Of a stretch of DNA of 38,020 nt, positions 1-38,020 are shown piece after piece. The stretch comes from Syntrophales bacterium (GTDB taxonomy: Bacteria > Desulfobacterota > Syntrophia > Syntrophales > UBA4778), in assembly GCA_028712885.1 (NCBI GenBank), contig JAQTPK010000029.1:1-38020 (forward strand). The letters are read 5' to 3'. The notes beneath the pieces are model-generated. The model saw only the letters and a list, made by a program, of their open reading frames with translations, was not told the DNA's origin and did no database searches. Numbering within the stretch: the first letter of the stretch is position 1; each line of letters starts with the position of its first letter. Both the position numbers and the translations under genes were made by a program.

Positions 1-191
1 GGATATATCTGGGAAACCGCCACGGCCCGAACTTCCGTTCCGCCGCCGAGCAGCATCCAGGCAAGGATCGCCGCGATAATGAATGCTCCGGCCGGGAGCA
101 GCCATTTTTTATCAAGCCGTCTGAACCGACGCTTTCTTCCGGACCTTTCGGACCGTTCGATTTTCAGGCCGGACAGATCTTCATCAGCCAT
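1..191 (-). CDS. N-terminus of a HlyD/RND-type periplasmic adaptor (partial)
   Basis: Only the first 63 codons lie in the window; the frame stays open at the left edge. The ATG at 191 follows a GGAAG Shine-Dalgarno-like stretch. The product has an acidic start (MADEDLSGLKIE), a basic stretch rich in Arg/Lys (about residues 13-29), one hydrophobic segment (about 30-50) and then an extracytoplasmic beta-type segment containing VRAVAVSQIY. This order, cytoplasmic tail, single anchor, then the first strand of a barrel-sandwich domain, is typical of membrane-fusion (adaptor) subunits of RND or ABC efflux systems. The gene is divergent from the sigma-54 regulator at 396. The family call rests on topology and N-terminal resemblance only; another bitopic envelope protein cannot be excluded. 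Confidence 0.55.
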   Translation of the reverse strand, partial: MADEDLSGLKIERSERSGRKRRFRRLDKKWLLPAGAFIIAAILAWMLLGGGTEVRAVAVSQIY

Positions 192-395
192 GGGCGCTTC
201 CGAATTCGGGCGGGCAGGATGTTCATCCGATACTCAAATTAATTTTCTTTTCTATATTCAAAGTTTATACTATATACCCTCTTCAGCTATTAATAAAGGC
301 AAATTGGTTCCGGATCGCGGCTAAAGTCGGCAGACCGCTGATCCGAACAATAAGAGCAGATGCGTAAAACGCATTTGCATTAATGGTGTCGGACA
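192..395. promoter_or_regulatory. Divergent intergenic region with AT-rich core and TGCAAAT-like motifs
   Basis: This gap separates the leftward adaptor gene from the rightward sigma-54 regulator. Bases 236-296 are strongly AT-rich and hold several possible -10 boxes (TATACT, TATATA) but no convincing -35 partner on either strand. ATGCG/CGCAT arms (360-364 and 370-374) form a small inverted repeat just before the regulator. The core TGCAAAT appears inverted at 373-379, and a one-base-shorter form GCAAATT at 299-305. The same core recurs three times upstream of the operon starting at 2204, so it may be an operator shared by both promoters. Confidence 0.35.
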
Positions 396-1808
396 TTGAA
401 CAGCCTCCCGTCTGTTACCGGAAAGATTCTCATCATCGACGACGATAAGATCCTGACCGATATGCTCGGCGATCTGGTCCGTCACATGGGCCACGATGTT
501 CAGATCGTCCACACGCTGGAAGAAGGCCTCGAACACGTCAACAGGTCCTCATTCGATGCCGTTTTTCTGGATGTCCGCATGCCGGACGGGAGCGGTCTGG
601 ACGTCATATCGCGCATCAAGCAGTCGGCTTCGGCCCCGGAAGTCATCATAATCACCGCCTCCGGAGACCCGCAAGGGGCCGAAAGGGCGATCAAGAGCGG
701 CGCCTGGGATTATATCGAAAAGCCGTCCTCGATCCGCGCCATGACCCTTCCCCTCGCCCGCGCCCTTCAGTACCGCGAGGCAAAGAAGATGAAAAAAAGG
801 CCCCTGAGCGAACTGAAAAAAGAGGGGATCGTCGGCAGCAGTCCGCAGATCAGGGTCTGCCTGGACCAGATAGCGGAAGCATCCTGCTCCGACGCCAGCA
901 TTCTCATTACCGGGGAGACCGGTACGGGAAAGGAGCTGTTCGCGCTTGCCATCCATCATAATTCCGCAAGGAAAAGCGGCAATTTCGTCGTAGTCGATTG
1001 CGCGGCGCTGTCCGATAACCTTGTCGAAAGCATGCTTTTCGGATATGAAAAGGGCGCCTATACGGGGGCGGACCGTTCCCGTGACGGACTGATAATCCAG
1101 GCGGACGGAGGCACTCTTTTCCTCGATGAAATAGGCGAACTCCCGCTGCCCATTCAGAAATCGTTTCTCCGGGTTTTGCAGGAGCATAGGTTTCGCCCGC
1201 TCGGGAGTAAATATGAGATGATGAGCGATTTCAGGCTGGTCGCGGCTACGAACAAGGACCTGGACCAGATGGTTCGAAACGGCCAGTTTCGGAGCGACCT
1301 CCTGTTCCGCCTCAGATCACTCACGATCGAGCTTCCTCCCCTCAGGAATCGAGAAGGGGATATCGAAGAGCTGGCCAGGCATCATCTGGAGCGGCTCTGC
1401 GCCAGGTATGGAACGGGAACCAGGCAATTCTCGCCGGAATTTATTAAATCACTGAAGCTGTATGACTGGCCTGGAAATGTTCGAGAGTTGCTGAATACAC
1501 TGGAGAAAGTATTCGCTTCCGCCCGGGGCGAGCCCGTCTTCTTCTCGAGGCATCTGCCCACCCAGATCAGAATCAAGATTGCACAGTCGCTGATAGGGCG
1601 CGAGACTTCAGGCAAACGCAATATTGCGGAATGCGAACCGAATTTTCCCAAGTTGCAGGAGTACCGCGATTCCGCAATTGAAAAAGCGGAAAAACAGTAT
1701 CTGGCCGATCTCCTTGCCCATACCGGGAAAGATATAAAAAATATCTGCAGGATTTCAGGGCTGTCGCGGTCGCGGTTATACGAGCTGCTGAAAAAATACG
1801 ACCTTTAG
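396..1808 (+). CDS. Sigma-54-dependent response regulator (NtrC/AtoC type)
   Basis: A 470-residue bacterial enhancer-binding protein. Residues 1-125 form a receiver: the acidic pocket IIDDDK, phospho-acceptor Asp in FLDVRMP, the Thr in IIITAS and the Lys in YIEKPSS are all present. An AAA+ domain (about 145-375) follows, with Walker A GETGTGKE, the sigma-54 contact loop as GAYTGA (usually GAFTGA), Walker B GGTLFLDEIGELP and arginine-finger region. A Fis-type helix-turn-helix ends the protein (ICRISGLSRSRLYELLKKYDL region). The only in-frame start before the receiver is TTG 396, because a TAA lies 13 bases upstream; the ribosome site is weak. No histidine kinase is adjacent, so it is an orphan within this window. 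It probably activates the operon at 2204. Confidence 0.93.
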   Translation: MNSLPSVTGKILIIDDDKILTDMLGDLVRHMGHDVQIVHTLEEGLEHVNRSSFDAVFLDVRMPDGSGLDVISRIKQSASAPEVIIITASGDPQGAERAIKSGAWDYIEKPSSIRAMTLPLARALQYREAKKMKKRPLSELKKEGIVGSSPQIRVCLDQIAEASCSDASILITGETGTGKELFALAIHHNSARKSGNFVVVDCAALSDNLVESMLFGYEKGAYTGADRSRDGLIIQADGGTLFLDEIGELPLPIQKSFLRVLQEHRFRPLGSKYEMMSDFRLVAATNKDLDQMVRNGQFRSDLLFRLRSLTIELPPLRNREGDIEELARHHLERLCARYGTGTRQFSPEFIKSLKLYDWPGNVRELLNTLEKVFASARGEPVFFSRHLPTQIRIKIAQSLIGRETSGKRNIAECEPNFPKLQEYRDSAIEKAEKQYLADLLAHTGKDIKNICRISGLSRSRLYELLKKYDL

Positions 1809-2051
1809 CGGGCTGTTTAAAATACCCGTCTGTGGCGCAATTTTGGACAGCCTCTCCATATATTTCTAACGATTGTCACTTAATCTGTGACTTCTGCCTG
1901 AGGCAACTGACCCGCTTCAATTCCCCCTTTGAGTAATTCAAATTTACAGCCCTGAACCGGTCAAAACTCTGAACTCAGAACTGAAGGCTTGTCCGGTTTG
2001 GCCGTACAAAATCCGGTGGGTCCGGATTGAGTCCGGCGCCGCAGTACAAAC

Positions 2052-2122
2052 TCTCCCCTGCAAATTCGGCCACCTTCCCTAACTTACTGATATTGTGAAT
2101 AATAAATAATTTGCAGGGGAGA
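2052..2122. repeat. 15-bp perfect inverted repeat, possible enhancer or operator
   Basis: The arms TCTCCCCTGCAAATT (2052-2066) and AATTTGCAGGGGAGA (2108-2122) are perfectly complementary with a 41-bp AT-rich loop. The loop is too long and lacks a following T-run for a rho-independent terminator. The inner half, TGCAAATT, recurs once more at 2135-2142 inside the candidate promoter. Location 35-100 bp before the inferred transcript start suits upstream activator sites of a sigma-54 enhancer-binding protein. That function is inferred. Confidence 0.5.
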
Positions 2123-2129
2123 TAAATTC

Positions 2130-2145
2130 TGGCATGCAAATTGTT
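2130..2145 (+). promoter_or_regulatory. Candidate sigma-54 (-24/-12) promoter
   Basis: The sequence TGGCATGCAAATTGTT matches the consensus TGGCAC-N5-TTGC with the invariant GG and TTG in the right spacing. It departs at the last C of the -12 element (T here) and at one base of the -24 block. Transcription would start near 2156 and leave a leader of about 50 nt before the ATG at 2204. The sigma-54 activator gene lies directly upstream. Confidence 0.4.
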
Positions 2146-2203
2146 ATACCATTGTCATTACTCAGGAAAGTACCTTTGTCCGTTATGCCAGGATTCACAG
2201 AGA

Positions 2204-2611
2204 ATGAATGTTCTCTTTTACGCCATAGAAGACCTCCCCGGAGAACGGCTGCAACGGGTCATAGAAGCGATTATTCCACTTGAGAAGATCGAGCGTTGCA
2301 GGAGTATTAATTCGCTTGCGTTGCGGCTTCGCCAGCCTTTGACTGACCCCAGTGTGGCCGTTCTCCTTACTTCAACCCCCAATGAGCTGATTGAAATAAT
2401 GCCGTACCGGGAGCTCCTGAAGGATTTCCGCATCGTCCTGATCCTTCCTGATCGGAATCCGGCGACAGTGGCTATGGGGCATTTACTGCGACCCCGCTTC
2501 GTCAGTCATATCGACGGAGAATATCTCGACATAGCCGCGGTGCTGATAAAAATGATCGTCAAGCTGAACAGTACGGAAAACGAGACGAAAACTTCAAACG
2601 ACTGGAGATGA
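2204..2611 (+). CDS. Unrecognised protein with a receiver-like fold pattern
   Basis: A 135-residue soluble protein I cannot assign to a named family. The ATG at 2204 is preferred because an upstream TTG at 2141 lies inside the promoter candidate and an AGAGA stretch precedes 2204. Hydrophobic strands alternate with amphipathic helices (VLFYAIED, VAVLLTSTP, RIVLILPD), which resembles a CheY-like receiver. The position expected for the phospho-acceptor Asp reads LLTST and so has none, and the conserved Lys region reads FVSHIDG. If the fold is right, it is a non-phosphorylatable pseudo-receiver. The next gene starts 10 bp downstream, so it is almost certainly co-transcribed with the PilZ gene. 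Confidence 0.7.
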   Translation: MNVLFYAIEDLPGERLQRVIEAIIPLEKIERCRSINSLALRLRQPLTDPSVAVLLTSTPNELIEIMPYRELLKDFRIVLILPDRNPATVAMGHLLRPRFVSHIDGEYLDIAAVLIKMIVKLNSTENETKTSNDWR

Positions 2612-2621
2612 GGAGGGTTCC

Positions 2622-3047
2622 GTGCTTGTCAGGACAAAGAGGGCGTCAGGCGCCGAAAGGGTCCGAGCGGGCGGTTACGGCCGGGAGAGAAGGACCTACA
2701 GGAGGTTCGGGATCCCTCTTCTGTTTCATGTTTCCTCTGATAATTCGAAGGGAGGGGTATTATTCCTCTCTTCCAGGGATGTCTCGGCGGATGGCGTTTT
2801 TCTCCTGACCGACCGCGCCTTCCCGAAGAATTCAAAAGTGAGCGTGCGCGTCATGCTGCCTTTCTCCGGGGACGAATCGGTTGAGGAGAGCTGCTTCATC
2901 ACCCTGCAGGGGAGCGTCGTCAGGTCGCACGAATCCGGAATGGCTGTGCGATTCAGCAATGTGCTTCCCGATAAGCGGAGAAATCGTACGCGCTCTGATG
3001 GTGAAATGGTGCTCATGTACCATTCGTCCGGCGGGAAGATCGAATAA
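2622..3047 (+). CDS. PilZ domain protein (putative c-di-GMP receptor)
   Basis: A 141-residue protein with a GTG start at 2622, placed by a perfect AGGAGG at 2611-2616. The PilZ signature is visible: an Arg-rich switch (RRTYRRFGIPL, about residues 27-37), a D-x-S-x-x-G type motif written DVSADGVFL (about 58-66), and later barrel strands GSVVRSHESGMAVRF. PilZ domains bind cyclic di-GMP through these two motifs and pass the signal to motility, exopolysaccharide or transcription partners. It forms an operon with the pseudo-receiver-like gene and lies downstream of a sigma-54 activator and a -24/-12-like element, so it may belong to a regulated motility or surface response. No output domain is attached. 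Confidence 0.82.
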   Translation: MLVRTKRASGAERVRAGGYGRERRTYRRFGIPLLFHVSSDNSKGGVLFLSSRDVSADGVFLLTDRAFPKNSKVSVRVMLPFSGDESVEESCFITLQGSVVRSHESGMAVRFSNVLPDKRRNRTRSDGEMVLMYHSSGGKIE

Positions 3048-3052
3048 GTTCG

Positions 3053-3117
3053 CTTGAACCCCCTAGAACCCTCGGACCCTTTCCTTTTTCACTTTTCACT
3101 TTTCACTATTCACTATT
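3053..3117. repeat. Degenerate 8-bp then 7-bp tandem tract
   Basis: Directly after the PilZ stop codon come octamer-like units CTTGAACC, CTAGAACC, CTCGGACC (3053-3078). Four exact heptamer units follow: CACTTTT, CACTTTT, CACTATT, CACTATT (3090-3117). The tract fills most of the gap before uppP and has no coding potential. It is one of a series of fixed-period intergenic tracts in this window. Confidence 0.7.
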
Positions 3118-3154
3118 GTGCTATAGTGCGGCCTTTGTGAAAGGGGGGGTGCGC

Positions 3155-3922
3155 ATGGATCCGTTTACCGCCTTGATACTGGGGATCGTGGAAGGTGTTT
3201 CCGAATTCCTGCCGATTTCTTCAACAGGACATCTGATCCTGGCCTGTCATCTTCTCGGCCTCGAGCATACCGAGTTCCTCAAGAGCTTCGAAATATCCAT
3301 TCAGCTCGGAGCCATTCTCTCGGTCGTTTTCCTTTACCGGCGGACGCTCCTCGTCGACCGGGAAACCTTGAAGCGGGTCATCGTCGCCTTTATCCCGACC
3401 GGTATTCTCGGGCTTGTTTTCTACAGGACAATCAAGCAGCACCTCCTCGGCAATCCCGCCATCGTCCTTTGGGCGCTGTTGCTGGGAGGGGTGTTCCTTA
3501 TTCTTTTTGAAGCGTGGCATCGCCGCCGGAAGGAAACAATAGAGACTCCCGGGCAGATGACGATCATCCAGGCGGTTATCATCGGCCTTTTCCAGTCCGT
3601 GGCGATGATCCCCGGCGTATCCCGTTCCGCTTCAACGATCATCGGCGGCCTGTTTCTCGGGATGAGGCGCAGGGCTATCGTGGAATTCTCTTTCCTGCTC
3701 GCCGTTCCGACCATGCTGTCCGCCACGGTTTACGATCTTTACAGGCACGGCGCCGGTATTTCCCCGGATCAGTGGTATTTTCTCGTAATCGGATTCGTTT
3801 CCTCCTTCATCGTCGCCCTCCTCAGCATCAAGTTCCTCCTTCGCTTTATCCAGACCCATACGTTCATCCCTTTCGGAATCTACCGCATTTTATTTGTCCT
3901 GCTCTGGGTCCTTTCTGTCTGA
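3155..3922 (+). CDS. uppP: Undecaprenyl-diphosphate phosphatase
   Basis: A 255-residue inner-membrane protein that dephosphorylates undecaprenyl pyrophosphate and so recycles the lipid carrier for peptidoglycan and O-antigen synthesis. It shows the two BacA/UppP active-site motifs: EGVSEFLPISSTGHL (about residues 12-26) with the catalytic Glu and Ser, and PGVSRSAST in the central part. Length and about seven to eight hydrophobic segments fit the family. The ATG at 3155 has a G-rich ribosome site (AAGGGGGG) and begins at the conserved N-terminus MDPF; a GTG 39 bases upstream would only add an unconserved leader. UppS, which makes the substrate backbone, lies in the leftward cluster at 20964. 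Confidence 0.96.
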   Translation: MDPFTALILGIVEGVSEFLPISSTGHLILACHLLGLEHTEFLKSFEISIQLGAILSVVFLYRRTLLVDRETLKRVIVAFIPTGILGLVFYRTIKQHLLGNPAIVLWALLLGGVFLILFEAWHRRRKETIETPGQMTIIQAVIIGLFQSVAMIPGVSRSASTIIGGLFLGMRRRAIVEFSFLLAVPTMLSATVYDLYRHGAGISPDQWYFLVIGFVSSFIVALLSIKFLLRFIQTHTFIPFGIYRILFVLLWVLSV

Positions 3923-3981
3923 GACCTTAACAGACTCGATGAATTGTTTTCTCGCGTTTCCCGCCCCCGCATTCGCGCCCA

Positions 3982-4023
3982 CCCAATGCCCAACGCCTTT
4001 AACCCATTACCCATGACCTTTTA
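3982..4023. repeat. Six consecutive degenerate heptamers
   Basis: Units CCCAATG, CCCAACG, CCTTTAA, CCCATTA, CCCATGA and CCTTTTA follow one another without interruption. Just before them (3955-3979) lies a pyrimidine-rich stretch, CGTTTCCCGC then GCATTCGCGCC. The same words occur in the 9-bp tract at 31456-31475. The tract lies in the gap between uppP and the helix-hairpin-helix gene. Confidence 0.65.
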
Positions 4024-4115
4024 GTCCTTGTGATCTATTGATTTCAGGTCTGCGGTTATAGAGCCTTCTTTAGATGCGGTCTAAGATTCTGCGAAAAGGG
4101 AATGGAGAATGACGA

Positions 4116-4334
4116 ATGAAATACGAAGCCATAAACATAAATACCGCCGACGCGGATATGCTGTCTGAAGTACCCGCGGTGGGAAAAGAGCACGCGGAAG
4201 ATATTATCCACTATCGGGAGGAGCACGGGTGGTTCCAGGACTGGGATGAATTGAAAGCCGTCCCCGGCCTGACGGACAGCATAATAGCCGACATGCAGAA
4301 GACGGGCGTGAGGATAGGGAGCCTGAGTCTCTGA
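4116..4334 (+). CDS. ComEA-type helix-hairpin-helix protein
   Basis: A 72-residue protein made almost entirely of one tandem helix-hairpin-helix unit: ININTADADMLSEVPAVGKEHAEDII followed by LKAVPGLTDSIIADM. The NINTA start and the paired VPAVG and VPGLT hairpins are typical of the DNA-binding domain of ComEA and related small proteins, which contact DNA through the backbone without sequence preference. There is no signal peptide or membrane anchor, so it is not a full ComEA competence receptor and probably acts in the cytoplasm. A GGAGA site precedes the ATG. It stands alone between uppP and the convergent tRNA-Pro gene. Confidence 0.8.
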   Translation: MKYEAININTADADMLSEVPAVGKEHAEDIIHYREEHGWFQDWDELKAVPGLTDSIIADMQKTGVRIGSLSL

Positions 4335-4370
4335 TCAGCGGACATTCTCTATGAGGCCGGAGAAAGGAAA

Positions 4371-4447
4371 TGGTCGGGGCGGTGCGATTTGAACGCACGA
4401 CCACCTGCTCCCAAAACAGGTGCGCTACCAGGCTGCGCCACGCCCCG
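4371..4447 (-). tRNA. tRNA-Pro (anticodon TGG)
   Basis: A 77-nt cloverleaf on the minus strand. The acceptor stem pairs CGGGGCG with CGCCCCG, the discriminator is A, and the CCA end is encoded (4371-4373). The D-arm has AGCCTGGTAGCGC, the anticodon stem CCTGT/GCAGG encloses TTTGGGA with anticodon TGG, and the T-loop reads GTTCAAATC. It lies 65 bp after rdgB on the same strand and may be the last element of that transcript. No separate promoter or T-run terminator was seen. Confidence 0.97.
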
Positions 4448-4512
4448 ACGCCTTGAAATCGTTGAAGAGGTCCGTTCCCGGACGGGCGGAACAGTATGCG
4501 AAAGGCTCTTTT

Positions 4513-5112
4513 CTACCTTTCCAGGCCGTTTTGCAAGCTTTTTTTAAGCTGTTCGAGGGCCTTCGATCTGTGGCTGATCCTGTTTTTTATTTCCGGCGGA
4601 AGCTCGGCAGCGGTGCTCCCGAATTCCGGAACAAAGAAGACGGGATCATATCCGAATCCGTGAGTGCCGGAGCATTGCCGCGCAATTCTGCCGTTCAGCC
4701 TGCCCTCGAATGACCTGCATTTCCCTTCCGGTGAGCAAAGGACCACCACGCATTGAAAGTAAGCTTCACGGCCTGTTTCAGGTATGCCGGCCAGTTCATC
4801 CAGGAGCTTCCGGTTGTTCCTTTCGTCGGTGGCGCCGGTCCCGGCGTAGCGGGCGGAAAGGATCCCCGGCCCGCCGTCCAGAGCTTTAACGACCAGCCCG
4901 GAGTCGTCGGCCAGCGCCCATTCCCCTGTATGAAGCGATACGGCTTTTGCCTTCTTGAGGGCGTTCTCGAAAAACGATGCGCCGTCTTCAACGACCTCCG
5001 GAGATCCCGGGTAATCTTCCAGCGAAGGAAGATCGATCCCCAGCCCCTCGAAGATCGCGCGGATTTCCGCCGTCTTGCCCCGGTTTTTGGAAGCGATTAC
5101 TATCCGTTTCAG
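4513..5112 (-). CDS. rdgB: XTP/dITP pyrophosphatase, probable CTG start
   Basis: Ham1/RdgB removes pyrophosphate from dITP, XTP and similar deaminated nucleotides, keeping them out of DNA. The family motifs run in order: [10 protein letters not shown] near the N-terminus, [11 protein letters not shown], catalytic [20 protein letters not shown] and SHRSKAL. No ATG, GTG or TTG exists between the in-frame TGA at 5121-5119 and the conserved KRIVIAS. The only plausible starts are CTG at 5112 (preferred) or ATT at 5115. The CTG shares bases with the rph stop as CTGA, mirroring the GTGA overlap between the amidase and rph. A GGGTG stretch lies 7 nt upstream. From the CTG the protein is 199 residues, the normal family length. 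Confidence 0.93.
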
Positions 5113-5831
5113 AATATTTCACCCAAAACTTCGGCCTGTTTTTCCGTAAGGCGGGCGATCCCCTTTTTGGCCGTGCCGATCATCTCATCGAAGAGTTCAA
5201 GGCTGAAAGGACGCTGTTCGGCCGTCCCCTGAATTTCCACAAGCATTCCTCCGCGCGTCATCACCACGTTCATGTCGACGGCGGCGCCGGAATCCTCGCG
5301 GTAGTCCAGGTCGAGAAGAACTTCATCCTTCACCACTCCTGCGCTCACGGCCGACAGAAAATCCGCCACCGGAACGCTCCTGACAAGGCCGGTTTGCTTC
5401 ATCCTGCGCAATGCAAGCACCAGGGCGACGAAGCCTCCGGTTATCGAGGCGGTCCTGGTCCCGCCGTCGGCCTGGATAACGTCGCAATCTATATGGATCG
5501 TCCTTTCCCCGAATGCTGTCAGATTCGTGACGGCCCGCAGGGAGCGGCCGATCAGGCGCTGAATTTCATGCGTCCTTCCGCCGATCCTGCCCCGCGCCGA
5601 CTCGCGGTCGCTCCGCGTATGGGTCGCAGCGGGGATCATTGCGTATTCCGCCGTCAGCCAGCCCCTTCCGCTTCCTTTCAGGAAAGGCGGAACGCCTTCC
5701 TCCATGGTTGCCGTGCAGATCACGCGCGTGCCGCCTATTTCGACCAGAACGGATCCCGCGGCGCTTCCGATGAAATCAGGGGTGATCCGCACAGGGCGAA
5801 TTTCGTCTCTTGCCCTTCCTCCCGGCCTCAC
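5109..5831 (-). CDS. rph: Ribonuclease PH
   Basis: A 240-residue phosphorolytic 3'-5' exoribonuclease that trims tRNA precursors and removes nucleotides after the CCA end using phosphate. Recognisable segments are [26 protein letters not shown] at the N-terminus, the RNA-binding patch [11 protein letters not shown] with THTRSDRE, and the phosphate/catalytic block [19 protein letters not shown]. The length matches the family. Translation starts at GTG 5831, which overlaps the TGA of the upstream amidase gene (GTGA). Its own stop overlaps the rdgB start (CTGA). The rph-rdgB pair is a common bacterial arrangement; both act on nucleotides or RNA ends. Confidence 0.96.
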
Positions 5832-6502
5832 TGTTTATCCCCCTTGAAGAATTCCCTGGCGCTTTCCGCAATCGCTTCCGCTATCTCTCCCTGGATCTTT
5901 GCATCGGCAAGGGCCTTGCGATCCTTCGGGTTCGTGGCGAATCCCATTTCGATGACAACCGCAGGTATAGAGAGGCCCTGAACAGGGATGGGGGCGTCCC
6001 TCAATCCCCTTCCCTTGCGCGGAAACACTCTTTCCAGGTTTTTCTGCAGCAGGCGCGAGAAACGGACGCTTTCGTTAAGGTGCCGCGTCCGGACCATGTC
6101 TTTCACTATCTCGCCGGAGCTGTTTTCCTTACCCGGAGGCGTTTTGAAGCCGGGGAAATAGATCTCGTATCCGGACGAATTCCTGCTGAAACCTGCATTT
6201 ACGTGCAGTCCGATATAAAGGTCGGCCTTGGCTGCGCTCTTGAAACGTTGCGCGGTCGAGGCGGAAGTATCTCCCGGACGGACCAGACGCGCCGTTATGC
6301 TGCCGGACTTGTCCAGATCTTTTTTGATGAGACTGCCTACGGCCAGCGTGACGCTTTCCTCGAACGTATCGCCGGACAGGCGGACGCCCTTATCGGATCC
6401 GCCATGCCCGGGATCTATGGCGACCTGGTAACTGCGGGCGAACACGCCCGAAGCCGTAAAAGCGATCAGGAAAATTAAAAGAAATTTACAGACATAATTC
6501 AT
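5828..6502 (-). CDS. N-acetylmuramoyl-L-alanine amidase (Amidase_3), secreted
   Basis: A 224-residue zinc amidase that cleaves the bond between N-acetylmuramic acid and L-alanine in peptidoglycan. The N-terminus ([22 protein letters not shown]) is a signal peptide, so the enzyme acts in the periplasm. Zinc ligands and catalytic Glu of the Amidase_3 fold are present: His in AIDPGHGG, Glu in TFEESV, His in YIGLHVNAG and Glu in VVIEMGF. There are no LysM, SPOR or AMIN domains, so it is a minimal catalytic form. The ATG at 6502 follows AGGGGGGATCC; a start 24 bases further up would disrupt the signal peptide. It heads a tight trio with rph and rdgB. Confidence 0.92.
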
Positions 6503-6521
6503 TATGGATCCCCCCTGACAG

Positions 6522-6610
6522 GTCATGGTTCGACCCTTCGACTCGACTCAGGGCTAACAGCTCACCATGACAAGCCCGTCTATTCTCGCAGCTTCGCAGC
6601 TTCCCAAATT
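6522..6610. repeat. REP-like palindrome plus short 8-bp tandem
   Basis: GTCATGGT (6522-6529) and ACCATGAC (6564-6571) are perfect inverted arms. Nested inside is CCCTTCGACTCGACTCAGGG, whose CCCT and AGGG ends also pair. The CCCTTCGA...CAGGG core resembles dispersed intergenic palindromes found in many proteobacteria. Next to it are octamers CGCAGCTT, CGCAGCTT, CCCAAATT (6587-6610). The element fills the gap between the rel stop and the amidase ribosome site. Confidence 0.6.
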
Positions 6611-6617
6611 CGTCCAT

Positions 6618-8777
6618 TTACTGCCTCACCCCGGTGGCCCAGCGCAGCCGCTCTACGGACAGCACGCTGCTGAGTTTCCTCAGACTCGAGAAAACCTGGT
6701 TGAGCTGATTCACGTCATGCACGTCGAGCTTGAAATCCAGAACGGCGCTCTGGTCGGGAGTGGTGTCCACCGTCGCATGGGCTATGTTTATGTCGAGATC
6801 CGAAATAACGTTGCTGATCTCGGCCAGCAGACCTTTTTTGTCCTTGCAGAAAACACGGATATGCACCGGGTACGTCTGCTTCTCCTTGATGTTCCAATGT
6901 ACTTCTATTATCCGTTCGGGATCCGTGTCCCGGATCATCGTGCAGTTCGCCAGATGCACGCTCATCCCGCGGCCCCGCGAGATGAAGCCGACCACTTCGT
7001 CGCCGGGCAGAGGATTGCAGCATCTCGCAAACCTGACCATGACGTCCTCCACCCCGGTGATCGATATTCCCGCATCGGAAGTTTTCCGGAATTTCTTTTT
7101 TATTTTTTCGAGCAGCGGCTCCGGCTCCTTCTGCGATCCTTCCGGCATGATCTGGTTCACGACGGACTTGGCGGACACCTTCCCGTAACCGATCAGGGCC
7201 ATCAGATCATCCGGGCCGCTTACGGAATGCTCGTTTATGATCTTCTCGAACTGCTCCGTCTTGATTACCTTGCTCAGCCGGAGGCTCTGCTTCTTGAGCT
7301 CCTTTTCCAGAATGTCCCTGCCGAGATCAATGCTCTTTCGCCTCTCCTCCGTTTTGATCCAGTTTTTTACTTTCGATATGGCTTTGGAAGTGACGGCGTA
7401 CTTGAGCCAGTCCCTTCCCGGGTGATGGCCGGCATGGGTCGTTATTTCGACGGTATCGCCGTTCTGGAGCTCGTACTTGAGCGGAACGATCTGGCGGTTC
7501 ACCTTGGCCCCGATGCACTGGTCGCCGACATCGGTGTGTATGCTGTAAGCGAAATCTATGGGCGTGGCTCCGCGGGGGAAGGCCTTGACCTGGCCGGTGG
7601 GCGTGAAGACGTATACTTCGTCGGGGAAAAGGGCCATTTTGAGATTCTTCATGAACTCGCGCGGATTCTTGTCGTGCTGTATATCCAGGAGCTCCCTCAG
7701 TTTTTTTATCTGCTCTTCGTCTTTTCCACGGAAGAAATTGCCTTCCTTGTAGCGCCAGTGAGCCGCGATCCCCTCCTCCGCCCATTCGTGCATTTCCCGC
7801 GTGCGGATCTGGATCTCCACCCGCTCTCCATAAGGTCCGATGACTGTTGTATGGAGCGAGCGGTAATTGTTCGCCTTGGGCATGGCGATGTAGTCCTTGA
7901 AGCGTCCGGGCACGGGTTTCCAGAGGGAATGGACTACGCTCAGCGCTTCATAACATTCCTTTTCCTTCGCCGAATCCAGAACGATCCGGAACGCGATCAG
8001 ATCGTAGACTTCGTCGAAGTCTATATTCTGCTCCCGCATTTTCTTGAAAATGCTGTACAGGTGCTTGGCGCGTCCTTCCACCTGTCCGTGCAGGCCGTAC
8101 TCGGAAATTTCCTTCTGGATGACGTTCTTCACCTCTTCGGTGTAGCGCTCCCTCTCCTCCCTGCGCTTTGCGATCCGGCGGGTCAGGTTTATGTACTCCT
8201 CGGGATGCAGGAATTTGAAGGACAGGTCCTCCAGTTCTGTTTTCATCCAGTTGATTCCCAGCCTGTTGGCGAGGGGCGCGTGGATCTCGAGGGTCTCCTT
8301 CGCAATATAGGACTGCTTGTCCTCGGGATGAAACTGGAGCGTCCGCATGTTGTGGACCCTGTCGGCTAGCCGCACCAGAAGTATTCTGATATCGGAGGAC
8401 ATGGCCAGGATCATCTTCCGGTAGTTTTCGGCCTGCTTTTCCTCCTGGCTTCCGAAAGTAATCTTGCCGATCTTGGTCAGGCCTTCGACGAGAAAGGCTA
8501 CCTCGCTGCCGAAAGCCTGTTCGATTTCCCCGATCGTGGCAAGGGTGTCCTCGACCGAATCGTGGAGGATGCCGGTTACGATGCTGGCTGCGTCCAGCTT
8601 CATATCGGCCAGCATCCCCGCGACTTCCATCGGATGGGTAAGATAAGGCTCGCCGGAAAGGCGGACCTGTCCCTGGTGAACGGACGCGCTGAAGATATAC
8701 GCCTTCTCGATCATTTCCAGGTCGTCGTGGGACAGGTATTCGGATACCTTGTCCAGTATGTCCGTTATTCGAAGCAC
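6618..8777 (-). CDS. rel: Bifunctional (p)ppGpp synthetase/hydrolase (Rel/SpoT)
   Basis: A 719-residue long RelA/SpoT homologue that makes and degrades the alarmone (p)ppGpp. Domain order: HD hydrolase (about 25-180) with intact HD pair in ILHDSVEDT and ADRVHNMRTL; synthetase (about 230-350) with GRAKHLYSIFKKM, RFKDYIAMPKANNYRSLHT and EIQIRTREMHEWAEEG; TGS (about 385-445); a helical/zinc-finger-like region with RCCNPLPGDEV; and a C-terminal ACT domain. The intact HD motif argues for a bifunctional enzyme rather than a synthesis-only RelA. The start is GTG 8777, inside the last codons of proS, so the two genes overlap by 13 nt. It ends the ispG-proS-rel transcript. Confidence 0.95.
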   Translation of the reverse strand: MLRITDILDKVSEYLSHDDLEMIEKAYIFSASVHQGQVRLSGEPYLTHPMEVAGMLADMKLDAASIVTGILHDSVEDTLATIGEIEQAFGSEVAFLVEGLTKIGKITFGSQEEKQAENYRKMILAMSSDIRILLVRLADRVHNMRTLQFHPEDKQSYIAKETLEIHAPLANRLGINWMKTELEDLSFKFLHPEEYINLTRRIAKRREERERYTEEVKNVIQKEISEYGLHGQVEGRAKHLYSIFKKMREQNIDFDEVYDLIAFRIVLDSAKEKECYEALSVVHSLWKPVPGRFKDYIAMPKANNYRSLHTTVIGPYGERVEIQIRTREMHEWAEEGIAAHWRYKEGNFFRGKDEEQIKKLRELLDIQHDKNPREFMKNLKMALFPDEVYVFTPTGQVKAFPRGATPIDFAYSIHTDVGDQCIGAKVNRQIVPLKYELQNGDTVEITTHAGHHPGRDWLKYAVTSKAISKVKNWIKTEERRKSIDLGRDILEKELKKQSLRLSKVIKTEQFEKIINEHSVSGPDDLMALIGYGKVSAKSVVNQIMPEGSQKEPEPLLEKIKKKFRKTSDAGISITGVEDVMVRFARCCNPLPGDEVVGFISRGRGMSVHLANCTMIRDTDPERIIEVHWNIKEKQTYPVHIRVFCKDKKGLLAEISNVISDLDINIAHATVDTTPDQSAVLDFKLDVHDVNQLNQVFSSLRKLSSVLSVERLRWATGVRQ

Positions 8778-10498
8778 TTGATGTCGACTTCCCGGCGGAA
8801 AGCATCGGTGATGTAATCCAGCGCCGCCGGTACGGCCAGGACCTTTGTTTCGCCGGACTTCCTCTCCCGGACCTCCACCTTTCCTTCCGCAAGCCTCTTC
8901 GGGCCGATCGTAACGCGCAGCGGGATGCCGATCAGGTCCGCATCATTGAATTTGACTCCCGCCCTTTCGTCGCGGTCGTCGAGAATCACCTCCAATCCGC
9001 GCGCGAGGAGCGCTCCGTAAACCTCTTCCGAGGCTTTTGCCAGACCGGAGTCGTTTACGTTCACGGGAGTTATAATCACGTGATACGGCGCGACGGACAT
9101 CGGCCAGATAATTCCCTTGTCGTCATGATTCTGCTCAATGCAGGCCGCCGCCGTTCTGCCGATCCCGATTCCGTAGCAGCCCATGACCATGTATTGCTCA
9201 TGTCCGTCGCTGTCGAGATAGACGGCCTTCATCGCCTTGCTGTATTTGGTGCCGAGCTTGAAAATGTGTCCCACTTCTATCCCGCGGGCGAACTCGAAAG
9301 GCGAGCCGCAGCGGGCGCACCGGTCGAGGGGCGTGGCGAAGCGCAGGTCGGCGAACGCCTTCACGCGGAAGTCTCTTTCCAGATTGGCGTTGCGCACGTG
9401 ATAATCTTCCCTGTTCCCTCCCATGACGAAATTCTTCATGTGCATAAGGGAATAATCGGCCACGACGTCCGCCTTTACGCCGATCGCTCCCGCAAACCCC
9501 TTGGGCGAGCCCGTGACATTCAGCACAACGTCGTCCGCCGCCAGTTCCAGGCTGTCGCATTTCAGGTAGCTCCTCAGCTTGGCCTCATTGATTTCATGAT
9601 CCCCCCGGACGAGTACAGCTGCCGGTTTCCCGTCACACACGAAGATCAGCGTCTTGACGATGTCCTCGGCCTTTACCCCCAGAAACGCGCACACCTCCTC
9701 GATCGTCCTGACATCGGGCGTATGGACTTCTTCGAGAGGCTTCATCGCTTCGGCCGCACCCGGGGATTCGGGCCCGGCAATTTCGGCTTTCTCCAGGTTG
9801 GCGGCGTAGCCGCACCCGGGGTTTGAGCAGAAGATGACCGCGTCTTCTCCCGTTTCGGCCATGACCATGAACTCATGCGAAAAACTGCCTCCGATGTTTC
9901 CGGTGTCGGCTTCCACCGCGCGGAATTTCATTCCGCACCGGGTGAAGATGCGGCTGTATGCCTCGAACATTTTATCGTAGCTCTTGTCCGCTCCCGGCCA
10001 GTCCGCGTCGAAGCTGTACGCGTCTTTCATTCCGAATTCGCGGCAGCGCATCACCCCGAACCTGGGTCTTATTTCGTCCCGGAACTTCGTCTGGATCTGG
10101 TAAAGGTTGCGCGGGAGCTGGCGGTAAGTCTTGATTTCGTTGCGCACGAGGTCCGTCACGACCTCCTCATGCGTCGGCCCGATGCAGAATTCCCGCATGT
10201 GCCTGTCCTTGAACCGGAGCAGTTCCTTCCCGTACATGTCCCAGCGGCCGGATTCCTGCCAGAGTTCCGCGGGCTGCACGGCCGGCATGAATACTTCCTG
10301 CGCCCCCGCGCGGTTCATCTCCTCCCTTATGATCTGTTCGACCTTTCTGATCACCCGGTATCCGAGAGGCAGGTAAGAATAGATTCCGCCCGTCAGCTTC
10401 CGGATCATTCCCGCCCTGATCATGAGCTGATGGCTGACTGATTCCGCATCGGACGGCACTTCCCTGATCGTGGGCAGGAACATCTCAGAGTATCGCAT
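8765..10498 (-). CDS. proS: Prolyl-tRNA synthetase (bacterial type, with editing domain)
   Basis: A 577-residue class II synthetase that charges tRNA-Pro; a tRNA-Pro(TGG) gene lies downstream at 4371. The catalytic core shows RAGMIRKLTGGIYSYLPLG, the GPTHEE loop with TDLVRNEIKTYRQLP, motif 2 around FRDEIRPRFGVMRCREF, and motif 3 GCYGIGIGRTAAACIEQ. Between motifs 2 and 3 is the INS/YbaK-type editing insertion (about residues 225-385, IFVCDGKPAAVLVRGDHE) that clears Ala-tRNA-Pro. The ATG at 10498 has an AAGGAG site and begins at conserved MRYSEMFLPT. A GTG at 10570 overlapping the ispG stop would add 24 unconserved residues. Confidence 0.96.
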   Translation of the reverse strand: MRYSEMFLPTIREVPSDAESVSHQLMIRAGMIRKLTGGIYSYLPLGYRVIRKVEQIIREEMNRAGAQEVFMPAVQPAELWQESGRWDMYGKELLRFKDRHMREFCIGPTHEEVVTDLVRNEIKTYRQLPRNLYQIQTKFRDEIRPRFGVMRCREFGMKDAYSFDADWPGADKSYDKMFEAYSRIFTRCGMKFRAVEADTGNIGGSFSHEFMVMAETGEDAVIFCSNPGCGYAANLEKAEIAGPESPGAAEAMKPLEEVHTPDVRTIEEVCAFLGVKAEDIVKTLIFVCDGKPAAVLVRGDHEINEAKLRSYLKCDSLELAADDVVLNVTGSPKGFAGAIGVKADVVADYSLMHMKNFVMGGNREDYHVRNANLERDFRVKAFADLRFATPLDRCARCGSPFEFARGIEVGHIFKLGTKYSKAMKAVYLDSDGHEQYMVMGCYGIGIGRTAAACIEQNHDDKGIIWPMSVAPYHVIITPVNVNDSGLAKASEEVYGALLARGLEVILDDRDERAGVKFNDADLIGIPLRVTIGPKRLAEGKVEVRERKSGETKVLAVPAALDYITDAFRREVDIKCFE

Positions 10499-10566
10499 TC
10501 GTTTCTCCTTCCTCTCGGCCTTTTTCGAAACCGCGCCTGCTTTAATACGGCCGTTCAGCGGGCGGA

Positions 10567-11622
10567 TCACTTCCAGTTGTCTATCTCGCCCATGAGGACC
10601 TCTATGAAATCCTCTTCCCTTACTTTCCGGACCGGTTTTCCCTTTCGGAAGAGCACGCCGGCCCCGCGTCCTCCGGCTATGCCGATATCGGCGTCCGCCG
10701 CTTCACCCGGCCCGTTGACGACGCATCCCATCAAGGCGATTTTCAGGTGCTTGCGGCTGCCGGCCAGCTTTTTCTCTATTTTATTCACCAGCCGGGACAG
10801 ATCGATCTCGCACCTTCCGCAAGTCGGGCACGAAACGATTTCCGGACCCACGCTGCGGATGCCCAGCGCCCTGAGAATCCCGTAGGCGACTCCGACTTCC
10901 CGGACCGGGTCCCCCGTTATGGATACCCGGATGGTATCTCCTATCCCTTCGTAAAGCAGGGAACCGATGCCCAGGGAAGACTTGATGCATGACTGGATCA
11001 GCGTGCCGGCTTCCGTCACCCCCAGGTGAAGCGGGCAATCCGTCCGGGCGGAAATTTTCCGATAGGCGTCGATCATGGTGGGCACGTCGGAAGACTTCAG
11101 GGAGATCTTAAGAGATTTGACTCCGGCTTCCTCCATCAGGGCGATTCCCCTCATGGCGCTCTCGACCAGCGCTTCCGCCCCGGTCCCCAGGCCTCTCCTG
11201 ATATCCTTTTCCAGCGATCCGGCGTTTACTCCCAGCCGCACGGCCGTGCCGTTTTCCCGCGCCGCAGCGGCGACGATCCGCAATTTCTCCCTGGAGATGT
11301 TACCGGGATTCACGCGGATTCCGTCCGCACCGGCGCTGATGGCGGCCAATGCGAGATGATAATCGAAGTGGATATCGGCTATTACCGGAATGCTTATTTT
11401 ACGTCTGATCCCGTCTATGGCGCGCGCGGCCGTGAGGTCGGGCACCGCCACCCGCACGATCTCGCACCCGGCCTTTTCAAGCCTGTGAATCTGCCCGACC
11501 GTAGCCCGTACATTCCTTGTATCCGTGCTGGTCATGGATTGTACGACTACCGGCTCGCCCCCGCCTATACGGACGCCTCCGACTGAAACGGCCCTTGTCT
11601 TTTTCCTTCCTGAAACGGGCAT
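10567..11622 (-). CDS. ispG: 4-hydroxy-3-methylbut-2-enyl diphosphate synthase (MEP pathway)
   Basis: A 351-residue iron-sulfur enzyme for the penultimate step of the MEP isoprenoid pathway, converting cyclic MEcPP to HMBPP. The N-terminal TIM-barrel half carries VVVQSMTSTDTRN, IADIHFDYHLAL and RVNPGN. The C-terminal [4Fe-4S] half has CPTCGRCEIDL and GCVVNGPGEAADADIGIAGG. It is the short bacterial form without a central insertion. Dxr of the same pathway is encoded at 18940. A good sigma-70 promoter lies 32-60 bp upstream, so ispG heads an ispG-proS-rel operon. The ATG at 11622 has little Shine-Dalgarno match. Confidence 0.96.
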   Translation of the reverse strand: MPVSGRKKTRAVSVGGVRIGGGEPVVVQSMTSTDTRNVRATVGQIHRLEKAGCEIVRVAVPDLTAARAIDGIRRKISIPVIADIHFDYHLALAAISAGADGIRVNPGNISREKLRIVAAAARENGTAVRLGVNAGSLEKDIRRGLGTGAEALVESAMRGIALMEEAGVKSLKISLKSSDVPTMIDAYRKISARTDCPLHLGVTEAGTLIQSCIKSSLGIGSLLYEGIGDTIRVSITGDPVREVGVAYGILRALGIRSVGPEIVSCPTCGRCEIDLSRLVNKIEKKLAGSRKHLKIALMGCVVNGPGEAADADIGIAGGRGAGVLFRKGKPVRKVREEDFIEVLMGEIDNWK

Positions 11623-11653
11623 TAATTAGGCTCAAACAGATAAATTCCGGTAT

Positions 11654-11682
11654 TTTATAACATGTAGCCTTTGCACTGGCAA
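11654..11682 (-). promoter_or_regulatory. Sigma-70 promoter of ispG-proS-rel
   Basis: On the minus strand TTGCCA (11682-11677) and TATAAA (11659-11654) are separated by exactly 17 bp. Transcription would start near 11647, giving a leader of about 25 nt before the ispG ATG. The match is 5 of 6 in each hexamer by eye (the -10 ends in A rather than T). Confidence 0.7.
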
Positions 11683-11746
11683 TAGCTATATAGTATCGGG
11701 CAATGGGCGTCAGGCATCAGCTTCAGGACATGATAGAATTCAGAAT

Positions 11747-11888
11747 GCGGGAAAGGCGCGAAAAGCGCGAAAAAATCAATCCTCGATCAACCGGATAGGA
11801 TTAAATTCAGAAGCGATACTGGTAGTGAAAGGATGTTCCGGGCGGCTTCTTTCCCGCCCTTCCCGCCTTTCCCGCTTTTCTCGCCTTA
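11747..11888. repeat. Inverted pair of 9-bp periodic tracts reaching the aspC stop codon
   Basis: The left tract has GCGGGAAAG, GCGCGAAAA, GCGCGAAAA (11747-11773). The right tract has CCCGCCCTT, CCCGCCTTT, CCCGCTTTT, CTCGCCTTA (11853-11888). GCGGGAAAGGCG (11747-11758) and CGCCTTTCCCGC (11864-11875) are perfect complements. The last unit contains the aspC stop codon (11886-11888). CGCCTTTCCCGCTT (11864-11877) recurs exactly at 31472-31485. In the aspC transcript the tracts could fold into a long hairpin. Confidence 0.7.
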
Positions 11889-13079
11889 TTTCAGGAGCGA
11901 TATGGCGTGCTTGATCCGCTTTAATCCTTCCTGAATGTTGGCCATCGAAGTGGCGTACGAGAGCCGGATATGGGAATCGCTTCCGAACGGCAGCCCGGGG
12001 ACTACTGCAACATCGACTTCGTCCAGTAGGTATTCCGCCAGGTCCCCGGACCCCCGGATGGCGCGGCCTCCTTTAGATCTGCCGATCAGTCCAGCTATAT
12101 TGGGGAAGGCATAGAATGCCCCCTGAGGCCGGAGACAGCTCATTCCGGGTATCCCGTCAAGCCCTTCAACCATGAAATCCCGCCTGCGGCGGAATTCCTC
12201 GACCATGATCCCGAGGGAGGACTGGTCTCCGTTCAGGGCCTCGACGGCGGCAGCCTGGGAAATGGATGTCGGGTTCGAGGTGTTCTGGCTCTGGAATCCG
12301 GTAACGGCGGAGATAATTTCGCGGTCGCCCGCCGCATAGCCGATCCGCCATCCGGTCATGGAGTACGACTTCGAGACGCCGTTGACTACCACCGTGAAAG
12401 GCCTGAGATCAGGACGCACGGAGGCGATATCGGCGAACTGGAAGCCGTCGTAAACGATTTTTTCGTAAATGTCGTCCGAGATGACGATGATCTTTCCCTC
12501 CAGGATTACTGAGGCCAGCGCCGAAAGCTCCTCCCTGGTGTACGCGGCGCCTGTAGGATTGGAGGGACTGTTCAGGATAATCGCCCTGGTCTTCGCCCCG
12601 ATTTTAGACCTCAGCAGGCCGGGGTCCGCCTTGAAGCCTTCCGACTCCTTAGTTTCCAGAATGACCGGAGTCGCCCCGGAGAGAAGGACCATGTCCGGAT
12701 ATGAAACCCAGCAGGGAGAGGGTATAAGAACTTCGTCCCCTTCTTCAAAGAGCACCTGGAGCAGGTTGAACAGGGTATGCTTCGCCCCGCACGATACGAC
12801 GATCTCTGACCTGTCGTATTCGAGGCCGTTATCCCTTTTCAGCTTGGCGCGGATCGCGTCCTTCAGCTCGTCCGTCCCGCCGACAGGAGTGTACTTGGTG
12901 AATCCCCTCCGGATGGCGTCAACCGCAGCGGCCTTTATATTGTCCGGCGTGTCGAAATCCGGCTCTCCGGCGCCGAAACCGATGATATTGCGCCCCTGGG
13001 CGCGGAGGGCCTGAGCCTTGGCGGTGATCGCCAGGGTCGGCGACGGCTTGATTTTCGCCATTCTGGAAGCAAGTTTCAT
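11886..13079 (-). CDS. aspC: Aspartate aminotransferase (class I/II PLP-dependent)
   Basis: A 397-residue aminotransferase that moves amino groups between aspartate (or a similar amino acid) and 2-oxoglutarate. Fold-type I landmarks are NIIGFGAGEPDFDTP near the N-terminus, the Asn/Pro-rich LNSPSNPTGAAYT, the Asp/Tyr contact VISDDIYEK, and the PLP Lys in NGVSKSYSMTGWRIGYAAG. The motif style is that of the Igamma aspartate aminotransferase subgroup; aromatic or prephenate substrates remain possible. The ATG at 13079 overlaps the coaD stop (ATGA) and begins with MKLASRMAKIKPS, the usual N-terminus. An aspartate role fits the nearby aspartate-semialdehyde dehydrogenase gene. Confidence 0.92.
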   Translation of the reverse strand: MKLASRMAKIKPSPTLAITAKAQALRAQGRNIIGFGAGEPDFDTPDNIKAAAVDAIRRGFTKYTPVGGTDELKDAIRAKLKRDNGLEYDRSEIVVSCGAKHTLFNLLQVLFEEGDEVLIPSPCWVSYPDMVLLSGATPVILETKESEGFKADPGLLRSKIGAKTRAIILNSPSNPTGAAYTREELSALASVILEGKIIVISDDIYEKIVYDGFQFADIASVRPDLRPFTVVVNGVSKSYSMTGWRIGYAAGDREIISAVTGFQSQNTSNPTSISQAAAVEALNGDQSSLGIMVEEFRRRRDFMVEGLDGIPGMSCLRPQGAFYAFPNIAGLIGRSKGGRAIRGSGDLAEYLLDEVDVAVVPGLPFGSDSHIRLSYATSMANIQEGLKRIKHAISLLK

Positions 13080-13576
13080 TTTGTCCCGCTCCTGTCCTTC
13101 GAATACTTCTCTTCGAGCCTGTGGAGGACGATATCCGGCACCAGACCGCGAACGGATCCGCCGTGGCAGGCGGCTTCCTTTATCAGGTTGGAACTGGTGA
13201 AGAACCACTTGTAGCCGGTCATCAGGAATACCGTTTCGATATCCCTGTCGAGCCGCCGGTTGATAAGGGCCATCTGGAACTCGTACTCGAAATCGGAAAC
13301 GGCCCTCAGACCCCGCAGGATGACGTTTCCCCCCGCTTTTTTCACATAATCGACAAGCAGGCCGGAAGAGCTGTCGATGCGGATGCGGGGTTCGTCGCCG
13401 ATGACCTTTTTTATCAAATCCGTCCGTTCTTCTACCGTAAACAGGCCGCTTTTGTTAGGATTGTATGCAATTAGAATGATCATCCGGTCAAAGAAACGCA
13501 TTCCCCTGCGGATGATATCGAGATGGCCGTTCGTGATCGGGTCGAACGAACCGGGATATACTGCTACGCGCTCCAT
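13076..13576 (-). CDS. coaD: Phosphopantetheine adenylyltransferase
   Basis: A 166-residue nucleotidyltransferase that joins 4'-phosphopantetheine to ATP, giving dephospho-CoA, the fourth step of coenzyme A synthesis. The N-terminal signature VYPGSFDPITNGHLDII contains the T/HxGH nucleotide-binding motif. NVILRGLRAVSDFEYEFQMA is the substrate-binding block, and WFFTSSNLIKEAA is the C-terminal ATP-contact motif (commonly FISSSLVKE). The ATG at 13576 has a GAGG site 6-7 nt upstream. It follows rsmD after a 64-bp gap, a very common pairing, and overlaps aspC by ATGA. Confidence 0.96.
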   Translation of the reverse strand: MERVAVYPGSFDPITNGHLDIIRRGMRFFDRMIILIAYNPNKSGLFTVEERTDLIKKVIGDEPRIRIDSSSGLLVDYVKKAGGNVILRGLRAVSDFEYEFQMALINRRLDRDIETVFLMTGYKWFFTSSNLIKEAACHGGSVRGLVPDIVLHRLEEKYSKDRSGTK

Positions 13577-13640
13577 TCGTCACCTCGTGAAATTTCGCTC
13601 GATCGCGATAAGAGATTCAGTTAACCTCGCACCCTGACAG

Positions 13641-14204
13641 CTAATCATCGCTTCTGTCGCCGTATCTGTAGATTGACAACTCGGTATCGCCGTATTTTCT
13701 GCGGTCTTCCAGAACAAAGGCCCGGGTTTCCGGAACGGCCTCCCGCACGGAATGTTGAAGGACCAGCATCGAATGAGAATATGCCAGCCCCCCTTTCTCG
13801 AGGCGCCGGACGGTTTTGACCATGTAATTCAGTCCGTATGGAGGGTCCGCGAAAATAACATCGAAACGATCCTCCCTTTTTTCCAGAATTCTGATCGCTT
13901 TCTCGAAAGCCGCTCCCAGCAGGAGACAGCCCGATTCCAGCCCGCACCTGACCAGATTCTTCCGTATCGACTCGATCATGAGCGGGTCCTTTTCCACCAG
14001 CACGGCTTCCCTCGCCCCGCGGCTCAGCGCCTCCAGACCCACGCTTCCCGTACCGGCAAAGAGGTCGAGAAACTTCTTTCCTTCCAGGGGCGGGAGAATG
14101 TTGAACAGGGCCTCCTTGACCCGGTCGGAAGTAGGGCGTGTGCGGGACCCGCGGGGTAAATGCAGCCTGCAGCCTCCTGCCCTGCCGCCGATAATCCTCA
14201 GCAT
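13641..14204 (-). CDS. rsmD: 16S rRNA (guanine(966)-N2)-methyltransferase
   Basis: A 187-residue SAM-dependent methyltransferase of the RsmD family, which modifies G966 of 16S rRNA in the assembled small subunit. The N-terminus MLRIIGGRAGG...RPTSDRVKEALFNIL is diagnostic. The SAM-binding loop reads FLDLFAGTGSVGLEALSRGA, and the catalytic DPPY motif is present as IFADPPYGLNY. The start ATG lies 1 bp beyond the asd stop, so translation is probably coupled. It precedes coaD, the usual partner. Confidence 0.95.
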   Translation of the reverse strand: MLRIIGGRAGGCRLHLPRGSRTRPTSDRVKEALFNILPPLEGKKFLDLFAGTGSVGLEALSRGAREAVLVEKDPLMIESIRKNLVRCGLESGCLLLGAAFEKAIRILEKREDRFDVIFADPPYGLNYMVKTVRRLEKGGLAYSHSMLVLQHSVREAVPETRAFVLEDRRKYGDTELSIYRYGDRSDD

Positions 14205-14205
14205 A

Positions 14206-15225
14206 TTATTTCAGGTACTTTGAAGCCAGTATTTCCGCGATCTGGACCGCGTTCAGCGCGGCGCCCTTGCGCAGATTATCGGAGACCACCCAGATGTTTA
14301 TCCCGTTCGGAATCGATTCATCTTCCCTGATCCGGCCGACGAAAGTCTCATCCCGCCCCGCGCCTTCGACCGCCAGGGGATATTTGAGATTCGCCGGATT
14401 GTCCACGACCTTTATCCCCGGAGCGTTTTCCAGGAGCCGGCGCACCTCGGCCGCAGAAATCTTCTTTTCCGTCTCGATGTTGACGCATTCCGAGTGGCAT
14501 CGGAATACCGGGACCCTGACAGTCGTCGCCGTCACCGCGATCGAATCATCCTCCATGATCTTTTTCGTCTCGAGGATCATTTTCATCTCTTCCTTTGTGT
14601 ACCCGTTCTCCAGAAAGACGTCTATCTGGGGTATACAGTTGAAGGCGATCTGATGGGGATACACCTTGATCCTGGGCGGGCGGAAATTCAGGATATCCGT
14701 CGTCTGCTGCAAGAGTTCGTCCATCGCCTTCTTTCCCGTTCCGGATACGGATTGGTAAGTGGAAACAACGATCCTCTTGATGCGCGCGGCATCGTGGATC
14801 GGTTTCAGCGCCACGACCATCTGGATGGTGGAGCAGTTCGGGTTTGCAACGATTCCCCGCTTCTTATAGCCCGCGACGGCATGCGCGTTCACCTCGGGCA
14901 CGACGAGCGGTACATCGGGGTCCATCCGGAAGGCGCTCGTATTGTCGACGACAACGCAACCCGCCCGGGCGGCGATCGGGGCGAACTTCTGGCTGATCCC
15001 GCCCCCCGCCGAAAAAAGTCCGATTTCAATTCCCCGGAATGAATCTTCCTTCAATGTCTTTACATAAAGGTTCTTTCCCTTAAAAGGCAGGTCCTTGCCT
15101 TCCGACCTCTCGGACGCGAGAAGAGTCAATTCCTTTACGGGGAATTTTCTTTCCTCCAGGGTGGCCAGCATCTCATTACCGACGGCGCCCGTGGCGCCCA
15201 CGATCGCTACATTATATTCCCTCAT
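14206..15225 (-). CDS. asd: Aspartate-semialdehyde dehydrogenase
   Basis: A 339-residue NADP-dependent enzyme that reduces aspartyl phosphate to aspartate semialdehyde, the branch point to lysine/diaminopimelate, threonine and methionine. The Rossmann loop VAIVGATGAVGNEML opens the protein, the catalytic Cys lies in NPNCSTIQMV, and SVSGTGKKAMDEL and RVPVFRCHSE follow. The ATG at 15225 has a strong AGGAGATATC site; a start 39 bases upstream would add unconserved residues. A terminator-like hairpin lies 20 bp before the gene, so asd-rsmD-coaD-aspC may form its own unit, but I see no clear promoter between the hairpin and the start. Confidence 0.96.
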   Translation of the reverse strand: MREYNVAIVGATGAVGNEMLATLEERKFPVKELTLLASERSEGKDLPFKGKNLYVKTLKEDSFRGIEIGLFSAGGGISQKFAPIAARAGCVVVDNTSAFRMDPDVPLVVPEVNAHAVAGYKKRGIVANPNCSTIQMVVALKPIHDAARIKRIVVSTYQSVSGTGKKAMDELLQQTTDILNFRPPRIKVYPHQIAFNCIPQIDVFLENGYTKEEMKMILETKKIMEDDSIAVTATTVRVPVFRCHSECVNIETEKKISAAEVRRLLENAPGIKVVDNPANLKYPLAVEGAGRDETFVGRIREDESIPNGINIWVVSDNLRKGAALNAVQIAEILASKYLK

Positions 15226-15244
15226 GATATCTCCTGCTCCGTGT

Positions 15245-15278
15245 AAAAAAAATAGCCCGGGCATTCATGGCCTGAGCT
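15245..15278 (-). terminator. Rho-independent terminator after pssA, before asd
   Basis: On the minus strand AGCTCAGGC (15278-15270) pairs with GCCCGGGCT (15262-15254) around a 7-nt loop, with one A-C mismatch and one G-U pair. An A and then eight T residues (15252-15245) follow. It ends the psd-pssA transcript or acts as an attenuator for asd, whose ATG lies only 20 bp beyond the T-run. Confidence 0.7.
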
Positions 15279-15328
15279 ATGATCCATCATTTTGAACGAC
15301 CTACGATCTGTGTACGCTCCCGGCCTTC

Positions 15329-16123
15329 TTACGCAGGGTGTCCGGTTTCCTGGGATTCCTCTTCCCGGACACCCTTTCGCTTGACGATCTTGACCAGCGT
15401 CCACATCGGGCCGGATACGGCGTAGCCGAAAGTAAATGTAAAGATGGTAATCTGCGGTTCGGCCACAACGACGGCGAGAATGCACACGATCAGGATGAAG
15501 GACATGAAAGGCTTCCGGACGAAATAATTCAGATCCTTGAAGCTGTAATACTTGATGCTGCTTACCATCAGCAGGGCCAGCACGACCATCCCGATCAGGA
15601 TCGATATGTGTGTGAAGTCTCCTGCCCCGCCGAGGAAGAAATACAGGATTACGAAAGAGGCCAGAACGATCGCCGCCGCAGGAATCGGCAGCCCGTTGAA
15701 GACGCTCTTGTCAATGACCCCGATCTGGACGTTGAATCTCGCCAGCCGCAGGGCTCCGCAAGTCATGAACAGGAACGAAGCTATCCATCCCCATTTCCCG
15801 AACGGGTAGAGAGCCCACGTATATGCGAGAACCGCCGGCGCCACGCCGAAGGAGATCAGGTCCGAAAGGGAATCGTACTCGGTCCCGAACTTGCTGGTGG
15901 TGTTGGTCATCCTCGCCATCCTGCCGTCCAGGCCGTCCAGAATAAGCGCGATCATTATCGCGTAAGCCGCCTTCAGGTAATCTTCATTAAAGGAAGCCAC
16001 GATAGAGTAAAAACCGGCGAAGAGGCTTGCCGTCGTAAAGAGGTTCGGCAGAACATAAATCCCTTTCTTCATCCGGTCTTTCCTGAATTTGTCGCGGCTG
16101 ATGAATCTCGTTCTGGTCTTCAT
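15329..16123 (-). CDS. pssA: CDP-diacylglycerol-serine O-phosphatidyltransferase
   Basis: A 264-residue membrane enzyme that makes phosphatidylserine from CDP-diacylglycerol and serine. The CDP-alcohol phosphatidyltransferase motif DG-x2-AR-x8-G-x3-D-x3-D is complete as DGLDGRMARMTNTTSKFGTEYDSLSD across residues about 63-88. Several hydrophobic helices precede and follow it, and ALRLARFNVQ is also typical. The ATG at 16123 overlaps the psd stop (ATGA). The product is the direct substrate of Psd encoded just upstream, and the CDP-diacylglycerol comes from CdsA at 20091. The C-terminus is charged and cytoplasmic. Confidence 0.95.
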   Translation of the reverse strand: MKTRTRFISRDKFRKDRMKKGIYVLPNLFTTASLFAGFYSIVASFNEDYLKAAYAIMIALILDGLDGRMARMTNTTSKFGTEYDSLSDLISFGVAPAVLAYTWALYPFGKWGWIASFLFMTCGALRLARFNVQIGVIDKSVFNGLPIPAAAIVLASFVILYFFLGGAGDFTHISILIGMVVLALLMVSSIKYYSFKDLNYFVRKPFMSFILIVCILAVVVAEPQITIFTFTFGYAVSGPMWTLVKIVKRKGVREEESQETGHPA

Positions 16124-16767
16124 CTCAAATACCCCAGGATGGTTTCGCCCGCAATAACGCTCTCTCCCTTGCTGACGGCTATTTCAGTTTCCGGCGGGAG
16201 ATAGACGTCGAGACGCGATCCGTAGCATATCATCCCGAAACGCTCTCCCTTTCTGACCGGCATGCCTTCCTTCAGATCGCTGATGATCCGTCTTGCCAGG
16301 ATTCCGGCGATCTGCACAAAAATGATCTCTTTCCCCCCGTCCGTTCTCAGCCTGATCAGGTTTCTCTCGTTCAGAGAAGAGGCCTTGTCCACGTACGCGA
16401 ACCTGAATTCCCCCTTCTTGTACCGGACGGCCTCGACGCGTCCCGAAACGGGTATGCGGTTCACATGAACGTTCAGCACGCTCATGAATATGCTGATTTT
16501 CCGGAAGCGCCCCGTAATACCGTCGGCTTGCTCCGACTCTTCGATTTTCAGGACTTTCCCGTCCGCCGGAGATACCACCGCTTTCTCATCGGCCGGCGAG
16601 TTCCTTTCAGGATTGCGGAAGAACCAGACGTTGAACAGCGTCGCCAGGAACGCAACCGATGCCGTTTTCGGCATCTCAAGCAGGGCGAAAGCGGCCGTGA
16701 TCAGGCCAAGAGGGATTATGAAACGGAAACCCTCCCGAGCTATCAGGCCCGTTCTGTCGTTTGCCAT
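16120..16767 (-). CDS. psd: Phosphatidylserine decarboxylase proenzyme
   Basis: A 215-residue short-form decarboxylase that converts phosphatidylserine to phosphatidylethanolamine. Two hydrophobic segments near the N-terminus (about 12-45) anchor it in the inner membrane. Family blocks are FFRNPER, VVSPADGKV, SIFMSVLNVHVNRIPVSG and the C-terminal FGMICYGSRLDVYLP. Self-cleavage inside this last block, before the Ser of YGSR, would yield the pyruvoyl group. The ATG at 16767 begins one base after the TGA of the DUF465 gene. Together with pssA it provides the complete phosphatidylethanolamine branch. Confidence 0.95.
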   Translation of the reverse strand: MANDRTGLIAREGFRFIIPLGLITAAFALLEMPKTASVAFLATLFNVWFFRNPERNSPADEKAVVSPADGKVLKIEESEQADGITGRFRKISIFMSVLNVHVNRIPVSGRVEAVRYKKGEFRFAYVDKASSLNERNLIRLRTDGGKEIIFVQIAGILARRIISDLKEGMPVRKGERFGMICYGSRLDVYLPPETEIAVSKGESVIAGETILGYLR

Positions 16768-16768
16768 A

Positions 16769-17008
16769 TCAGTTGTTCTTCGACTCCAGATCCCTGTACC
16801 TGGACAGGATCTCATGTATCCTGTCCTTGCCTGCCAGTTTCATCTTCTGGATTTTCTTTTTTTCAATCTCTTCCTGAGGAGTCAAATAAACCCTTTTATT
16901 GAAATCTTCCAGGACTTTTTCGTACCGCTGGTGTTCTTCCCAGTGCTTTTTTAACTCTTCGTCCTGGTTGATGTATCTCGCAATCAACAACTCTTCGACT
17001 TTCTCCAT
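16769..17008 (-). CDS. DUF465 (YdcH-like) small helical protein
   Basis: A 79-residue, highly charged, all-helical protein. The C-terminal half, with IEKKKIQKMKLAGKDRIHEIL, matches the LKKxKLxxKDxI pattern of DUF465, whose molecular role is not established. No signal peptide or membrane segment is present. The ATG at 17008 follows GGAGG with a somewhat long 12-nt spacer; an upstream start would add an unconserved leader. It lies between tsaB and psd, with 62 bp to the former and 1 bp to the latter. Confidence 0.82.
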   Translation of the reverse strand: MEKVEELLIARYINQDEELKKHWEEHQRYEKVLEDFNKRVYLTPQEEIEKKKIQKMKLAGKDRIHEILSRYRDLESKNN

Positions 17009-17070
17009 AAAAGAAGGTGACCTCCATATACAAGCTTCCGCGTTAGATTTATATGAAACGGCCGCTCTTG

Positions 17071-17787
17071 TCAATGATCCTTAATAAAACAGGCAGTTTG
17101 ATCATTTGCTGCCCGCTTCTGTTCCGCCTCGGATACCCTGATGTAAACAGGAGCCAGGTCGGCCGCTTTGACCGTTTCCCCCGCCTCAAGAAGCCTTCTC
17201 CCCAGAACGGCGACGGCAGAGGCCCGGATCAAATGGAGGTGAGGCGGGGCAAATGATTCCGGCCCGAACGCCTTAAGAAAAACGTTCTCGTACCGGGCGG
17301 CGCCTTCCCCTGCCAGGATAACGTCTGCCGGAAGGTATCCCGGCAGGCGCTCCGGCTCGACTGCGACGACTTCCCCTTCCCGGCGCGGCCGGCCGTCTTC
17401 CGTACAGTAGTACAAGGCCGAATAAACCTGACCCTTTTTGGCGTCCAGCATGGCGCACACGGGTCTGGCCGAAAAGAAGAAATTCCAGGCCAGCGCCTCG
17501 AGAGTGGATACGGCGGCAACGGGCCGGGAAGAGCCGAAAGCGAGTCCTTTGATGATGCTGACCCCGATGCGGAGACCGGTAAACGATCCCGGCCCGACGG
17601 TTACGGCGAACAGGTCGATTTCGTCCGGCTCGATTCCGGACTGCTCGAAAACGCGGGAGGCGGCGGGGAGGATTGATTCCGAGTGGGTTATCCCGGAGTG
17701 GACAAGAACTTCCCCCAGCACCTTATCTCCCCTCAGCAGGGCGACGCTCCCCGCCCGGGTCGAGGTATCCATCCCCAGGACCAGCAT
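17071..17787 (-). CDS. tsaB: tRNA threonylcarbamoyladenosine biosynthesis protein TsaB
   Basis: A 238-residue ASKHA-fold protein that forms the TsaB-TsaD platform for the t6A37 modification of ANN-decoding tRNAs. The N-terminal VLGMDTSTRAGSVAL, ITHSESILP and TVGPGSFTGLRIGVSIIKGLA are the family signature. Like other TsaB proteins it lacks the metal-binding His pair of TsaD, so it is structural rather than catalytic. The ATG at 17787 has an AGGGA site. It begins 6 bp after rseP, so it is probably in the same transcript. TsaD, TsaC and TsaE are not in this window. Confidence 0.95.
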   Translation of the reverse strand: MLVLGMDTSTRAGSVALLRGDKVLGEVLVHSGITHSESILPAASRVFEQSGIEPDEIDLFAVTVGPGSFTGLRIGVSIIKGLAFGSSRPVAAVSTLEALAWNFFFSARPVCAMLDAKKGQVYSALYYCTEDGRPRREGEVVAVEPERLPGYLPADVILAGEGAARYENVFLKAFGPESFAPPHLHLIRASAVAVLGRRLLEAGETVKAADLAPVYIRVSEAEQKRAANDQTACFIKDH

Positions 17788-17793
17788 TTTTCC

Positions 17794-18864
17794 CTATTCC
17801 TCGAAAATCCGCAGGATATCGTTGTAGAACACAAACAGCATGAGGAGAATCAGCAGGAAAAATCCTATCTGCTGCGCTACCTCCCTCCATTTCATATTGA
17901 TCTCTTTCCCGGTCACCATTTCAATCAGAAAGAAAAAGAGGTGCCCTCCGTCAAGGACGGGGATCGGCAGTATATTGAGGACCGCCAGGTTGATACTGAG
18001 AATGGCCATGAAGAAGATAAAGGGAAGGAATCCCTTTTTAACCTGTGTGCCGGCCATCTGTGCGATCAGAATGGGCCCTCCCAGGTTTGACGGGGAAATC
18101 GCCCCCGCGATGATCTTGTAGATGCTGATAAAAGTCAGCTCCGTTATCGCCCAGCTCTGCTCGAAGCCGGAGAGGACGGCCCGGACGGGGTTTTCCCGCT
18201 TGATGACGACTTCGGTCGAGGCCTGGATGCCTATCTTGTAGCTCTCCGCGTCCTCCCCGAACAGGTTCTTAACCGTCGTCGGTCTTCCCTTCAGCCGGAA
18301 GTCGCCTGTCGCGCCGTCAGGCCGCTGAACCTGGATGGTAAGCTCGCGGCCCTTGCTGCCGCCGATAGCTTCGGCGATTTCCGTCCACGTTGTGACCTTT
18401 TCTCCGTCGATCGCGGTTATCCTGTCGCCCTCTCTCAAGCCGGCCTGCTGGGCGGACGACCCGGACTGCACGCTGCCGATCTCATTGGTAAGGGTAGGAA
18501 AGCCGGACATGTAAATGACGGCGAACGCCAGGACGGCGAAGAGGAAATTGAAGCCGGGTCCTGCGGCAACGATGCCGATTTTTTTCAGGACCGGCTGCTT
18601 CAGGAACGATCTTTTCTCGTCTTCCGGCGAGAGTTGTTCGGCGCCGGACTCGCCCAGGAGCTTGACATATCCGCCCAGAGGAATCAGGGAAATCCGGTAT
18701 TCGGTTTCCCCGTATTTTCTCCCGATCAGTCTGGGGCCGAATCCCAGAGAAAATTTCAGCACGCCCACACCGGACAGCTTTGCCGTAAGGAAATGGCCCA
18801 GCTCGTGGACGAATATGAGCACTCCCAGGAGAATGATTACCGATGCCACATTGATTCCAATCAT
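17794..18864 (-). CDS. rseP: RIP metalloprotease RseP (site-2 protease)
   Basis: A 356-residue inner-membrane zinc protease that cuts transmembrane substrates such as anti-sigma factors and remnant signal peptides. The zinc motif HELGH lies in the first membrane helix (FVHELGHFLTAKLSG), and the third ligand in the C-terminal NILPIPVLDGGHL. One PDZ domain (about residues 115-200, with SAQQAGLREGDRITAIDG) sits in the periplasm, where E. coli RseP has two. MSGFPTLTNEIG precedes the PDZ. The ATG at 18864 has GAGGGAATA upstream. It follows dxr after 75 bp, a widely conserved order. Confidence 0.95.
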   Translation of the reverse strand: MIGINVASVIILLGVLIFVHELGHFLTAKLSGVGVLKFSLGFGPRLIGRKYGETEYRISLIPLGGYVKLLGESGAEQLSPEDEKRSFLKQPVLKKIGIVAAGPGFNFLFAVLAFAVIYMSGFPTLTNEIGSVQSGSSAQQAGLREGDRITAIDGEKVTTWTEIAEAIGGSKGRELTIQVQRPDGATGDFRLKGRPTTVKNLFGEDAESYKIGIQASTEVVIKRENPVRAVLSGFEQSWAITELTFISIYKIIAGAISPSNLGGPILIAQMAGTQVKKGFLPFIFFMAILSINLAVLNILPIPVLDGGHLFFFLIEMVTGKEINMKWREVAQQIGFFLLILLMLFVFYNDILRIFEE

Positions 18865-18920
18865 TATTCCCTCATTTAATCAAACGGGTCGAGAGCCGGG
18901 GCGATGCAGAGGCGCGCCCC

Positions 18921-18952
18921 CTCTCAGCCTCTCAGCTGCTCATCTTCCCAGC
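18921..18952. repeat. 8-bp periodic tract crossing the dxr stop codon
   Basis: Units CTCTCAGC, CTCTCAGC, TGCTCATC, TTCCCAGC run without gaps. The dxr stop codon (18940-18942) lies in the third unit, so the last codons of dxr (AGKLGR) are encoded by repeat-like sequence. Read on the minus strand the words resemble the octamer tract at 6587-6610 (GGGAAGxTGxGxAGCTGxGAG). Confidence 0.6.
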
Positions 18953-20094
18953 TTACCGGCTTCTGATCTCGCCCACCGGTCCGCTTCCAGGATCTGTCCG
19001 ATCTCCGGAGAATCGATGACGCGGTGGCGTTTGACGCATTCAGTAATTACCCGCGGTATGTCCGTGAAACCCAAGTCTCCGGCAAGGAACCGCGCAACCG
19101 CAACTTCATTCGCGGCGTTCATTGCCGCGGGGGCGGTTCCTCCCCTTTTCCCCGCCTCGAAAGCCAGCCGCAATGACGGGAAGCGCGCCGGATCGGGCGG
19201 AAGGAAGGTGAGATTTCCCGACCTGGCAAAATCGACCGGCGAGGTCACCCCGTCCAGCCTGTCCGGATAGGAAAGCGCATACGCGATGGGACCCCGCATG
19301 TCCGGGACTCCCATCTGGGCCAGAACGGATCCGTCCATCCATTCCACCATGGAATGAACGATGCTTTCAGGATGAACGACTACCTCGATGCGGTCCATGT
19401 CCGCGCCGAAAAGCCAATGGGCCTCGATCATCTCGAGACCTTTGTTCATCATCGTTGCGGAATCGACCGTGATCTTCTTCCCCATCTTCCAGTTCGGATG
19501 ATTAAGCGCGTCCGCCACCGTAATTTCGCCGAATCTCTCGCGCGGCAGGTGCAGAAAGGGACCACCGGACGCGGTCAGCAGGATTTTCCTGATCCTGTTG
19601 TTCCGCCTTCCTTCCAGACACTGGAAAATGGCGCTGTGCTCGCTGTCCACGGGAAGAATGCGGACGCCCTTCCGGAGCGCGGCCCCCATCACAATCTCGC
19701 CGGCCATGACGAGCGTCTCCTTGTTGGCGAGAGCTATGTCCTTGCCCGCCTCAATCGCCTGCAGGGTCGGCAGGAGACCCGCCGCCCCGACCATCGCGGA
19801 CAGAACGATATCGGCCTCCGGAACGGAGGCTGTTTTTTTGTAGCCGTCTTCCCCCCATACGACATCCGGGACCGGTCCGGACTTCCCGAGATTATCCCGC
19901 AGCGCGGCGGCTCTGTGTTCATCGATTACCGACACAATGCGCGGCCGGTGGCGCCGTATCTGCTCCGCCAGGAGATCCGTATTGGATCCCGCGGAAAGCG
20001 CCGCAACCCTGAATTTGTCAGGGTACCTGGACACCACATCAAGCGCGCTGACGCCGATCGATCCGGTTGAGCCGAGTATGGATATAGCCTTCAT
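18940..20094 (-). CDS. dxr: 1-deoxy-D-xylulose 5-phosphate reductoisomerase
   Basis: A 384-residue NADPH- and divalent-metal-dependent enzyme that converts DXP to MEP, the committed step of the MEP isoprenoid pathway. The NADPH loop is ISILGSTGSIGVSALDVV. The active-site blocks are ALANKETLVMAGE, LPVDSEHSAIFQCLEG (metal-binding Asp and Glu), TVDSATMMNKGLEMIEAHWLFG and AMNAANEVAVARFL. The length is normal. The start ATG overlaps the cdsA stop (ATGA). IspG of the same pathway is encoded 7 kb away, and UppS two genes upstream uses the final product, so isoprenoid supply and lipid-carrier synthesis are clustered. Confidence 0.97.
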   Translation of the reverse strand: MKAISILGSTGSIGVSALDVVSRYPDKFRVAALSAGSNTDLLAEQIRRHRPRIVSVIDEHRAAALRDNLGKSGPVPDVVWGEDGYKKTASVPEADIVLSAMVGAAGLLPTLQAIEAGKDIALANKETLVMAGEIVMGAALRKGVRILPVDSEHSAIFQCLEGRRNNRIRKILLTASGGPFLHLPRERFGEITVADALNHPNWKMGKKITVDSATMMNKGLEMIEAHWLFGADMDRIEVVVHPESIVHSMVEWMDGSVLAQMGVPDMRGPIAYALSYPDRLDGVTSPVDFARSGNLTFLPPDPARFPSLRLAFEAGKRGGTAPAAMNAANEVAVARFLAGDLGFTDIPRVITECVKRHRVIDSPEIGQILEADRWARSEAGKLGR

Positions 20095-20900
20095 CTGCCG
20101 AAAATCATAATGCTATAATAGTAAACAAAAACACCCGCGAACAGGAAAAAATCGAGCCTGTCCAGAATGCCTCCATGCCCGGGGAAGATCACCCCCGAAT
20201 CCTTAACTCCGGCAGACCTTTTCAGGGCGGATTCCGCGAGATCGCCCAGCTGTCCCAGGATGTTCGCAACAGGCACGATCATCAAAAGGTGCCACAGCGG
20301 CAGAGAGGGGAAAAACAAAAACCGGAACAAGGCGCATCCCGTCAGGCTCCCCGCCAGCGAACCGATCGCCCCTTCAACTGTTTTTCCCGGGCTGACGTGC
20401 GGCATCAGCTTTTTTTTGCCGAACCGGCGGCCCGTATAGAAGGCGGTAATATCCCCCGAAAAGGCGAGGACGACAAGAAAAAAGATCCATTGGGCGCCGT
20501 GCGGGGCAAGGCGCAGGAGAATCAAATGCGTCAGCAGCAGAGGAATCCCGATAAACGACAGCACGGCAATGCCGAGGGGACCTGCGTCGATGCTTTCCCC
20601 ACGGATTCGCAGGAGAAAGAAGAGAAAGCACAGAATGAGCGACAGCGATGCGGCCTGAAGGACCAGGGGGGTATTGCCCCAGAAAGCGGGCAGGGAAATG
20701 GACAGGGCGATGATCGTCCCCTGGGCGGCTATCCATCTTCGCTCCGTTCCGAAGAACATCCGCTTCAATTCGATTACGGATCCGACGACGAGCAGAAGGA
20801 TGAAACAGGAAAATGCCGTTTCCGAGCCGTAAAGGATCAGGAGAAATATCAGCGGCGCGGCGATTGCGCCGGTAATCCATCGTTTGATGTGGGCATTCAT
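20091..20900 (-). CDS. cdsA: Phosphatidate cytidylyltransferase
   Basis: A 269-residue polytopic membrane enzyme that makes CDP-diacylglycerol from phosphatidate and CTP. The C-terminal family signature is complete: SALKRSAGVKDSGVIFPGHG then GILDR (about residues 225-250). GDITAFYTGRRFGKKKL and SPGKTVEGAIGS precede it. About seven hydrophobic segments span the chain. Its product feeds PssA (15329) in the same orientation. It lies 63 bp after uppS and overlaps dxr by ATGA, giving the common uppS-cdsA-dxr-rseP order. Confidence 0.96.
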   Translation of the reverse strand: MNAHIKRWITGAIAAPLIFLLILYGSETAFSCFILLLVVGSVIELKRMFFGTERRWIAAQGTIIALSISLPAFWGNTPLVLQAASLSLILCFLFFLLRIRGESIDAGPLGIAVLSFIGIPLLLTHLILLRLAPHGAQWIFFLVVLAFSGDITAFYTGRRFGKKKLMPHVSPGKTVEGAIGSLAGSLTGCALFRFLFFPSLPLWHLLMIVPVANILGQLGDLAESALKRSAGVKDSGVIFPGHGGILDRLDFFLFAGVFVYYYSIMIFGR

Positions 20901-20963
20901 GCTGTCAATCCGGCAACCGTGCGCGGCAAGGGGGCTTCCCCGCGTGCATCAGGCGGCATGCTC

Positions 20964-21680
20964 CTATATGTTTCCGAACCGCCGTTCCCTGTTCTGATAA
21001 TCAAAAATAGCCTCGATGAGATGTTCTTTGCGGAAGTCGGGCCAGAGGACTTCCGTGAAATGGAATTCCGTATAGGCTGTCTGCCAGAGAAGGAAATTGC
21101 TGATCCGGTACTCGCCGCTGGTCCGGATAAGAAGGTCCGGATCCGGAATGCCGGCGGTGTCCAGGTAGCGGGAAAAAATCTCCGTGTCGATTCCCCTCTC
21201 CCGGGCCGGTTTTTTCTCGGCAAGGATCTTCCGGACCGCCCTGACGATTTCGTCTCTGCCGGAGTAGCTGAGCGCGAGAATCAAAACCATATCGCTGCCG
21301 CGGGATGTTTTCTCGATGCAGTCCCTCAGCGAAATCCGGACATTCCCGGGCAGACGTTCTATGTCGCCGATGGCCCTCAGGCTGATGCCCCTTTCGAGCA
21401 TTGTCGGGAGTTCTTTTTTCAGAAACAGCTCCAGGAGTTTCATCAGGGCCGAGATCTCCGCTTTCGGCCGGGACCAGTTTTCGATGGAGAACGCGTACAG
21501 CGTAAGATATTTGATGCCGATTTCCCGGCAGGCCGTCACGGTGCTGCGGACGGCCTCCACTCCCGCACGATGACCCGTTACCCTGCGCATTGCATTGCGC
21601 TTGGCCCAGCGCCCGTTTCCGTCCATAATGACGGCGATATGGCGGGGGAGGCGGCTTTCATCCAGTTTATTTGCATCCAT
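20964..21680 (-). CDS. uppS: Isoprenyl transferase (undecaprenyl diphosphate synthase)
   Basis: A 238-residue cis-prenyltransferase that extends farnesyl diphosphate with isopentenyl diphosphate to the C55 lipid carrier. Motifs are HIAVIMDGNGRWAKRN with the catalytic Asp, GHRAGVEAVR, TLYAFSIENWSRP and the C-terminal DLLIRTSGEYRISNFLLWQ. The ATG at 21680 is chosen because a rho-independent terminator lies at 21731-21755. A start at 21776 would place that hairpin inside the gene and add residues absent from the family. The ribosome site is weak. It heads the uppS-cdsA-dxr-rseP group. Confidence 0.95.
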   Translation of the reverse strand: MDANKLDESRLPRHIAVIMDGNGRWAKRNAMRRVTGHRAGVEAVRSTVTACREIGIKYLTLYAFSIENWSRPKAEISALMKLLELFLKKELPTMLERGISLRAIGDIERLPGNVRISLRDCIEKTSRGSDMVLILALSYSGRDEIVRAVRKILAEKKPARERGIDTEIFSRYLDTAGIPDPDLLIRTSGEYRISNFLLWQTAYTEFHFTEVLWPDFRKEHLIEAIFDYQNRERRFGNI

Positions 21681-21730
21681 GAGATGGAAATTTCTTCCGC
21701 CGGCAGCGGCGCCCGGACGGTTCGCCCGGG

Positions 21731-21755
21731 AAAAATAAAGAGCCCCGCAGGGCTC
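21731..21755 (-). terminator. Rho-independent terminator after frr
   Basis: On the minus strand GAGCCC (21755-21750) and GGGCTC (21745-21740) enclose the tetraloop TGCG. The tract TTTATTTTT (21739-21731) follows. It marks the end of the rpsB-tsf-pyrH-frr transcript and separates it from uppS. Confidence 0.85.
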
Positions 21756-21860
21756 CGGCTGTTTTCCGATATCCATAATTGGCGGCGCAAGTCGGTAAGG
21801 GGGAGAATAAGCCCGGACAGCGCAAGGTCCTTCAGCCCCGAACCCCGGCTGATCCGTTCT

Positions 21861-22415
21861 TTATATCTCGAGTATCTCTTTCTCCTTTGCCGCCAGGATC
21901 TCGTCCGACTTCCGGATGTAATCATCCGTTATCTTCTGCACTTCTTTTTCGCCCTTGAATAACGCATCCTCTGAAATCTTGTTGTCCTTCTTCATCGCCT
22001 TCAGCTGCTCGTTGGCGTCACGCCGGTCGTTCCGCAGCTTGATCTTGCATTCCTCCCCCATTTTCTTGACAACCTTGACGAGCTCTTTTCTCCTCTGTTC
22101 CGTAAGGGGAGGAATCGAGATGCGTACTATTTTGCCGTCGCTCGTGGGCATCAATCCCAGCTCGGATTTCTGTATGCCTTTTTCTATGGCGGGAACAACG
22201 CTCGCGTCCCAAGGCGAAATCAGGATCTGCCTGCTTTCCGGAATGGAAAGGGAAGCAACCTGGTTCAGCGGCGTAGGCGTTCCGTAGTAATCGACCCTGA
22301 TGCCGTCCAGAAGAGACAGCGAAGCCCTGCCGGTGCGCACCTTGCTCAGTGACCTCTCGAACGACTGAAGGTCCTTATCCATTGTTTCTTTCAGAGATTT
22401 GTATACTGTTTCCAT
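21861..22415 (-). CDS. frr: Ribosome recycling factor
   Basis: A 184-residue protein that, with EF-G, splits post-termination ribosomes. The sequence is alpha-helical with the family pattern: FERSLSKVRTGRASLSLLDGIRVDYYG, TPLNQVASLSIPESRQILISPWD, RISIPPLTEQRRKELVK and the C-terminal helix KITDDYIRKSDEILAAKEKEI. The length is exactly as expected. The ATG at 22415 begins 1 bp after the pyrH stop. It is the last gene of the rpsB-tsf-pyrH-frr operon, followed by a clear terminator. Confidence 0.97.
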   Translation of the reverse strand: METVYKSLKETMDKDLQSFERSLSKVRTGRASLSLLDGIRVDYYGTPTPLNQVASLSIPESRQILISPWDASVVPAIEKGIQKSELGLMPTSDGKIVRISIPPLTEQRRKELVKVVKKMGEECKIKLRNDRRDANEQLKAMKKDNKISEDALFKGEKEVQKITDDYIRKSDEILAAKEKEILEI

Positions 22416-22416
22416 T

Positions 22417-23136
22417 TCAGCCCTCTCCCACCAGCGTCCCGACGGCGGCGCCGCAAACGATTTTTTTCAGGTTACCCGGCTTCTCAAGATTAAAGACGAT
22501 GATGGGAAGACCGTTTTCCCTGCACAGAGATACAGCCGTTGCATCCATAACTTTAAGGTTTTGGGCCAGGACATCGATATAACTGATATTTTTGTAGTGC
22601 TTCGCTTCCTTGTGCTTCAAGGGATCCTTATCGTATACGCCATCGACTTTTGTTGCCTTAAGCAGGACCTGCGCTCCGATTTCCGCCGCCCGCAGCGCCG
22701 CGGCCGTGTCCGTGGTGAAATATGGATTTCCGGTTCCGCCCCCGAAAATAACGATTCTCCCCTTTTCCAGATGGCGCAATGCGCGCCTGTGGATGAACCG
22801 CTCCGCGATCTCTCTCATTTCAATGGACGAAAGCACCCTGGTCGCAACACCGGCCGCCTCAATCGCGTTCTGCAGGGCGAGACTGTTGATGACCGTCGCC
22901 AGCATTCCCATGTAATCCGCCGAGGCCCGGTCCATTCCCTCAGCATACGGGGCCTGGCCCCTGAAAATATTGCCTCCCCCTACGACAATCCCGATCTGGA
23001 CCCCGAGGGATGAAATTTCCTTGAGCTCGCCGGAGATCTTCCGCAGGACGTTGATGTCGATCGGCTGCGCGCCGCCGCCTGCCAGCGCTTCGCCGCTCAG
23101 CTTAAGAAGAATTCTCTTGAAGACAGGACGACTCAT
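22417..23136 (-). CDS. pyrH: Uridylate kinase (UMP kinase)
   Basis: A 239-residue hexameric bacterial UMP kinase of the amino-acid-kinase fold that phosphorylates UMP for pyrimidine nucleotide supply. Motifs are [13 protein letters not shown], the Gly-rich [53 protein letters not shown] and [14 protein letters not shown]. The ATG at 23136 begins at MSRPVFKR, close to the usual N-terminus; an in-frame start 42 bases upstream overlaps tsf and adds unconserved residues. It lies between tsf and frr in the standard order. Confidence 0.97.
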
Positions 23137-23143
23137 GTCTGCT

Positions 23144-23746
23144 TCACTTGATCTCTTCGCCGAGCTGGTAACGGGCAAATCTCCTCACCATGATATTTTC
23201 ACCGGTCTTCGCGATCATGTTATTTACGAGAGTGCCTACCGTAATATTCTGGTCGCGGATGAATTTCTGGTCGAGAAGGCAAACTTCCTCGTAGTACTTT
23301 TTCAGTTTTCCCTCGATTATCCTGTCGACAACCTTCTCCGGTTTCCCCTCGGCCAGGACCTGCGTCCTGTAGATCTCCTTTTCCTTCTCCAGGACCGCGG
23401 GCGGAACGTCTTCCGCCTTGAGATAGGTGGGGTTGGAAGCCGCGATATGCATGGCGACATCTTTGGCCAGCGTCTTGAAATCGTCGGTCTTGGCGACAAA
23501 ATCGGTTTCGCAGTTTACTTCCACAAGCACGCCGATGCGCCCCTGCATATGGATATACGACGCGACCATACCTTCCTTTGCCGCCTTCGAAGACCTCTTG
23601 GTTGCGGCCGACATTCCCTTCTTCCTCAGGTATTCGATCGCTTTTTCCATATTTCCGCCGGAAGCCTTCAGGGCTTCCTTGCAGTCCATCATTCCTGCAC
23701 CTGTTTTTGTCCTCAACTCCTTGACCAATGCTGCGGAAATCTCCAC
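23144..23746 (-). CDS. tsf: Elongation factor Ts (short form)
   Basis: A roughly 200-residue guanine-nucleotide exchange factor for EF-Tu. The UBA-like N-terminus reads [24 protein letters not shown], and the exchange motif is [13 protein letters not shown]. It is the short type with a single core dimer-like domain, as in many non-enteric bacteria. Two GTG codons are possible, at 23752 and 23746. I prefer 23746 because the AGGAGG box is then 8 nt away instead of 2 and the N-terminus matches other EF-Ts proteins. It follows rpsB after a hairpin-containing gap. Confidence 0.95.
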
Positions 23747-23771
23747 TTCCACTACCTCCTTCTAAACTCAA

Positions 23772-23800
23772 GCGGCCGCAGCGGTTTTCCGCCGGGCCGC
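23772..23800. promoter_or_regulatory. GC-rich hairpin between rpsB and tsf
   Basis: The inner stem GCGG (23781-23784)/CCGC (23789-23792) closes a TTTT loop. Outer arms GCGGCC (23772-23777) and GGCCGC (23795-23800) extend it with a small internal mismatch. There is no T-run on the minus strand, so it is not a classical terminator. It may tune or protect the mRNA between the ribosomal protein and elongation factor genes. Confidence 0.5.
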
Positions 23801-23819
23801 GATAAAAGACTCCATCCGC

Positions 23820-24635
23820 CTATTGGGCGTCTTCTTTTTCAGCCTCTTCGCCGCCCTTGGACTCCACGCTTTCAGGAACGTCCTGCTCGCCGGCGCCTTC
23901 GCGCACGGCCTCTTCCGTCACCTTGTCCGACTGGGCCTGGACACGCTCCTCGAACCTGCGCCTGCCTTCTGTCACGGCATCGGCGATTTTCATGGCGAAC
24001 AGCTTGATCGCCCGGATGGCGTCGTCGTTGCCGGGGATGATGTAATCGATTTCGTCGGGATCGCAGTTTGTATCGACGATTCCCACGATCGGGACACCCG
24101 TCTTCCTCGCCTCCTTGACGGCGATGCTTTCCTTCTTCGGGTCGACGATAAACAGCGCCGCCGGGAGGGATTTCATGGTCCGGATGCCTCCGAGCACTTT
24201 TTCGAGGCGGTCCCTCTCCTTGCGCAGGCGGAGGATCTCTTTCTTTGGGAAAGCCTGGATGGATTCGTCGTCGAACATGCGGTCAAGGCCGTTCAGGCGG
24301 TCAATGCTCTTCTTTATGGTTGTAAAATTGGTGAGCATCCCGCCCAGCCATCTCTGGTTCACATAGGGCATCCCCGCCCTCTCCGCTTCCGTCCTGATCG
24401 ATTCCTGCGCCTGCTTTTTCGTTCCGAGGAACAGGACCACTCCTCCCGAAGCCACGGTTTCGACGACAAAGTTAAAAGCGATGGTGAACATCTCGACCGT
24501 CTGCTGCAGGTCGATGATGTATATGCCGTTGCGGGCGCCGAAGATATACTGCTTCATCTTCGGGTTCCACTTGTTCGTCTGGTGCCCGAAATGGACGCCG
24601 GACTCCAGAAGCAACTTCATGGATACGATTGACAT
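23820..24635 (-). CDS. rpsB: 30S ribosomal protein S2
   Basis: A 271-residue small-subunit protein. The family blocks are [62 protein letters not shown], and [19 protein letters not shown] with [26 protein letters not shown]. It carries an acidic, Glu-rich C-terminal extension of about 40 residues (after RRRFEERV), seen in many bacterial S2 proteins but not needed for the fold. The ATG at 24635 has AAAGGAGA upstream. It starts the rpsB-tsf-pyrH-frr operon; the leader contains palindromic structure and may carry S2 autoregulation. Confidence 0.97.
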
Positions 24636-24680
24636 TTACAGTTCTCCTTTCGTTTTTTTTCCGCCACATTCCTCATTTCA

Positions 24681-24781
24681 ACCCGGGACTCACCGGAATT
24701 CCGGGGAGCAACTCCGGGCCGATCGGAAGGTGTGAGTATTGCGGCTCGCAAATATCATAAAGAGCCGGTTGTAATCAAGAA
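24681..24781 (-). promoter_or_regulatory. Putative rpsB promoter and structured leader
   Basis: On the minus strand TTCTTG (24781-24776) and TATGAT (24759-24754) are 16 bp apart. The -10 is good (5 of 6) and the -35 poor. The leader contains the perfect 12-bp palindrome CCGGAATTCCGG (24693-24704), flanked by CCCGG (24682-24686) and CCGGG (24714-24718), which could pair as an outer stem. Such structures suit ribosomal-protein autoregulation; this role is inferred. Confidence 0.45.
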
Positions 24782-24794
24782 AAAACTTAAAAAA

Positions 24795-25985
24795 TCAAGT
24801 ATGATATTCAGCATTGATCCTCACGTAATCGTATGTGAGGTCGCTTGCGAACATACGGAACGAACTGCGTCCCGCCCCCAGCCGGATGCGCAGCCTGATC
24901 TCCGGTTGGGCCATGATCTGTCTGATCCTTTCCGGATCGAAACCGGCGCCGGTTCCCCGGAGGAAGACGGGCTCCTCCTCGAAATAAAGCTCCGCAGCTT
25001 CAGGATCGACGGGAACGCCGGACGCCCCCAGGGCGGAGATGATTCTGCCCCAGTTCGGGTCGCGTCCGAAAAAGGCGGCCTTGACCAGATTCGATCTGGC
25101 GACGGCGTACGCGGCTTTGCGGGCATGGTCCAGGGTCCTCGCCCCCTCCACCGATATCTCGATCAGTTTCGTGGCCCCCTCCCCGTCCCTGACCATGGCC
25201 CTGGCAAGGTCTTCCGCCACGCTGAAGAGCATCTCCCGGAAACTCATCCAGCCGGCGGACCTGCGTGCGAGGGGCTTATTTCCGGCCCGGCCGTTGGCCA
25301 GCACTATCGCCGTGTCGTTCGTGCTCATGCAGCCGTCGACGCTGATGGCGTTGAAGCTTCGGCCTGCGGCTTCCCGCAGCAGGAAATCGAGACTTGCCGC
25401 CTCGATCACGGCGTCCGTCATGAAGAAAGCAAGCATCGTGGCCATCCCCGGCTCGATCATGCCGGCGCCCTTGGCGATCCCGCAGACCGCGATATCGGCC
25501 CCGCCCGCGCTTCCCTTCCTGTACTCGATTTTTGGAAAACGGTCGGTGGTCATGATCGCCTCTTCGGCAATGCCGATCCGGTCCTCCGCAAGGCCCTCGA
25601 TAAGCGGATCGAGGCTGTCCAGGACGGCCGCCGTCGGCAGCCGTTCGCCGATCTTGCCCGTAGACGCCGCAAGCACCAGTCGTTCATCGATCCGCAGCCT
25701 CCGGGAAATATCCGCGGTGATAAGGCGTACGTCTTTCAAGCCGTCCTCGCCGGTAGCGGCGTTTGCGTTGCCGCTGTTGATCAGCACGGCCTGGGCGCTG
25801 CCGCCGGCAAGACGCTCCCTGGAAACCAGGACAGGCGGCGCGGCAAAACGGTTGGTGGTAAAGACACCTGCCGCCGCTGCGGGCGATTGAGAGAAAATAA
25901 GGGCCAGGTCTTTCCGGCCGCTGTCCTTGATCCCGGCATGAATTCCGTTAAACAAAAATCCCGGAACAATCATCTTGTCGTCCAT
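24795..25985 (-). CDS. argJ: Bifunctional ornithine acetyltransferase / N-acetylglutamate synthase
   Basis: A 396-residue enzyme that transfers acetyl from N-acetylornithine to glutamate, closing the cyclic arginine pathway. The bifunctional form also uses acetyl-CoA, which sequence alone cannot settle. The proenzyme cuts itself before the Thr in KGAGMIEPGMATMLAFF, and that Thr becomes the nucleophile. Other blocks are VFTTNRFAAPPV, SGNANAATGEDG and DGCMSTNDTAIVLANG. The ATG at 25985 has AAGG 6-7 nt upstream and starts just before conserved IVPGFLFNGIHAGIK. It lies between secA and rpsB on the same strand. Confidence 0.95.
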   Translation of the reverse strand: MDDKMIVPGFLFNGIHAGIKDSGRKDLALIFSQSPAAAAGVFTTNRFAAPPVLVSRERLAGGSAQAVLINSGNANAATGEDGLKDVRLITADISRRLRIDERLVLAASTGKIGERLPTAAVLDSLDPLIEGLAEDRIGIAEEAIMTTDRFPKIEYRKGSAGGADIAVCGIAKGAGMIEPGMATMLAFFMTDAVIEAASLDFLLREAAGRSFNAISVDGCMSTNDTAIVLANGRAGNKPLARRSAGWMSFREMLFSVAEDLARAMVRDGEGATKLIEISVEGARTLDHARKAAYAVARSNLVKAAFFGRDPNWGRIISALGASGVPVDPEAAELYFEEEPVFLRGTGAGFDPERIRQIMAQPEIRLRIRLGAGRSSFRMFASDLTYDYVRINAEYHT

Positions 25986-26013
25986 ATCAAACCTTAATCG
26001 AGTTGATGTACGA

Positions 26014-26117
26014 AAATCCCAAATCACAAGCACCAAATTCCAAACAATATCGAAATTCAAAAATCAGACTGCGAGTCAGGTTTTTTATTTGGGATTTGAA
26101 TTTGGTGCTTGGAATTC
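26014..26117. repeat. Inverted, approximately 7-bp periodic A-rich tracts between secA and argJ
   Basis: The left tract has AAATCCC, AAATCAC, AAGCACC, AAATTCC, AAACAAT (26014-26048). The right tract, inverted, spans 26084-26117. CAAGCACCAAATTC (26027-26040) and GAATTTGGTGCTTG (26098-26111) are perfect complements, as are AAATCCCAAAT (26014-26024) and ATTTGGGATTT (26087-26097). The two blocks occur in swapped order in the two arms, so this is not a simple hairpin but a rearranged array. It starts 7 bp after the secA stop. Confidence 0.75.
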
Positions 26118-26123
26118 ATGCTA

Positions 26124-28637
26124 TTATTTTCCGCAGCACTTTTTGTACTTTTTCCCGCTCCCGCACGGACACGGCTCGTTTCTCCCGATTTTCTTCGCTT
26201 CCCTCTTCTGCGGCGCGGACGGCGGCGCGGTGTCTCCATGGCTCATGACAAGGTCCTCCGTCGGGCCGTACATGTTGGAAAACCGGGCGTCCTTTTCGAT
26301 CCTGACCATGCTGAGCTTCTCCAGCGTCTCGGTCTTGATCCGTTCGATCATGCCGGCGAAGGTCTCGAAGCCCTCCCGCTGGTATTCCCGGATAGGGTCT
26401 TTCTGGCCGTACCCCCTCAAGCCGATACCTTCCCGGAGGTGGTCCATGGCCAGGAGATGGTCTTTCCACTGTACGTCGATGGACTGGAGCATGAGATACT
26501 TGATCAGGTAGTCCATCAGCTCCGGACCGAATTCCCGCTCCTTGGCCCGGAGCAGCTCCTTCACGCCTGATGTAATGATCTCCCGGGCATCTTCTCTGCC
26601 GAGTTCCTCGCCCTTTTCCGGAAAATTGAACCGGATCGAAAACTGTTTGAAGAGTATGTCATCCATCCCGCGCAGGTTCCATTCTTCGGGATGGATTTTT
26701 TCATCCATGTACTCGTCGATGATTCCTTCGACAACGTCGTCAAGCATATCATCCAGGACGTTTCGCAGGTTCTCTCCCTTCAAAACCGTCCGGCGCTGTT
26801 CGTAAATTACCTTCCGCTGCTGGTTCATTACGTCGTCGAACTCGAGGAGGTGTTTGCGGATGTCGAAATTCTGCCCTTCGACCCTCTTCTGCGCGTTTTC
26901 TATCGCCCTGGAGACGAGCCTGTGCTCGATCGGCTGGTCTTCCTCGAAGCCTATCTTGTCCATGACGCTTGAAATCCTCTCCGCCCCGAAAATCCGAAGC
27001 AGGTCGTCCTCGAGCGAGAGATAAAACCGCGAGGACCCCATATCCCCCTGCCTTCCGGAACGGCCGCGGAGCTGGTTGTCGATACGGCGGCTTTCGTGCC
27101 GTTCCGTTCCGAGCACATGCAGCCCTCCAAGTTCGGCCACTCCAGGCCCCAGCCGGATGTCCGTGCCCCTTCCCGCCATGTTGGTGGAGATTGTAACGCC
27201 CCTGCTCTGTCCCGCCTGGGAGATGATCTCTGCTTCCTTTTCGTGATTCTTGGCGTTCAGGACGTGGTGCTGTATCCCTTCCCTCGCCAGCATTTTGCTC
27301 AGCAGTTCGGATTTTTCGATCGAGATGGTCCCGACGAGTACCGGTCTCCCGGCGGTGCACAGCTCTTTGATTTCTTTGATAACTGCCCGGAATTTCTCTT
27401 TTTCCGTCTTGTAAATGACATCTGAATGATCCGTCCGGATCATCGGCATATTCGTGGGGACGACGAGGACCTCGAGCTTGTAGATCTCCTTGAATTCCGC
27501 CGCCTCCGTGTCCGCCGTACCGGTCATCCCGGCCAGCTTCTCATACATGCGGAAATAATTCTGGAAGGTAATGGAGGCGAGGGTCTGGTTCTCCCTCTCG
27601 ATCTTGACTTTTTCCTTGGCCTCGAGCGCCTGGTGGAGGCCGTCGCTGTACCTCCTGCCCGGCAGTACCCTGCCCGTAAACTCGTCCACTATGATGACCT
27701 GCCCGTCTTTCACCAGATAGTCCACATCCCGCTTGAACAGAGTATGCGCCCGCAGGGCCTGATTGACATGGTGCAGGATTTCTATATTTCTCGGGTCGTA
27801 GAGATTGGATACGCTCAGGATTTTCTCTACTTTCCTGACTCCCTCTTCCGTGAGGACGACGGTTCTCGCCTTTTCGTCAATGCTGAAGTCCTGCTCCTTG
27901 TGCAGACGGGGAATGACCTGGTTAATGCGGTAATACTTGTCCGTTGATTCTTCGGACGGTCCGGAAATGATCAGCGGAGTGCGGGCTTCGTCGATCAGGA
28001 TGCTATCGACTTCGTCCACGATGGCGTAATAGAAATCCCGCTGGACGAAATCATCGCTGCTGAATTTCATGTTGTCGCGCAGATAATCGAACCCGAATTC
28101 GTTGTTGGTGCCGTAGGTAACGTCGGCTCCGTACGATATCTTTCTCTCTTCGTCCGACATTCCATGGACGATAATGCCGACCGACAGCCCCAGGAAACGG
28201 TAAATGGGCCCCATCCATTCCGCGTCCCTGCGGGCGAGATAATCGTTGACCGTCACCACATGGACCCCTCTGCCCGTGAGCGCGTTCAGATAGACCGGCA
28301 TCGTCGCAGCGAGAGTTTTTCCCTCGCCTGTTTTCATCTCCGCTATCTTGCCTTCATGAAGAACCAGCCCTCCGATTACCTGGACGTCGAAAGGCCTCAT
28401 CAGGAGAGTTCTCCTGGCGGCCTCCCGGGCGACGGCAAACGCCTCGGGAAGTACGTCTTCCAGAGAGGTTCCGTTAGCAAGTTTCTCCCTGAAGTATCCG
28501 GTTTTCGCCCTTAAGCCTTCATCGCTCAACCTGATGATGGAGGGCTCAAAACGGTTTACTTCATCCAAAATGACGGAGAGTCTCTTCAGCTCCCTGTCGT
28601 TTTTGCTCCCTACTATCTTTGTCAGTAAATTCAGCAT
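26124..28637 (-). CDS. secA: Protein translocase subunit SecA
   Basis: An 837-residue ATPase motor that pushes preproteins through SecYEG. The DEAD-type motor shows Walker [11 protein letters not shown], Walker B region [20 protein letters not shown], and in the second nucleotide domain [33 protein letters not shown] and [14 protein letters not shown]. The preprotein cross-linking and helical scaffold regions follow, and the C-terminus is a zinc-binding SEC-C tail, [16 protein letters not shown], that contacts SecB and lipids. The ATG at 28637 is chosen for its AAAGG site; another lies 18 bases upstream. A terminator-like hairpin with nine T residues sits 17 bp before the start. Confidence 0.97.
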
Positions 28638-28653
28638 AAACCTTTCAGTTTCC

Positions 28654-28679
28654 AAAAAAAAAACCGGTAGTCTCTACCG
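28654..28679 (-). terminator. Terminator or attenuator hairpin directly before secA
   Basis: On the minus strand CCGGTAG (28679-28673), loop AGA, and CTACCGG (28669-28663) form a perfect 7-bp stem. Nine T residues (28662-28654) follow. It is a textbook rho-independent terminator for the M23 peptidase transcript. Because a possible promoter lies upstream of it at 28714-28741, it could also attenuate secA. Confidence 0.85.
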
Positions 28680-28713
28680 GCCTTTGTTATCGGTAAAAGG
28701 CGACCTCTTCAGA

Positions 28714-28741
28714 TATAATACACTTTCCCCATGGTTCGTAA
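28714..28741 (-). promoter_or_regulatory. Possible secA promoter upstream of the hairpin
   Basis: On the minus strand TTTACG (28741-28736) and TATTAT (28719-28714) are 16 bp apart; 4 of 6 and 5 of 6 matches. Transcription would start near 28707 and run through the hairpin at 28654-28679 before secA. No better promoter was seen between the hairpin and the gene. The -35 overlaps the edge of a heptamer array. Confidence 0.4.
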
Positions 28742-28807
28742 AGAGTAAAGCGTAAGGTGCAAGGGGTGAAAGATGAAAATCGCTTCACGCTTTACGCCTT
28801 ACGCTTT
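28737..28807. repeat. Inverted heptamer arrays after the M23 peptidase gene
   Basis: Left units: GTAAAGA, GTAAAGC, GTAAGGT, GCAAGGG, GTGAAAG, ATGAAAA (28737-28778). Right units: CGCTTCA, CGCTTTA, CGCCTTA, CGCTTTC (28780-28807). AAAGCGTAAGG (28746-28756) and CCTTACGCTTT (28796-28806) are perfect complements. The words match those of the array at 30433-30589. The array ends 7 bp from the M23 gene stop codon. Confidence 0.78.
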
Positions 28808-28814
28808 CATCGAG

Positions 28815-29693
28815 CTATGGAAGGTATTTCCGGGGGTTGACCGGTATGCCGTTCAGGTAGACGCTGTAATGAAGGTGCGACCCCGTGCTGCGGCCGGAAT
28901 TCCCCACGTAACCTAAAACATCTCCGCGCTTGACGCTCTTTCCCGCCGACACGGTGGTGCGCAGGAGGTGTGCGTACCCGGTTTTTATTCCCTTCATATG
29001 GTCCACGACGATGTAGCGCCCCATATCGGGTCTGTCCACCACTTCCGAGACGATCCCGTCCGCAGGAACGATTATCTCCTTTCCAAGTCTGGCTGCAATG
29101 TCAATACCCCGGTGAAATTCTTCCCTCCCGCCATAGGGAGATTGCCTGTATCCGAATTCGGAGGTAACCCAGCCCTTTACCGGCCAGATGGAAGGGGTTG
29201 CGGCAAGAATGGACTCCCTCTTCTTCAAATAGTCCAGAAGCTCCGAAAAACTGTTCTCCTGCCGGGAAGCTGCTTTCAGGAGACGGTCAAGATTTCTGTT
29301 TATCCGGTCGATTGACGGATTTGCATCGTCCTCTGCGGATATCCCGCCGATGCCAAGCATCAGATTCGAAGGCTTCTTCTTGTCGAAGTTGGCCATGGTC
29401 CGGATTTTCTGGTCCAGCTGACGCAAATCCTCCATTTTCTTTTCAAAATCGCTTACCTTGGAAGCCAGCACGTCGATCTGCTCTTTCTGGCTCGCCGTCA
29501 GGTCTTTCAGATTCCGGAGCTGACGCTCATCGTTTTTCGTCCGGCTATAATCGTAAAGAAAAAAAGAAAGTGAAAACAGGACTACCAGACAGGCAAGAAA
29601 GAATACCCTCAGGTGAGTGCTGGATGCTGTGATTTTCCTGACCGATCTTTTCGTCTTTGGAACGATCAGCAAGGTATAATGGTTCTTCGCCAT
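28815..29693 (-). CDS. M23 family metallopeptidase (LytM-type), membrane-anchored
   Basis: A 292-residue envelope protein. A basic cytoplasmic N-terminus (about 1-25) is followed by one transmembrane helix (about 28-48). Next comes a coiled coil of about 60 residues (ERQLRNLKDLTASQKEQIDVLA onward), and then a C-terminal LytM/peptidase M23 domain (about 165-290). Zinc ligands are visible: His and Asp in FHRGIDIAA, and the HxH in GSHLHYSV. The GYVGNSGRSTG loop is typical. It probably cuts peptidoglycan cross-links in the periplasm, though a structural or activator role like NlpD/EnvC is possible. It precedes secA, a common order in this lineage, and has its own promoter. Confidence 0.92.
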   Translation of the reverse strand: MAKNHYTLLIVPKTKRSVRKITASSTHLRVFFLACLVVLFSLSFFLYDYSRTKNDERQLRNLKDLTASQKEQIDVLASKVSDFEKKMEDLRQLDQKIRTMANFDKKKPSNLMLGIGGISAEDDANPSIDRINRNLDRLLKAASRQENSFSELLDYLKKRESILAATPSIWPVKGWVTSEFGYRQSPYGGREEFHRGIDIAARLGKEIIVPADGIVSEVVDRPDMGRYIVVDHMKGIKTGYAHLLRTTVSAGKSVKRGDVLGYVGNSGRSTGSHLHYSVYLNGIPVNPRKYLP

Positions 29694-29748
29694 CCGGCCT
29701 TCATTTGATTCGTTCTCTGATTAAAAACCGGGCTAACGCCTGGGAGGC

Positions 29749-29814
29749 ATCGGGCCTTCCGGCCCTGATTTCTTGGAGCCTGTGGAGCTATGGAACCTAC
29801 AGAGCCATGGAGCC
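29749..29814. repeat. Hairpin and irregular GGAGCC tract in the M23 leader
   Basis: GGGCC/GGCCC (29752-29756 and 29761-29765) with flanking ATC/GAT form a stem-loop. Beside it GGAGCCTGT, GGAGCTAT, GGAACCTACA, GAGCCAT, GGAGCC (29775-29814) repeat a GGAGCC word at 7-10 bp spacing. Both lie in the inferred 160-nt 5' leader of the M23 peptidase gene. There is no T-run, so it is not a terminator for the leftward transcript. Confidence 0.55.
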
Positions 29815-29841
29815 GATACATAGATGATCGGCATCTTCCGG

Positions 29842-29891
29842 GTTCAACTCAAGTCGAACTGAAAGTATCACAGCAAAAAACCGCCTGTCAA
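29842..29891 (-). promoter_or_regulatory. Promoter of the M23 peptidase gene with start-site palindrome
   Basis: On the minus strand a perfect TTGACA (29891-29886) and GATACT (29869-29864) are 16 bp apart, with an extended TGT just before the -10. The start would be near 29857. An 18-bp imperfect palindrome, GTTCAACTCAAGTCGAAC (29842-29859), covers the start site with 7 of 9 positions symmetric and may be an operator. Confidence 0.6.
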
Positions 29892-29968
29892 GCATATAAA
29901 ATTCAATACAAGTCAGGTATTTACATTTTTTGACCGTATTTGCCCGGTACTTTAAAAATCCGGTTCGG

Positions 29969-30133
29969 CTAATCACTGGAGGGTTCAAAGCTGTCTTTCG
30001 CCGCGCCGCATACAGGACACACCCAAGTATCGGGAAGATCCGAAAAGGCCGTTCCGGCGGCAATCCCGTTTTCAGGATCGCCCGCAGCAGGATCGTAGAC
30101 ATAACCGCAGACCGTGCATACGTAATTTTGCAT
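29969..30133 (-). CDS. Rubredoxin
   Basis: A 54-residue iron protein that carries single electrons, typically in anaerobes for NADH:rubredoxin, rubrerythrin or superoxide-reductase pathways. The fold is complete: [15 protein letters not shown] with the first CxxCG, the central aromatic and acidic core ([11 protein letters not shown]), and [13 protein letters not shown] with the second CxxCG. Four Cys residues bind one Fe. The start is the ATG at 30133 and the stop TAG at 29971-29969. It lies 29 bp after the DUF4177-like gene and is probably the last gene of the fpg transcript. A redox partner enzyme is not encoded next to it. Confidence 0.96.
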
Positions 30134-30162
30134 TTACGCCAACCCCCATGATCGGTATTAAT

Positions 30163-30408
30163 TTACTCCGTTTCTTTTTCCTCCTTTTTCCATACGCAGA
30201 GCAGATCGCCCGCATGATACTGACACTGAACGAGCTCCCAACCGGCTTCTCCTTCCCGGTTGAGGGCCGATTCGACCTCGTCCCCCCGATCGGCCAGGTC
30301 GTGGATCATGCAGCTTCCGGTAATATCGCATTGAAAATACCTGTCCGATTCGGGGATGGACTGCCCGTTCACCTTATGGTGAGTGACCTTGTAAGACCAT
30401 TTGGACAT
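30163..30408 (-). CDS. Small DUF4177-like protein
   Basis: An 81-residue soluble protein. The beginning KWSYKVTHHKV and the C-terminal half ESALNREGEAGWELVQCQYHAGDLLCVWKK follow the pattern of DUF4177 and related small proteins: a WxYKV strand, then LNxxGxxGWELV, then a closing strand. No function is established for that family. The middle part contains two Cys residues (FQCDITGSCM). The ATG at 30408 has GGAGG 8 nt upstream. It lies between fpg and rubredoxin, but a 155-bp inverted heptamer array separates it from fpg. Confidence 0.72.
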   Translation of the reverse strand: MSKWSYKVTHHKVNGQSIPESDRYFQCDITGSCMIHDLADRGDEVESALNREGEAGWELVQCQYHAGDLLCVWKKEEKETE

Positions 30409-30432
30409 GGTTTCGGCCTCCGCTTTATTGTC

Positions 30433-30589
30433 GTAAGGTGTAAGGAGTAAGCCGTAAGGTGTTATTAAAAAACAATATGGAGTTTCTGGTTTCGAGTTAG
30501 CCCTGAACAGCAGATAACTGGGAAACTCGAGATCATATTTTCTTTTTTTATAAAACTCCTTACGATTTACTCCTGACGCCTTACGCACT
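30433..30589. repeat. Large inverted heptamer array between fpg and the DUF4177-like gene
   Basis: Left units: GTAAGGT, GTAAGGA, GTAAGCC, GTAAGGT, GTTATTA (30433-30467). Right units: ACTCCTT, ACGATTT, ACTCCTG, ACGCCTT, ACGCACT (30555-30589). Over 30 bases the left arm and the reverse complement of the right arm agree at 25 positions. The 90-bp centre also holds shorter complementary words (TCGAGTT/AACTCGA, AATATG/CATATT). The right array runs into the fpg stop codon (30588-30590). It is MITE-like in shape but has no target-site duplication that I can see. Confidence 0.78.
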
Positions 30590-31361
30590 AAACCTGGCAG
30601 CCGGGACAGTAGTACGTCCCTCTCCCCCCGACGACGATGCGGGCGATCTCGCCGCCGCACCGCCTGCATTTCGCGCCGGCAGATCCGTAGACCCTCAGGC
30701 GGTTCTGAAAGTCTCCTTTCCTCCCGTAAAGGTCGCGCCAGTCCGAAATGGAAGTCCCGCGCATGCTGATGGCCTCTTTAAAAATGAAGCGGATCGATCG
30801 GGAAAGCCGTTTCCATTCCGCCGGGGAAAGACCACGACACGGCCTGCGCGGGTCTATGCCCGACCGATACAAGGCCTCGCAGGCGTAAATGTTGCCCATT
30901 CCCGCCAGCACTTTCTGATCGAGCATGAAAGCCTTTATCGCTGTTTTCCGCGATTCGGCTTTCTTCCGCAGTGCTCCCGCATCAAGCTCGAGGAGGGCGT
31001 CGGCGCCCGGCCGCCGGTTTTTCCCTTCTACAAGCGAGAGGGTGGCAAACCTGCGCGGGTCAACCAGGAATATGTTTTCCCCGGGGAATGAAAAAAGAAA
31101 CCTTGCGTGGGGGGGGACGCCTTTTTCTTCAAGACGCAGGAACCGGCCGGTCATCCGCAAATGGAACTCCAGCGCCTGTCCGCCTTCCAGCCTGATTCTC
31201 AGCCATTTTCCCTGCCGCTCGACATCAAGAATTATGCGACCGGCCGTGTCTCCAGGTTTTCCGATCTTCTCGTCCAGGACTCTGGCGGCGCGAATCCGCT
31301 TTCCTTTTATCGCTGCCCGCAGCTGGCGGCAGACAGTTTCTACCTCAGGCAATTCCGGCAT
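30588..31361 (-). CDS. mutM: Formamidopyrimidine-DNA glycosylase
   Basis: A 257-residue base-excision repair enzyme that removes 8-oxoguanine and formamidopyrimidines and nicks the site by beta/delta elimination. The catalytic Pro follows the start Met in MPELPEVETV, with Glu next to it. The conserved Lys lies in the ERQGKWLRI segment. The helix-two-turn-helix shows KVLAGMGNIYACEALYRSGI with the essential Asn. The C-terminal zinc finger has CRRCGG and YYCPGCQ. A TATAAT box lies so close to the ATG that the message may be leaderless. It heads a group with the DUF4177-like gene and rubredoxin. Confidence 0.96.
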   Translation of the reverse strand: MPELPEVETVCRQLRAAIKGKRIRAARVLDEKIGKPGDTAGRIILDVERQGKWLRIRLEGGQALEFHLRMTGRFLRLEEKGVPPHARFLFSFPGENIFLVDPRRFATLSLVEGKNRRPGADALLELDAGALRKKAESRKTAIKAFMLDQKVLAGMGNIYACEALYRSGIDPRRPCRGLSPAEWKRLSRSIRFIFKEAISMRGTSISDWRDLYGRKGDFQNRLRVYGSAGAKCRRCGGEIARIVVGGRGTYYCPGCQV

Positions 31362-31366
31362 GATTG

Positions 31367-31396
31367 ATTATAGCACTATCGCGTCTGTCGCGTCCA
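31367..31396 (-). promoter_or_regulatory. Promoter of mutM, possibly leaderless
   Basis: On the minus strand a perfect TATAAT (31372-31367) lies 5 bp before the ATG at 31361. TGGACG (31396-31391) is 18 bp upstream as a partial -35 (4 of 6) and lies inside the 9-bp repeat array. The expected transcript start coincides with the ATG, which would make a leaderless mRNA. Confidence 0.55.
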
Positions 31397-31537
31397 TTGC
31401 GTCTGTCTCATCCATTGCGTCTGTTGCGTCTATTGCGCCAAGGAGTCATTGTCATCGTTTCCCGCATTTCGCGCCTTTCCCGCTTATTGACGCAAAAGAC
31501 GCAATGAACCCGGGACCCAATGGACGCCGAAAGACGC
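31381..31537. repeat. Continuous 9-bp periodic array filling the mutM-pycB gap
   Basis: About 17 nonamers follow one another. The left part is GCGTCTGTC, GCGTCCATT, GCGTCTGTC, TCATCCATT, GCGTCTGTT, GCGTCTATT (31381-31434). The centre has TTTCCCGCA, TTTCGCGCC, TTTCCCGCT (31458-31484). The right part carries inverted copies of the GCGTC word: TATTGACGC, AAAAGACGC, AATGGACGC, CGAAAGACGC (31485-31537, with small slips). The array stops exactly at the pycB stop codon. The central CGCCTTTCCCGCTT is shared with 11864-11877. Confidence 0.82.
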
Positions 31538-33481
31538 TCATGCCTCCATATTGATCGTCATCAGCCGATCGCCGACCTCGATATCAGACCCGGGAGACAC
31601 GAAGATCTCGGAAATTTTGCCGCTGACTTCGGACGTGATATTTGTGAGCATTTTCATCGCTTCGAGCACGACCAGTATCTCCCCGGTGTTTACCGCGTCT
31701 CCCACGGCCCCGGGTATCTGATTTACCAGCCCCTTGATCGGGGCGCGGATATCGCCGGAACGGGCAAGGGCCTCTATCTCCTTGGGAGACAGCGTGACCG
31801 CCCTGGGTTTCGCCCCGCCCTCGTCCTCAATCACCGTCAATATCGGTTCGGGGTGATGGTCCACGACAAGCAGTGTAATGTAATCACCATCCTTGGTCCG
31901 GCGCTGCGGGCCGATTTCCAGCTTGTGCAGTTTGCCGAAGGCATCCTGGAACTCGAATTTCTCGCCCAGGCTGAATCCCCCCTTCCGGAACCATACGCTC
32001 GGAGGGAGAACCCAGGTCTTGCCGTACTTCTCTTCGAATTTGAAAAAGCTCACGGCGTCATTAGGATGCTGGAGATAGAGGACCAGCTCATCCCCGGAAG
32101 CCGGGCGCCCAAGCCTGTGCTCCAGAACCCGTTTTTCTATTTCCAGGTCTACGTCCTCGATCTTCTGATACCCTCCTTCCCGCTCTATTATCTTTTTCCA
32201 GTCGCTTCCGAATACCGCCCTGTAAATTTCCTCTGCGGGCCGGTAGAATGGAAATTCCCCGTATCTCTCCAGCATCAGATTCTTGAGATCGTCATTGGCG
32301 TTCCTGTATCTCCCGTCTTTGATCACGTTGTTTACGGCCGTCGTCCACAGGATCTGGGAACCCGGGGTCACGCTCCACCAGTTCCCCAGCTCCACCTGGA
32401 CCTGGGGGAGCTCCTTCTGGAGGATGTCCGGCATCAGGTGCAGGAAATTACCTTTTACCGCCTGCTCGAAGCTGGATCCGGTTGCGCCGCCCGGCAGTTT
32501 ATGGATCTGGACGCTGGGGTCGAATCCGAGAAACTGCGATTCAAAGTCGCGGTAATTCTCTCTTTCCGGCCTCAGGACGTTGGAAGTGTCTATAACGGAC
32601 TGTTTGTCGAGACCGACGGCGCGGTAACCGTAGTCTTCCAGCGTTTCGACTACCGTCAGAATCGGGGGGGGACCGAAGAAACCGACGAAGGAATGATCGC
32701 CGGCGTCCACGATCTTCGCCCCGTTTCGGACTGCCTCGACGATCCTGCCGATGTCGTTCCCGTCAGTGTTGTGCCCGTGGTAATGTATGATCAGGCTCGG
32801 GTACCTGTCCAGGATGGCGCGGACGAGATCCCCGATCCGTTTTGCCGTGCCGAGGCCGGCGTGATTCTTGATGCACAGCAGGATGTCCGGACCGGTCACT
32901 TCCAGGATCTCCCCGACTTTTCCTACGTAGAACTCGTCCGTATGTTCGGGGCCCGTGGAAAAGCAAATCGACGGCTCCAGGAGGCAGTCGGCCTTTTTTA
33001 CCTCCTCGAAAACCGGGACCATGTTCGGTATGTAGTTGAGGAAATCGAAGACCCTCCACACGTGAACGTATTTTGCGAACGCCCCCACGGTAAGGCGGAT
33101 CACGTTGTCCGGGTAGGGACGGTATCCGAACAGGTTGATTCCCCGGCAAAGCGTCTGGAAAAGGGTGTCCGGCATGTAAGCGCTCAGGATCTGGAGCTTC
33201 TCCAGCGGGCTGATCTGCTTGCGCAGCAGGTCGACATGGACGGACGCCCCGCCGGATATCTCAATGGAGAAGAACCCCGCGGCGTTCCTCGGCTCTGCGC
33301 CCAGGATCTGCGTATGCGGCATAATGCGGTTTTTGAAGTCCGACTGGGAAAGGTCCCTCTCCGTATTGGTTACGAAGTATCCTTTCGCCTTCCGCACCCT
33401 CTCCAGTATACTTTTGACCCCCGCCCTCTTCAGGTCGCCAGGGGTGATTCTCTCATCGGCTTTCCTTGGTCTTGCTGTCAT
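31538..33481 (-). CDS. Carboxyltransferase/biotin carrier subunit (PycB/OadA-like, divergent)
   Basis: A 647-residue protein with a PYC/OADA-type carboxyltransferase half and a C-terminal biotinyl domain (about 575-645, biotin Lys in VVLEAMKMLTN). The metal site can be followed: Asp in TERDLSQSDF, Lys in LLCIKNHAGLGTA and the HxH in YHGHNTDG. CRGINLFGYRPYPDNVI and KLPGGATGSSFEQA are the usual substrate blocks. The wording is divergent, for example HGHNTDG and FVGFFGPPPIL where ordinary PycB has HTHDTxG and a SxP loop. With the biotin carboxylase encoded next to it, it most likely makes oxaloacetate from pyruvate and bicarbonate. Another 2-oxo or acyl acceptor is possible. ATG 33481 has GGGAGG. 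Confidence 0.85.
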   Translation of the reverse strand: MTARPRKADERITPGDLKRAGVKSILERVRKAKGYFVTNTERDLSQSDFKNRIMPHTQILGAEPRNAAGFFSIEISGGASVHVDLLRKQISPLEKLQILSAYMPDTLFQTLCRGINLFGYRPYPDNVIRLTVGAFAKYVHVWRVFDFLNYIPNMVPVFEEVKKADCLLEPSICFSTGPEHTDEFYVGKVGEILEVTGPDILLCIKNHAGLGTAKRIGDLVRAILDRYPSLIIHYHGHNTDGNDIGRIVEAVRNGAKIVDAGDHSFVGFFGPPPILTVVETLEDYGYRAVGLDKQSVIDTSNVLRPERENYRDFESQFLGFDPSVQIHKLPGGATGSSFEQAVKGNFLHLMPDILQKELPQVQVELGNWWSVTPGSQILWTTAVNNVIKDGRYRNANDDLKNLMLERYGEFPFYRPAEEIYRAVFGSDWKKIIEREGGYQKIEDVDLEIEKRVLEHRLGRPASGDELVLYLQHPNDAVSFFKFEEKYGKTWVLPPSVWFRKGGFSLGEKFEFQDAFGKLHKLEIGPQRRTKDGDYITLLVVDHHPEPILTVIEDEGGAKPRAVTLSPKEIEALARSGDIRAPIKGLVNQIPGAVGDAVNTGEILVVLEAMKMLTNITSEVSGKISEIFVSPGSDIEVGDRLMTINMEA

Positions 33482-33507
33482 GTTTCCTCCCGCATGGAAC
33501 AGATACT

Positions 33508-34959
33508 TTACATGGCGTACGGATTCGATCTTTTGGAATGGATCTCCGCGATCAGCTTTGCGAGCTTGGCGACTTCCCGCTCGGGTTCCGGATAATTGAA
33601 TATCTCAGGATGCGTCTCAATATAGTCGGTGGTGAACCGGCCCGCCTGGAAATCCTTTTCGTCGCAAATAGCCAGATAGAACGGGATCGTCGTTTTCGGG
33701 CCGACGATCAGGAAGTCGTTGAGCGCCCTCTTGAGCCGCTGGATAGTCTGGGGCCACTCATACCCGCGGACGGTCAGCTTCACCAGAAGGGAATCGTAAT
33801 CGGTCGGTATTTTGAAGTTCTGATAGACGATGCCGTCCAGACGAATGCCGGGTCCGCCCGGAGACTGGTATACCTCGACGCGCTTTCCGCCTTCCGGCAT
33901 GAAGCTGTTTTTCGGATCTTCCGCGTTAATCCTCACCTGAACCGCCTTGCCGATAAGATTGATGCGTTCCGACGGTATTTCAAGCTTGTCTCCCTGGGCC
34001 ACGAGGATCTGCTGCCGCACGATATCGATGCCGGAGAGCATTTCGGTAACGGTATGCTCGACCTGGAGCCGGGTATTGACTTCCATGAACCAGAATTCAT
34101 TTGTCCGCGGGTCGACCAGGAACTCGACCGTGCCCGCGTTGACGTAGCCGGCTTCCCGGGCGGCCGTTATAGCCGTCTTGTGCATGGATTCCAGCACATC
34201 CGGGGGAAGCTCGGCGGGCGCGATCTCGAGAAGCTTCTGGTGGCGTCGCTGAATGGAGCAATCCCTCGTTCCGAGATGGCAGATGCTGCCGTGACTGTCG
34301 GCGAGTATCTGAACCTCCACATGGCGGGGCGATTCGATGAACTTCTCGATGTATATGCCGTCATCGTGGAAGGCCGAAATCGCCTCCGACCTGGCCTGGG
34401 GCAGCTGGGTCTGCAGGTCGGCCTCGTTGACGACCTTTCTTATTCCCCTCCCCCCTCCCCCGGACGAGGCCTTCAGCATGAGCGGATATCCGAACCGGTT
34501 CCCGAACGCGGCCCCTTCGCGAACCCCGTCCTCGCCCGCGGACAGATTTCCGGTGCCCGGGATGAAAGGTATGCCGGCCCTCTTCATTATGTTCCGGGCG
34601 GTAACCTTGTTCCCCAGGTCGCGGATCACGCCGGGAGGAGGTCCGATGAACGCTATCCCCGCTTCATCGCAGGCAGCCGAGAATTCCGGGTTCTCCGCCA
34701 GAAATCCATACCCGGGGTGTATCGCGTCCGCGCCGCTCTTCCGGGCGGCCCAGATCATCTTTTCGATGCTCAGGTAATCCTTTCTCGGACCGTCGCCAAG
34801 CAGGATGGCCTGGTCTGCAAATCTCAGAAAATAAGCCTCGCTGTCGGGCTTTTCATATACGGCAACAGCATCGAGGCCGAGTTCCTTGACGGTTCTTATG
34901 ATACGGAGCGCTATTTCTCCCCGGTTTGCGATCAACACCCGTTTTATCTTCTTCTTCAC
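33508..34959 (-). CDS. Biotin carboxylase subunit (pyruvate carboxylase subunit A / AccC-like)
   Basis: A 483-residue ATP-grasp enzyme that carboxylates the biotin of the partner carrier using bicarbonate and ATP. Motifs: LIANRGEIALRIIRT at the start, HPGYGFLAENPEF, the Gly-rich ATP loop LKASSGGGGRGIRKV, the biotin/bicarbonate site CSIQRRHQKLLEIAP, and NTRLQVEHTVTEM with catalytic Arg and Glu. The length is about 30 residues beyond a minimal AccC, as in PycA proteins. The start is GTG 34959. It lies 26 bp before the carboxyltransferase gene, so the pair forms a two-subunit carboxylase, and it has its own promoter divergent from purM. Confidence 0.94.
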   Translation of the reverse strand: MKKKIKRVLIANRGEIALRIIRTVKELGLDAVAVYEKPDSEAYFLRFADQAILLGDGPRKDYLSIEKMIWAARKSGADAIHPGYGFLAENPEFSAACDEAGIAFIGPPPGVIRDLGNKVTARNIMKRAGIPFIPGTGNLSAGEDGVREGAAFGNRFGYPLMLKASSGGGGRGIRKVVNEADLQTQLPQARSEAISAFHDDGIYIEKFIESPRHVEVQILADSHGSICHLGTRDCSIQRRHQKLLEIAPAELPPDVLESMHKTAITAAREAGYVNAGTVEFLVDPRTNEFWFMEVNTRLQVEHTVTEMLSGIDIVRQQILVAQGDKLEIPSERINLIGKAVQVRINAEDPKNSFMPEGGKRVEVYQSPGGPGIRLDGIVYQNFKIPTDYDSLLVKLTVRGYEWPQTIQRLKRALNDFLIVGPKTTIPFYLAICDEKDFQAGRFTTDYIETHPEIFNYPEPEREVAKLAKLIAEIHSKRSNPYAM

Positions 34960-35001
34960 GTAGCGGTTCCTTTCTTCATTATCGATTCACCCAATTAACC
35001 A

Positions 35002-35048
35002 GCCGATGTAAATTAAAATATATATCGGCATCATCTTCACTCTGTCAA
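35002..35048 (-). promoter_or_regulatory. Promoter of the carboxylase operon with a -10 palindrome
   Basis: On the minus strand a perfect TTGACA (35048-35043) is 18 bp from TATATA (35024-35019). The -10 lies inside a 28-bp imperfect palindrome (35002-35029), whose outer nonamers GCCGATATA and TACATCGGC match at 8 of 9 positions. Such a site would be well placed for a repressor. The leader is about 50 nt. Confidence 0.6.
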
Positions 35049-35148
35049 GTGCAACCTCCTTTCGCCTGCGGACCGGTTTGATTGCTTTGTGCGCGCCGTC
35101 TCGAGTGCGGCGGAGGCGACAAAACGGCACCTGATATACCCGCCTTAA

Positions 35149-35177
35149 TTGACATTTCCCTCCGTTTAGGCTAATAA
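35149..35177 (+). promoter_or_regulatory. Sigma-70 promoter of purM-purN
   Basis: A perfect TTGACA (35149-35154) and TAATAA (35172-35177) are exactly 17 bp apart. The start would be near 35184, giving a leader of about 44 nt to the purM ATG. I see no riboswitch. The 94 bp between this promoter and the divergent one are GC-rich and include a CGCCG/CGGCG hairpin. Confidence 0.7.
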
Positions 35178-35227
35178 AATCTCCCTGTTTAACCAAAAGC
35201 AAAAGAGGAGTGCGTACCGGAGTTTGC

Positions 35228-36271
35228 ATGAAAAAGAAAATAACGTACAAGAGCGCCGGAGTAGATATAGACCGCGCCAACAAATTCGTTGACCTGATCA
35301 AGCCTCTGATCCGCAGTACTGCCCGCAAAGAGGTCAGGGGCGACATCGGGGGTTATGCCGGTCTTTTCAATCTCGACACCGGCAGATTCAAAAATCCGGT
35401 CCTCGTTTCTTCCACGGACGGGGTTGGGACGAAGCTGAATATCGCCCAGATAATGGACAAGCACGATACCATCGGCATCGATCTTGTCGCCATGTCGGTG
35501 AACGACGTTATCGTCCTCGGGGCAGAGCCTCTGTTTTTCCTCGATTATATAGCCTGCGGCAGGCTCCGCGTGGAATCCGCCGTAAAGATTGTGGAGGGGA
35601 TCGCGCGCGGCTGCGCCGAGGCGGGGTGCGCCCTGATCGGAGGCGAAACAGCGGAGATGCCGGGCTTCTATCCGGACGGGAAATATGACCTGGCCGGTTT
35701 CTGCGTCGGGGTCGTCGAAGCGGAACGGCTGATAGACGGGTCCGGGATCAGCGTCGGCGACCGGGTGATCGGGCTCGCTTCCAGCGGACTGCATTCGAAC
35801 GGCTATTCACTCGCCCGGAAAGTCCTTCTCGAGAATGCAGCAATGGACCTGGAATCCGTCCCGGAGGGATTTGACCGTACGCTCGGGACGGAACTGCTCG
35901 CGCCCACGCGGATTTACGCTAAAGCCGTTCTCAACCTGTCCAAGAGTTTCAATGTAAAGGGATTGGTCCATGTGACGGGAGGCGGTTTTTTCGACAACAT
36001 CCCGCGCATTCTCCCCGCTCCGTGCAGAGTCGTAATACGTAAGGACAGCTGGACGGCGCCCCCGGTCTTCCGGCTGATTCAGGAGACCGGCGGCATCGAT
36101 TCCGCCGAGATGTATCGGGTATTCAACATGGGGATCGGGATGATCCTGATTGTACCCGATAAGGAAGCCGGGGAAGTGCTCGATCGGCTTGGCGGCCTGG
36201 GGGAGAATGCTTTTTCGCTCGGTGTCGTCGAGAAGAAAAGAGGCGGTCAGCCGTCGGTAATCCTGGAGTAA
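35228..36271 (+). CDS. purM: Phosphoribosylformylglycinamidine cyclo-ligase (AIR synthetase)
   Basis: A 347-residue enzyme for step five of purine synthesis, closing the imidazole ring of FGAM with ATP. The PurM fold shows YKSAGVDIDRAN, LVSSTDGVGTKLNIA, IGIDLVAMSVNDVIVLGAEPLFFLDYIACG, GGETAEMPGFY and the C-terminal HVTGGGFFDNIPRILP with FNMGIGM. The ATG at 35228 is chosen because GGAG lies 5 nt upstream and the sequence then begins MKKKITYKSAGVD; a GTG at 35210 is an alternative that overlaps the Shine-Dalgarno. It shares one base with purN (TAATG). Confidence 0.97.
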   Translation: MKKKITYKSAGVDIDRANKFVDLIKPLIRSTARKEVRGDIGGYAGLFNLDTGRFKNPVLVSSTDGVGTKLNIAQIMDKHDTIGIDLVAMSVNDVIVLGAEPLFFLDYIACGRLRVESAVKIVEGIARGCAEAGCALIGGETAEMPGFYPDGKYDLAGFCVGVVEAERLIDGSGISVGDRVIGLASSGLHSNGYSLARKVLLENAAMDLESVPEGFDRTLGTELLAPTRIYAKAVLNLSKSFNVKGLVHVTGGGFFDNIPRILPAPCRVVIRKDSWTAPPVFRLIQETGGIDSAEMYRVFNMGIGMILIVPDKEAGEVLDRLGGLGENAFSLGVVEKKRGGQPSVILE

Positions 36272-36930
36272 TGATGGATAAAGTGCGACTCGGCGTTCTC
36301 GTTTCCGGCAGCGGCTCCAATCTGCAGTCCATTATCGATCATATCGAGCAGGGCCTGATTGAGGCTGAGATCCGTGTAGTCATCAGCAGCAATCCCGACG
36401 CCTTTGCCCTGGAAAGGGCCGGGAGGCACGGGATTCCCGCCGAGACGGTCATTCATGCCGATTTCGCCGATCGGGAGGCTTTCGATCGGAAACTGGTGGA
36501 AATACTCCGCTCCCGATCCGTCGATCTCGTTGTCCTGGCGGGCTTTATGAGGGTGCTCAGCCCGTATTTTCTCCGGGAATTCCGGATGAGGGTGATGAAC
36601 ATACATCCGGCGCTCCTTCCCTCCTTCCCCGGCCTTCATGGGCAGAAGAAGGCCTTCGATTACGGAGTGAAGTTCTCCGGATGCACCGTGCACTTTGCCG
36701 ACGAGGGAGTCGATACCGGTCCGATAATCATCCAGGCCGTCGTACCGGTCCTGGACGACGATACCGAAGATACTCTGGCGGAGCGAATACTTAAGGAGGA
36801 GCATCGTATCTATCCTCAGGCCATTCAATATTTCGCGCAAGGGCGTCTCACCGTTTCCGACCGGAAAGTCCGGGTTTCCGGCGTGTCCGGCGCCTCCGGC
36901 GTCATGCACAATCCGCCCCTCAGTATATAG
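36271..36930 (+). CDS. purN: Phosphoribosylglycinamide formyltransferase
   Basis: A 219-residue folate-dependent enzyme for step three of purine synthesis, transferring formyl from 10-formyl-THF to GAR. The N-terminus LGVLVSGSGSNLQSIID binds the GAR phosphate. The catalytic Asn/His/Asp trio is visible in MNIHPALLPSFPG (Asn, His) and DEGVDTGPII (Asp). Translation starts at 36271, overlapping the purM stop, or at the adjacent ATG 36274. The C-terminus extends beyond the usual end with VSGVSGASG, encoded by three 9-bp units ending TCCGGCG (36875-36901). The gene runs directly into the next frame. Confidence 0.96.
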   Translation: MMDKVRLGVLVSGSGSNLQSIIDHIEQGLIEAEIRVVISSNPDAFALERAGRHGIPAETVIHADFADREAFDRKLVEILRSRSVDLVVLAGFMRVLSPYFLREFRMRVMNIHPALLPSFPGLHGQKKAFDYGVKFSGCTVHFADEGVDTGPIIIQAVVPVLDDDTEDTLAERILKEEHRIYPQAIQYFAQGRLTVSDRKVRVSGVSGASGVMHNPPLSI

Positions 36931-38020
36931 ATGATCTACGATATTATTGTAATCGGCAGTGACTTCAGCTCTCTTACGGCCGCCCTGGCCTGTTCCGACC
37001 GGGGCCAGAGGGTCCTCCTGCTTTCGGAAGACGGCCCGCCTCCGGTACACGCCGAGTCGGGATTCACTTTCGATATAGATCCGTTACCCTGGCCCGGCCG
37101 GGCGATTGAGCGCCTGCTTCCATACGTCAGGGACTTTCTTCCGGCAACGGCATTTCCCGCACGCAGCCAGATAGTTCTCCCCGAGCACCGGATAGACATC
37201 TTCCAGGACAGGGCTGCGCTCGTGGCTGAACTGGAGCGGGAATTCCCCGGTATGAGGAAAGAGATCCGGAGATTGTACGATTCCATTGACCCGGCCGCGG
37301 ATATAGTGGACGACTTCCTCCGGAATGGGGCGGGCTGCGGATTCAGCATGCACCGCGCTTCTTTCCTCCTTAAAAGACTGCCGTCCGCGATCAGGCGCGG
37401 CATGGAATTCCGCGCCGCCCTGGAGGACCTCAGCACAGTCCCTGCCTTGAAAAGCTTTATCGGCGCCCAATCCGTCCTCCTGTCGCATACGGACGTCAAG
37501 GGCAGCCCTCCCCTGTCCCTTGCGCGCCAGCTGATGCCGCACTCGAGGGATTACTTTCATCCGCCGGGAGGCAAGTGGCTCCTGATCGAGGCAATGAAGA
37601 AAAAAATCCGTTCCGCTGGAGGAGATACTCCGGCCGTTTCAGGAATAGAAAGCCTCAAGACCGCGGAAGTATTCGGCGTAACCGTCTCCGGCGCGGAGGA
37701 CGCCGCCGAATTCAGAGGAAACCGGCTGATCCTCAGCTCGGGATGGAAAGGGCTGGAAAAGATCTGCAAAAATGATAGAATTCTTAAGAAGCTGGCGGGA
37801 TGTTCGGAACGGGTTGCGGATACCACCTATCCTTTTACAATTCACCTTGGTGTTCATGACCGGGGCATTCCCGACGAGATGGCGTCTTTTGTAACCCTGG
37901 TTTCCAGCGACGAAAAACCCTTAACCGGATCTAACCTGATTTTTATCGAAACCAGCATCCGTGGAGACACTGCCCGCGCTCCCCACGGACGGCGGGCTTT
38001 CAGCGCGACGGTTTTCCTGA
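36931..38020 (+). CDS. FAD-dependent oxidoreductase, phytoene desaturase/amine oxidase-like (partial)
   Basis: The frame is open for 363 codons and continues beyond the right edge. The N-terminus YDIIVIGSDFSSLTAALACSDRGQRVLLLSED is a Rossmann-type dinucleotide site like that of NAD(P)/FAD-dependent desaturases and amine oxidases. The glycine motif is written GSDFSS rather than GxGxxG, so two conserved glycines are missing. HPPGGKWLLIEAMKKKIRSAGGD matches the PxGGxxxLxxALxxxIxxxGG block of phytoene desaturase-like proteins. The ATG follows the purN TAG without a gap, so it is coupled to the purine operon. Substrate is unknown; the degenerate FAD loop makes catalytic activity uncertain. Confidence 0.75.
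   Translation, partial: MIYDIIVIGSDFSSLTAALACSDRGQRVLLLSEDGPPPVHAESGFTFDIDPLPWPGRAIERLLPYVRDFLPATAFPARSQIVLPEHRIDIFQDRAALVAELEREFPGMRKEIRRLYDSIDPAADIVDDFLRNGAGCGFSMHRASFLLKRLPSAIRRGMEFRAALEDLSTVPALKSFIGAQSVLLSHTDVKGSPPLSLARQLMPHSRDYFHPPGGKWLLIEAMKKKIRSAGGDTPAVSGIESLKTAEVFGVTVSGAEDAAEFRGNRLILSSGWKGLEKICKNDRILKKLAGCSERVADTTYPFTIHLGVHDRGIPDEMASFVTLVSSDEKPLTGSNLIFIETSIRGDTARAPHGRRAFSATVFL

Follow-up and report, generated by a model that had tools for sequence, protein, structure and literature searches.

A 9-bp Word Array between pycB and mutM as a Probable Member of a Dispersed Intergenic Repeat Population in a Syntrophales Genome

Introduction

Arrays of short degenerate words are known from several bacterial groups. 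In Xanthomonas campestris and X. axonopodis, hundreds of degenerate, G-rich heptamers (GGGAATC/GGGANTN) have been described, approximately 90% of them intergenic, which form 70-75 facing (convergent) pairs of arrays able to form stem-loops (PMC4692102). They lie nearer to the 5' ORF (28 versus 160 nt), are rarer between divergent genes, and vary in length between species (PMC4692102). In Nostoc, the P6b stem of the tRNA-Leu(UAA) intron is built from the heptamers TDNGATT and NNTGAGT and shows indels of 7-nt units (PMC4476775). TAACTGA direct repeats occur in marine Beggiatoaceae, Cyanobacteria, and Bacteroidetes (PMC4679880). REPIN/REP sequences with RAYT transposases are short inverted repeats of intergenic DNA that spread by copying (PMC3116915). 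In the papers searched, nothing on such repeats in Syntrophus was found.

Here we analyze an array of 9-bp words that fills most of the gap between mutM and pycB in a Syntrophales bacterium. The window, i.e., the whole stretch of DNA that was analyzed, comprises 38,020 nucleotides. In layout, the repeats of this genome resemble those of Xanthomonas very closely, in that their units stand in tandem and have fixed as well as free positions, and that they are mostly intergenic, arranged as inverted convergent pairs near gene edges, follow the same polarity rule, and are rarer between divergent ORFs. They differ in that Xanthomonas uses one heptamer able to form G-quadruplexes, whereas here there are about ten words, each 7, 8, or 9 bp long; several of them (GCGTCYRTT, GARGNTGN) lack G tracts, and the vocabulary is common to a second genus. 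At the locus itself, the words are the 9-bp GCGTCYRTY and TTTCSCGCN rather than a G-quadruplex heptamer of the type GGGANTN/GGGGAYT. The Nostoc P6b stem likewise has arms of degenerate units with fixed and free positions, but it represents one locus inside a group I intron whose structure must be kept, while our arrays are free-standing in many gaps. TAACTGA repeats are a looser parallel; they share the intergenic heptamer arrays, the many loci, and the patchy occurrence in distant lineages; in contrast, they consist of a near-invariant single word, are direct instead of inverted, and lie just upstream of start codons. With REPINs, the intergenic inverted repeats are shared, while here no RAYT was found and the arms are periodic and degenerate. 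The mutM-pycB repeat belongs to a class of intergenic repeats in bacteria that has received little study and is known from Xanthomonas and Nostoc. What is new is that so many words occur, that they come in three unit lengths including nonamers without G tracts, and that degenerate positions are shared across genera.

Results

The Array in the pycB-mutM Gap

The locus is composed of the following features (positions are those of the window):

31362-31537, no strand: the whole mutM-pycB gap, nearly all of which is one long inverted repeat (hairpin)
31381-31443, plus strand: left arm, seven 9-bp positions GCGTC[CT][AG]T[TC] (9a word); TRF, lag-9 identity 0.64
31444-31457, no strand: aperiodic spacer of 14 bp without unit and without lag signal
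31458-31483, plus strand: centre, three units TTTC[CG]CGCN (9b word); TRF
31486-31506, minus strand: in-register part of the right arm, GACGCAAAA GACGCAATG, carrying the 9a word as its reverse complement; pairs with the left arm in folds
31507-31537, minus strand: outer right arm, degenerate and off register; abuts the pycB stop codon
30588-31361, minus strand: mutM (fpg), DNA-formamidopyrimidine glycosylase, the downstream gene; NCBIfam PRK01103.1, 230.6 bits, over the cut-off
31538-33481, minus strand: pycB-like pyruvate carboxylase subunit B, the upstream gene; NCBIfam PRK12999/PRK09282, below equivalog cut-offs

GCGTC units of the left arm start at 31381, 31390, 31399, 31417, and 31426, with the variants TCATC at 31408 and GCGCC at 31435. 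TTTCSCGC units begin at 31458, 31467, and 31476, and GACGC units follow at 31489 and 31498; the two right units in phase with the centre read GACGCAANN. Farther out, the units GACCCAATG (31513, starting with GACCC), GACGCCGAA (31522, starting with GACGC), and GACGC (31533) are off register. The endings TGTY and CATT alternate in the left arm, and therefore its best TRF period is 18 (score 86) and not 9 (score 54). Lag-9 identity is 0.79 in the centre and 0.42 in the right part. Pooled autocorrelation over 31376-31537 peaks at lag 9 (0.52, z 7.3), lag 18 (0.47, z 6.0), and lag 27 (0.38, z 3.3), with no peak at neighbouring lags. Over 31381-31537, lag-9 identity is 0.514, while the best value over lags 5-12 in 5,000 shuffles is 0.421.

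The 9-bp periodicity of the gap, which had been proposed from the letters alone in an earlier note on this DNA, is thus confirmed, and the unit positions bear out that the left and right arrays are mutually inverted around a centre of a different word. Its description of the entire gap as one array of about 17 nonamers does not hold: 31444-31457 carries no unit, the outer right arm is off register, and about 12 units are clear. A 9-bp register kept across the change of word and strand is present here for the left, centre, and first right units. As a general rule it fails, because the registers between words differ in other gaps: there, the offset of GCGTC arrays from TTTCSCGC or GCGSGAAA arrays scatters, and indels of 2 bp set near-copies of the junction between centre and right arm apart. 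A conserved phase between the two 9-bp words was rejected on this scatter, as was a strict nesting of 9b inside 9a (order 4 versus 4). Finally, an ORF does run through the array, as the note had expected (30925-31554, plus strand), but it is antisense to mutM and was not called by our coding-score gene caller.

Folding of the Gap

The gap folds with a predicted energy of -75.1 kcal/mol on the minus strand (z -6.45) and -68.6 kcal/mol on the plus strand (z -5.97); none of 200 shuffles folded as well. No Rfam family matched the mutM-pycB locus. Summed pairing of cognate arms was 282, compared to 290.6 (sd 10.8) for permuted arms, and thus gave no sign of arm-arm covariation or templated arm correction. 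On the sense strand, G-U (72) and A-C (64) mismatches were equally frequent, i.e., no RNA wobble signature was seen. Since an arm matches its own partner no better than it matches arms of other loci, and G-U equals A-C, arm pairing is a family-level property without sign of locus-by-locus RNA selection. A conserved structured RNA, which the note had named as an alternative, found no support at the array on any of these three counts. An intrinsic terminator found none either, no terminator-like hairpin followed by a T run being seen in the mutM-pycB gap.

Dispersal through the Genome

We searched the draft MAG (2.93 Mb, 97 contigs, called 99%-complete), which its pycB relatives assign to the Syntrophales, with the two 9-bp words and obtained 49 dispersed matches, which largely exclude a private local minisatellite at mutM-pycB. 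About one third of the genome (1.01 Mb), part of it picked by word matches, was analyzed with TRF; genes were called with a home-made hexamer model trained on the genome's own long ORFs, which recovers the known genes of the window. A sample of 629 kb taken without regard to matches contained 131 TRF arrays, mostly of periods 7/14/21, 8/16, and 9/18. Although gaps make up only 11% of this sequence, 85 of the 131 arrays are intergenic (31/36, 21/27, and 5/6 for periods 7, 14, and 9, respectively). Real gaps held 75 arrays and shuffled gaps none, and pooled gap autocorrelation peaked at 7 (z 20), 14, 21, and 8. Extrapolating from the sample, we estimate about 350 gaps with 7-, 8-, or 9-bp arrays per genome. 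Array density is 1.21 per kb in tandem, 0.89 in convergent, and 0.74 in divergent gaps.

The 9b word makes its own arrays and hairpins at many other loci of the genome. Three further hairpins lie in the window:

11741-11885, no strand: 9b-word hairpin GCGGGAAAGGCGCGAAAAGCGCGAAAA ... CTTTCCCGCCCTTCCCGCCTTTCCCGC, flanked by two minus-strand genes, the 9b word being seen at 11747-11887; TRF, gap dG -81.5
28737-28807, no strand: 7-bp-word hairpin CGTAAAGAGTAAAGCGTAAGG ... TTCACGCTTTACGCCTTACG; TRF and fold
30432-30587, no strand: 7-bp-word hairpin CGTAAGGTGTAAGGAGTAAG ... ACTCCTTACG...GCCTTACG in the second gap that flanks mutM; TRF, gap dG -65.2

The array at 28737-28807 is missing from the syntenic gap of the relative G001 (see below).

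Word Families and Positional Constraint

The arrays fall into about ten degenerate word families, each with one unit length, whose patterns were partly picked after the data had been seen. The 9-bp words are GCGTC[CT][AG]TT and TTTC[CG]CGCN, the 8-bp words GA[AG]GNTGN and relatives, and the 7-bp words GT[AG]A[GA]GN, GGCNAA[GA], GGGTATT-like, TTTGGGA, and GTTTCNN. Unit profiles were built from units located between two matching units, which are thus not selected by their own match. In these middle units of the 9-bp words, core positions agree at 86-100%, and each variable position takes two to four states; the contrast between the Y/R positions and the core of 9a gives a Fisher p of 8e-7. The same positions vary in G001, a second genus of the family. 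Variation at fixed positions that recurs in another genus hints at constraint or a biased writer over free drift.

In families 7a and 9b, a unit resembles its neighbours no more than it resembles units of other arrays, a pattern not expected from plain slippage. Units of 9a are similar only at two units apart and not at one, while neighbours show similarity in the 8, 7b, and 7c arrays.

Polarity and Inverted Pairing

Within a gap, the words follow a fixed strand order. GTAAGG precedes CCTTAC in 22/22 cases and GCGGGAAA precedes TTTCCCGC in 5/5; TTGCGTC precedes GACGCAA in 3/3 (4/4 with a looser word), the number of 9a pairs being small. Usually, G-rich forms occupy the left side of a gap and C-rich forms its right side, independent of gene orientation: polarity r is -0.74, -0.47, -0.56, and -0.50 in the four gene-orientation classes (strand-flip null sd 0.07), compared to +0.09 in control windows of array-free gaps. 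Arrays without a detectable partner keep the polarity (r -0.65). One family (7d) shows the opposite polarity.

An inverted partner in the same gap was found for 116 of 234 arrays versus 20 in the null, while direct partners show no excess (27 versus 18). Facing arrays sit at relative positions 0.26 and 0.76 of the gap. Inverted repeats at z > 3 occur in 58% of array gaps and in 18% of other gaps. Where a tandem gap holds a strong inverted repeat, it starts at a median of 4 bp past the upstream stop and leaves 22 bp up to the start of the following gene.

Relatives and Other Genomes

Adjacency of pycB and mutM is kept in both family relatives, G001 and G002, with array-free gaps of 45 and 33 bp, respectively. 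The relatives thus do not carry the invariant conserved gap that the earlier note had allowed for as a contrary outcome. Because these gaps are array-free, the array appears as a lineage-specific gain, and the best-supported reading is that it was probably acquired at pycB-mutM after the split from G001 and G002; a loss in both relatives would be less economical. The relatives' gaps have diverged too far to set the array boundary.

This genome and G001 share 68 syntenic gene pairs, with a median reciprocal-best-hit identity of 54%. For most array gaps of this genome within these pairs, the G001 counterpart has either no array or arrays of other words. A GGCNAA-type facing array is kept in both genera in the orthologous gap of L166 and L256; L166:9772-9937 and L256:15747-15960 retain GGCTAAA / TTTGCC and represent one of few positionally conserved cases. 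Among the top 200 enriched intergenic 8-mers, 39 are common to this genome and G001 versus 1.2 expected by chance, part of this overlap being due to other dispersed repeats; none is common with five other genomes pooled. GTAAGGN x3 occurs in 14/155 genomes of the order, GCGTCYRTT x3 only in this genome and G001, and GAAGNTGN x3 in 10/345 genomes of a phylum sample, where the reversed control gave 2 matches.

Six viral contigs contain the 9a word, in some cases probably within coding sequence. L261 (IMG/VR, 13.3 kb, 64% GC) shows a 9a facing array of the same polarity, GCGTCTATT-to-GACGC. This contig, viral or mis-binned and clearly from a different genome, bears several facing 9-bp arrays (GCGTCTATT and GGTCTGTCT words) and a CCCTGAGCTTGTCGAA-type repeat. 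A search of a phage collection gave no match, and a plasmid search gave two partial matches (72-79%).

Shared Segments and Unit-Length Change

At least 45 bp are common with another gap in 76/159 array gaps versus 37/281 array-free gaps; in part, these segments may reflect shared words rather than block copies. Versions of the composite 9b-9a junction (centre/right) that are 86-90% identical over 50-56 bp lie in two other gaps, with 2-bp shifts. Near L161:14190, paralogous arrays of 8-bp words are set apart by indels of exactly 8 bp, i.e., their unit number changes in multiples of the period. The active repeat process suggested by the note is upheld in general by these exact indels and by the array-free gaps of the relatives. 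Its second suggestion, selection on spacing across words, finds no support, since elsewhere the phase of one word relative to another varies between loci.

Other Repeats

Further repeat types were seen along the way. An intergenic element of approximately 300 bp, 92-95% identical and unlike the short-word arrays, is dispersed over L163:7301-8103, L131:12458-12964, and L196:19349-19700. Elements bounded by AGGGACACTCCCCATATT with its complement at the other end occur at L161:4514-4845 / 9715-10411 and L196:2765-3155 / 11185-11610 as pairs of 86-90% identity; they look REP-type, although the assembly holds no Y1 transposase. Composite repeats with GTCATGGT...ACCATGAC, TTCGACAAGCTCAGG-like, and CTGGATTCC/GGAATGAC-like words are located at 6503-6617 of the window, at L124:14111-14160, and in gaps of G001; they are enriched in gaps of both genomes. 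A long, near-perfect, aperiodic inverted repeat AACTCTCCCCTGCAAATT...AATTTGCAGGGGAGA lies at 1809-2203 of the window between two plus-strand genes.

Discussion

We conclude, with a probability of about 0.6, that the mutM-pycB array is a member of a large, dispersed, non-coding intergenic repeat population of this Syntrophales genome that is copied between gaps. This reading draws on dispersal, fixed polarity, inverted pairing, a vocabulary common to a second genus, lineage-specific presence at the locus, shared segments, and 8-bp indels, each directly observed. In such an element, a middle particular to the locus would lie between two arrays that face each other and are made of one degenerate word of 7, 8, or 9 bp, and the gap could thereby fold back on itself as a long hairpin. 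New arrays would arise when short blocks of existing arrays are copied into other gaps, possibly through template switching among hairpin-forming tracts or through ectopic conversion between them; we infer that unit number changes afterwards by slippage. Against this reading speak the missing neighbour similarity in 7a and 9b, the variation confined to fixed positions that recur in another genus, and the chance that shared words account for part of the shared segments. About 130-140 bp would have been added at pycB-mutM to a gap that had measured a few tens of bp. Tight intergenic gaps presumably tolerate such arrays, the element would be dispensable for mutM and pycB, and any effect on the mRNA would be incidental.

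Some of these observations might also be accommodated by function. If the words were binding motifs of a nucleoid or RNA-binding protein, with facing arrays selected as paired platforms, one would understand the fixed polarity as well as the position-specific constraint with two-state variable positions, the same in G001. About ten unrelated words of three unit lengths, positions that turn over between genera, and the lack of a strong dependence on gene orientation make this unlikely. A transcribed RNA hairpin, serving as 3'-end protector or terminator between pycB and mutM, would fit the strong predicted hairpin and the median distance of 4 bp past the upstream stop in tandem gaps. We regard it as quite unlikely, given that the gap contains no U-tract terminator site, arrays are not enriched in convergent gaps, G-U equals A-C, and own arms pair no better than foreign ones.

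Two explanations by repeat mechanics remain to be weighed. Movement of a mobile inverted-repeat element (MITE or REPIN) by a transposase would agree with the inverted-repeat layout, the intergenic dispersal, and the blocks common between gaps. MITEs would, however, be expected to have a conserved interior and exact terminal repeats, and neither was found: no interior is family-wide, the loops are unrelated between loci, the arms vary in number and sequence, and there are many word families. In addition, a search for Y1/RAYT transposases (PF01797) gave 0 matches in the genome, with positive controls, and an element of this kind is therefore very unlikely. Local replication slippage at a chance seed, creating a private minisatellite, could produce the 18-bp higher-order period of 9a and the unit-length indels of the 8-mer arrays, but hundreds of loci, and a second genus as well, carry these words, and inverted pairing and polarity are left unexplained; this origin is highly improbable. 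More generally, fixed polarity and cross-genus positional constraint are not explained by slippage alone.

Intergenic arrays of 7-9 bp have been counted in bacterial surveys, and a single genome here holds about ten families of them. Polarity, pairing, positional constraint, and cross-genus sharing can be measured in them together, and this shows that more than simple local slippage must be at work. It is conceivable, though in our view distinctly unlikely, that a conserved copying enzyme or recogniser writes this fixed-polarity vocabulary of 7-, 8-, and 9-bp words into the intergenic DNA of distant bacteria. If true, such a dedicated writer would explain the identical constant and variable positions in genera whose proteins are only approximately 54% identical, the neighbouring units that often show no closer likeness, and the facing array in a GC-rich viral contig.
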